39,514 nt of DNA from Microcoleus sp. LEGE 07076. Lineage in GTDB: Bacteria > Cyanobacteriota > Cyanobacteriia > Cyanobacteriales > Microcoleaceae. Under the pieces are notes generated by a model. The model saw only the letters and a list, made by a program, of their open reading frames with translations, did no database searches and was not told the DNA's origin. Numbering within the stretch: the first letter of the stretch is position 1; each line of letters begins with the position of its first letter. A program made the translations under genes and the position numbers. The stretch is from NCBI RefSeq assembly GCF_015207455.1, contig NZ_JADEWV010000044.1:1-39514 (forward strand), written 5' to 3'. Below are positions 1 through 39,514 of the stretch, in pieces.

Positions 1-32
1 ATCATATCCGGTAGATTAATAACAATAACGGA

Positions 33-91
33 TCGAGCGTGCGGAATGCGAGTCCGCTCCATGAAAGCGGACTCGCATTCCGCACGCTCGA
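33..91. repeat. Perfect 26-bp inverted repeat (long hairpin)
   Basis: Arms 33-58 and 66-91 are perfect reverse complements around a 7-base loop. The arms begin TCGAGCGTGCGG. It lies on the 3' side of the minus-strand histidine kinase, so it could end that transcript, but there is no T-tract. It is more likely a dispersed palindromic element. It is flanked by short matches to a motif (CCGG...GATATGA) seen again near 21970 and 27430. Confidence 0.85.
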
Positions 92-129
92 ACTAATTTT
101 ATATCGGTCAATCGACCGGACATGATATG

Positions 130-157
130 ACTAATGACTAATGACCAATGACTACTG
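130..157. repeat. Heptamer tandem repeat (ACTAATG type), four units
   Basis: Four consecutive 7-base units (ACTAATG, ACTAATG, ACCAATG, ACTACTG) lie just beyond the stop codon of the minus-strand histidine kinase. Short tandem heptamers are a known feature of filamentous cyanobacterial genomes. No function can be read from the sequence. Confidence 0.8.
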
Positions 158-161
158 ACTT

Positions 162-1562
162 TTAATTGTTCAATAATTCTGGAACGCTAATCGGAATTTT
201 AATAATAAATTCCGTACCCTTTCCCGGTGCTGAAATACACTGCAATTCTCCTTTGTGTCTTTCGGTGATAATTTGATAGCATATCGACAAACCCAGTCCC
301 GTACCTTTACCTACAGGTTTGGTTGTAAAAAAAGGATTAAATATCTGCTCGACTACCTCCTCGCTGATTCCAGATCCGTTGTCAAAGATCCGGATCTCTA
401 CCCATTTTTTCTCTACAACTTTGGTAGAAATTTTGATAATCTTGAGATGAGTTTCGCTGGTTGGTTGTGGCTTTTGGTTATCTTCCTCAAAAGCATCAAT
501 AGCGTTATTGAATATATTTATAAATACCTGATTTAGCTGTCCGGGATAGCACTCGACTTTCAGTAAATTGCCGTAGTTTTTGATAATTTCAATGCCGGGA
601 TAATCGGGTTTAGGATTCAGGCGGTTTTGCAGCATCACCAGGGTGCTGTCAATACATTCGTGAATGTCAGCTAATTTCATTTCTGCTTCGTCAAGCCTCG
701 AAAAAGTCCGCAGCGACTTGACAATATCGCGGATTCTGTCCGCCCCTGTTTTCATGGAAGATAAGATTTTTGGCAAGTCTTCTCTGATAAAATCCAAATC
801 AAGAGATTGCAGTTTTTCTTGAACTATCGGTAGGGGCTTGGGATAGTGGTGTTTGTAGATATCGGCCAGTTCCAGCAGATTATTTGCATACTCGTCAGCG
901 GGAGCTAGATTGGCGTAAATGAAGTTGACTGGATTGTTGATTTCGTGGGCGACACCAGCTACTACTTGTCCCAGAGATGACATTTTTTCGCTTTGAATTA
1001 GCTTGGCTTGAGTCTGCTGCAATTGCAACAAAGTTTGTTCTAGGTGTAGAGTTTGTTGTTTTAGTTGTCCGGTGCGTTCCTCAACTCTAATTTCTAGCTC
1101 GTCTTTAGCTTGTTTGAGTGCTGTTTCTGCTGATTGGCGCTCGACTATTTCTGCTTCTAGGAGGCTGTTTGCTAGTTCTAATTGGGCGGGACTGGGAAGG
1201 GCTAGGGCTTGAGGGATTAAGTCTACTAAAAGTATGGCTGTAGCGAAGGAGATAGTGGCGGTAATTGCTTTGAGGGTTCCTGAAAGCCAATAGGTAGGAT
1301 GCCACAGCGTCCAGACTTCAAATATGTGAGTGATCCCGCAGGCGACGATAAAGGCTCCAAACATGGCAAAAATCCAGTCAAAGGGCAAATCTTTGCGTTG
1401 GGAAATAAAATAAATTAGTGTAATCGGGATGGAAAAATACGCCAGTGCAATGATCGAATCTGAGGCTACGTGAAGCCAGACTAACTCGGTCTGCCACAGA
1501 TAGCAGTGTCCGTGAGGAATAAATGACCCGGAACTAAAAAAAGTTTTCCACATTTCTTGCAT
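162..1562 (-). CDS. Ethylene-receptor-like sensor histidine kinase
   Basis: This is a 466-residue membrane sensor kinase. Residues 25-115 form three hydrophobic segments matching the ethylene-binding domain of plant ETR1: IALAYFSIP at 38-46 and GAFIVACGITH at 69-79. The equivalents of ETR1 Asp25, Tyr32 and the copper-binding Cys65/His69 are present as D35, Y42, C75 and H79. A coiled-coil linker (about 130-190) follows, then the kinase core: H-box AHEINNP with phospho-acceptor H206, N-box NNAIDAF (352-358), G1 DNGSG (394-398) and G2 GKGTGLGLS (418-426). There is no receiver or GAF domain, so a separate response regulator is expected; none lies in the window. The domain calls follow from motif matches; ethylene as the ligand is inference. 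It is divergent from ispE, with about 90 bases between the start codons. Confidence 0.95.
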   Translation of the reverse strand: MQEMWKTFFSSGSFIPHGHCYLWQTELVWLHVASDSIIALAYFSIPITLIYFISQRKDLPFDWIFAMFGAFIVACGITHIFEVWTLWHPTYWLSGTLKAITATISFATAILLVDLIPQALALPSPAQLELANSLLEAEIVERQSAETALKQAKDELEIRVEERTGQLKQQTLHLEQTLLQLQQTQAKLIQSEKMSSLGQVVAGVAHEINNPVNFIYANLAPADEYANNLLELADIYKHHYPKPLPIVQEKLQSLDLDFIREDLPKILSSMKTGADRIRDIVKSLRTFSRLDEAEMKLADIHECIDSTLVMLQNRLNPKPDYPGIEIIKNYGNLLKVECYPGQLNQVFINIFNNAIDAFEEDNQKPQPTSETHLKIIKISTKVVEKKWVEIRIFDNGSGISEEVVEQIFNPFFTTKPVGKGTGLGLSICYQIITERHKGELQCISAPGKGTEFIIKIPISVPELLNN

Positions 1563-1652
1563 AATATTTCCTTTGAGTTGTGAGAAAATGGACTCTGACT
1601 GGTATGAATTAATTTCAACCAGGTGTTTCTTTCACCTGCGGCTAAATCACTT

Positions 1653-2630
1653 ATGCGTTCATATTCTCTCCTAGCTTCAGCAAAAATCAATCTGTATTTG
1701 GAAATAATAGGCGATCGCCCCGACGGATATCACGAACTGGCGATGGTACTTCAAAGCATAGATTTGGCCGATCGAATTGACTTGCGCGCGATCGGTACGG
1801 ACACGATTCGCGTGCGCTGCGATCACCCGCAAGTTCCTCCTGATAAAAATAATTTGGCTTACCGGGCGGCGGATTTGTTGGCGCAGCAATTCCCCGATGC
1901 TTTGGCGAAATACGGCGGAGTCGAGATTGCCATTCACAAACAGATTCCGGTGGCGGCGGGGCTCGCTGGCGGTTCGGCAAATGCGGCTGCGGTTTTAGTC
2001 GGGATGAATTTGCTGTGGCAGTTGGGGCTGACTCACTCGGAGTTGCAAGAGTTGGGGGGAACTTTGGGTTCTGATGTGCCTTTTTGTATTGCTGGAGGTA
2101 CGGCTTTGGCAACGGGCCGCGGGGATCAATTGTCTCCGCTGCCGGATTACGGCGGGTTGTATGCGGTGCTTGCTAAGTTTCGCAATCTCAGTATTTCTAC
2201 GGCATGGGCGTATCAAACTTATCGTAAGCAGTTCAGTAGTTCCTATTGTGCTGCAGAGGATTTGGACTGTCGCCGGGAACGGCTGCATTCGGGGCCGATG
2301 GTGGGGGCGATCGCCCAAAAAGATCGATCGAAAATTGGTCAGTTGCTGCACAACGATTTAGAAAAAGTGGCTTTACCCGTGTACCCGCAGGTGTTGCAAT
2401 TGCGGGAGGCTTTTGAGTCGGCGGGGGTTTTGGGAACGATGATGTCGGGTTCCGGGCCGACGGTGTTTGCGCTGGCGGAGTCTCAAGAGCAGGCTCAGCA
2501 AATTGCGGAACGGGTGAAAAGTGCGATCGCTTCTCCGGATTTGGATTTTTGGGTAGCCAAGTTTAGCAATACTGGGATTCGGATTTTTTCGGAAGGAAAT
2601 GATACGAAACCGCCGATTGTGAGGGTGTAA
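1653..2630 (+). CDS. ispE: 4-diphosphocytidyl-2-C-methyl-D-erythritol kinase
   Basis: IspE phosphorylates CDP-methylerythritol in the cytosolic MEP pathway, which supplies isoprenoid precursors for carotenoids, phytol and quinones. The 325-residue protein is a GHMP kinase. It starts with the family hallmark ASAKINLYLEI (residues 9-19, K11). The ATP-binding loop is PVAAGLAGGSAN (99-110), followed by LGSDVPF with catalytic D141, and a C-terminal SGSGPTVFA loop completes the fold. The ATG at 1653 is chosen because family members begin just before this lysine motif. A GTG at 1623 is in frame but adds ten residues that look non-homologous. No clear Shine-Dalgarno sequence is visible. Confidence 0.96.
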   Translation: MRSYSLLASAKINLYLEIIGDRPDGYHELAMVLQSIDLADRIDLRAIGTDTIRVRCDHPQVPPDKNNLAYRAADLLAQQFPDALAKYGGVEIAIHKQIPVAAGLAGGSANAAAVLVGMNLLWQLGLTHSELQELGGTLGSDVPFCIAGGTALATGRGDQLSPLPDYGGLYAVLAKFRNLSISTAWAYQTYRKQFSSSYCAAEDLDCRRERLHSGPMVGAIAQKDRSKIGQLLHNDLEKVALPVYPQVLQLREAFESAGVLGTMMSGSGPTVFALAESQEQAQQIAERVKSAIASPDLDFWVAKFSNTGIRIFSEGNDTKPPIVRV

Positions 2631-2780
2631 CTCGCAGATGGTGCGATCGCGATCGTCGGTTAAACGTCAATGGGGGCGATCGACAAAAATGAATCTAACT
2701 TTGCACAGAGTCTATTGAGATCGCAGAACTGATAAAATGACAGCAAACACAGATTTTTCTTTTGGTAAATTAACCAGAAA

Positions 2781-2808
2781 TCTAAAATCTAAAATCTAAA
2801 ATCTAAAA
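2781..2808. repeat. Heptamer tandem repeat (TCTAAAA), four units
   Basis: Four exact TCTAAAA units end five bases before the ATG of the DUF3082 gene at 2814, occupying the place of a ribosome binding site. A degenerate array of the same unit precedes sbcC (31657-31684). Confidence 0.9.
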
Positions 2809-2813
2809 TCGTC

Positions 2814-3179
2814 ATGGCTGATTTAACTAATCCAAATTCTACATCTCAACCTCTAAGTTCGGCGGGGGATGCAACGCCTGCATCTTCTAAGCAGCCGACT
2901 ATTTTGCGGTGCGTGACTGGTTCGCTGATCGCGAGTGTGTTCGCTTATGGTTTGTATTCGCTAACTATGTCGATCGCTCTAAGTTTTGCTAGCAAGCCGC
3001 TGCATTCCACCAATATTACTGTGCTTAAAATTAGTGTCGCCGTGCGAACTTTGGTAGTCGGAATGGTGGCTTTGGGTACGGGCGTGTTTGGACTCGCGGC
3101 TGTCGGTTTGATGCTGCTGGGTTTGCAAATTTTGATTCAAAAGCTGGTGAAGAAACCCGATACGTCTTCTGGTGTTTAA
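2814..3179 (+). CDS. DUF3082 domain membrane protein
   Basis: A 121-residue protein with a hydrophilic Ser/Thr/Pro-rich N-terminus (1-30) and two hydrophobic spans at about 36-60 and 74-108, ending in a basic tail. The pattern and wording match the DUF3082 family of cyanobacteria and chloroplasts, whose function is unknown. It is probably an integral (thylakoid or plasma) membrane protein. It stands alone between ispE and the minus-strand DUF488 gene. The ATG at 2814 directly follows a heptamer repeat array and there is no canonical ribosome binding site. The family call is from recognition of the sequence. Confidence 0.85.
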   Translation: MADLTNPNSTSQPLSSAGDATPASSKQPTILRCVTGSLIASVFAYGLYSLTMSIALSFASKPLHSTNITVLKISVAVRTLVVGMVALGTGVFGLAAVGLMLLGLQILIQKLVKKPDTSSGV

Positions 3180-3224
3180 GCGTTATGTCTCTTACCAAGT
3201 AAATATCAGTGCAATTATTTATTG

Positions 3225-3749
3225 TCACAGCAAGTGCCTAACTGGTAGTGAAACTAATTTGGCTAATTTCTCAGCAACATCTACCCGGTGACATTTCTCG
3301 GGATTCATTTCAGCACATAACAATAGAACTGTGCCTTGCTGAGTGATTTCTGCAACTTCACGCAAAGCAGCTTTGGCTTTTTTTTGATTGGGCGGTATCC
3401 ACTTTTGGGTACCCGATGTATTTCCTAAATCGATTTTAGAAATGTATTGAATATTTTTTGACAAGCAAAATTCTTGAATTTTATCCCCATACCATCTTCG
3501 AGTCCAAGCGCGAGGATTTTTCCTAACATCTATTACATATTTAATATTATTATTTTGTATATATGCTAAAAATAAATCGTAGTTTTGGCGATTTCCATAG
3601 CCAAAGGTAAAGATGTATTCATTCTCAAGTTGTTCGGATTCATTACATTTTTCGCAAAAATCTTCAACTTCCTCTTTATTAGTCGTACTAAGAGAAATCT
3701 GAGCTGATAGAGAAGATTCATTATTTTGGCAAAGAAGTTTGTTCATCAT
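3225..3749 (-). CDS. DUF488 family protein
   Basis: A 174-residue protein. The DUF488 core starts near residue 46 (FTFGYGNR), followed by YVIDVRKNPR (71-80) and the C-terminal family signature CAEMNPEKCHR (145-155), which carries the two conserved cysteines and the CHR triplet. The usual family length is about 120-180. The first 45 residues are an unusual extension containing FCEKC (31-35), a possible small metal site. DUF488 proteins are uncharacterised, although the CxxxxxxCHR pocket suggests an enzyme or ligand site. The start ATG-ATG at 3749 lies nine bases after the stop of the upstream partner gene, so the two form an operon. No Shine-Dalgarno sequence is obvious. The gene is AT-rich compared with its neighbours. 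Confidence 0.88.
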   Translation of the reverse strand: MMNKLLCQNNESSLSAQISLSTTNKEEVEDFCEKCNESEQLENEYIFTFGYGNRQNYDLFLAYIQNNNIKYVIDVRKNPRAWTRRWYGDKIQEFCLSKNIQYISKIDLGNTSGTQKWIPPNQKKAKAALREVAEITQQGTVLLLCAEMNPEKCHRVDVAEKLAKLVSLPVRHLL

Positions 3750-3758
3750 AATTAATAA

Positions 3759-4550
3759 TTAGAACAAGGAAAGCTGAGAAACTATTGGTGGATAAAACAA
3801 GCCAATTATCATGAAACTTTTTTTATGGTTTTTTAAGTTGCCTACTATAAAGTATAAATCCTTATCACCTAAAAATTCCACCTCTAGTTTTTGCCTTACT
3901 TTTTCGAGGGCGTCCTTTTCCTTGGCTAGTGGGGTTAAACTCTGAGATTTATCTCTACATTTCCTATAAAGTTCTTTAATTTCCCAATCACTAATACTAT
4001 ACCGATGTTCGTCGCCGTCTTCATCAATAAAATTATACCCAAACTTATAGGGGATTTTTTCAAGTTCTATTGTTGGCTCAAACAAATCTAACTGATCGAT
4101 AACTCCTTGCTGCTTTGGATTCCACTCACGTGTGGTTTCTTTACAGAAATACTTTTTAATCGTTCGTGGTTTAATAATCCCTAGAGACTTATCTTGATTT
4201 TCTATATCCCGAATCGATCTGAACTTTAGTGGTAAAACAAGTTTTTTTCGTTCACTCCAGTTATTACTCGTGTCAATTTTTTTCACAACTTCTATTGATT
4301 CATCATCTATCTTAAAACTCTCCAATCTATAATCTTTATTATCTCTTTCGATTTTAGCACTTATAATAGACCATCTTGGATAACGCCGATCGAAATCTAA
4401 TTGTCGGAAGCGAATAGGATAAATGCGAACTCACTTAAGTGGTTTTTCTTCATCATCCAAGATAACTCCCGCTGTGCATACCGTTTCTCGGTACTTTGTA
4501 CTAATTGATGGATATGTTTTGGTTGCAATTAATATTTTTTCCCTTTCCAT
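3759..4550 (-). pseudogene. DUF488-associated protein gene, interrupted by an in-frame TGA
   Basis: Read from the ATG at 4550, the minus strand codes for 39 residues (start MEREKILIATKTYPS), then TGA at 4433-4431. It then continues in the same frame for another 223 codons to the stop at 3759. The segment right after the TGA (VRIYPIRFRQLDFDRRYPRW) is clearly protein-like but contains no start codon until a TTG at 4325. That TTG would remove the best-conserved-looking block. The TGA sits where a Trp would fit well (PLK-W-VRIYPIRF), so a single TGG-to-TGA change explains it. The intact product would be about 263 residues. Its function is unknown, and its only clue is the tight operon with DUF488. 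Alternatives are a sequencing error, TGA readthrough, or a shortened product from TTG 4325 (188 residues). Confidence 0.75.
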
Positions 4551-4939
4551 AATTTTTATTCTTGATAATTGCATTTTTATATGCAATCGCTAGTGATATG
4601 TTTATAGATACCATAAAATATAATTTATGGCAATAGCGAAGACATTTTCCAGAATGAGTAGTAGTATATCCCAAATGGTTAGAGTTGGGCGCTTCACCGC
4701 AAAAACCTTGTTTGGTAACAGTGAGTTTGAGTATGCCTTGGCTGCCGGATGATTGGGAGGGAGATGACCCTTGTTGGAAGTTGATTGCGGGCGTGATAGA
4801 GTTGCCGGAAGCTCTGGTTCATGATGAAGTTTTGTTTTGACCAAAAGGGGCTATCGATTATTTTTTTCTTTTTATTTCCCACAAAAACTCCGTTCGTGCT
4901 ATAATTCTGCGGGACTTTAGCAAAAAGGGGTGCTTTTGC
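4551..4939. other. Intergenic stretch with one possible small ORF
   Basis: AT-rich spacer between the divergent DUF488 operon and the coiled-coil gene. It holds the promoter zone of both and the possible 35-residue ORF at 4733-4840. A TATAAT hexamer at 4900-4905 lies 35 bases before the ATG at 4940 and may be the -10 box of that gene, but no good -35 box is visible. Minus-strand open frames here have no protein-like features. Confidence 0.5.
4733..4840 (+). CDS. Possible small protein (35 residues)
   Basis: The frame starting at ATG 4733 (or GTG 4721) encodes MPWLPDDWEGDDPCWKLIAG and continues to a TGA at 4838-4840. Its Trp- and Asp-rich composition is more protein-like than chance frames in this AT-rich spacer. 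There is no strong ribosome binding site and I do not recognise the sequence. It could be a real micro-protein or the tail of a decayed gene. Confidence 0.3.
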   Translation: MPWLPDDWEGDDPCWKLIAGVIELPEALVHDEVLF

Positions 4940-5668
4940 ATGAAAGCAGAATTTTATTATGATTGTCACAAATATATTTGCAGTTTAGTTCAAGTTGATT
5001 TTGTTAAAGAATTAAAAGTTAAAAATCATCAAGGTTTTGTGTTGGCTGTTAAGCAAGGTGAAAAGATTGGGCTTTTGGGGAAAAGTCGGCATAATGCTAA
5101 ACAAATTGATGTTTCTAAGCCTCATTTTTATAATGTGATTAAAGCAGCTATGAGCGCTTTGGAATTAGAAACTAGAAATGAGGTGATATTAGAGAGGAAT
5201 CGCACGATTGCTGATGGTGAAGATACGATTCAGCAGCAAAACCGAGAAATTCGTCTTTTGAATGAACAGCTTAGAATTCAAGCGACTCAGATTGAGCAAT
5301 TGTCAAGGGAAAACCAGCAGTTATCGGTGCAGTTTGTAGAGAAGGAAATTAGAGAAACTCCAATTAATTTAGCCACCCAGGAAAATTTAGCTGCGGTGGG
5401 AATTGAGGAGGGAAGTGGAGAAGCTGAAATTAGTCAAAAAATTGATGATTTGCCGATTATAGATTCTGGGTTAGAGGTGCATTTAATCGAAAATCAGCAG
5501 GATTTGGAGGAGGTTGAGATAGCGGAAACAATCAGCGAGGGCGGTGTTGAAGTTGTTGATTTAGAAATCATAGAAGAAGTAGACGCTGTATTAGAAGTTG
5601 CAGGAGGTGAAACCGAAATTAAGCACCTACCGAAAAGGGGTTCACAGAGAAAGGCGAGAAAGAAATAA
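4940..5668 (+). CDS. Hypothetical coiled-coil protein with acidic C-terminal half
   Basis: A 242-residue protein not recognised as a named family. Residues 1-60 are basic and mixed, with two cysteines (YDCHKYIC). Residues about 75-125 form a heptad-like, Gln/Glu/Leu-rich coiled coil (IQQQNREIRLLNEQLRIQ). Residues 130-225 are strongly acidic and rich in Glu, Ile and Val. The last 15 residues are very basic (KRGSQRKARKK), a possible nucleic-acid or membrane-lipid contact. No signal peptide or membrane span is present. It stands alone, and a TATAAT hexamer lies 35 bases upstream. Its base composition is lower in G+C than the housekeeping genes, so recent acquisition is possible. A structural or adaptor role is only a guess. 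Confidence 0.7.
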   Translation: MKAEFYYDCHKYICSLVQVDFVKELKVKNHQGFVLAVKQGEKIGLLGKSRHNAKQIDVSKPHFYNVIKAAMSALELETRNEVILERNRTIADGEDTIQQQNREIRLLNEQLRIQATQIEQLSRENQQLSVQFVEKEIRETPINLATQENLAAVGIEEGSGEAEISQKIDDLPIIDSGLEVHLIENQQDLEEVEIAETISEGGVEVVDLEIIEEVDAVLEVAGGETEIKHLPKRGSQRKARKK

Positions 5669-5713
5669 TCAAAGATTTTAATTTTTTTTTAAGGCTCAAA
5701 GGTTCGCAGTTAG

Positions 5714-5872
5714 GACTTTAGGAATGAAAATTTAATAACTTAAGCGATTGCTCGTTACCAGGCTCTGCCTGGTAATGCAGATAGGCGAGGCTCTGCCTCC
5801 GTTTGATCTGGCAACTTACAGGAGAGAAGACTGTAGGAGGTGTTTAAGTTATTAAGTTTTCGATCCTTAGTC
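5714..5872. mobile_element. MITE-like element with about 20-bp imperfect terminal inverted repeats
   Basis: Both ends read GACT..AGGA..GAAAA..TTAATAAC in inverted orientation. The inner 12 bp (5732-5743 and 5844-5855) are perfect. The interior holds two small hairpins sharing the core GGCTCTGCC, at 5755-5775 (9-bp arms) and 5787-5799 (5-bp arms). A second element with the same ends but a different interior lies at 27475-27583. There is no coding capacity. Mobilisation by a transposase elsewhere is inference. Confidence 0.65.
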
Positions 5873-6209
5873 CGCCTTCAAGAAAAACTGAATTCCGAAC
5901 GATCGAACCTTTGATACTTTATTATGGGTTGGGATTTTGCAAAATTTCTCTAATTTTTGTCCGAAATAGACGCACGGCGGATCTTTGTCCGATCGCCCTG
6001 CTTTGTTGGATAAATTCGGGTATTTCTGCGATCGGAAAAAAGGGAAAAGCTAAAAGTAAGAAGAGCTTGACATACATCCGCTATCTACGATATATTTATG
6101 TTATATTTAGTATTTTACCGCAACTGCGATATGATTCTAAGTTAGACCTAAAAAAATATCTGAGTAGTCTATGCTTGGAAAATAGTTAAATATTAAGCTC
6201 AGTCGTATT
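5873..6209. promoter_or_regulatory. Leader region of parA with sigma-70-like promoter
   Basis: The spacer starts with a repeat tail (CCGAACGATCGAACCT at 5895-5910, also present at 11548-11563). A good promoter follows: TTGACA at 6067-6072, an 18-base spacer, and TATATT at 6091-6096. It would give the parA mRNA a leader of roughly 120 bases. An open frame across this stretch shows no protein-like composition and was not called. Confidence 0.55.
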
Positions 6210-6215
6210 AGGAGG
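6210..6215 (+). promoter_or_regulatory. Strong Shine-Dalgarno site of parA
   Basis: AGGAGG lies six bases before the ATG at 6222. This decides the start in favour of ATG 6222 over the adjoining in-frame TTG at 6219. It is the strongest ribosome binding site in the window, where most genes have none. Confidence 0.85.
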
Positions 6216-6221
6216 CTATTG

Positions 6222-7271
6222 ATGAATAAGAGTTATGTTATATGGAACAACAAGGGTGGTGTTGGTAAGAGCACCATTACCTTCCACATTGCATCTATGT
6301 ATGCCGAGAAGAATCAAGATCGAAATGTGGTGGTCATAGATATGTGTCCACAAGCAAATTCGTCAATGATGTTGATGGGAGGTGGTACTGAGGCAGAATC
6401 TCGTCTCCAGGAACTAATTATTGGAGATGTACCTAAAACTGTTGTGGGGTATTTGACGGATAGTGTGTTAAAAAATGACACCCGTGATGTAGATAAGTAT
6501 TTGCTTAAATTACAAGAAACTAATCCAAAGTTACCGTCAAACCTTTTTCTGATGTCTGGCGATGGAAACCTTGAGTTAATTGCACCCTTGTTGGCAGAAA
6601 GAGCTAATGCAGCACCATTGTCAAGTACGGATTCTCCGTGGGTAGAAATACATTCAATCATTAAAAAGTTTACACAGCGCCCTCTGTTTGACAAACCAAC
6701 AACATTTTTTATCGACACCAATCCCAGCTTTTCAATTTATACACAGATTGCAATCCTCTCAGGTCAAAAGTTGTTGGTGCCTATCAATGCTGACGACTCA
6801 TCGATTTATGCCATATCGGGATTGTTTAACTTAATATGGGGTAGTGAGAGGACCCATCCAGTGTATGGAAACTACACTTTTGCAGGTAAAGTTGATACTT
6901 TTAAGATGGAGAGACCCAAAATCGCACTTCTACTAGGAAATAGATTTACTCAGAAAATGGGTGCAGCACACGCATTCAAAGCACTGTCACAAGAAGCCGT
7001 CAAGAAAATGTTTTTGGAGTATAAGCAAAATAAAAGTCGTTTTGTTGAGAATCCACTAAATATTGAGACTCAACAGGAATTTGAAAGAGCTTATAGTTGC
7101 GAATTGAGAGATTTTAATAGTGCTGGCGTAGTAGCAGCTAATCAAGGGCTACCATTAAGTAAAATGCTAGATCAAGGTCGTTACACAGTTTATGAACAAG
7201 AAATCCAAGTTTCTAAAATACAACGAGATTTATGTCACGAGGTGATTGAAGCACTTGTTGCAAGACTATGA
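6222..7271 (+). CDS. Orphan ParA-family (deviant Walker) ATPase
   Basis: A 349-residue P-loop ATPase. The deviant Walker A motif is KGGVGKST (residues 11-18). The switch-I position, normally DPQAN, reads MCPQAN (41-46), so the usual Asp is replaced by C42. Walker B is FIDTNPS (around D165). ParA family members move or position plasmids, chromosomes or large protein assemblies. There is no parB gene or centromere-like iteron next to it, so a partitioning role is not supported. It may position another cargo or act in a mobile-element or defence setting. It is longer than typical Soj (about 250), with an extended C-terminal helical region after residue 230. It is monocistronic behind its own promoter and strong ribosome binding site. 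Low G+C suggests acquisition. Confidence 0.88.
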   Translation: MNKSYVIWNNKGGVGKSTITFHIASMYAEKNQDRNVVVIDMCPQANSSMMLMGGGTEAESRLQELIIGDVPKTVVGYLTDSVLKNDTRDVDKYLLKLQETNPKLPSNLFLMSGDGNLELIAPLLAERANAAPLSSTDSPWVEIHSIIKKFTQRPLFDKPTTFFIDTNPSFSIYTQIAILSGQKLLVPINADDSSIYAISGLFNLIWGSERTHPVYGNYTFAGKVDTFKMERPKIALLLGNRFTQKMGAAHAFKALSQEAVKKMFLEYKQNKSRFVENPLNIETQQEFERAYSCELRDFNSAGVVAANQGLPLSKMLDQGRYTVYEQEIQVSKIQRDLCHEVIEALVARL

Positions 7272-7903
7272 AACTATCGTTAACTCTTTGAGGTTACGGA
7301 TTTGTATGGCTGCATATCATTGGTGTCAAATTAAGGACTGTTGCAGCGTGCGATCACCTGATTGATGGCGGTCGTTATTGACCTATACCACGCCAGATTA
7401 AGCAGATATCATACTTATGAAAGTGGGGTAACAATGAGATAAGCTATGAGAGCGTGTCGAATCGTTATGCAATGTTTCAAACAACCTTTGACTCCCGGAT
7501 AATTGGCTCTTATTTAGGATTAGAAGAAGTTACTATTTGCCCTTTCATCTTGAGATTCCTCTATCCGATAATTTTTGGATTAATTTTTTTAAGCCAGTAA
7601 GTATTCCGGTACCATAATCGATCGCATTTTTGCAAAAATTCTCAACAGTTAAGCGAAAAAAACCCTCGCAACTGGCCAATTTTTCCCCCGCAGCATCGCC
7701 CGCAGCCAAATTTTGACAATTATCTAGGGCGATCGGTAAAATTACAGGTGCGATGGCTACGCCCCGGCTTGCGCCTACGAACTATTGTCACCAACATTAA
7801 ATCCTTCAGTCATCAGCAGTTCCCCAAGATATGCATAATTGTTGACAGTATTGCACAATAGATAAAATTGTAAATATATAGCACCTACGTCTTTTTACCG
7901 CTG
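7272..7903. other. Intergenic stretch between parA and metH
   Basis: No gene is supported. A 42-residue frame at 7472-7600 (starting MFQTTFDSRI) has a hydrophobic tail and may be a remnant of something larger, but has no ribosome binding site. Around 7751-7780 is a repeat-like fragment (GATGGCTACGCCCCGGC) of a kind common in cyanobacterial spacers. I looked for a cobalamin riboswitch before metH and found no convincing B12 box. Confidence 0.5.
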
Positions 7904-10900
7904 ATGAATAGCAGATTCCTCGATCGACTCCACCACCCCTCGCGCCCCGTCATCGTCTTCGACGGCGCAATGGGAACCAACCTGCAAGTCCAAAACCTCA
8001 CCGCAGAAGACTTCGGCGGCAAAGAATACGAAGGCTGCAACGAATATCTCGTGCACACCAAGCCGGAAGCCGTCGCCAAGGTGCACCGGGGATTCCTAGA
8101 AGCAGGGGCCGATGTCATCGAAACAGACACCTTTGGCGCTGCTTCCATCGTGCTCGCCGAGTACGATTTAGCCGACAAAGCCTATTATCTCAACAAAACT
8201 GCCGCCGAACTCGCCAAAGCTATCGCAGCCGAATTTGACACGCCAGAAAAACCGAGATTTGTTGCAGGATCGATCGGCCCTGGCACCAAATTGCCAACAT
8301 TAGGACACATCGATTTCGACACGCTAACCGCCGCTTTTACCGAACAAGCAGAAGGACTTTATGACGGCGGCGTTGACTTATTTATTGTCGAAACTTGTCA
8401 AGATGTGCTGCAAATTAAATCAGCATTAAATGCCATCGAAGAAGTATTTAAGAAAAAAGGCGCGCGGATTCCATTAATGGTATCAGTCACAATGGAAGCC
8501 ACCGGCACAATGCTAGTCGGTTCCGACATCAGCGCCGCTTTAGCTATTTTGCAGCCCTATCCCATAGATATTTTAGGATTAAACTGCGCCACCGGGCCCG
8601 ATCGCATGGCGGAACACGTCAAATACCTTTCCGAACATTCGCCCTTTGTCGTTTCCTGCGTTCCCAACGCCGGTTTACCCGAAAACATTGGCGGCCACGC
8701 GCACTACAAACTCACGCCCATAGAATTAAAAATGGCCTTGATGCGCTTCGTCGAAGACTTAGGCGTGCAAGTCATCGGTGGCTGCTGCGGCACCCGCTAC
8801 GATCACATCCGCGAACTGTCAGAAATTGGCACAACTCTTAAACCCAAGATTCGCGAAATTAGCTGGGAACCAGCCGCTGCTTCAATTTATAGCGCCCAAC
8901 CCTACGAACAAGAAAATTCTTTCTTAATTGTCGGCGAAAAACTCAACGCCAGCGGTTCCAAAAAATGCCGCGATTTGCTAAATGCCGAAGACTGGGACGG
9001 TTTAGTCGCAATGGCTAGGGAACAAGTGCGAGAAGGCGCGCACGTTCTCGATGTCAACGTCGATTATGTCGGCCGCGACGGCGTGCGCGATATGAAAGAA
9101 TTAGTTTCTCGCGTTGTGACTAATGCAACTCTCCCTTTAATGTTGGATTCCACCGAGTGGGAAAAGATGGAAGCTGGCTTGAAAGTGGCGGGCGGCAAAT
9201 GTTTGCTAAATTCTACTAACTACGAAGACGGAGAACCGCGTTTTTATCAAGTTTTGGAGTTGGCTAAAAAATACGGCGCGGGGATAGTAATCGGGACGAT
9301 TGATGAAGATGGGATGGCCAGAACTGCTGACCAAAAATTTGCGATCGCCCACCGCGCCTACAACGCCGCTGTCGCCTACGGAATTCCAGCCTCAGAACTC
9401 TTTTTTGACACCCTGGCTTTGCCAATTTCTACCGGGATTGAAGAAGACCGAAAAAACGGCAAAGCTACCATCGAATCGATCCGCCGCATCCGCCAAGAAT
9501 TGCCAGGTTGTCATGTGATTTTAGGAGTTTCTAATATTTCTTTTGGCTTGAATCCGGCGGCGCGGCAAGTTTTGAATTCTATGTTTTTGCACGAAGCGAT
9601 GCAGGCGGGGATGGATTCGGCAATTATCAGCGCTAATAAGATTTTGCCGATCGCCAAAATCGACCCCAAACACCAAGAAATCTGCCGTAAACTGATTTAC
9701 GACGAACGGGAGTTCGACGGCGAAATTTGTGTTTATGACCCCTTGGGCGACCTGACAACGGTGTTTGCGGGCAAAACTACCAAGCGCGATCGCACCGAAG
9801 ACGCAAACCTGCCCGTAGAACAACGCCTGAAGCAGCACATCATCGACGGCGAACGCATCGGGCTCGACATCCAACTCGCCAAAGCATTAGAAACCTATCC
9901 GCCGCTGCAAATTATCAATACCTTCTTGTTAGACGGCATGAAAGTAGTCGGAGAATTGTTCGGTTCGGGACAAATGCAGCTACCATTTGTATTGCAGTCA
10001 GCAGAAACCATGAAAGCCGCAGTTGCTTATTTAGAACCGTACATGGAAAAGTCCGAATCTGGGGACAATGCTAAAGGCACATTTATCATTGCGACTGTCA
10101 AAGGCGATGTTCACGACATCGGCAAAAACTTGGTTGATATTATCTTATCAAACAACGGCTACCGAGTGATTAATTTGGGAATTAAACAGCCAGTTGACAA
10201 TATCATCGAAGCTTACGAAAAGCACAAAGCCGATTGTATTGCGATGAGCGGCTTGTTGGTGAAATCCACTGCTTTTATGAAGGAAAATCTGGAGGTATTC
10301 AACCAAAAAGGAATTACTGTTCCCGTGATTTTGGGCGGTGCGGCTTTGACTCCCAAGTTTGTGCATGAAGACTGCCAAAATACGTATAAAGGTAAAGTTG
10401 TTTACGGCAAAGATGCGTTTTCTGACTTGCATTTTATGGACAAACTGATGCCAGCCAAATCTGCTGGTAACTGGGAAGATTTGGCTGGATTTTTAGATGA
10501 AGCTGAAAATGGCAACGGGGCTGTCAAAGCAGCTAAAAGTTCGGCAGAAACCGCCGTAGGAGATGCCGAAACAGCAGACACTCCGGTGATTGTTGATACC
10601 AAGCGTTCCGAAGCAGTTGATGCAAATATCGATCGCCCAAATCCTCCTTTCTGGGGAACAAAACTGTTATCGTCCGAAGATATCCCCTTTGAAGAACTTT
10701 TATGGCACTTGGATTTGCAAGCCTTAGTTGCGGGACAGTGGCAATTCCGCAAGCCAAAAGACCAATCGCGGGAAGAATACGATGCTTTCTTAGCTGAGAA
10801 AGTCTATCCAATCTTGGAGGAGTGGAAACACAAAATCATCAATGAGAAGCTGTTGCATCCCCAAGCAATTTACGGGTATTTTCCTTGTCAGTCTGAAGGC

Positions 10901-11455
10901 AATTCTTTGCATTTATATGACCCAGAAATTATGAATAACGGGCAAGATGTATCGACACCCGCAGCAACATTCACCTTTCCCCGGCAAAAATCGGCGCGCA
11001 GGCTGTGCATTGCCGACTTCTTCGCGCCCAAAGAATCGGGTAAAATCGATGTATTTCCGATGCAAGTAGCGACGGTGGGAGAAGTTGCTACGGAGTACGC
11101 GCAAAAGCTGTTTGCTAACAATCAATATACCGATTATCTCTACTTCCACGGGTTGGCGGTACAGACGGCGGAAGCGGTAGCAGAATGGACTCACGCGCGG
11201 ATTCGCCGAGAATTGGGTTTTGGTAGCGAAGAACCGGACAATATTCGGGATATGCTAGCGCAGAGATATCGGGGTTCGCGGTACAGTTTTGGCTATCCTG
11301 CTTGTCCGAATATGGCGGATCAGTACAAGCAATTGGAGTTGTTGAAGTGCGATCGGATCAACTTGTATATGGATGAAAGCGAGCAGCTTTATCCCGAACA
11401 ATCAACTACCGCAATTATCACCTATCACCCAGCGGCTAAATACTTTACCGCTTAA
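7904..11455 (+). CDS. metH: Cobalamin-dependent methionine synthase
   Basis: MetH transfers a methyl group from 5-methyltetrahydrofolate to homocysteine via methylcobalamin. The 1183-residue protein has the full four-module order. The homocysteine domain (about 1-320) carries the zinc cysteines C228 (GLNCATGP) and C294/C295 (GGCCGT). The pterin-binding domain spans about 340-600 ([15 protein letters not shown]). The cap plus B12 domain (about 640-870) has the cobalt-ligand motif DVHDIGKN with H737. The C-terminal AdoMet reactivation domain (about 920-1183) contains [10 protein letters not shown]. An Ala/Glu/Thr-rich linker near 870-905 joins the last two modules. Length and order match E. coli MetH. 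Single gene, no visible riboswitch; it converges with the minus-strand membrane gene across a hairpin. Confidence 0.98.
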
Positions 11456-11504
11456 TTTGTAGGGTGGGTGCGGATTAAACTATCGCCCATTTCAATTGAG
11501 CGGG

Positions 11505-11634
11505 TTCGTAGTGCGGACTTTAGTCCGCATTTAATAAAAACTAAAGTCCGAACGATCGAACCTGTTTGATAATTGGTTTGTAGTGCGGACTTTAGTCCGC
11601 ATTTAAGAAGGACTAAAGTCCTCACTACGAACCT
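11505..11634. repeat. Two tandem copies of a palindromic repeat
   Basis: Two direct copies (about 11505-11563 and 11577-11634) share the core GTGCGGACTTTAGTCCGCAT. The second copy is itself an inverted repeat, with arms 11580-11598 and 11610-11628 matching at 18 of 19 positions. The first ends in CGAACGATCGAACCT, also found at 5896-5910. This is a non-coding dispersed element between convergent genes. Confidence 0.8.
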
Positions 11635-11648
11635 GGCTGGAAAGACAA

Positions 11649-11673
11649 AAAAGCACTTTAAAAAAGTGTTTTT
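11649..11673. terminator. Bidirectional terminator hairpin between metH and the membrane gene
   Basis: A 10-bp stem (11649-11658 with 11664-11673, one G.U pair, core CACTT/AAGTG) is flanked by A and T tracts on both sides. It therefore reads as an intrinsic terminator for metH and for the convergent gene ending at 11707. Confidence 0.7.
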
Positions 11674-11706
11674 ATCAACATGAAGTTTGATTTTCCTACC
11701 AAACTT

Positions 11707-12330
11707 TTACGAGTGATTCCGGGGAGTGCGGGCGCCTGCAGATGCTCCGGCCATTGAAGCAACCAAACCCAATAGCGAGCCGAACAAAAATGACCAACCT
11801 GCTTTCGCGGCATTTTCTGCAATATTGCGAGTATCCTGAGCAGATACGTTAGGCGCTTGGTTCGGCAGATTTACCCCGCTTTGCTGCGCTTGATTAAGTG
11901 CTTCTCCGGCATTCGCAGCTACTACACCAAAAGTACCGGCTACGCCGTTTGCTAACAGCCAAGAGCCAATTGTTAAGGTAGTTGCCCACAAAATTGCTCC
12001 GTTCAAAAGCGCGGTGCTCCGGTTCATCGGGCCGCAAGCGCGAGCTGTTACCCAGCCGCCAACGCCCAAGCTAATTAGCAAACTGATGATTGACCAAATT
12101 CCGACTCCGGTACCTACGCCGCCGGCAATAGTGCGCGGTGCTCCTGAGTTAGCAATGTTGCTCAAGCCGATCGCAGCGCCCAATGCACTCAACACAAGTT
12201 GTGTGCCGATCGCAATTACCAAACCTGAAAAGATCGGGCCCCACCGCACTCGATCGTGGTATTCCATCACTGAATTCACCACTACGGGTTCGGTAACAAC
12301 ATTATCGGCAGGTCTATTTACGTATGACAT
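11707..12330 (-). CDS. Four-helix membrane protein of unknown function
   Basis: A 207-residue protein with a soluble N-terminus (1-30), then hydrophobic Gly/Ala-rich spans at about 31-56, 70-96, 106-136 and 178-200. A polar Gln/Asn-rich loop (145-175) precedes the last span. The segment DRVRWGPIFSGLVIAIG (26-42) resembles conserved cyanobacterial hypothetical membrane proteins. Many small-residue motifs (GxxxG type) suggest tight helix packing. No catalytic residues are apparent. It is transcribed away from the YbjQ-family gene's start, with about 250 bases between, and probably has its own promoter. The function is unknown. Confidence 0.82.
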   Translation of the reverse strand: MSYVNRPADNVVTEPVVVNSVMEYHDRVRWGPIFSGLVIAIGTQLVLSALGAAIGLSNIANSGAPRTIAGGVGTGVGIWSIISLLISLGVGGWVTARACGPMNRSTALLNGAILWATTLTIGSWLLANGVAGTFGVVAANAGEALNQAQQSGVNLPNQAPNVSAQDTRNIAENAAKAGWSFLFGSLLGLVASMAGASAGARTPRNHS

Positions 12331-12586
12331 ATTTTTTTTCCTCTGAGATTTGATGATTTAGTTTTTAAGAATCTTGTTTGCCCTTAAGCACTGATTGTCA
12401 CTGAGTTTGATATAAAATATATCGGCCTGGGGAAATAACTAGCATCTATGTCTGAAGAAAGAAATAACAAAGTTATCACCCGTCAGCCAGAAGCTATTAG
12501 CTAAGGACTGATTGCTAATGGCCGATCGGGCAATAAGTATTTTATCCAGTTAAAAAAGTTTCGCGGACGTATAGAGATAAGACAGC

Positions 12587-12913
12587 TTAACGCAATTTTA
12601 CAGCCGTTCCGACGGCAGTAATCAGCAGCAAAGCTCCAGAAGAGTCTACATTAATCGTGCCGGTATCAACTTCCACCCCGATTACGGCATTGGCACCGAG
12701 GCGTGCCGCTCGTTTTTCTAGTTCGGCGAGGGCATCTCGCTGTCCTTTGAGAAACACTTCCTCGTAACTGCTGGTGCGCCCACCAATGATGTCGCGAATC
12801 CCGGCGAAGAAATCTCGCAGGGCGTTGGTGCCGTAGACCACCTCAGCAGTTACAATTCCCAAGTAAGACTGAATTTCTGCTCCTTGGATGATATCAGTTG
12901 TTGTTACAATCAT
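12587..12913 (-). CDS. YbjQ/UPF0145 family protein
   Basis: A 108-residue protein beginning MIVTTTDIIQGAEIQSYLGI, the standard YbjQ opening. The central helix carries LKGQRDALAELEKRAARLGA (55-74) and the strand ANAVIGVEVDTGTI follows (74-87). The length equals the family norm of about 105. YbjQ proteins assemble as pentamers and have been annotated as heavy-metal-binding, but the physiological role is unsettled and no cysteines are present here. It is cytosolic, has no signal peptide and is a single gene. The domain call is firm; the function is not. Confidence 0.93.
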   Translation of the reverse strand: MIVTTTDIIQGAEIQSYLGIVTAEVVYGTNALRDFFAGIRDIIGGRTSSYEEVFLKGQRDALAELEKRAARLGANAVIGVEVDTGTINVDSSGALLLITAVGTAVKLR

Positions 12914-13064
12914 CAGTTGGCCTCAATGGCGAAAATTTTGAGTTGGTCTTGTTCTGTATATGTACTACATCTCGCCGTTCAAAGATTCCAGCCAAATTCT
13001 AAGCTGGAGCGTCTATTTGAGATTGGGGCCTTGAAGATTTGAGAATTGACTTGCAGCATTCAAT

Positions 13065-13141
13065 TTGGGAGGTTGAACTCGGCTCTAAAATTTTGGGATC
13101 TACCCTGACGCAAGCGTCGGGCACTGGTGTCGGTTTCTGTT
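13065..13141. repeat. Dispersed element, copy 1 (TTTTGGGAT element)
   Basis: This segment shares an ordered series of blocks with 22693-22767: TGGGAG, AACTC, AAATTTTGGGAT, ACC, GCGTCGGG, GGT and CCGTTT-like ends. Here it contains a small hairpin GACGC-AA-GCGTC (13107-13118). It lies 61 bases before the TPR gene start. It could be an element remnant or a structured RNA. Confidence 0.55.
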
Positions 13142-13202
13142 AAGTCGGCGATGGCAAGCTGACAGCAAGTAGCTTTTTCAATTCACACACTTTTTGAAAC
13201 AA

Positions 13203-14303
13203 ATGGCCCTTCACAAACAAAGTCTTTTGGTATTCAGTACGCTCTTAGTAGCAGGATTCGCTGTCGCAGTGCCGCAGATAGCACTCTCAGCAGAAACATC
13301 TGTTCAAGTTCAACCTAAAAACGATCCAAATTTAGATGCTCTGCTGCGACAAGGACGCGAGTTTGTAGATTTAGGAGACTACAGTAAGGCGATCGCCATT
13401 TATCAACAAGCAGCCCGTTTAGATGCCGAAAACCCGCGCATTTTTTCCGGTATTGCCTATCTACAAGCGCGTCAAGGCAACTATCGAGCCTCAGTAGAAT
13501 TTTACCAACAGGCGATCGGTATGGAACCGAACAATGCTGACTTTCAATACGCATTGGGATACGCTATGGCGAATTTGCAAAACTATCCAGCAGCAGCAGC
13601 AGCTTACCGTCGCGCCACCGTGCTCGACCGAAAAAATGTTAACGCCCGCATCGGTCTTGGAGTGGTACTCTTTCAGCAAAAAGATTACAGCGGTGCATTT
13701 AAAGCATACCAAGAGGCGATCGCCCTCGATCCGAAAAGTTGGCAAGCTTATTCTTCAATGGGTTTAGTATTGATCCAGCAGGGAAATTTTGCCAGTGCAG
13801 TTACTGTGCTCGAACAAGCAGCCAAACTCGCTCCCAAACAAGCCAGCGTCCAGTTAAAATTAGGTACTGCTTTCCTGCGGGGTGGCAACACTTCCGAAGG
13901 GCTAGCAGCTTTTGAAGAAGCTGCCAAACTAGAGCCTCGGAATCCTGAAGTCCAAGTAGAAATTGGCGAACTTCTCCAATCTCAAAACGACTTAGAAGGA
14001 GCGCTTTTAGCTTATGGGCGGGCGATTGCGGTGCGACCTAATTCAGTGGAAGCACACAATGCGATCGGAGAAATTCAACTAGAAAAAAAAGATTTTTTAG
14101 GAGCGATTACCAGTTTTCGGCGAGTGATTCAGCTCGATCCAGACCGGGCAGAAGCTTATTACAATATGGGTAAAGCATTCAAAGCGCGCGATCGCAAATC
14201 CGAAGCAATTCAAGCCTTTCAACAAGCCCTAGACACTTACCGCCAGCAAGGCAACAATGATGGCGCACAAAAAGCCGAGGCGGCGCTTAATGAACTGAAG
14301 TAA
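13203..14303 (+). CDS. Exported TPR-repeat protein
   Basis: A 366-residue protein with an N-terminal signal peptide (hydrophobic core SLLVFSTLLVAGFAVAV, likely cleavage after ALSA near residue 30). About nine 34-residue tetratricopeptide repeats follow from residue 40 to the end. Each shows the pattern G..Y..A...Y..A..LDP (for example GDYSKAIAIYQQAARLD and KDYSGAFKAYQEAIALDP). TPR arrays are protein-interaction scaffolds; export suggests a periplasmic or thylakoid-lumen role. The final segment (about 340-366) is Gln/Asn/Ala-rich. The ATG at 13203 is preferred because it gives a standard signal peptide; a TTG at 13194 is in frame. The exact partner or process is unknown. Confidence 0.9.
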   Translation: MALHKQSLLVFSTLLVAGFAVAVPQIALSAETSVQVQPKNDPNLDALLRQGREFVDLGDYSKAIAIYQQAARLDAENPRIFSGIAYLQARQGNYRASVEFYQQAIGMEPNNADFQYALGYAMANLQNYPAAAAAYRRATVLDRKNVNARIGLGVVLFQQKDYSGAFKAYQEAIALDPKSWQAYSSMGLVLIQQGNFASAVTVLEQAAKLAPKQASVQLKLGTAFLRGGNTSEGLAAFEEAAKLEPRNPEVQVEIGELLQSQNDLEGALLAYGRAIAVRPNSVEAHNAIGEIQLEKKDFLGAITSFRRVIQLDPDRAEAYYNMGKAFKARDRKSEAIQAFQQALDTYRQQGNNDGAQKAEAALNELK

Positions 14304-14341
14304 TTAGTCAGTAGTCAGTTGGCAGTAGTCATTGGGGAATT

Positions 14342-14411
14342 GTTAGCTGTTGACTGTTAGCTGTTAACTGTTAACTGTTAGCTGCAAACTGTCAACTGCA
14401 AACTGTCAACT
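14342..14411. repeat. Heptamer tandem repeat (GTTAACT type), ten units
   Basis: Ten uninterrupted 7-base units (GTTAGCT, GTTGACT, GTTAACT, GCAAACT, GTCAACT variants) end seven bases before the ATG of the methyltransferase gene at 14419. It is the longest such array here. It fills the untranslated leader and leaves no room for a normal ribosome binding site. Confidence 0.92.
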
Positions 14412-14418
14412 GATTAAT

Positions 14419-15201
14419 ATGAATTCAAATGATTCTAAAGCGCCGTTATACCAGATGAATCCAGTCGGTCGATTTTGCGATCGCGCCGCCGATTATGTCA
14501 AATACCGCCCGAGTTATCCAGCCGCTGCGATCGAGGCGATTTTAGATGGATTCGGGCCACCTTCACAGTTAACAGTAGCCGATATCGGTGCAGGGACGGG
14601 CATTTCTTCCCGTTTGTTAGCAGAAAGAGAGGTTCGAGTATTAGCGATCGAACCCAATGCCGAGATGAGACAAGCCGCCGCACCTCACGCTTTCGTAGAG
14701 TTCAGAGAAGGAACTTCAGAAACTACTAATTTGCCGGAATCATCAGTTAATTTAGTAACTTGTTTCCAGTCTTTTCACTGGTTTAATCCTGTCTTAACTT
14801 TACCAGAATTTCGGCGAATTCTCAAGCCGTCGGGAAGGTTGGCTGTAGTTTGGAACCTGCGGGACTGCGCGGATGCGCTGACACTAGGTTACACTCAAAT
14901 TGTTAAAAGCGCTTCCCACAACCATCCTGCCGAAAAGCGAGATAGCTCGAGCGAACCTTTGCTTGCGAGTGCAGACTTTACTAATGTGCGATCGAGCGAA
15001 TTTGCTCACAAACAAGATGTAGATTTAGCAGGTTTGATCGGGCGGGCAAAAAGCGCGTCGTACATCCCCAAATCCGGGCCTCATTTGCAGAAAATCGTCT
15101 CGGATTTAACCGATCTTTATCAAGCTCACTGTAACGATCGCGGCTTTGTTTCATTGGTTTACAAAACAATAGTTTATCTGGGAAATCCTACGGATTGTTA
15201 A
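14419..15201 (+). CDS. Class I SAM-dependent methyltransferase
   Basis: A 260-residue soluble protein of the methyltransferase-11 type. Motif I is ADIGAGTGISS (54-64), and the acidic residue at the end of strand 2 is E78 (LAIEPNAEM). Post-motif LVTCFQSFHWF is followed by ILKPSGRLAVVWN. The N-terminal segment GRFCDRAADYVKYRPSYP (17-34) is typical of a widespread family of uncharacterised methyltransferases. The C-terminal half after about 155 is shorter than in many relatives, so the substrate-binding cap is reduced. Substrate unknown. It is probably transcribed alone, and its leader is filled by a heptamer repeat. Confidence 0.92.
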   Translation: MNSNDSKAPLYQMNPVGRFCDRAADYVKYRPSYPAAAIEAILDGFGPPSQLTVADIGAGTGISSRLLAEREVRVLAIEPNAEMRQAAAPHAFVEFREGTSETTNLPESSVNLVTCFQSFHWFNPVLTLPEFRRILKPSGRLAVVWNLRDCADALTLGYTQIVKSASHNHPAEKRDSSSEPLLASADFTNVRSSEFAHKQDVDLAGLIGRAKSASYIPKSGPHLQKIVSDLTDLYQAHCNDRGFVSLVYKTIVYLGNPTDC

Positions 15202-15411
15202 GTTTTTGTGCAATAGCTATAAATTAAAATTTTTGTGATATAATGCTGGGCAAATTGACGTGGCAATCGCTCGGCAAATTCAGGAAAAAATAAAGGCGAT
15301 CGCACAGCAGCACTTGGTAATAACTCCATCTTTTGTAAGATGCTCAAACTAATCTCTTAAGATGAATCTATTTCTATTGATAGAGCCCGCAAAGATGTTA
15401 ACATTTGTAAA
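15202..15411. other. Spacer before crtO
   Basis: AT-rich leader. A short frame without ATG (about 15239-15354, containing RQIQEKIKAIAQQH) looks slightly protein-like and may be the end of a decayed gene. No convincing promoter could be assigned. Confidence 0.3.
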
Positions 15412-17136
15412 ATGAGCAAAACATCCTATCCCAGAGCTTCATCTATGCAAACGTATGACGTGATTATCATAGGAGCAGGTCACAACGGGCTTGTCTGTGC
15501 GTCTTATCTCCTCAAAGCCGGATATACCGTTCTTTTGTTAGAAAAACGTTCAGTTCCCGGTGGTGCCGCGACTACCGAAGCTGCGATTCCCGAATTACCA
15601 GATTTTAAATTCAACTTGTGCGCGATCGACCACGAATTTATCCATTTAGGGCCGGTTGTAGAAGAATTAGAACTGGAGAAATACGGATTAGAATATCTTT
15701 ACTGCGATCCAGTTGCCTTTTGTCCGCATCCAGACGGCAAATATTTCTTGGCGCACGGTTCCGTAGAAAAAACTTGTGCGGAAATTGCCCGCTACAACGA
15801 GCGCGACGCTAAAAAATATGCCGAATATACAGATTTTTGGCAGCGCGCTTTAGGTGCAATGATTCCGATGTTCAACGCGCCACCAAAATCCATCATAGAT
15901 ATTGCCGGCAACTACGATATTGCTAAACTCAAAGACTTATTTTCGGTGATAGGTTCCCCAGACAAAACACTGGACTTTATTCGCACGATGATTACCAGCG
16001 CTGAGGACATTCTCAACGAGTGGTTTGATGAGGAATTTCTGAAAGCACCTTTAGCGAGACTCGCCTCAGAATTGGGCGCGCCTCCTTCACAAAAAACCCT
16101 TGCTGTAGGCGCAATAATGCTGGCTATGCGACACAATCCCGGGATGGCGAGGCCGCGCGGAGGAACGGGTGCATTAGTGCAAGCGCTGGTCAATTTAGTG
16201 AAAAGCTATGCGGGTGTTATACTTACCGACCAGCACGTCGAGAAAATATTAGTTGATAACGGCCGCGCTGTCGGTGTTCGAGTTGCAGGCGGCACAGAAT
16301 ATCGAGCTACCAAAGGTGTCATTTCTAATATTGATGCCAAGCGGTTGTTTCTGCACTTAATGGATGACAGAGATGTCGATGCTGCTGACCCGAATTTGCG
16401 GGAAAGATTGGAGCGCAAAATTGTTAACAACAACGAGACTATTCTGAAAATAGACTTAGCTCTCAACGAAATGCCTAAGTTCGATCGCTGGAACCATCGG
16501 GATGAATATTTAATGGGTTCAGTGTTAATTGCGGACTCGGTGAAACATGTTGAAATTGCCCACAGCGAGCCTTCTATCGGCAAAATCCCCGATTCCGATC
16601 CGTCGATGTATGTCGTGTTTCCGACGGTACGAGACCCGTCGATGGCTCCCCCGGGACATCATACGGCTTGGATTGAATTTTTTGCTCCTTACCAGATCGA
16701 AAATGCTGAAGGAACCGGCCAGCACGGTACGGGTTGGACGGACGAGCTCAAGAACAAAGTTGCCGATCGCTGCATTGACAAATTAGCAGAATACGCGCCG
16801 AACATTAAGAGGTCTATTATCGGCCGCCGCGTTGAAAGTCCGGCAGAATTGGGAGAGCGTTTGGGAGCGCTGAAGGGGAATTATTACCACGTTGACATGA
16901 CGCTGGATCAGATGATATTTTTCCGTCCGTTACCCGAGTTGGCGAATTACAAAACGCCGATCGACGGTTTGTATCTCACCGGGGCTGGGACGCACCCAGG
17001 CGGCTCGATTTCGGGGATGCCCGGACGTAATACTGCTCGGGTTTTCATGCACTCGCAGCAGCCCTTAGCGCAGACTTTGGCGGATGCGGCTAATTCTTTG
17101 AAATCGACGGCTAAGTCGGTATTTCGGAGCAATTAG
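15412..17136 (+). CDS. crtO: CrtO-type beta-carotene ketolase (FAD-dependent)
   Basis: CrtO oxidises C4 of the beta-ionone ring, making echinenone (and canthaxanthin in some species) in cyanobacterial membranes. Echinenone also serves the orange carotenoid protein. The 574-residue protein is a phytoene-desaturase-like flavoprotein. It has the dinucleotide site IIIGAGHNGLVCA (18-30) with E44 at the end of strand 2, the CrtO-typical CAIDHEFI block (about 71-78) and a C-terminal FAD motif with YLTGAGTHPGGSISGMPGR. The sequence closely follows the Synechocystis CrtO pattern throughout (IARPKGGTGAL-like, LKIDLALNEMP, MAPPGHHTAWIEFFAPY). ATG 15445 (MQTYDVIII) is an equally plausible start. The gene stands alone and is followed by a terminator hairpin. 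Confidence 0.93.
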   Translation: MSKTSYPRASSMQTYDVIIIGAGHNGLVCASYLLKAGYTVLLLEKRSVPGGAATTEAAIPELPDFKFNLCAIDHEFIHLGPVVEELELEKYGLEYLYCDPVAFCPHPDGKYFLAHGSVEKTCAEIARYNERDAKKYAEYTDFWQRALGAMIPMFNAPPKSIIDIAGNYDIAKLKDLFSVIGSPDKTLDFIRTMITSAEDILNEWFDEEFLKAPLARLASELGAPPSQKTLAVGAIMLAMRHNPGMARPRGGTGALVQALVNLVKSYAGVILTDQHVEKILVDNGRAVGVRVAGGTEYRATKGVISNIDAKRLFLHLMDDRDVDAADPNLRERLERKIVNNNETILKIDLALNEMPKFDRWNHRDEYLMGSVLIADSVKHVEIAHSEPSIGKIPDSDPSMYVVFPTVRDPSMAPPGHHTAWIEFFAPYQIENAEGTGQHGTGWTDELKNKVADRCIDKLAEYAPNIKRSIIGRRVESPAELGERLGALKGNYYHVDMTLDQMIFFRPLPELANYKTPIDGLYLTGAGTHPGGSISGMPGRNTARVFMHSQQPLAQTLADAANSLKSTAKSVFRSN

Positions 17137-17144
17137 AAGCTAAG

Positions 17145-17165
17145 AGGGCGGGCATTCCCCGCCCT
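17145..17165 (+). terminator. GC-rich hairpin after crtO
   Basis: An 8-bp perfect stem AGGGCGGG/CCCGCCCT with a 5-base loop begins eight bases after the crtO stop codon. The following T-tract is weak (TATTGATT), so termination may be partial. Confidence 0.7.
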
Positions 17166-17278
17166 TATTGATTGACTGCTTTTGGTAAGCTTAGTTGAAA
17201 AATAGGGTGATTTTATGTATAATTAAAAGTTAAGTTTTAGATAAAAAGGAAATCCGTAAGCTGTTATGCACCCTGGTA

Positions 17279-17584
17279 ATGATTGAAGAAATCCGCAATA
17301 AAATTGTTCAAAGCCAGTTTGAGTTCTCACAGCACGCTCTGAATCAAAGCATCGTCCGCCAGATCGGGGTGCAAGAACTGCGCGACGCTATTTCAAGCGG
17401 TGAAGTTATCGAAGATTATCCAGACGACAAATATGGCCCAAGCTGCCTGATACTGGGTTTTACCCTAGCAGCTCGACCTTTGCACATCCAGTGTAGTTAT
17501 CCATCCCGCCCTTTGATAAAAATTATTACCCTATACGAACCGAACCCCGAACTGTGGATGAATTTCAAAGTTAGGAGAACTTAA
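17279..17584 (+). CDS. DUF4258 family protein, probable toxin
   Basis: A 101-residue protein. FEFSQHALNQSIVRQIGVQE (14-33) is the DUF4258 opening. The strands GPSCLILGF, LHIQCSY and IKIITLYEPNPELW follow. DUF4258 proteins have a RelE/ParE-like small fold and are often found beside YgiT/MqsA-type antitoxins. The next gene begins two bases after this stop codon and is of that type, so the pair is read as a toxin-antitoxin module (inference from family and context). The order is toxin first, as in MqsRA. No Shine-Dalgarno sequence is obvious. It may act on RNA, but no catalytic residues were proven. Confidence 0.85.
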   Translation: MIEEIRNKIVQSQFEFSQHALNQSIVRQIGVQELRDAISSGEVIEDYPDDKYGPSCLILGFTLAARPLHIQCSYPSRPLIKIITLYEPNPELWMNFKVRRT

Positions 17585-17585
17585 A

Positions 17586-17810
17586 ATGAGCAATGAAGTC
17601 TGGAACGAAACCCTAATCGAACAAAGAGTTAATTATACTCTGGAATTAGATGGAAATTTTATCATTATTGAAAATGTGCCAGCCCGATTGTGTGTAGAAA
17701 CAGGAGAGCGTTTTTTCTCACCAGAAACAGTAGAGCGACTACAACAAATTATCGGGAAAGGAAAACAGCCAAGTCGCACGCTGGAAGTTCCTGTTTATGA
17801 GTTTGTGTAA
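17586..17810 (+). CDS. YgiT/MqsA-like antitoxin lacking the zinc finger
   Basis: A 74-residue protein. The core YTLELDGNFIIIENVPARLC (17-36), then GERFFSPETVERLQQII, is the YgiT-type pattern that normally follows an N-terminal zinc finger. Here the first CxxC pair is missing and the second is reduced to a single C36 (CVETGE), so zinc cannot be bound in the usual way. There is no C-terminal helix-turn-helix domain of the full MqsA type, only PVYEF at the end. It directly follows the DUF4258 gene and is presumed to neutralise it. AGGAG lies nine bases before the ATG. Autoregulation is uncertain without the DNA-binding domain. Confidence 0.85.
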   Translation: MSNEVWNETLIEQRVNYTLELDGNFIIIENVPARLCVETGERFFSPETVERLQQIIGKGKQPSRTLEVPVYEFV

Positions 17811-17837
17811 TTAGCGGATCGAGAGTCAGTGTAGGTA

Positions 17838-19283
17838 ATGTCATCGCAACTTTTAAAAGATCGTTCTCAGGCTCTGGAGTTGCTTGAAATCGCCGACAGT
17901 CATCTAAAGTTGGAACAAATCGAGCAAGCTCAAGAATTTTTTGCGAGAGCTTTTCAGATAGCCCAAGCATTCCCAAATAACATTCCTAAAGCTTTGCCTA
18001 AAACCTCATTTTCTGTAAGAGAGCAAGTGTTAGATTTGTTCCTCCGCAGTTATGCTAAAGTAGAAAACTACGGCTCTGCTGTTCGGGTGGCACGAGGCAT
18101 AGAAGATGAGGATTTTCAAGCTTGCGCGTTAAGTGCGATCGCGTCTCAAGTTGCAGCATCGGGACAACCTGACTCGGCTCTGAGTATTGCCCAAACAATA
18201 GAAAGTAACTATTATAAAGCTATGGCTTTGATTTCTATTTCTCGCAGCTACGGTAACACAGAACAAACGAGCAAAGCTGCTGAGGTATTGACTCAAATCA
18301 TCAGAATTGCTTGGGTCATCAAAAACGATCCATATCCAGCTTGGATGTTAACTCATCTCTCCTACTATGTCCAGGAAAAATTAGGACAGTTAGATACAGC
18401 TTTTGAGATGGCCCAACTGGTAGAAAATGACAGTGACAAAGCCTGGATTTTAAATCGGGTCGCCAGAAAATATGCTAAAATAGGGCAATTCGATCGAGCC
18501 ATCCAGATTGCTGAAATAATAATAGACAATGAGGAAAAAGAATTAGCTCTAGCTTGGATCGCTGATGAATATGCAAAAGCCGGACAATCGGATGCAGCCT
18601 TGAAAATTGTTGCAACCATAGATAATGACTGGAAAAACTCACCCTTAATTCAAATTGTCAAAAATTATGTCGCCGCCGGACAATTTGAACAGGCAAAGGA
18701 AATTGCAGAAATGATAAAAGATCCAGATGATGAGGATGAGAATGATTGGAAATGGGAGGCAATGAGGGATATAGCTGGCGGTTATGCTAAAGCGGGGCAA
18801 TTTGACAAAGCACTTGAATTTGCAGAAAATTTAGAGAACGAATATCACAAAGACGAAGCGTTATGGGCAATTGCTTACCGCTATGCTGAACTAGGACAAT
18901 TTGAGTCGATTATTAAAATGGCTCCAGCTTCTATTTCTGCCGGTGACGATCCATTAGCGGTAATCGCGGAATTGATGGTCTCCCAAGAATTAGAATGCGA
19001 TCGAATTATAGCAATTACTAAAACCTTAGAGAACGAATTTGATCAAAGAGCGTTGTTAAGGTCGATTATTTATCAATATGCAAATACCGAAAATAATTCA
19101 GATAAAATTATCAAATTTGCTCGCTCTGCAACTGATGAATCAATCAAATATGTAGCATTGGAGCATCTGGCTAAAAGCTACGTGGAAGCAAAAGATTACG
19201 ATCGAGTTTTGGAAATTGCTAAAAGCATAGGGCTAGAAAAAGTGAGAGTTACCTCTTGGAAATATATTATTCCTCCGAGCTGA
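17838..19283 (+). CDS. Helical-repeat (TPR/solenoid-like) protein
   Basis: A 481-residue cytosolic protein made of about a dozen degenerate 33-38-residue helical repeats. Each follows the consensus YA..GQFD.AL.IA..I.....K..AL..IA (for example AKAGQSDAALKIVATIDNDW and AKAGQFDKALEFAENLENEY). This is an alpha-alpha solenoid suited to protein binding; similar repeat proteins are common in filamentous cyanobacteria. No signal peptide, membrane span or enzyme motif is present. It starts 27 bases after the antitoxin stop and could be co-transcribed with that module, though a functional link is unproven. An acidic stretch (DPDDEDENDW) lies near residue 295. Confidence 0.88.
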   Translation: MSSQLLKDRSQALELLEIADSHLKLEQIEQAQEFFARAFQIAQAFPNNIPKALPKTSFSVREQVLDLFLRSYAKVENYGSAVRVARGIEDEDFQACALSAIASQVAASGQPDSALSIAQTIESNYYKAMALISISRSYGNTEQTSKAAEVLTQIIRIAWVIKNDPYPAWMLTHLSYYVQEKLGQLDTAFEMAQLVENDSDKAWILNRVARKYAKIGQFDRAIQIAEIIIDNEEKELALAWIADEYAKAGQSDAALKIVATIDNDWKNSPLIQIVKNYVAAGQFEQAKEIAEMIKDPDDEDENDWKWEAMRDIAGGYAKAGQFDKALEFAENLENEYHKDEALWAIAYRYAELGQFESIIKMAPASISAGDDPLAVIAELMVSQELECDRIIAITKTLENEFDQRALLRSIIYQYANTENNSDKIIKFARSATDESIKYVALEHLAKSYVEAKDYDRVLEIAKSIGLEKVRVTSWKYIIPPS

Positions 19284-19593
19284 TAAAGTTAGTGATTTTC
19301 CAGAATAATTTTTGCGAGATAATTTTTTCAGCATGATGACGCATCAAGGGAAAACGAAGGGCGATCGAACGATCGAACTTAACACCTTTTCTAAATGGGG
19401 AGCATTTTTTGCCAAACTTGGAGCTGGTTCGCGCTCTTTCAAAACGGGCTGACACTCACAGGTCCCGGCCCCTACCAACTGTGACTGTCAACTATCAACG
19501 ATCGACTGTTTATCAAAAATTCATCCTTTGTGCAGATGGAAATTATGACTCCAACAATGAGAAAATAATATTAGCGTTACCCTATTTTTAGCG
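19284..19593. other. Intergenic stretch after the solenoid gene
   Basis: No gene is supported. It includes a doubled CGATCGAA unit near 19362-19379 and short GTCAACT-like heptamer remnants near 19486-19507. The open frames across it are low-complexity shadows. Confidence 0.5.
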
Positions 19594-20694
19594 ATGACAA
19601 ACCGAGTTTTGATTGTCGGCGGGCGGGGACGAATTGGCAACAGCGTTGCTCAAGACCTTGTTACCCACACCGACGCAGAAATTACTATTACCGGACGCGA
19701 CCCTAATGGCTCTCTTCCACCAGAGTTGCCGCCGGAGCGATCGCGCTATTTAGCTTTAGATTTAGCAGACAGTGCAGCCCTGCACCAAGCTGTTTCATCC
19801 TCTAACCTGGTAGTTCACAGTGCCGGGCCTTTTCACTACCGAGACGCTGGCGTATTGAAAACTTGCATAGAAGCAGGTGTTAATTATACCGATGTCAGCG
19901 ACAGCCGCAGTTTTACTCGCAGAGCCTTAGAATATCGGGAAAAAGCCAACAATTCTGGGGTAACAGCGATTATTAACACGGGCATTTTTCCGGGAGTTTC
20001 TAATAGCATGGTGCGCCGAGATGTCGAGCAGTTAGATACAGCAGAACAGATCCATTTGAGTTACGTTGTCGGCGGTTCTGGCGGTGCTGGTGTCACGGTG
20101 ATGCGGACTACTTTCTTAGGTTTGCAAACTCCTTTTGAGGTTTGGATGGATGGCAAACTACAGCAGATAAAACCTTATACCGATCGCGAAACGATAGAAT
20201 TTCCCGAACCCTACGGCAAAACAGGCGTTTACTGGTTCGATATGCCGGAAGCAATTACTTTGCCCGAAACTTTCCCCGTGAAAACAGTTATTACTAAATT
20301 CGGTACTTCTCCAGACCTTTACAATCACCTGACTTGGTTTGTTGCCAAATACTGGCCCGATAGCTGGCTGAAAAATCCTTCGGTGATTGAGTTTTTGTCT
20401 TATGTCAGCTACGGGATGACTGCTGTTAGCAATAATTTTAGCGGTGTTGGCGTGGCAGTGCGATCGCAAGTGACCGGCATCAAAAACGGTAAACCAGCCA
20501 AAGTTCGATCGACAGCGGTACACCCAAATGCTGCTACAGCTACGGGCATCGGTACTGGCAGCATCGCTCAATTGATGTTGGAAGGCAAACTGGCAAAACC
20601 AGGCGTTTGGTCGGTAGAGCAAGCTCTTTCTACCGAACTATTTGAAGAAGCTATAGAAAGCCGAAATCTGAACATAGAGCAGGTTGTTTTGTAG
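19594..20694 (+). CDS. Saccharopine-dehydrogenase-like NAD(P)-binding oxidoreductase
   Basis: A 366-residue protein. The N-terminal Rossmann fold shows LIVGGRGRIGNSVAQDL (6-22), ITITGRDP (strand 2, about 31-38) and LVVHSAGPFHYRDAGVL (the NAD-ring loop). The C-terminal half holds the saccharopine-dehydrogenase-like catalytic domain, with GIFPGVSNSMVRRDVEQL in the middle. Such cyanobacterial and plant proteins are annotated as saccharopine dehydrogenase or trans-acting enoyl reductase relatives. The true substrate is unknown, and lysine degradation is unlikely from this alone. The last 30 residues (GVWSVEQALSTELFEEAIE) match the family end. It is a single gene with no Shine-Dalgarno sequence, and repeats follow it. 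Confidence 0.9.
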   Translation: MTNRVLIVGGRGRIGNSVAQDLVTHTDAEITITGRDPNGSLPPELPPERSRYLALDLADSAALHQAVSSSNLVVHSAGPFHYRDAGVLKTCIEAGVNYTDVSDSRSFTRRALEYREKANNSGVTAIINTGIFPGVSNSMVRRDVEQLDTAEQIHLSYVVGGSGGAGVTVMRTTFLGLQTPFEVWMDGKLQQIKPYTDRETIEFPEPYGKTGVYWFDMPEAITLPETFPVKTVITKFGTSPDLYNHLTWFVAKYWPDSWLKNPSVIEFLSYVSYGMTAVSNNFSGVGVAVRSQVTGIKNGKPAKVRSTAVHPNAATATGIGTGSIAQLMLEGKLAKPGVWSVEQALSTELFEEAIESRNLNIEQVVL

Positions 20695-20823
20695 TTATAA
20701 CGGGTTTTTACAGCTAGTTTAGATGTTTGGTAAACAAGCTTTCTATACGAACTGTTTTCGGCGCGAAGAATAGGCAGGACGGCTGTTTCATAAATGAAGA
20801 GAAAATATATAATTTCTCAGAAA

Positions 20824-20980
20824 GATGAGGTACCGTTGGCAAAACTGTTCTCCGTGGGCATACCTCACACCTAACTGAGAACCGCTATAGCATTTCGAGC
20901 GTAACATGAGGTGCCAAGCAGGCAAAACTGGCAAAACTGGCAAAACTGGGCATACCTCACACCTAACTGAGAACCGCTAT
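20824..20980. repeat. Tandem palindromic element (GAACCGCTAT family), two copies
   Basis: The copies at 20824-20888 (partial) and 20887-20980 share GGCATACCTCACACCTAACT and the end GAGAACCGCTAT. The full copy can fold: outer ATAGC with GCTAT, inner ATGAGGTGCC with GGCATACCTCA. Its apex holds a 9-base tandem repeat (GGCAAAACT, three units). A third copy in reverse orientation lies at 27913-27997. Confidence 0.75.
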
Positions 20981-21090
20981 TAACAGAAGAGAAAAAAAGA
21001 GTAAGGGTTGGCAATTGATGGGAAAACCGCTAGATGAGGTTTTTTGCAGGAATTGCGATCGCCCTTGATACCAATTATGGCTTTAATATC

Positions 21091-21146
21091 CTCAGTCGGC
21101 ACAGGCGGACGAAAGTTTGACGGCAGACGCGGTTCCAACCGCTGAC
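21091..21146. repeat. Degenerate copy of the GCGGTTGAAACCGC element
   Basis: The blocks CAGTC.GCA.AGGCGGAC and AGACGCGGTT.CAACCGC match the right half of the element at 34738-34870 in the same order and spacing, with several substitutions. Confidence 0.6.
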
Positions 21147-21353
21147 TCTTATCTAATCTATCTTTTGGTAGAAGTAATCTTAACGAGCAGGGGCCTAATA
21201 TATTCGACATCACTAGAAACATCCCTTTTGGCTCGATCGACATAGGGTAGCTGCAACCAAGATTGCGCCTTAACCAAAGTTCTTGATGCGCGATCGCACT
21301 GAAGGGGCGACAACCACCATAGTTTTTGCGAAACAATACGAGGAGACGTTGAT

Positions 21354-21710
21354 ATGAAGCGGGTTTTAAAAGCTCTAGGGCAAACATTGAGTCAAAGCAT
21401 TTTGCTGATCTGTACGCTGGCTTTCATTGGTTTAGTAGGTATAGCGGTAGCACCCAATCAGGCTGCTTACGCAGCAGGTCAATACAGCAGTCAGGCGCAA
21501 CAGTCAGCTAAAATCACTGACCCCGCAGAAAGTTTCGAGGATCTCAATCCCCAAGCAGCTTACGAAGATATAGTCAAAACAGCTCAAAATCCTGCCAAGG
21601 TCGAGAAGGTTTACGACGAAAGTTTAAAGGAATACAACGAAGAACACCCGCAAGAAAACATTGTTCAAAAAGCTGAAGAGCTGATCGAAAAAGTCACGGG
21701 TCAAGAATAA
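21354..21710 (+). CDS. Small exported or membrane-anchored protein, cyanobacterial
   Basis: A 118-residue protein. The hydrophobic segment SILLICTLAFIGLVGIAVAP (15-34) ends in AAYAA, a likely signal-peptidase site near residue 41. The mature part is hydrophilic and charged (AESFEDLNPQAAYEDIVKTA; EKVYDESLKEYNEEHPQENI), predicted helical, and has no cysteines. Similar short lumenal or periplasmic proteins of unknown role are common in cyanobacteria. GAGGAGA is present upstream, and a strong terminator lies about 100 bases downstream, so the gene is monocistronic. Function unknown. Confidence 0.85.
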   Translation: MKRVLKALGQTLSQSILLICTLAFIGLVGIAVAPNQAAYAAGQYSSQAQQSAKITDPAESFEDLNPQAAYEDIVKTAQNPAKVEKVYDESLKEYNEEHPQENIVQKAEELIEKVTGQE

Positions 21711-21805
21711 ATTAACAATTTTCTATCTAACTCAAGTTGCTAAATACGGAGCTTCGGTGAGGACACAATAGAGGATCGCTCAAAACTCGCTTGAACCTAA
21801 TTATG

Positions 21806-21836
21806 TAAGGTGTGCAGCAGCGCACCTTATTTTTTT
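21806..21836 (+). terminator. Intrinsic terminator of the small exported protein gene
   Basis: The 9-bp stem AAGGTGTGC/GCGCACCTT (one G.U pair) has a 4-base loop AGCA and is followed by A and seven T. It has the textbook rho-independent form. Confidence 0.9.
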
Positions 21837-21857
21837 GTAGTAGCGTGTTCAACCACT

Positions 21858-21917
21858 TGAATCGATCGCGATTAGCATTGGAAGCATGAACTTGCGATGC
21901 TAATCGCGATCGATTCA
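21858..21917. repeat. Perfect 21-bp inverted repeat
   Basis: Arms 21858-21878 and 21897-21917 are perfect reverse complements around an 18-base loop. The stem contains CGATCGCGATTAGCAT, related to the HIP1 octamer. There is no T-tract, so it is more likely a dispersed palindrome than a second terminator. Confidence 0.88.
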
Positions 21918-22131
21918 GACCGCTTTTCGAGACTGTCGCACGCTCAATGATTCAAATATATAATTCCGATACAATTGGAAACGATATGATTCGTTCCGTC
22001 CAAGAGATTTTTCCACTTGCCCTTCTCGATATTTTTAAACTAACATATTCATCCTTAAGGAAGAGGGATAAATAGGCATTTAAAAGCTAAATTTAATCAG
22101 AGTTTCAGTCAGATAAAAGGGAAAAAATATC

Positions 22132-22653
22132 ATGAGCGATGACAAAAAAACGATAAAGGAACCTGATGCTAACCTAGATCCGATTTCTGGGGAAACCGGA
22201 GCTCATCCAGTCGGAACCGGTATCGGTGCCGCGAGTGCGGGTGCTGCGGGTGCTGCGATTGGCGGTGCTGTCGGCGGGCCTGTAGGAGCTGTTGTGGGCG
22301 CTGTTGTGGGCGCGTTTAGCGGCGGTTTGGCGGGTAAAGGTGTCGCAGAGTCGATCGACCCTACAGTAGAAGATGCTTACTGGCAAAACAACTACAGCTC
22401 CCGTCCTTACGCAGACACGAGCGCGACTTACGACGACTATCAACCTGCATACCGCACCGGCTATGAAGGTTACAGCCGTTACGGCGGTACTGGTAAAAGC
22501 TACAGCGACATCGAAAACGATTTGCAGCGCGACTACGAAACAAATCGCGGTAAGTCGAATATAAGTTGGGAAAAAGCCAAGCACGCCACGCGCGACGCTT
22601 GGGACCGGGTGGAACGCGCTGTTCCTGGCGACATTGACAAAGACGGCCGCTAA
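22132..22653 (+). CDS. Glycine-zipper protein, probably stress-related
   Basis: A 173-residue protein. Residues 22-70 are a glycine zipper rich in Gly/Ala (GAASAGAAGAAIGGAVGG), able to insert in or pack against membranes. A Tyr/Ser-rich middle follows (about 84-123: YDDYQPAYRTGYEGYSRYGG). The C-terminal part, SDIENDLQRDYETNRGKSNI (about 125-144), then AWDRVERAVPGDIDKDGR, is a conserved tail in many bacterial hypothetical proteins tied to general stress. There is no N-terminal signal peptide. GGGAAAAAA lies upstream of the ATG. It is a single gene. Membrane protection under desiccation or osmotic stress is plausible for such proteins but is inference. Confidence 0.82.
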   Translation: MSDDKKTIKEPDANLDPISGETGAHPVGTGIGAASAGAAGAAIGGAVGGPVGAVVGAVVGAFSGGLAGKGVAESIDPTVEDAYWQNNYSSRPYADTSATYDDYQPAYRTGYEGYSRYGGTGKSYSDIENDLQRDYETNRGKSNISWEKAKHATRDAWDRVERAVPGDIDKDGR

Positions 22654-22692
22654 CACCGCCAGTCGATTGAAAAACTGACTCCACAGATGAAT

Positions 22693-22767
22693 CTGGGAGT
22701 TTAACTCTTAGTCTCAAATTTTGGGATATCACCTCGCGAGCGTCGGGGTACGGTATCCGTTTTTTTG
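22693..22767. repeat. Dispersed element, copy 2 (TTTTGGGAT element)
   Basis: Ordered matches to 13065-13141: CTGGGAG, TAACTC, CAAATTTTGGGAT, ACC, GCGTCGGG, GGTATCCGTTT. The hairpin in this copy is CTCGCGAG. It ends in a run of seven T, so on the plus strand it might itself end the glycine-zipper transcript. Confidence 0.55.
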
Positions 22768-22948
22768 CGGGCGAGCAAGTATTTTTGGCTATTGGATGCA
22801 CGCAAACTCGATCGTTCTGGATTTTTTACCCGCGCTGCTGAATCCAGCCAAGTGTTTAAGGTAAAAGAACAGGTTTCTGCATCTGGGACTGTTGTGGATA
22901 TCTAGGACTATTTTCAACGCGAGTTTAGCGAAGTTATTGGGAATTTTG

Positions 22949-22980
22949 TACCCCTCTTTACATCGGGAGGGGTATTTTTA
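22949..22980 (+). terminator. Isolated intrinsic terminator
   Basis: The perfect 8-bp stem TACCCCTC/GAGGGGTA has a 10-base loop and is followed by TTTTTA. No gene ends nearby on the plus strand; the nearest stop is at 22653. Confidence 0.7.
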
Positions 22981-23267
22981 TGCTATGGCAAAATCGCTTT
23001 TTTTAGGAAGCAAGATTTTTCCACGGCTGGTTTTCTGGCTGGGAGCGCAAAAAACTAACAAGGGAATTTGATCTTGATACTTTTTTTTGAGTGCAAGCTT
23101 TACAATTAAACTAATTCAGGACTGATTGCATTAATCGCATATTTCTGTGCTTGTTCGCGAGGCGATAAGCAATCCCAGCAGTGAAAAAAATAGTCGGTTG
23201 CATCAAGTCTTAGTATTGTTAAAAATCTAAATCCTCTGATTCAAAATCGGTATTACTTGTGGACGAA

Positions 23268-24593
23268 ATGTTGGAAATAGCTTGGACGCTCAAGCAAAAT
23301 TTAATTGACTTTGTGATGGATGCTGAGGGAGATTTGGCGGTAGCTTTGGAAGCTTTTGCAGCAGCTCGATCGACGGGCGAGCGCTATGATATTGCTCAGC
23401 AAAATCAGGTGATTGACAGTTTTACGGTTGAAGGTAAAGTCGGAGACACAACCCCGATCGACCTTTTTGTCGAAAGTCAGCCGGATTTAACCGAGATCGA
23501 TATCTGTTTGCTAGAAAGTTGGCGGCACAGAAGTTTCACAGGCTTATTTGAAATTACTAAAATTTCGCCCGACAGCTTTGAACTGATGAACTGGCTGACG
23601 GCAAAGCACTACGCTGTCAAGCCCAACAGCGCTAATTTGCTGGCACAAATGTCTCGCTTGAAGTTAGGAGAAATTTTGGGGGCTCGGATTGCTCCCCTCA
23701 CCGATGACTGGTGGATACTGTCGAGCCCTCCCATCCCGATGGGGAAATTGGGCAAGCCGAAGTTGGCAGTGGCGATCGGCAATTTCAAGCAAAATCACAA
23801 AAATAACCTCTACAGCGATGCGCCAGAATTGTTAGAGCAAGCTTGGCAGTCTGTAGAAGAGTACCACAAGGATTTTACCGAATTTTTTGGCAGCGACGAA
23901 GTGACGCTATCGGGATATCACCTCAACAAACAGTTGGCCCAATTTCAGGAAGCAATCACTAAAAAACGCCTAGCTGACATCGGCATCGATCAAACTAAAT
24001 CTCTGGCGGATATTGTGGAAGATGCCGGAGTCGATCGAGAAGAAATCAAAGCAGCCGCAATCGCAGCAGCAGGCGCCGATGTTAAAGCCGTTGAGGTGGC
24101 GATCTACAGCAATGCTAGTTCAAAAATGGTAGCGCCGAAAGTCGAATTGCCCGATCGCTTCAAAAAAGCCGAACAGGTGACAGCACTTTCTCATCCCCGC
24201 TGGGGACAAACCTTTTTGTCTACCTACAGTCAGTTCACCGAAATGCTGGCTGCAGAAGACTTTTTAACCATTCCCGGTTACGAAAAGCTGGTTCGTAGCT
24301 ATCTAGAAGATCCGGCAATTAATGCCGGGATTTGGCGGCGGTTAGCTCAACTTAATCCAGCCAAATTAGCACAAATTCTGCAAACTGTATTGCAGCGGAC
24401 AGATTTTCACAGCGATCGCGATTTAGATTCTTTGCTGCAAGAGTTTAAAAAACCCTTAGAACCCGAACTCCCGGAAATCGCCAGCGTTCCCCTGCACCTG
24501 CACAACTTATTTCAAGAAGCTTTAGGCGAAGTTCAAAAGTCAAAGCCCAAACCGCAGGACAAAAAGAAAACTTCTAAAGGCTTTAAATCTTGA
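23268..24593 (+). CDS. Conserved hypothetical cyanobacterial protein
   Basis: A 441-residue soluble protein I recognise only as a cyanobacterial conserved hypothetical. It opens with a helical segment (LEIAWTLKQNLIDFVMDAEG). A mixed alpha/beta region includes DWWILSSPPIPMGKLGKPKL (about 145-164) and a later DVKAVEVAIYSN. A helical C-terminal part contains HPRWGQTFLSTYSQFTEMLA, and the tail is lysine-rich (KSKPKPQDKKKTSKGFK). There is no signal peptide, membrane span or known catalytic motif. ATG 23268 is used; a GTG at 23259 would add three residues. A hairpin terminator follows at once, so it is monocistronic. Confidence 0.85.
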   Translation: MLEIAWTLKQNLIDFVMDAEGDLAVALEAFAAARSTGERYDIAQQNQVIDSFTVEGKVGDTTPIDLFVESQPDLTEIDICLLESWRHRSFTGLFEITKISPDSFELMNWLTAKHYAVKPNSANLLAQMSRLKLGEILGARIAPLTDDWWILSSPPIPMGKLGKPKLAVAIGNFKQNHKNNLYSDAPELLEQAWQSVEEYHKDFTEFFGSDEVTLSGYHLNKQLAQFQEAITKKRLADIGIDQTKSLADIVEDAGVDREEIKAAAIAAAGADVKAVEVAIYSNASSKMVAPKVELPDRFKKAEQVTALSHPRWGQTFLSTYSQFTEMLAAEDFLTIPGYEKLVRSYLEDPAINAGIWRRLAQLNPAKLAQILQTVLQRTDFHSDRDLDSLLQEFKKPLEPELPEIASVPLHLHNLFQEALGEVQKSKPKPQDKKKTSKGFKS

Positions 24594-25009
24594 TTGTTTA
24601 CCCGCGAGATCGTCCCGAACTCGCGGGATTTGATTTGAGATTATCTTTGTTCGATCGACCATTATTCCAGTCAAAGCATCTTCGCGCCCGATCGGCACTA
24701 AAAACCAGTAAACCCGCCCCAACCCGCTCAAAACTCGGTCTTTTATTCACAATCGTGCCGCGCCGAGACTCACCCACCAATATCGAGATATAAAAATCAC
24801 AACTATCTTCAGTAATATTACTTAGCCCAATATTTTTTCAAACTTTCTCGCATCACCGATCCCTTTCGCCCCAGGGAATTAGCATCGCCGCCAAGGCTGT
24901 ACAGCTAATCTTGAAGATTTATTTATTTTGATACTTGACCTTAATCATGTGCTACACTTGCAAAATGAATCAAAAAAATTAATTGTCCCCAGTTTGAGCG
25001 CTTACCACA
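24594..25009. other. Intergenic stretch with terminator
   Basis: Apart from the terminator at 24601-24632 I see no gene. A minus-strand frame here is Arg-rich and lacks protein-like order. The last 100 bases are AT-rich leader of the PAS gene, without clear promoter boxes. Confidence 0.5.
24601..24632 (+). terminator. Hairpin terminator after the conserved hypothetical
   Basis: The perfect 8-bp stem CCCGCGAG/CTCGCGGG is followed by ATTTGATTT. It lies eight bases after the stop codon at 24593. Confidence 0.75.
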
Positions 25010-27289
25010 ATGATCCAAAAAGTATTGAAGCATTGGGATGAGTTGCAGCGATATCTAGAGGAACTGCCTCCAGAGCAAAAAGCAATTTTAAGCAGCAAGA
25101 CCAACCATTTCTCCTCATCTTTGCAGGAATTGTCGAGCCAGTTTATGTCACTTTTGTTAACAACAGAAGACCGCTATCATTTAGAAAAAATTAACCACAA
25201 GTTAGAACTAAAACTATCTCAGCAAAATTCTAAAATAGGCAATCTAGAGCAGCAGTTAGAGCGCAGCCAGCTACTTTACAAAAGGGTGACTAAGGCACTG
25301 ACCCAAGGCGAATCCCGATTTAAAACTATCCTGAAAAACTCTTCCGAGTTAATCACAATTATTGAAGCTGACGGGCAGATCCGAGACCAAAATTCGGTGG
25401 CGCTAGAGCGGATTCTAGGCTACAAACCCGACCAAAGAATTGGTGTATTCCACAGCGATTTGCTCCACCCAGATGATGTACCTGCCTGGGAAGCATATTT
25501 TGCCAGATTGCTGAAACGGCCGGGGATTGCACCGCAGATAGAATATCGCAAACGCCACGCTAACGGTGACTGGGTGTATTTAGAAGTCATTGCTAACAAT
25601 TTGCTGCACGATTCGTCCATCAACGGCATAATCCTCAATTCCCGCGATATCACAGAGCGGAAGCTCTCAGCAGCAGCTTTAGAAAAATCGCAAAAGCAAA
25701 TGTTTAATATTTTAGAAAATATCACCTACGGCTTTTTGGCGATCGACCGCCACTGGCAGTTTACCTACGTCAATGCTAAAGCAGAGGATTGCTTGCACAA
25801 AAAGCGTCAAGAGCTTTTAGGAAAAAATATTTGGGAGCAGTTTCCCGACAGCGCTAAGACGATTTTTTTTGATAATTGTCACAAGGCGGTATCTCGTAAG
25901 GTTGCTGTTAAATTTGAAGAGTATTACGAGCCACTAAATACCTGGTTTGAAATCGAAGCTTATCCATCGGAAGAAGGTTTATCGGTGTTTTTTCAAGATA
26001 TCACCGATCGCAAAAATGCCGAAAATGCACTCAAAAAAATCTACTCTCAGTTACAACAACAAACCAAGCTGCTCGATACCGTACTCTCAACTACACCCGA
26101 CAGACTATTGATGCTGGATCGCTCCGGGCGATTAACTTATATTAACCGCGCCGGATTAGAGTTAACTCCGCTTTCCAAAACCTGCATTTTAGGCAAAACA
26201 TTAGAAAAAATTTGCTGGCCGCCAGAACTCATTAAACTCCACAATAAATGCTGGAAAAATCTACTAGCCACAGGCCAAAGTTTAACAACAGAAACTGACT
26301 TTATTCATCCGCAGACAGGGCGCAGGAATTATTGCAGCTACATCTTTAGCCCCATCAGGAGTGCGGAGGGCTGCATCGTAGCAGTTCTCGTGACAAATAG
26401 AGATATTACTGAACTCAAAAAAGCCGAAGCAGCGCTGCGCGCATCCGAATCTCGCTACCGCATTTTATCGCAAATTACCTCAGATTTTGCCTATTCTTTT
26501 AACTTGTTGCCCGACCAAACCTGGGCCTGCGAGTGGATGACGGAAGCTTTTACTCGGGTTACGGGTTATAGTGCATCAGAAATCGCACATTCCGGTTTGC
26601 CAGAATGCAACTGGATTCATCCCGAAGATCGAGAAATGCTGCGGGAACAAATGCAGTCTCGCTCCCGCAGTTGCAAGGAAGTCAGCGAGTACCGAATTGT
26701 CACAAAATCAGGGGAAGTCCGGTGGCTGTGGGATTGCAGGCAAGTTGTGTGGGATGAAGCCGAGAATCGCCCTGTCGGTGTGTTCGGCGCTTGTCAGGAC
26801 ATCACGGAACACAAGTTAGTAGAGGCTAAATTGTGCGAAACTAATCAAGTTTTAGAAGGGTTAATTAAAGCTTTGCCGGTGGCAGTTGTCGGTGTCGATG
26901 CCAATACTTTGGTGACGGCGTGGAATCCAGCCGCGGAGCAAATTTTCCGATGGCAGCAGTGTGAGGTTTTGGGGCAGAGTTTGCCGATCGTCCCCAGCGA
27001 TGAAGTTACTGATTTTTCTGTTATGTTTAAGTCAGAATTAGCCGGGGAATTGCAATTTGCCAAGGACTGTCGGCGACAGCGGAAAGACGGTTCGTTAATT
27101 GATGTCCGTGTCTCTAGTTTACCGCTGCGAAGTCCCCAAGGCCTGATTACCGGGACTATGAAGATATTTTCTGAGATTTCCGCCCCCAATGGCAAGCCGC
27201 ACCAAACACGGAATATCAAGGGCAATTGCGACGAGTCGCAGCCATTTTGGGCGTCTTACGTCCGGATTCCTCACCTAAAAAAACTTTAA
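25010..27289 (+). CDS. Multi-PAS sensor protein without an output domain
   Basis: A 759-residue cytosolic protein. An N-terminal coiled coil (about 1-100) is followed by five PAS domains at roughly 103-215, 222-340, 345-470, 474-600 and 605-735. Each of the first four ends in a PAC signature such as RDITERK, QDITDRK, NRDITELKKAE or CQDITEHK. PAS domains bind small ligands or cofactors and relay signals. Here the protein stops after the fifth PAS with a 30-residue Asn/Lys/Pro tail. It lacks the histidine kinase, GGDEF/EAL or HTH module normally found. No continuing frame was seen after the stop, only repeats, so either the 3' end was lost or this is a PAS-only adaptor. Start ATG 25010. Confidence 0.92.
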   Translation: MIQKVLKHWDELQRYLEELPPEQKAILSSKTNHFSSSLQELSSQFMSLLLTTEDRYHLEKINHKLELKLSQQNSKIGNLEQQLERSQLLYKRVTKALTQGESRFKTILKNSSELITIIEADGQIRDQNSVALERILGYKPDQRIGVFHSDLLHPDDVPAWEAYFARLLKRPGIAPQIEYRKRHANGDWVYLEVIANNLLHDSSINGIILNSRDITERKLSAAALEKSQKQMFNILENITYGFLAIDRHWQFTYVNAKAEDCLHKKRQELLGKNIWEQFPDSAKTIFFDNCHKAVSRKVAVKFEEYYEPLNTWFEIEAYPSEEGLSVFFQDITDRKNAENALKKIYSQLQQQTKLLDTVLSTTPDRLLMLDRSGRLTYINRAGLELTPLSKTCILGKTLEKICWPPELIKLHNKCWKNLLATGQSLTTETDFIHPQTGRRNYCSYIFSPIRSAEGCIVAVLVTNRDITELKKAEAALRASESRYRILSQITSDFAYSFNLLPDQTWACEWMTEAFTRVTGYSASEIAHSGLPECNWIHPEDREMLREQMQSRSRSCKEVSEYRIVTKSGEVRWLWDCRQVVWDEAENRPVGVFGACQDITEHKLVEAKLCETNQVLEGLIKALPVAVVGVDANTLVTAWNPAAEQIFRWQQCEVLGQSLPIVPSDEVTDFSVMFKSELAGELQFAKDCRRQRKDGSLIDVRVSSLPLRSPQGLITGTMKIFSEISAPNGKPHQTRNIKGNCDESQPFWASYVRIPHLKKL

Positions 27290-27340
27290 ACAAGTAGGGG
27301 CAATCCCACGCATGATATCAATTCCGGTTGCACTACTCAT

Positions 27341-27364
27341 GACTGTTGACTGTTGACTGTTGAC
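27341..27364. repeat. Heptamer tandem repeat (GACTGTT), three units
   Basis: Three exact GACTGTT units plus GAC. The unit is related to the GTTAACT array at 14342-14411. Confidence 0.85.
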
Positions 27365-27474
27365 GGGCGAGTCGAAAAACTGAATGGTTTAATGTTAACT
27401 GTTGAGTGCGATTTTATTATTCCGATGCAACCGGAAACGATATGAAGAGCCCGGATCGGGGGTAGGCACGGGGG

Positions 27475-27583
27475 GACTAAGGAATGAGAATTAAATAACC
27501 TGCAATCTTTATTGTTCTTGTGGGACGGGCGGGAGAGCCCATCCCACAAACTTGTCTAAATTATTTAATTCACGATCCTAAGC
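27475..27583. mobile_element. MITE-like element, second copy with a different interior
   Basis: The left end GACTAAGGAATGAGAATTAA and the right end (reverse complement of GCTTAGGATCGTGAATTAA) are imperfect terminal inverted repeats of about 23 bp. They match the ends of the element at 5714-5872. The interior is a hairpin built on TTGTGGGA.GGGC, unlike the GGCTCTGCC hairpins of the first copy. Confidence 0.6.
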
Positions 27584-27603
27584 TATCAAATATCTAAACT
27601 GCA

Positions 27604-27749
27604 TTAACTCGCCTTACCTTTATTTTTTACTTCTCGGTTCCATTTCATAATTAGTTCTGCATCATTTAACAATTTATTTAACAGGAACTCTAGTTTTTCA
27701 ATGGATTCAAATAATCTATTAGCAACATATTCCTTTGTATCATTTATTA
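27604..27749 (-). pseudogene. 3' remnant of an unidentified gene
   Basis: The minus strand reads an uninterrupted, clearly protein-like frame: INDTKEYVANRLFESIEKLE, then a Leu-rich helix (FLLNKLLNDAELIMKWN) and a basic end (REVKNKGKAS) before TAA at 27606-27604. There is no ATG or GTG start. At 27750 the coding sequence gives way to the arm of a palindromic element, so the 5' part appears lost. The low G+C resembles the parA/DUF488 region. The family was not recognised. A TTG start inside the repeat (27774) would give a 57-residue product, which is less likely. Confidence 0.55.
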
Positions 27750-27833
27750 TTGGGGCAATCCCACGCTCGCTCAACCCAACCTACAATCTACCTCGGCGGT
27801 TGAAACCGGGCAACCACAGGGGGGTTGCCCCAA
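27750..27833. repeat. Palindromic element bordering the gene remnant
   Basis: The 13-bp arms 27750-27762 and 27821-27833 (TTGGGGCAATCCC with GGGGTTGCCCCAA, one G.U) enclose a fragment CGGCGGTTGAAACCG (27794-27808) that recurs in the element at 34738-34870. A partial arm (GGGGCAATCCCACGC) also occurs at 27298-27312. Confidence 0.7.
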
Positions 27834-27912
27834 CACAAACTTTCTTGGGCCGACGCGGACTCAAGAAAAAGCGGCATTAAAGTGTATTTTGCTATGAATT
27901 CCTCACTACAAA

Positions 27913-27997
27913 TATAGCGGTTCGATCGCGTTGTGAGGTATGTCCACCCAGGCCGGTTTGGCCGATGGCACCTCATATCAGAGATCGAAATGCTATA
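27913..27997. repeat. GAACCGCTAT palindromic element, reverse copy
   Basis: Read on the minus strand it gives TATAGCATTTCGA, ATGAGGTGCCA, then ACATACCTCAC and GAACCGCTATA, the same ordered blocks as 20887-20980. It lies just past the stop of the minus-strand gene ending at 28005 and could act as its 3' hairpin. Confidence 0.75.
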
Positions 27998-28004
27998 AGT
28001 TTTT

Positions 28005-28325
28005 TCAATCTTCAACTCGTCTGACAGCCATGCGTTGCAGCGGCAAGCTGAGGATGCTAGAAGCAGTCAACAAGTAAGAAAGAACAGTAGTCAGCTTCAA
28101 ACTGAGCAACCACCAGCTATCCTCTGGTAAATGAAGTTTCAGCCCGAAAAAAGAAATGCAGTAGACTATCCAGTAAGTAAAGCTCATCTCGATCAAAGTT
28201 TCTTCGCTCAAAGTACGCTCGCCCGCCAGCTTCGACTCGCGCTTATCGCCCAGCAGCAGCAAACCCGCAATTGAAGCCATAAAAGAAACCATCACCACAC
28301 TGTCACGCCAGTTAAGCTCAACCAT
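28005..28325 (-). CDS. Small membrane protein of unknown function
   Basis: A 106-residue protein with a short N-terminal span (10-26: VVMVSFMASIAGLLLLG), a charged loop (DKRESKLAGERTLSEE), and hydrophobic spans at about 47-62 and 72-98. It ends in a basic tail (RMAVRRVED). No family was recognised. Codon use is like the neighbouring genes and the membrane topology is sensible, so it is probably real. It is divergent from the potassium channel gene with about 110 bases between start codons, so the two may share regulatory sequence. Confidence 0.65.
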   Translation of the reverse strand: MVELNWRDSVVMVSFMASIAGLLLLGDKRESKLAGERTLSEETLIEMSFTYWIVYCISFFGLKLHLPEDSWWLLSLKLTTVLSYLLTASSILSLPLQRMAVRRVED

Positions 28326-28436
28326 TTTTAACTCCGCTGCGATCTGAATTTTTGGAATTAGAAATCAGTCTAAAGGATAAGTTTTCCTGCTCCCAACAAT
28401 AGTTACAAATTGAAACAGCCGCATTTACAAATCGCA

Positions 28437-29330
28437 ATGAAAATTCACCGCAACCGCCAGCAACAGCCTCGTTTAGTCAGCCGAAAAGGAGAATTCACCT
28501 TAAATATTGTTAAGTTGGGATTACCTCGGCTGCATTTTTCTGACCTCTACCACAAACTGCTAACTCTTTCTTGGCCACAATTTTTTATTCTGATTTGTCT
28601 CTCCTATGCAGTCACGAATTCTTTATTTGCTTTTGCTTACTTGGCGGGAGGAGATTGCATCGCTAATGCACGGCCTGGTTCTTTCAAAGATGCCTTTTAT
28701 TTCAGCGTGCAAACAATGGCGACAATCGGCTACGGCGCCATGTATCCGCGCACGGAGTACGCTAATACTATGGTCGCCATTGAAGCGTTTTTTGGTTTGT
28801 GGGGAGTGGCAATGGTGACAGGATTGGCTTTTTCTAAATTTTCTCGGCCCACCGCTAGAGTGATCTTCAGCCGCGTAGCTGTAATCGCTCCTTTCAACGG
28901 CGTTCCCACTCTGATGTACCGCGCGGGAAATCAGCGCTTCAACCAAATTTTAGAAGCGCAGCAAAAAGCTACTTTGATCCTCGACAAAGTAACATCGGAA
29001 GGAGAATATATGCGGCGTTTTTACGATTTGCAATTGGTGCGGAGTCAATCTCCTATTTTTGCCTTAACTTGGACTGTTATGCACCCAATTGATGAGAACA
29101 GTCCTTTATACCAACTTACTGCCCTAGATTTGAGCGAGCAGCAAGCAGAAATTATAATTACGCTGATGGGAATTGACGAAACTGTTTCGCAAACAATTAA
29201 CGCGCGACATTCTTTTGTAGCGTCGGAAATTATGTGGAATATGCGGTTTGTAGATATTATTTTGAGAACGCCGGATGGCGGGCGGGTGGTTGATTATACT
29301 CGGTTTCACGATGTGAAGCCTGTGGAATGA
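28437..29330 (+). CDS. Inward-rectifier-type (KirBac) potassium channel
   Basis: A 297-residue channel subunit; Kir channels are tetramers in the plasma membrane. After a cytosolic N-terminus with a slide-helix region (HFSDLYHKLLTLSW), TM1 spans about 48-69. The pore helix follows, with the K+ selectivity filter TIGYG (96-100), then TM2 at about 111-133. The remaining 160 residues form the immunoglobulin-like cytosolic Kir domain (RVAVIAPFNGVPTLMYRAGN; FALTWTVMHPIDENSPLY), where regulators bind. Length and order match KirBac1.1/3.1. ATG 28437 is preferred; a TTG at 28410 would add nine residues. It is a single gene. Confidence 0.95.
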   Translation: MKIHRNRQQQPRLVSRKGEFTLNIVKLGLPRLHFSDLYHKLLTLSWPQFFILICLSYAVTNSLFAFAYLAGGDCIANARPGSFKDAFYFSVQTMATIGYGAMYPRTEYANTMVAIEAFFGLWGVAMVTGLAFSKFSRPTARVIFSRVAVIAPFNGVPTLMYRAGNQRFNQILEAQQKATLILDKVTSEGEYMRRFYDLQLVRSQSPIFALTWTVMHPIDENSPLYQLTALDLSEQQAEIIITLMGIDETVSQTINARHSFVASEIMWNMRFVDIILRTPDGGRVVDYTRFHDVKPVE

Positions 29331-29352
29331 GACAAAATTTACGCAGCGGCTA

Positions 29353-29416
29353 GAAACCGGGTTTTTTGCGAAAATACTGCACTCCCACCTTGAATTTCAG
29401 TAAAAAACCCGGTTTC
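29353..29416. repeat. 15-bp perfect inverted repeat (AAACCGGGTTT family)
   Basis: Arms 29353-29367 (GAAACCGGGTTTTTT) and 29402-29416 are perfect reverse complements with a 34-base spacer. The left arm can also act as a terminator-like GGG-T6 signal after the channel gene. Confidence 0.85.
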
Positions 29417-29498
29417 TTTGGTATCGATCCAGGAGTGCTATGAAAATTTTGATTTAGTCACTGCTAGAATACTTGTATGCCAAAACAAGCTAATATTT

Positions 29499-29846
29499 AT
29501 GAGCTCAATAACTGCGAACATGACACTGAAAGAATTGCAACCCCAACTCCTGGCGTTAAGTCCAGAGGAAAAGACTCAAGCTATACAATTTTTAGCCCAA
29601 AGTTTAACCAACTTTTGGTCTGGAATTCAAAAGACTCCTGGAGTGTGCGGCGGCGATGCTTGTATCAGACAAACGCGCATTCCTGTTTGGGTGCTGGTAA
29701 ATGCTCGCCGTTTAGGTATTTCTGAATCTGAACTGTTACAAGATTATCCGACTCTGCGTGCCGCTGACTTGGCAAATGCTTGGGCTTATGCTGAGGCATA
29801 TCCTGACGAGATTGAAACAGCAATTCAAGAAAATGAGGATGATTAA
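29499..29846 (+). CDS. DUF433 antitoxin
   Basis: A 115-residue protein. The N-terminal part (MTLKELQPQLLALSPEEKTQ) resembles a short antitoxin helix region. The DUF433 domain contains KTPGVCGGDACIRQTRIPVW, a winged-helix-like DNA-binding segment, followed by ESELLQDYPTLRAADLANAW. DUF433 proteins are the antitoxin partners of DUF5615 (Mut7-C/PIN-like) toxins, and such a gene starts four bases after this stop. ATG 29499 is used; ATG 29520 is equally likely, and longer starts (29418) give a non-homologous extension. It probably autoregulates the pair. Confidence 0.9.
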   Translation: MSSITANMTLKELQPQLLALSPEEKTQAIQFLAQSLTNFWSGIQKTPGVCGGDACIRQTRIPVWVLVNARRLGISESELLQDYPTLRAADLANAWAYAEAYPDEIETAIQENEDD

Positions 29847-29849
29847 AAA

Positions 29850-30200
29850 GTGGCACGTTTTTATGCAGATGAACAATACCCAAGGCGAATTGTGGAATTT
29901 CTAAGAACTTTAGGTCACGATGTCCTGACAGTACAGGAAGCAGGAAATGCTAATCAAAAAATTCCTGATGAAGAGGTATTAGCTTTTGCATTGAGTATTG
30001 ACCGCGCTATTTTAACCCTCAATCGCCGTCATTTTATCAAGCTGCACGCATTACAACCCGACCATGCTGGTATCATTGTTTGTAAAGATGATTCAAATAG
30101 AGAGCGGCTGGCTGCGCGGATTAATGAGGCTATTTCTAATCTAGAAACTTTGAGAGGTATGCTGATTCGAGTTAACCGCCCATCGGTTGAAGATAAGTGA
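29850..30200 (+). CDS. DUF5615 PIN-like toxin
   Basis: A 116-residue protein starting with GTG. ARFYADEQYPRRIVEFLRTL (2-21) with the first acidic residues D7/E8, then GHDVLTVQEAG, then the PIN-like core DRAILTLNRRHFIKLH (about 51-66) and HAGIIVCKDDSN, mark the DUF5615 family. These are predicted metal-dependent RNases related to VapC-type toxins. It lies four bases after the DUF433 antitoxin gene and is presumably translated from the same mRNA. Reading it as a toxin-antitoxin module follows from known family pairing; activity is not shown by sequence alone. Confidence 0.9.
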   Translation: MARFYADEQYPRRIVEFLRTLGHDVLTVQEAGNANQKIPDEEVLAFALSIDRAILTLNRRHFIKLHALQPDHAGIIVCKDDSNRERLAARINEAISNLETLRGMLIRVNRPSVEDK

Positions 30201-30313
30201 TAGAATACATCGAGTATGAAATGAACTTGCACAGTTGACAAATAAATCCACTATCAATTTACCTAATTAAACATAAAATACGGCTCTCATAAAAGCTTTT
30301 TGTGCATCTTTTA

Positions 30314-30374
30314 TTCCGTGTTCCATCTTCCATCTTCCATCTTCCGTCTTCCTTCTTCCTTCTTCCTTCTTCCT
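30314..30374. repeat. Heptamer tandem repeat (TTCCATC/TTCCTTC), eight units
   Basis: Eight 7-base units (TTCCGTG, three TTCCATC, TTCCGTC, three TTCCTTC) plus TTCCT run directly into the sbcD ATG at 30375. The array is pure pyrimidine apart from a few A and G and leaves no purine-rich ribosome binding site. Confidence 0.92.
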
Positions 30375-31550
30375 ATGCGAATAATTCATACTGCTGACTG
30401 GCATTTGGGGCGGCGTTTTCGAGGGATCGATCGCACTTCTGAAATTGCGATCGCCCTCGAACAGATGTTGAAACAAGCCAAAGAGCTCGATGTCGATGCC
30501 GTGCTCGTCGCCGGCGACATTTTTGACGTACCCAACCCTCCAGCCTACGCTGAGCGCATTGCCTATCACTTTTTTTGCGAGCTCCAAGCAGCCGGAATTC
30601 CCGCAATTGCGATCGCCGGCAATCACGATTCCGCATCCCGCATCGACAGCATCGCCCAACTGCTTTCCCTCGCCGGCGTTCGCGCCCTAGGCAAACCCAA
30701 GCGTTCCGCAGACGGCGGCACGATTCATCTTAACACAAAAAACGGCAAACTTTGCGTGGGAGCAATGCCTTTTGCTTCCGAACAAAGACTGTTAGATGCT
30801 AATTCTCTGTGGCACTCCGGTGATGCCAACCGCCGCCAAAATTACCGCGAAATTGTAGCAGATTTACTTCAAAATTTAACCAGAGATTTTCGAGACAATA
30901 CTGTGAATATGCTGATGGGACACATGAGCATTGACGGGGCGAGATTGGCAAAATCGGAAGTGGCTTATTACACGCGAGACAAATACCTGCACTCGTCGCA
31001 AACTCTGCCGCCGGAAGCTCAGTATGTCGCCCTCGGACACATCCACATTCACCAGCGGATTGTTAATAATTCCCCCGCTTATTATTCCGGTTCTTTAATT
31101 CAGTTAGATTTCGGAGAAGCCGAACAGGAAAAAGGATTTTGTTTGATAGAAGTTGAGCCGGGAAGTCAGGCAAAAGTAGAATTTAAATCTGTGGCTTGCC
31201 ACAAACCGTTAAAAGTGCTTAAATGTGATAACGACAATCTTGATGCTGTTTTAGAAGCTCATCAATATCATCCTGGTTTCTTGAAGGTAATTGTCGATCT
31301 CGACAGCCCGCAAATCGGATTAGCCGATCGCGTGCGACAAATCTGTTCTCAAGCGGTGTCGATCGAACCGCGCTATCGCGATTCACCGCTAGAGCCCACA
31401 GAAATCACTAATATCGATCCCAACAATTTCGATCCGGCGACCGAATTCAGCAACTACTATCAAAACCGCTTGGGAACGACACCGCAACCCGCTGTATTGG
31501 AGGAATTTCAAAATTTGTACAATAAGTTTAAGGAAACACCTAATAGTTAA
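30375..31550 (+). CDS. sbcD: Exonuclease subunit SbcD
   Basis: SbcD is the metallophosphatase nuclease of the SbcCD (Mre11-Rad50-like) complex, which cleaves hairpins and processes DNA ends. The 391-residue protein shows all nuclease motifs: HTADWHLG (D8, H10), VAGDIFD (D48), AGNHD (N83, H84), a later MGHMS, and GHIHIHQ. The C-terminal third (about 280-391) is the capping/SbcC-binding region. ATG 30375 is chosen because the family starts MRIIHTADWH; the in-frame upstream extension from 30300 is only translated heptamer repeat. sbcC follows after 140 bases with a small palindrome between, so co-expression is likely but coupling is loose. Many palindromic elements in this genome are potential SbcCD substrates. 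Confidence 0.97.
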   Translation: MRIIHTADWHLGRRFRGIDRTSEIAIALEQMLKQAKELDVDAVLVAGDIFDVPNPPAYAERIAYHFFCELQAAGIPAIAIAGNHDSASRIDSIAQLLSLAGVRALGKPKRSADGGTIHLNTKNGKLCVGAMPFASEQRLLDANSLWHSGDANRRQNYREIVADLLQNLTRDFRDNTVNMLMGHMSIDGARLAKSEVAYYTRDKYLHSSQTLPPEAQYVALGHIHIHQRIVNNSPAYYSGSLIQLDFGEAEQEKGFCLIEVEPGSQAKVEFKSVACHKPLKVLKCDNDNLDAVLEAHQYHPGFLKVIVDLDSPQIGLADRVRQICSQAVSIEPRYRDSPLEPTEITNIDPNNFDPATEFSNYYQNRLGTTPQPAVLEEFQNLYNKFKETPNS

Positions 31551-31551
31551 A

Positions 31552-31572
31552 TTAGTAATTGGTAATTACTAA
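31552..31572. repeat. Palindrome between sbcD and sbcC
   Basis: 9-bp perfect arms TTAGTAATT/AATTACTAA with a 3-base loop, directly after the sbcD stop codon. The stem is AT-rich and weak, followed by TTCTTT. It may attenuate read-through into sbcC or be an operator. Confidence 0.6.
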
Positions 31573-31656
31573 TTCTTTGCCATTACTCCCGCTCTGCCGA
31601 ACCAACTTGATAAGTGCCATAGCACTAGGAGAAACATCATTGTAAAAATTCCACAA

Positions 31657-31684
31657 TCTAAAATCCAAAATATCAAATTTAAAA
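31657..31684. repeat. Degenerate heptamer array before sbcC
   Basis: Four 7-base units (TCTAAAA, TCCAAAA, TATCAAA, TTTAAAA) end six bases before the sbcC ATG. It is related to the exact array before the DUF3082 gene. Confidence 0.6.
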
Positions 31685-31690
31685 TCATTT

Positions 31691-34600
31691 ATGCGTCCAC
31701 TAGAACTTTTGCTCGAAGGATTTACTAGCTTCCGCCGGGAACAGCGTTTAGATTTTTCTCAACTCGATTTGTTTGCAATTACGGGTGTTACGGGTGCGGG
31801 CAAATCTTCCCTGCTAGATGCGATGACTTACGCGCTTTTCGGCACGACAACTCGCAGCGGCAAACAAGTAAGCGATTTGGCTAGTCAAGGCAGCAAAAAT
31901 TTAAAAGTGCAGTTGCGTTTTGCTGTGGGTTCGGCACAGTACCGGGTGACGCGAACCTGGCGTTTTCGTCCAAAAACTCCTGAAAATAAGGTAATTTTGG
32001 ACAACTGGCAAAACGGCGAATGGGAAACTTTGGGAACGAGTATTGTTGCTGTTCAAAATACGATAGAACAGATTTTAGGAATGGATTTTGATACTTTTAC
32101 GCGAGCAATTATTCTGCCTCAAGGCAAGTTTGATGAGTTCATTAAAGGAGATACTTCTAAGCGCCGAGAAATTTTGCGGCAGCTAGCGGGATTTGAGGTT
32201 TTTGAGAAGATGCGGAAGGAAGCAAACGAACTCGCAAAGTTGCTGAAACAGGAACGGGAAATGGTGGAAAGGCAGTTAGCTGAGTTGAGCGCGCCTGGGG
32301 CGGATGAGGTAACTCAAAAGCGCTCGCAACTCGGGATTTTGGAGCGGCAGTTACCCGAGTTAGAGGTGGCAGTTGTCAAAGCTCAAAAAACTTTAGATGA
32401 AGAGGAACAGCTATTTTCACAAATAGCTCGCCAGCAAGAGTTGCAACAAGAATTGACTCAATTAAATGCTCGTTGGGCAGATATTGAAATTTTAGCGCAG
32501 CGTTTAGAAAAAGCGCAAGCTGCCAATGGTTTGCAGGGAGATTGGGCTTTAGTGCGATCGGCTCGCAGTCAGCATGAAACTGCCGAAAGTGCCGCTCTAT
32601 CCGCGCGGGAGCAATTAGTTAAAGCTCGCTGCGAGCTGGTAGCAGAGCAAGAGCAACTTGACGCTGCTAAAGCCAAATCAGAGGCGCTAGCGCCACAAAT
32701 TAAGGCGCGCGAAGATGCTCTTACTGCTGCTAAAGTATATGAAGAACAGCGCGATCGATTAGAAAAAGAAGTTGCGCTAGCCCAAAAAAAACAACAGGAA
32801 AAACTCCGCTTTTTCAAAACAGCAGATAAAGAATTGCAAGCTACTAACACTAAAATTCAGAGTGCAGGTTTTCGAGTTACCAAAGCAGCGGTACTGCTAG
32901 AACAGTATTCGCCGGGAGGCAAGCGTTTAGATAAGTTGCAGCAAATTGCACCATTATTGGTGGAACTTCAGCTCGTTACCGAGCAGGAAAAAACCCAGCA
33001 GGAAATGTTGCATAAATCTCTCGCAGAAAAAGAACGCGCTCAACAGAATTACCTGGAGGTTGCCGCTAATTTAGTAGCGGCAGAAATCCGGCTCAAAGAG
33101 TGCGGGAACGAGTTAGAATCAGCGGAAACTGCTAATGCTGAAGCGACGCGTTTAGAGAGTGTTGCTGCTGTCAGAATGTCGCTGAATTCTGGCGATACTT
33201 GCCCGGTGTGCGGGGGAGTACATCCTGAGAGCGATTTGCTGCCTGCTTTGCCGAGTTCTAAGATTGTAGATGTCGTTGGTTTGCGCCGGAAAGTTGTGGC
33301 AGCAAACCAGTTTGTTCAATCTGCTCAAATGGCTGCTGCTGAGGGCAAAAGTGCAGTTTCATCCTGCGAGCAAAAACACTCAGAAATTGCCCAAACGTTG
33401 GAATTGACGGCGAAGAGAGTTGCAGAATTGCGGCAGCAAATCTCGGAAATTCTGGAGGATTATCAGTGGGAAATCTTGCCGTTGCAGCAGGAGTTGGCAA
33501 TGCTTAAAGAGAGCGATCGCCAATACCGAGAAGCCGAGCAGCAATTCCAAATCGCATCGTTGGAATATGAAAACTTTCAACAAAAATTAAATTTTGCATC
33601 GACAACAAAAACTGCTAAACAGCAAGAATATCAAGAGGCGATCGCCGAATCCGACCGCCGACAGCAGCAGTTACAAAGTTGTGTCAATGCGCTTTATCAA
33701 ATTACCGAATATCAACCCTATGTTAATTTAGCACAAGCTTTAGCAGCAGACAAGCAAGAGTTGGCAAATCTGTTGAAAGTTGCCGAAAAATCTTATCAAC
33801 TTGCTCACAATCGTGCTATTCAAGCAGCAGAGAGAGAGCAACAAGCTGGAGAAGTTTTTGCACGAACCCAAGCCGACAAACAGCAGTTAACTGTGGATTG
33901 GTTAGCAAAATTAACAGCGGCTGATTTCACAGAAGAGACATTTTTAGCAGCGGTGACGACAGTTAACGAACAATCGCAGTGGGAAAATGCGATTCGTTCC
34001 GTGCGCGAGTCAAAAATTCAGCTAGAGACGCGGGCGAAGGATTTAAGCGAGGCGATCGCGGGTCGGACTACCGATGAAGATACTTTAGCACTTGTGCGAG
34101 CGGCAAAACACACCGCCCAAGCAAACTTCAAACAAGCCAACAACAACCGCGCCGAGCTCTTAGCGTGGATTCAAGTAGCAGCCAAAACCCTCGAACAAGC
34201 CGAAAGACTGTCACAGCAAATCACAAACTTCACAGAACAAGAGCAAACCTATCATACCTTAGCGCAGAATCTGAAATCCAACGAATTTCAATCATACATT
34301 TTAGAACATTTAGAAGCAGAATTGGTCGGCAGCGCCACCGTAATTTTGCAAGAATTAACCGAAACTCGCTACCAGTTAAAAAACCAAGAAGGCGAATACT
34401 GGGTAACAGATAATTGGAACGGTGGCGAAGCTAGGCGAGTCCGCACTCTTTCCGGCGGAGAAACCTTTGCTGCTTCCCTATCAATGGCTTTAGCTTTGTC
34501 AGAAAAACTGTCTCAAGGATCTCAGTTGGGCAGCTTGTTTCTGGATGAAGGATTCGGCACTTTAGATACAGAAACTCTCGAAAGCGTCACTCAAATTTTA

Positions 34601-34732
34601 GAATCTTTGCGGCAGCGAGAAAGGCTGATTGGAGTGATTACCCACGTTCGAGGTTTGGGCGAAAGATTGCCGGCACAAGTTAAAGTGTTCAAGTCACCGC
34701 AAGGTTCTACAATAGAAGTTGAAAGAGTTTAG
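31691..34732 (+). CDS. sbcC: Exonuclease subunit SbcC
   Basis: SbcC is the Rad50-like SMC ATPase of SbcCD. In the 1013-residue protein the N-terminal ATPase half has Walker A GVTGAGKSS (32-40) and a Q-loop region PQGKFDEF (about 144-151). Two long coiled coils (about 180-480 and 540-880) flank a zinc hook CPVCGG (504-509). The C-terminal half has the ABC signature LSGGE (920-924), Walker B LFLDEG with D952/E953 and the D-loop TLD. The length equals the family norm of about 1000-1050. The ATG at 31691 gives the standard MRPLELLLEGF start. It works with sbcD just upstream. The 3' end abuts a palindromic element. Confidence 0.97.
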   Translation: MRPLELLLEGFTSFRREQRLDFSQLDLFAITGVTGAGKSSLLDAMTYALFGTTTRSGKQVSDLASQGSKNLKVQLRFAVGSAQYRVTRTWRFRPKTPENKVILDNWQNGEWETLGTSIVAVQNTIEQILGMDFDTFTRAIILPQGKFDEFIKGDTSKRREILRQLAGFEVFEKMRKEANELAKLLKQEREMVERQLAELSAPGADEVTQKRSQLGILERQLPELEVAVVKAQKTLDEEEQLFSQIARQQELQQELTQLNARWADIEILAQRLEKAQAANGLQGDWALVRSARSQHETAESAALSAREQLVKARCELVAEQEQLDAAKAKSEALAPQIKAREDALTAAKVYEEQRDRLEKEVALAQKKQQEKLRFFKTADKELQATNTKIQSAGFRVTKAAVLLEQYSPGGKRLDKLQQIAPLLVELQLVTEQEKTQQEMLHKSLAEKERAQQNYLEVAANLVAAEIRLKECGNELESAETANAEATRLESVAAVRMSLNSGDTCPVCGGVHPESDLLPALPSSKIVDVVGLRRKVVAANQFVQSAQMAAAEGKSAVSSCEQKHSEIAQTLELTAKRVAELRQQISEILEDYQWEILPLQQELAMLKESDRQYREAEQQFQIASLEYENFQQKLNFASTTKTAKQQEYQEAIAESDRRQQQLQSCVNALYQITEYQPYVNLAQALAADKQELANLLKVAEKSYQLAHNRAIQAAEREQQAGEVFARTQADKQQLTVDWLAKLTAADFTEETFLAAVTTVNEQSQWENAIRSVRESKIQLETRAKDLSEAIAGRTTDEDTLALVRAAKHTAQANFKQANNNRAELLAWIQVAAKTLEQAERLSQQITNFTEQEQTYHTLAQNLKSNEFQSYILEHLEAELVGSATVILQELTETRYQLKNQEGEYWVTDNWNGGEARRVRTLSGGETFAASLSMALALSEKLSQGSQLGSLFLDEGFGTLDTETLESVTQILESLRQRERLIGVITHVRGLGERLPAQVKVFKSPQGSTIEVERV

Positions 34733-34737
34733 AATCC

Positions 34738-34870
34738 ACGGCGGTTGAAACCGCGTCTACACAAGCAAAACCCGCCTCCGCGGGTTGAAGACTAGGTAGT
34801 TAAAATTACGTTATTTTCTTCAGTCCGCAGAGGCGGACTTCCCTTTGGTAGACGCGGTTTCAACCGCCGT
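34738..34870. repeat. Palindromic element with 23-bp perfect arms
   Basis: Arms 34738-34760 and 34848-34870 (inner text GGCGGTTGAAACCGCGTC) are perfect reverse complements. Inside lie two further hairpins, AACCCGC..GCGGGTT and AGTCCGC-AGAG-GCGGACT. It begins five bases after the sbcC stop. Degenerate relatives are at 21091-21146 and 27794-27808. Confidence 0.88.
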
Positions 34871-34909
34871 CTGCAAACAAATTTTATCCTAAAAACAGAG
34901 TTAAATTAA

Positions 34910-36079
34910 ATGAAAAATTACCCGACTAGAATGCAATCGGTACAATCGCCAATAATTCCAGTAGTAGGAGAACTGATCCGCCAAAATCCAGGAACAATAT
35001 CATTAGGACAAGGCGTAGTTTACTACAATCCGCCCCAAGAATCATTTGACAAAATCGCCGAATTTTTCGCAAATCCTGACAATCACAAATACAAAGCCGT
35101 CGAAGGAATTCCCCAATTACAAGATGCAATCGCAGCCAAACTCAAAACAGATAACGGCATAGAAATTAACAGCAAAAACTGCGTTGTCGTTACTGCCGGC
35201 AGCAACATGGGATTTACCAACGCCATTCTCGCCATTACTTCGGCCGGGGACGAAGTTATTATCCAATCACCTTATTACTTCAACCACGAAATGGCGGCAA
35301 TTATGGCAAATTGCCGTCCCGTAATCGTAGAAACCGATGCTAACTATCAACTCAATATCGATGCTATAAAAAAAGCAATTACCGACAAAACGCGAGCCAT
35401 TGTTACTATTTCACCCAACAACCCAACTGGCGTAGTTTATGCTGCTGAAGCACTCCGCGAAGTTAACGAAATTTGTCGCCAACACAACATTTATCACATT
35501 AGCGATGAAGCTTACGAATATTTTACTTATGAGGGTGTTAGACACTGTTCTCCGGCAGCTTTTCCCAACAGCAGCGAACATACAATTTCCTTGTTTACCC
35601 TTTCCAAAGCCTACGGTTTTGCGAGTTGGCGTATCGGATATATGGTAATCCCAGAACATTTGCTCGTTTCTGTGAGGAAAATTCAAGATACCATTTTAAT
35701 TTGTCCGCCGGTAATTTCTCAATATGCAGCCCTGGGAGCCTTGCAAGTTGGTAGAGGTTACTGCGATAATTATGTAAGGGCGATCGCATCAGTGCGACAA
35801 CTCGTATTAGACGAACTCAATACCATCCACAATCTGTGTACAATTTCCCCTGCCTGCGGAGCTTTCTACTTTTTCTTGAAAGTTGACACAGAACTCGATA
35901 CAATGGAATTAGTAGAACAATTAATTCGTGAATATCGCGTAGCAGTGCTTCCCGGTACAACCTTCGGGATGGATAGCGGGTGCTACTTGCGCGTTGCTTA
36001 CGGTGCTCTGGAAACTGAAACAGCGGCGGCAGGAATTAGCAGGTTGGTCAAAGGCTTGAAGACAATTTTAAAAAAATAA
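34910..36079 (+). CDS. Class I/II PLP-dependent aminotransferase
   Basis: A 389-residue fold-type I aminotransferase. The order is GTISLGQGVVYYNPP (28-42, substrate loop), AGSNMGFTNAI (96-106, phosphate cup), SPNNPTG with N171 (168-174), ISDEAYEYF with D199 and Y202, and the PLP-lysine motif TLSKAYGFASWRIGY with K233 and R241. YLRVAYG near 362-368 carries the carboxylate-binding Arg. It is likely an amino-acid transaminase of the aspartate/alanine/kynurenine group; the exact substrate cannot be set. The next gene, an aminopeptidase P, starts 16 bases after the stop, so the two are probably co-transcribed and might act in sequence on peptide-derived amino acids (inference). Confidence 0.95.
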   Translation: MKNYPTRMQSVQSPIIPVVGELIRQNPGTISLGQGVVYYNPPQESFDKIAEFFANPDNHKYKAVEGIPQLQDAIAAKLKTDNGIEINSKNCVVVTAGSNMGFTNAILAITSAGDEVIIQSPYYFNHEMAAIMANCRPVIVETDANYQLNIDAIKKAITDKTRAIVTISPNNPTGVVYAAEALREVNEICRQHNIYHISDEAYEYFTYEGVRHCSPAAFPNSSEHTISLFTLSKAYGFASWRIGYMVIPEHLLVSVRKIQDTILICPPVISQYAALGALQVGRGYCDNYVRAIASVRQLVLDELNTIHNLCTISPACGAFYFFLKVDTELDTMELVEQLIREYRVAVLPGTTFGMDSGCYLRVAYGALETETAAAGISRLVKGLKTILKK

Positions 36080-36082
36080 AAT

Positions 36083-36087
36083 AGGAG
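36083..36087 (+). promoter_or_regulatory. Shine-Dalgarno site of the aminopeptidase gene
   Basis: AGGAG lies eight bases before ATG 36096 in the 16-base gap after the aminotransferase stop. It supports this start and translation from a joint mRNA. Confidence 0.75.
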
Positions 36088-36095
36088 ATAAAAAA

Positions 36096-37967
36096 ATGGT
36101 CGCTACCAACGTAAAAGCCAATAGGAATATCCAAAATACATCGGCATCAAAACTGGAACAGTTGCGTATTTTGATGGTCGATAATAATTTAGATTGCTAT
36201 TTGATCCCAGCGGTTGACGAACACTTGAATTTATCAGTTCCAGCAGCCAAGCAGCGGCGAGCTTGGATTTCCGGCTTTACGGGTTCGGCCGGGGATTTGT
36301 TGGTTGGTAAAGATGCTGCTTGGTTGTTTGTGGATTCCCGTTATTACGAACAAGCAGAATTGCAAGTGGATGCTGCACTAATTAAAATCTCGAAACTCGG
36401 CTTAGAAGGAAATTTAAGTTTAATTGAAACCTTAGAAAAAATAGCGGTAGAATCTGCCCAAAAATCAACTAAGATTAGATTTGGTTTTGACCCGTTTACT
36501 GTAGCGACAGAGCAATATCAAAACTGGGTCAGAAAATTTGCAACTGCTGGAATTGAACTCGTAGCGATATCTGAAAATTTAGCAGACAAAGTTCGAGAAA
36601 CAGCAGAGATTTTACCCGCTATTGACGAATCTCCGATATTTAGTTTACCAGTATCTCTGACGGGAGAAACCGCCGCCCAAAAATTAGCCCGAGTCAGGGA
36701 AGCGATGCAAAAAGCTAACATCGATGTACTGCCGATTAGCAACCTCAATCAAATAGCGTGGCTGTTCAATCTTCGAGGTTCGGATATTCCCCACATTCCG
36801 ATTTTCATATCCTATGCCATTGTCACTGCAGATGCAGCGTTTTTGTTTACCAATCGCGATCGAGTTTCACCAGAAATCAAAAAAGAATTGTCGGCTGCTG
36901 TAACTTTGCTTCCCTATGCAGACTATCCGTCAATATTAGAATCTTTTTGCGTCAATTTGTCGAATAAAGTTCGGGTGCTATTAGACTCGAAACACAGCAC
37001 CGCAGGCACGTACCAGTTAGTTTTAGGTGGGCAAAAAGCTGAAAATAAAATTGAAATAGTTTTCGCTGCGAATCCGGTAGAAGGGATGAAAGCTCGGAAA
37101 AATCCTGTGGAAATCGAGCAGATGAAATCAGCCAATTTTAAGGCAAGCCGAGCGAAAGTTCTGACTTTAAAGTGGTTGACAGAGCAGCTAGAAAATGGTA
37201 ATGTATTGACAGAGTTTGATGTTAAAGAAAGCATCGAAAGTTTTTATCAGCAAGAAACTGATTTTCAGACTTTAACGTTTAAAACGATCGCCGGTGCGGG
37301 TGCAAATAGCTCGATCGTACATTACGGAACCCCAAGCCCCGAAATCACCTTAAAACCCCAAGAATTGCTGCTGCTAGACTCAGGCGCACAGTATCTAGCC
37401 GGGACAACCGACGACACCAGAACCATGATAGTCGGGGAACCGACAACGCAGCAAATCGAACACTACACCACAGTTTTGATAGCACACATCAACTGTGCCA
37501 TGCAGCAATTCCCGAAAGGTACAACCGGATCGCAGTTAGATGCGATCGCCCGTGCGGTATTATGGCAACAACAGCTAGACTACGGACACGGCACCGGGCA
37601 CGGAGTCGGCGCATTTTTAGCCGGTCACGAAGGCCCCAACGGTATCAGCAAATTTGTCCAATATCCCCTCGAACCGGGAATGGTAACAAGTATCGAACCG
37701 GGATATTACGAACCAGGCTGGGGCGGAATTCGCCTCGAAAATCTCTATGTTGTCAGGGAAATGCCATCAAAAAACGGCACGGCTTGGTACGGATTTGAAC
37801 CGCTGACGTATATTCCGTTCGAGCAAAAATTGATAAATGTCGATCGGCTCTCAACAACTCAATTACAATGGTTAAACAACTATCACACTTCAGTAGTTGA
37901 GAAACTCTCACCCGTATTCGATGCTACCACAATCGCCTGGTTGAAAAAAGCCTGCGCTGCGTCTTAA
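36096..37967 (+). CDS. Xaa-Pro aminopeptidase (M24B, aminopeptidase P family)
   Basis: A 623-residue metallopeptidase that removes an N-terminal residue preceding proline. Two creatinase-like N-terminal domains (about 20-335) precede the pita-bread catalytic domain. All five dinuclear metal ligands are visible: D428 (LLLDSGAQY), D439 (GTTDDTRTM), H502 (GTGHGVG), E534 (SIEPGYY) and E548 (IRLEN). The extra HYGTP motif (about 408-412) is also present. The length fits the long, eukaryote-like APP1 class rather than the 440-residue E. coli PepP. There is no signal peptide, so it is cytosolic. The first 20 residues are a variable leader (MVATNVKANRNIQ). It is the second gene of a unit with the aminotransferase. 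Confidence 0.95.
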   Translation: MVATNVKANRNIQNTSASKLEQLRILMVDNNLDCYLIPAVDEHLNLSVPAAKQRRAWISGFTGSAGDLLVGKDAAWLFVDSRYYEQAELQVDAALIKISKLGLEGNLSLIETLEKIAVESAQKSTKIRFGFDPFTVATEQYQNWVRKFATAGIELVAISENLADKVRETAEILPAIDESPIFSLPVSLTGETAAQKLARVREAMQKANIDVLPISNLNQIAWLFNLRGSDIPHIPIFISYAIVTADAAFLFTNRDRVSPEIKKELSAAVTLLPYADYPSILESFCVNLSNKVRVLLDSKHSTAGTYQLVLGGQKAENKIEIVFAANPVEGMKARKNPVEIEQMKSANFKASRAKVLTLKWLTEQLENGNVLTEFDVKESIESFYQQETDFQTLTFKTIAGAGANSSIVHYGTPSPEITLKPQELLLLDSGAQYLAGTTDDTRTMIVGEPTTQQIEHYTTVLIAHINCAMQQFPKGTTGSQLDAIARAVLWQQQLDYGHGTGHGVGAFLAGHEGPNGISKFVQYPLEPGMVTSIEPGYYEPGWGGIRLENLYVVREMPSKNGTAWYGFEPLTYIPFEQKLINVDRLSTTQLQWLNNYHTSVVEKLSPVFDATTIAWLKKACAAS

Positions 37968-38015
37968 AAAAAGCAGAACGATTGTATTATCTGACAACAG
38001 GTACCTTGATTTGGA

Positions 38016-39176
38016 TTATAAATTCGCTATAAGCAAACGTCTTTTCAATCCAGAGCGACTGCTATATTGATCGTGAAGTTGTTGAAGCCGTTTTAAAAAT
38101 TTAACTTTTTCGTTTTGATGATCCGCTAAATCTCGGAGTTTTAAAAGTAACGGCACTACTTCATCGTAAGATTTAGAAGTTCCTTTTTGAATCAGAGCGT
38201 CTATATCTTCCCAAGCTGCCGTTTCTCGCTTAGCCAAAGCTTCTAATTCTCTGATTCGTGCAGCTTTAGCTAGCTCTTTCTTTGTGTATTCTTCCTCTAT
38301 TTCTGCCTTTTTTGCACTTTCTAAAAGCTGACGAATTGTTCGTTTACCGGGATTGTCATCTTGCTTAACTTCTATCATTCCTGATAATTTCTTACTCAAT
38401 TCAACAGAGAGATTAGCTTCTCCTTTGACTAACCGCAGTAAAAAAGTATCGACTTCAGAACGAGCTAGTTTTTTGATAGCTTCTTTCATGCTACTTTCGG
38501 GAATTGAAGGTTTAGTAACACTCGCACTGATTGCAGCTTTCAGTAGATGCTCATCCACTTCAAAAATATCGATAAAAGCCTGTAACGATGAAGATAACTT
38601 ACCGAAATTAGGAGGAACAGGTGGCTCTAGTCCTTCTTCTTCATCATTTGCATCATCATCTTCATCATCGTCATCTCGCTCATCTTCATCTTCGTCGTTG
38701 AGTTCATCAAGATAGGTAATCGCTTTCAGCCAAGCCAAATAAAGTAAACGATAATCTCCCTGCAAAATTTCCTGACGCGAACCTATCAAAGAGGATAAAC
38801 TTCCTTCTCCCTCTATCCACCCATCAAAACCTTCTTCCTCGTTAATCGAAATCTCTAAAATGACAAAATCATTAATTTCTGAAACCTCAACTATATCTTC
38901 AACACAATATTTCCGCATCAGTTCAACATCAATCAAACCTTTGGGGAAACGAAACATTAGCTGTAACGATCCCCAATTAGCTATGTAAAACATAGCATCG
39001 AAATATTTGATTAATAATTGTTTTTCTTGGCCCGGAAAGTCTCCATAGCTATAAACAAAAATAGCTTTACTAGAGCTTATTTGCGCGCGACTAGAGAGTT
39101 TGCTGAGTGCTTCTTGTTCGGATTGAGTCAAACGTCGATCGACGCTTTGAAACTCGTAATATTGATATTCGCTCAT
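38016..39176 (-). CDS. Uncharacterised protein with an acidic central run
   Basis: A 386-residue soluble protein. The conserved-looking N-terminal domain (1-155) begins YQYYEFQSVDRRLTQSEQ and contains VYSYGDFPGQ (41-50), YFDAMFYIANWG (58-69) and DYRLLYLAWLKAI (141-153). An almost purely acidic stretch (157-182, Asp/Glu with a few Asn/Arg/Ala) follows, then PPVPPNFGKL. The helical, Lys/Glu-rich C-terminal part (about 195-386) is probably coiled coil. I do not know a function; the N-terminal domain resembles a widespread unnamed bacterial family. Its ATG overlaps the stop of the upstream gene (ATGA), so translation is coupled. It converges with the aminopeptidase gene without a visible terminator. 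Confidence 0.85.
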   Translation of the reverse strand: MSEYQYYEFQSVDRRLTQSEQEALSKLSSRAQISSSKAIFVYSYGDFPGQEKQLLIKYFDAMFYIANWGSLQLMFRFPKGLIDVELMRKYCVEDIVEVSEINDFVILEISINEEEGFDGWIEGEGSLSSLIGSRQEILQGDYRLLYLAWLKAITYLDELNDEDEDERDDDDEDDDANDEEEGLEPPVPPNFGKLSSSLQAFIDIFEVDEHLLKAAISASVTKPSIPESSMKEAIKKLARSEVDTFLLRLVKGEANLSVELSKKLSGMIEVKQDDNPGKRTIRQLLESAKKAEIEEEYTKKELAKAARIRELEALAKRETAAWEDIDALIQKGTSKSYDEVVPLLLKLRDLADHQNEKVKFLKRLQQLHDQYSSRSGLKRRLLIANL

Positions 39177-39514
39177 TTTGAGTTATTGCAAGTACATAGA
39201 AGAGATATCAAATGCTTCTTCGTACCGTAGAAACTACCATTGCTGAACATACAAGGCTCGTATTTTTCACTGCTATAGGCGTAAAACCCCAGAGTCCAAG
39301 CTTCTTCATCACTAAAGTAACGCAGCCGACACAGGTGAAGGGGGGTATTTCGCCTTCGTTCTAAGTATTCTTCACGAGATACGCCAAGCTCTTTGCTGGG
39401 AAAATCTAGGGGGACATCAGGTTCTGTATAGGCATCAATGTAACAAAACTGACTGCGAAAGCGGATGCCTAGGCGAGTGTACTTACCAGCGTAGTTAGCA
39501 GCAGCATAATCGAG
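39173..39514 (-). CDS. Uncharacterised protein, C-terminal 113 residues (runs off the window)
   Basis: The minus strand is open from the window edge to TGA at 39175-39173. It encodes 113 residues including NYAGKYTRLGIRFRSQFCYI, then DAYTEP, then LCRLRYFSDEEAWTLGFYAY and YEPCMFSNGSFYGT. Composition is rich in Tyr, Phe and Arg, globular, with five cysteines. I do not recognise a named domain. The stop codon overlaps the next ATG by four bases (ATGA), marking a tight two-gene unit with the acidic protein at 38016-39176. The start lies beyond the window, so any N-terminal domain is unseen. Confidence 0.8.
   Translation of the reverse strand, partial: LDYAAANYAGKYTRLGIRFRSQFCYIDAYTEPDVPLDFPSKELGVSREEYLERRRNTPLHLCRLRYFSDEEAWTLGFYAYSSEKYEPCMFSNGSFYGTKKHLISLLCTCNNSK

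Follow-up and report, generated by a model that had tools for sequence, protein, structure and literature searches.

An in-frame TGA at a conserved tryptophan codon of a candidate defence gene in Microcoleus: a probable recent inactivation, and recurrent breakage of related genes in cyanobacteria

The stretch of DNA analysed here (termed the window) comprises 39,514 nucleotides of a contig of Microcoleus sp. LEGE 07076. The segment under study displays the following features, listed in order of position.

2814..3179, plus strand: DUF3082 gene, the conserved left flank of a site at which modules are exchanged (swap site)
3225..3749, minus strand: DUF488 gene (PDC-M19A), open, 174 aa, 9 nt behind M19B
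3759..4430, minus strand: M19B codons 41–263 with the gene's own TAA stop; rest of predicted OB fold 1, and OB fold 2
3759..4325, minus strand: 188-aa open reading frame called mechanically from a TTG, without the first 75 M19B residues
4431..4433, minus strand: in-frame TGA, codon 40 of M19B, a Trp codon in nearly all cyanobacterial loci that cover it
4434..4550, minus strand: M19B codons 1–39 with the ATG start at 4550, aligned to intact homologues; first strands of predicted OB fold 1
4664..4840, plus strand: C-terminal remnant (residues 171–223) of a DuOB gene (PDC-M45A), left by a module that was probably at the site formerly
4940..5668, plus strand: conserved open reading frame, the right flank of the swap site

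On the minus strand, positions 4550–3759 read as 39 codons, a TGA (4433–4431), 223 codons and a TAA, i.e. a gene of 263 codons. When the two parts are joined with an X at the stop, the frame matches the PADLOC model PDLC04508 (PDC-M19B) from protein position 1 to 263 and profile position 1 to 269 of 269 (E = 1.4e-70). Thus the parts on both sides of the TGA are one gene. The TGA is the sole disruption of this M19B, with no further stop or frameshift, and a profile search of the window's own genome yields this single M19B match and no other copy. Pfam and NCBIfam gave no match at E ≤ 0.1 for the joined frame. An earlier note on this DNA had described a minus-strand TGA at 4433–4431 splitting a gene whose DUF488 partner is intact; the coordinates are right, the full-length family match of the joined translation spans both sides of the stop, and the partner has an open frame.

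The adjacent M19A matches PADLOC PDLC04505 (E = 4.9e-17) and DUF488 (E = 2.8e-15). M19B is matched over its length (X at the stop) with M19A next to it, which places the locus in PDC-M19. As both genes match the PADLOC models, the pair is, on sequence grounds, a candidate phage-defence module. A working copy, by a criterion of this analysis and not of PADLOC, has both genes open; the window's pair, with its stop in M19B, is a broken member. A literature search by the name PDC-M19 found no paper, and none of the papers listed for DUF488 tests DUF488 in defence or the DUF488/M19B pair.

The nearest locus is found in "Filamentous cyanobacterium Phorm 6" (L002, genome G028; termed the sister). It is syntenic, with 91% identity across 2.9 kb, and its M19B is open, with 265 codons and a Trp at codon 40. 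The codon-40 column is covered by 62 of 65 cyanobacterial loci (three are without it) and is W (TGG) in 60; the exceptions are the window stop and an Arg in L035, a copy whose M19B is itself disrupted farther downstream. This agrees with the earlier note, which had held that the position suits Trp (a TGG to TGA change), and the comparison with the open sister copy points the same way. Of 20 relatives on viral contigs, 13 have W at this column, four have L, two F and one M, so the site is hydrophobic and not strictly Trp. In the sister M19B model codon 40 sits within a predicted strand (37–46). All 47 unbroken cyanobacterial M19B copies align from residue 1–4, with a start codon there or upstream.

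The structural model of the intact sister M19B, made with a 24-row alignment (A4), has a pLDDT of 91.5 and a pTM of 0.88 and shows two tandem OB folds; M19B is thus predicted to be a tandem OB-fold protein. A Foldseek search of this model against the PDB gave baculovirus LEF-3 as top match (5.6e-5), together with archaeal RPA and HIN-200 DNA sensors, over both halves. VIA-align superposed the sister M19B on LEF-3 with Z = 7.5 (the best), over 177 residues with an rmsd of 7.7. Because this Z is below the level of a specific match and OB folds are common, the LEF-3 similarity identifies the fold class and nothing more specific. Sequence searches of solved structures with M19B gave four weak matches (best E = 0.059), and a second search none. 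The DUF488 (M19A) model is modest (pLDDT 76.1), and its fold search of the PDB yielded no match at E ≤ 0.001. Sequence matches of DUF488 to complement C9 (E = 0.006) were taken as chance.

Judging from the predicted fold, intact M19B may bind single-stranded or distorted nucleic acid, e.g. that of an invading element. Its partner in this action would be DUF488, a small protein of the alpha/beta type that carries a conserved C..CHR motif and, as a guess, would be the enzymatic part of the pair. The 39-residue product made in the window strain would presumably be inert and the system off, and a 188-residue restart product would miss most of OB fold 1. Lost translational coupling may additionally lower DUF488.

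The age of the stop can be approached from the divergence between window and sister. M19B has a dN/dS of 0.207 (dS 0.160) and M19A of 0.256 (dS 0.268). With an outgroup, lineage-specific M19B changes (nonsynonymous:synonymous, N:S) are 6:9 in the window and 8:7 in the sister, a comparison of 15 with 15 changes that has little power. The end branch of the M19B tree is shorter for the window (0.023) than for the sister (0.051). The low dN/dS, the lack of a relaxed N:S and the shorter branch suggest that M19B was under selection until recently, and fit one of the options in the earlier note, that of a gene freshly inactivated. The window most likely owes its TGA to a recent nonsense mutation, and it probably holds a two-gene PDC-M19 module (M19B, M19A) in which a single nonsense substitution, at the codon of a conserved Trp, has inactivated M19B in the recent past.

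The same unrelaxed pattern would be seen if the TGA were a sequencing or assembly error and M19B actually intact; the stop is moreover a lone substitution in a frame that is otherwise open, and the genome is a draft in 495 contigs. Substitution errors, however, seldom occur in assembled contigs, and 18 of the 65 cyanobacterial M19B copies are disrupted, seven of them (window included) by stops alone, some of which could also be errors. On these two grounds real breakage is far higher a priori, and an error is unlikely. Read-through or suppression of the TGA, giving some full-length M19B, was kept as an option because it too would yield the picture of unrelaxed change, with a frame downstream that is open and conserved and has a low dN/dS. 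It is nevertheless quite improbable: a TGA at codon 40 occurs in none of the other loci of the 62-locus set, no tRNA-Sec lies above the cut-off in the genome, and ARAGORN, given eight loci, reports no TGA-reading anticodon. The stops of other disrupted copies sit elsewhere and are of all three types. Across all broken copies, the window's included, stops fall at codons 2, 3, 22, 40 (the window), 58, 60, 162, 189, 199 and 223 in sister numbering and at 239 in that of a second subtype; L095, a decayed copy, has additional ones.

A shortened working protein starting internally at TTG 4325 has in its favor the 188-aa open reading frame. Such a protein would lack residues 1–75, where five of the strands predicted for OB fold 1 lie, as do the invariant P14, S17, C25, A27, R42, Y44, P45, R49, D73 and R75. 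The earlier note had named homologues that begin at the TTG position and never contain the upstream block as contrary to its own reading; none of the 47 unbroken copies begins there, and an internal start is very improbable. Two further ideas were discarded: that the stop is programmed at one set position, since stop sites differ between broken copies and comprise all three kinds, and that the code reads TGA as Trp or selenocysteine, on the tRNA-Sec and ARAGORN results given above. A separate contig of the window's genome (C145 of G000, locus L137, positions 1936–5999) displays 23 tRNA genes arrayed in about 4 kb.

A different role for the stop was also considered, a stop-gated defence. Opal stops at Trp codons would silence M19B in some strains, and a phage's TGA-reading tRNA or weakened termination would make it whole, so that the invader itself would arm the system. 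Two copies, open apart from these codons, have stops of no other kind than Trp-to-TGA. One is the window copy (codon 40), on whose branch no relaxation is seen; the other is L084 (genome G460, 1480–2274), free of frameshifts, in which the Trp codons 60 and 189 are both TGA. Among the nine stops of the seven stop-only copies three are Trp-to-TGA, against 5.9% expected per stop (P = 0.013, a comparison chosen post hoc); counted by copies it is 2/7 (P = 0.06). Relaxation of L084 is absent with one outgroup (N:S 37:34 vs 43:49, P = 0.53) and present with another (52:32 vs 32:49, P = 0.005). Stop-bearing copies other than the window's mostly have a slightly raised N:S: besides L084, these are L006 (43:39 vs 27:36 and 24:34, P > 0.2) and L035 (22:41 vs 15:42 and 24:44 vs 17:41, P > 0.2). 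We regard stop-gated defence as highly improbable.

Taken by itself, the lone stop in the window M19B is ordinary; more noteworthy are repeated one-sided decay of the pair and a swap of modules at its site. The M19B model was searched in 388 genomes of the class, with matches in 25, and in 388 genomes of the order, with matches in 45; three are shared, leaving 67 genomes. With three further loci and one second copy added, and five contig-edge genomes (G085, G253, G335, G345, G510) and one identical remnant removed, 65 loci were judged. Loci left out as 100% identical are L005 (= L079) and L097 (= L096). Excluded as repeats are L001, L008, L009, L011, L012 and L083 (window and sister loci), L007 and L010 (= L102), L052 and L057 (= L103), and L053, L056 and L055 (= L104–L106).

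The 18 broken M19B copies are disrupted at differing sites. Seven are broken by stops alone (L006, L035, the window as L044, L049, L080, L084, L087), e.g. L080 (genome G480) with a stop at codon 3. Eleven show frameshift, truncation or heavy decay (L089, L091, L092, L093, L095, L096, L098, L099, L100, L102, L103), e.g. L089 with a near-start frameshift plus a stop. L102 was scored broken with some doubt, its M19B similarity starting 135 bases from the contig start, after other sequence. A borderline case, L079 (genome G644), where a frameshift costs about the last 11 residues, was scored open because the lost tail lies outside the fold. Broken copies are spread across the 65-protein tree: the "broken" label requires 15 changes for 18 rows, much as with shuffled labels (mean, 15.9), and well-supported branches alone require at least seven.

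DUF488 is open, with a start codon, in 13 of the 18 loci with a broken M19B, and is damaged, missing or startless in five (L091, L096, L098, L099, L100); in L099 the frame is open with no standard start codon before the domain. Where M19B is open, DUF488 is open in 47/47 loci; none of them pairs an open M19B with a broken DUF488. Loci with only M19B broken thus stand to loci with only M19A broken as 13:0 (sign test P = 0.00024, or 0.003 if the chance of M19B being the target is set to 0.646 by length). In the same 67 genomes M19B shows internal stops in 13 of 75 match rows (from 10 genomes), AbiEii in 0 of 40 matches (Fisher 0.004) and N6_Mtase in 6 among the 150 matches listed (hand count; Fisher 0.0015); these comparisons with control families are rough, since rows are non-independent and the families differ in match length. 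We propose that the module is a burden or can be spared, and that it decays often, the OB partner going first in most cases.

The one-sided decay hints at which half of a widespread pair is costly. Harm may come from M19B, with M19A holding it in check in the manner of a toxin-antitoxin pair; M19B could then be lost alone and M19A could not. The 13 loci with M19B broken and M19A open, against none of the reverse among 65, are consistent with this. At the swap site in the genus, moreover, ten of the 22 genomes with PDC-M45 lack its dual-OB gene (M45A, DuOB) or have mere fragments of it, while one DUF488 gene (M45B) is found in all 22, with a stop in two of those ten. However, DUF488 may just serve a second role of its own, and M19A has itself suffered in the five loci named above. 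In addition, the ten genomes without a whole M45A also have no more than scraps, if anything, of M45C, the other DUF488 gene of PDC-M45; since the two vanish together, loss is not restricted to OB genes. A harmful M19B is accordingly a tentative reading, and somewhat doubtful.

The swap site is bounded by the DUF3082 gene and the open reading frame at 4940–5668. Of 29 genomes examined in the genus, 27 have the flanking DNA (window, sister and 25 others), and between the flanks two kinds of module are found, PDC-M45 or M19. PDC-M45 is complete in 12 of the 27, where a gene of the Pfam family DuOB (E = 1.3e-41) is joined by a pair of DUF488 genes; M45B is alone in nine and accompanied by scraps of the module's other genes in one. 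M19 or its remains lie in five, on the strand opposite to PDC-M45. The sister copy is intact and the window copy (G000) has one TGA. In G014 the first 185 M19B residues are missing and the locus is split over two contigs; G009 has M19A in pieces and no M19B, and in G023 only the last 27 residues of M19A remain. Within a single genus this site shows a candidate defence module dying, with copies that are intact, hit once, truncated or reduced to remnants.

The same DuOB tail (residues 171–223) is retained in the window, the sister and G014. Because all three keep the same tail, M19 probably replaced M45 once, before these three lineages parted. In G014 (L147 at a contig end; L102 at 1–135) the DuOB tail is followed at the contig end by what looks by eye like a transposase fragment.

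Repeats are present elsewhere in the window. Tandem arrays of 7-base units, the units differing between arrays, lie at 127–160, 2778–2810, 14341–14417, 27340–27364 and 30321–30374. Behind the open reading frame at 4940–5668, a 25-base stretch (5694–5718) is found in four copies in a relative (L019, 1181–1446) at steps of 121, 60 and 60 bases. At 11503–11635, just behind a long open reading frame (7904–11455) that by eye resembles methionine synthase, a unit of 72 bases is present almost twice over.

M19B also occurs on plasmids (23 records) and in phages (7 records), for which reason the pair is called mobile. On a Fischerella plasmid the DUF488 gene adjoins M19B. In Sulfolobus islandicus pSOG1 (L168, 1436–3361) a fusion of ParB_N, HTH_ParB and DUF488 directly precedes M19B. 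Gordonia phage Eviarto (L167, 1527–3774) displays M19B directly after an annotated immunity repressor and near an integrase, with DUF488 behind it on the opposite strand. A viral scan with the single M19B protein found nothing; one with the M19B alignment found 27 viral-contig loci, 26 of which (near-copies included) have a DUF488 gene beside M19B. In two, L132 and L133, M19B is likewise broken. Alignment A4 took 20 of the 27 and omitted near-copies (L119, L121, L129), partial sequences (L128, L130, L133) and the frameshifted L132.

Among known systems the pair in the window is closest to PADLOC PDC-M19: both models are matched and adjacent, in the B-then-A order of most cyanobacterial loci, and the pair differs by the stop within M19B. 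A fusion of DUF488 with an HTH domain (ParB-CTPase fold, archaea), of the type seen on pSOG1, is reported to bind CTP (PMC12704722); relative to the fusion as given there, the DUF488 of the window is stand-alone and without the ParB part. The Pfam family DuOB (PF22557) has two OB folds, as does the predicted M19B model. The DuOB model gave no match for the sister M19B or for 22 rows of an alignment (A1), and a sub-threshold one for the Gordonia phage M19B (18.6 bits, E = 0.0021; cut-off 27 bits). A sequence link between M19B and DuOB by profile comparison was rejected as not significant (E = 0.076 across 15 columns). PADLOC PDC-M45 differs in having two DUF488 genes (M45B and M45C), and its M45A is a DuOB member, whereas the M19B family of the window is unmatched by that model. 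PDC-M45 likewise combines DUF488 with a dual-OB protein, and it occupies the same chromosomal site in sister species; this swap of M45 and M19 supports the view that DUF488 with a dual-OB partner is a general module.
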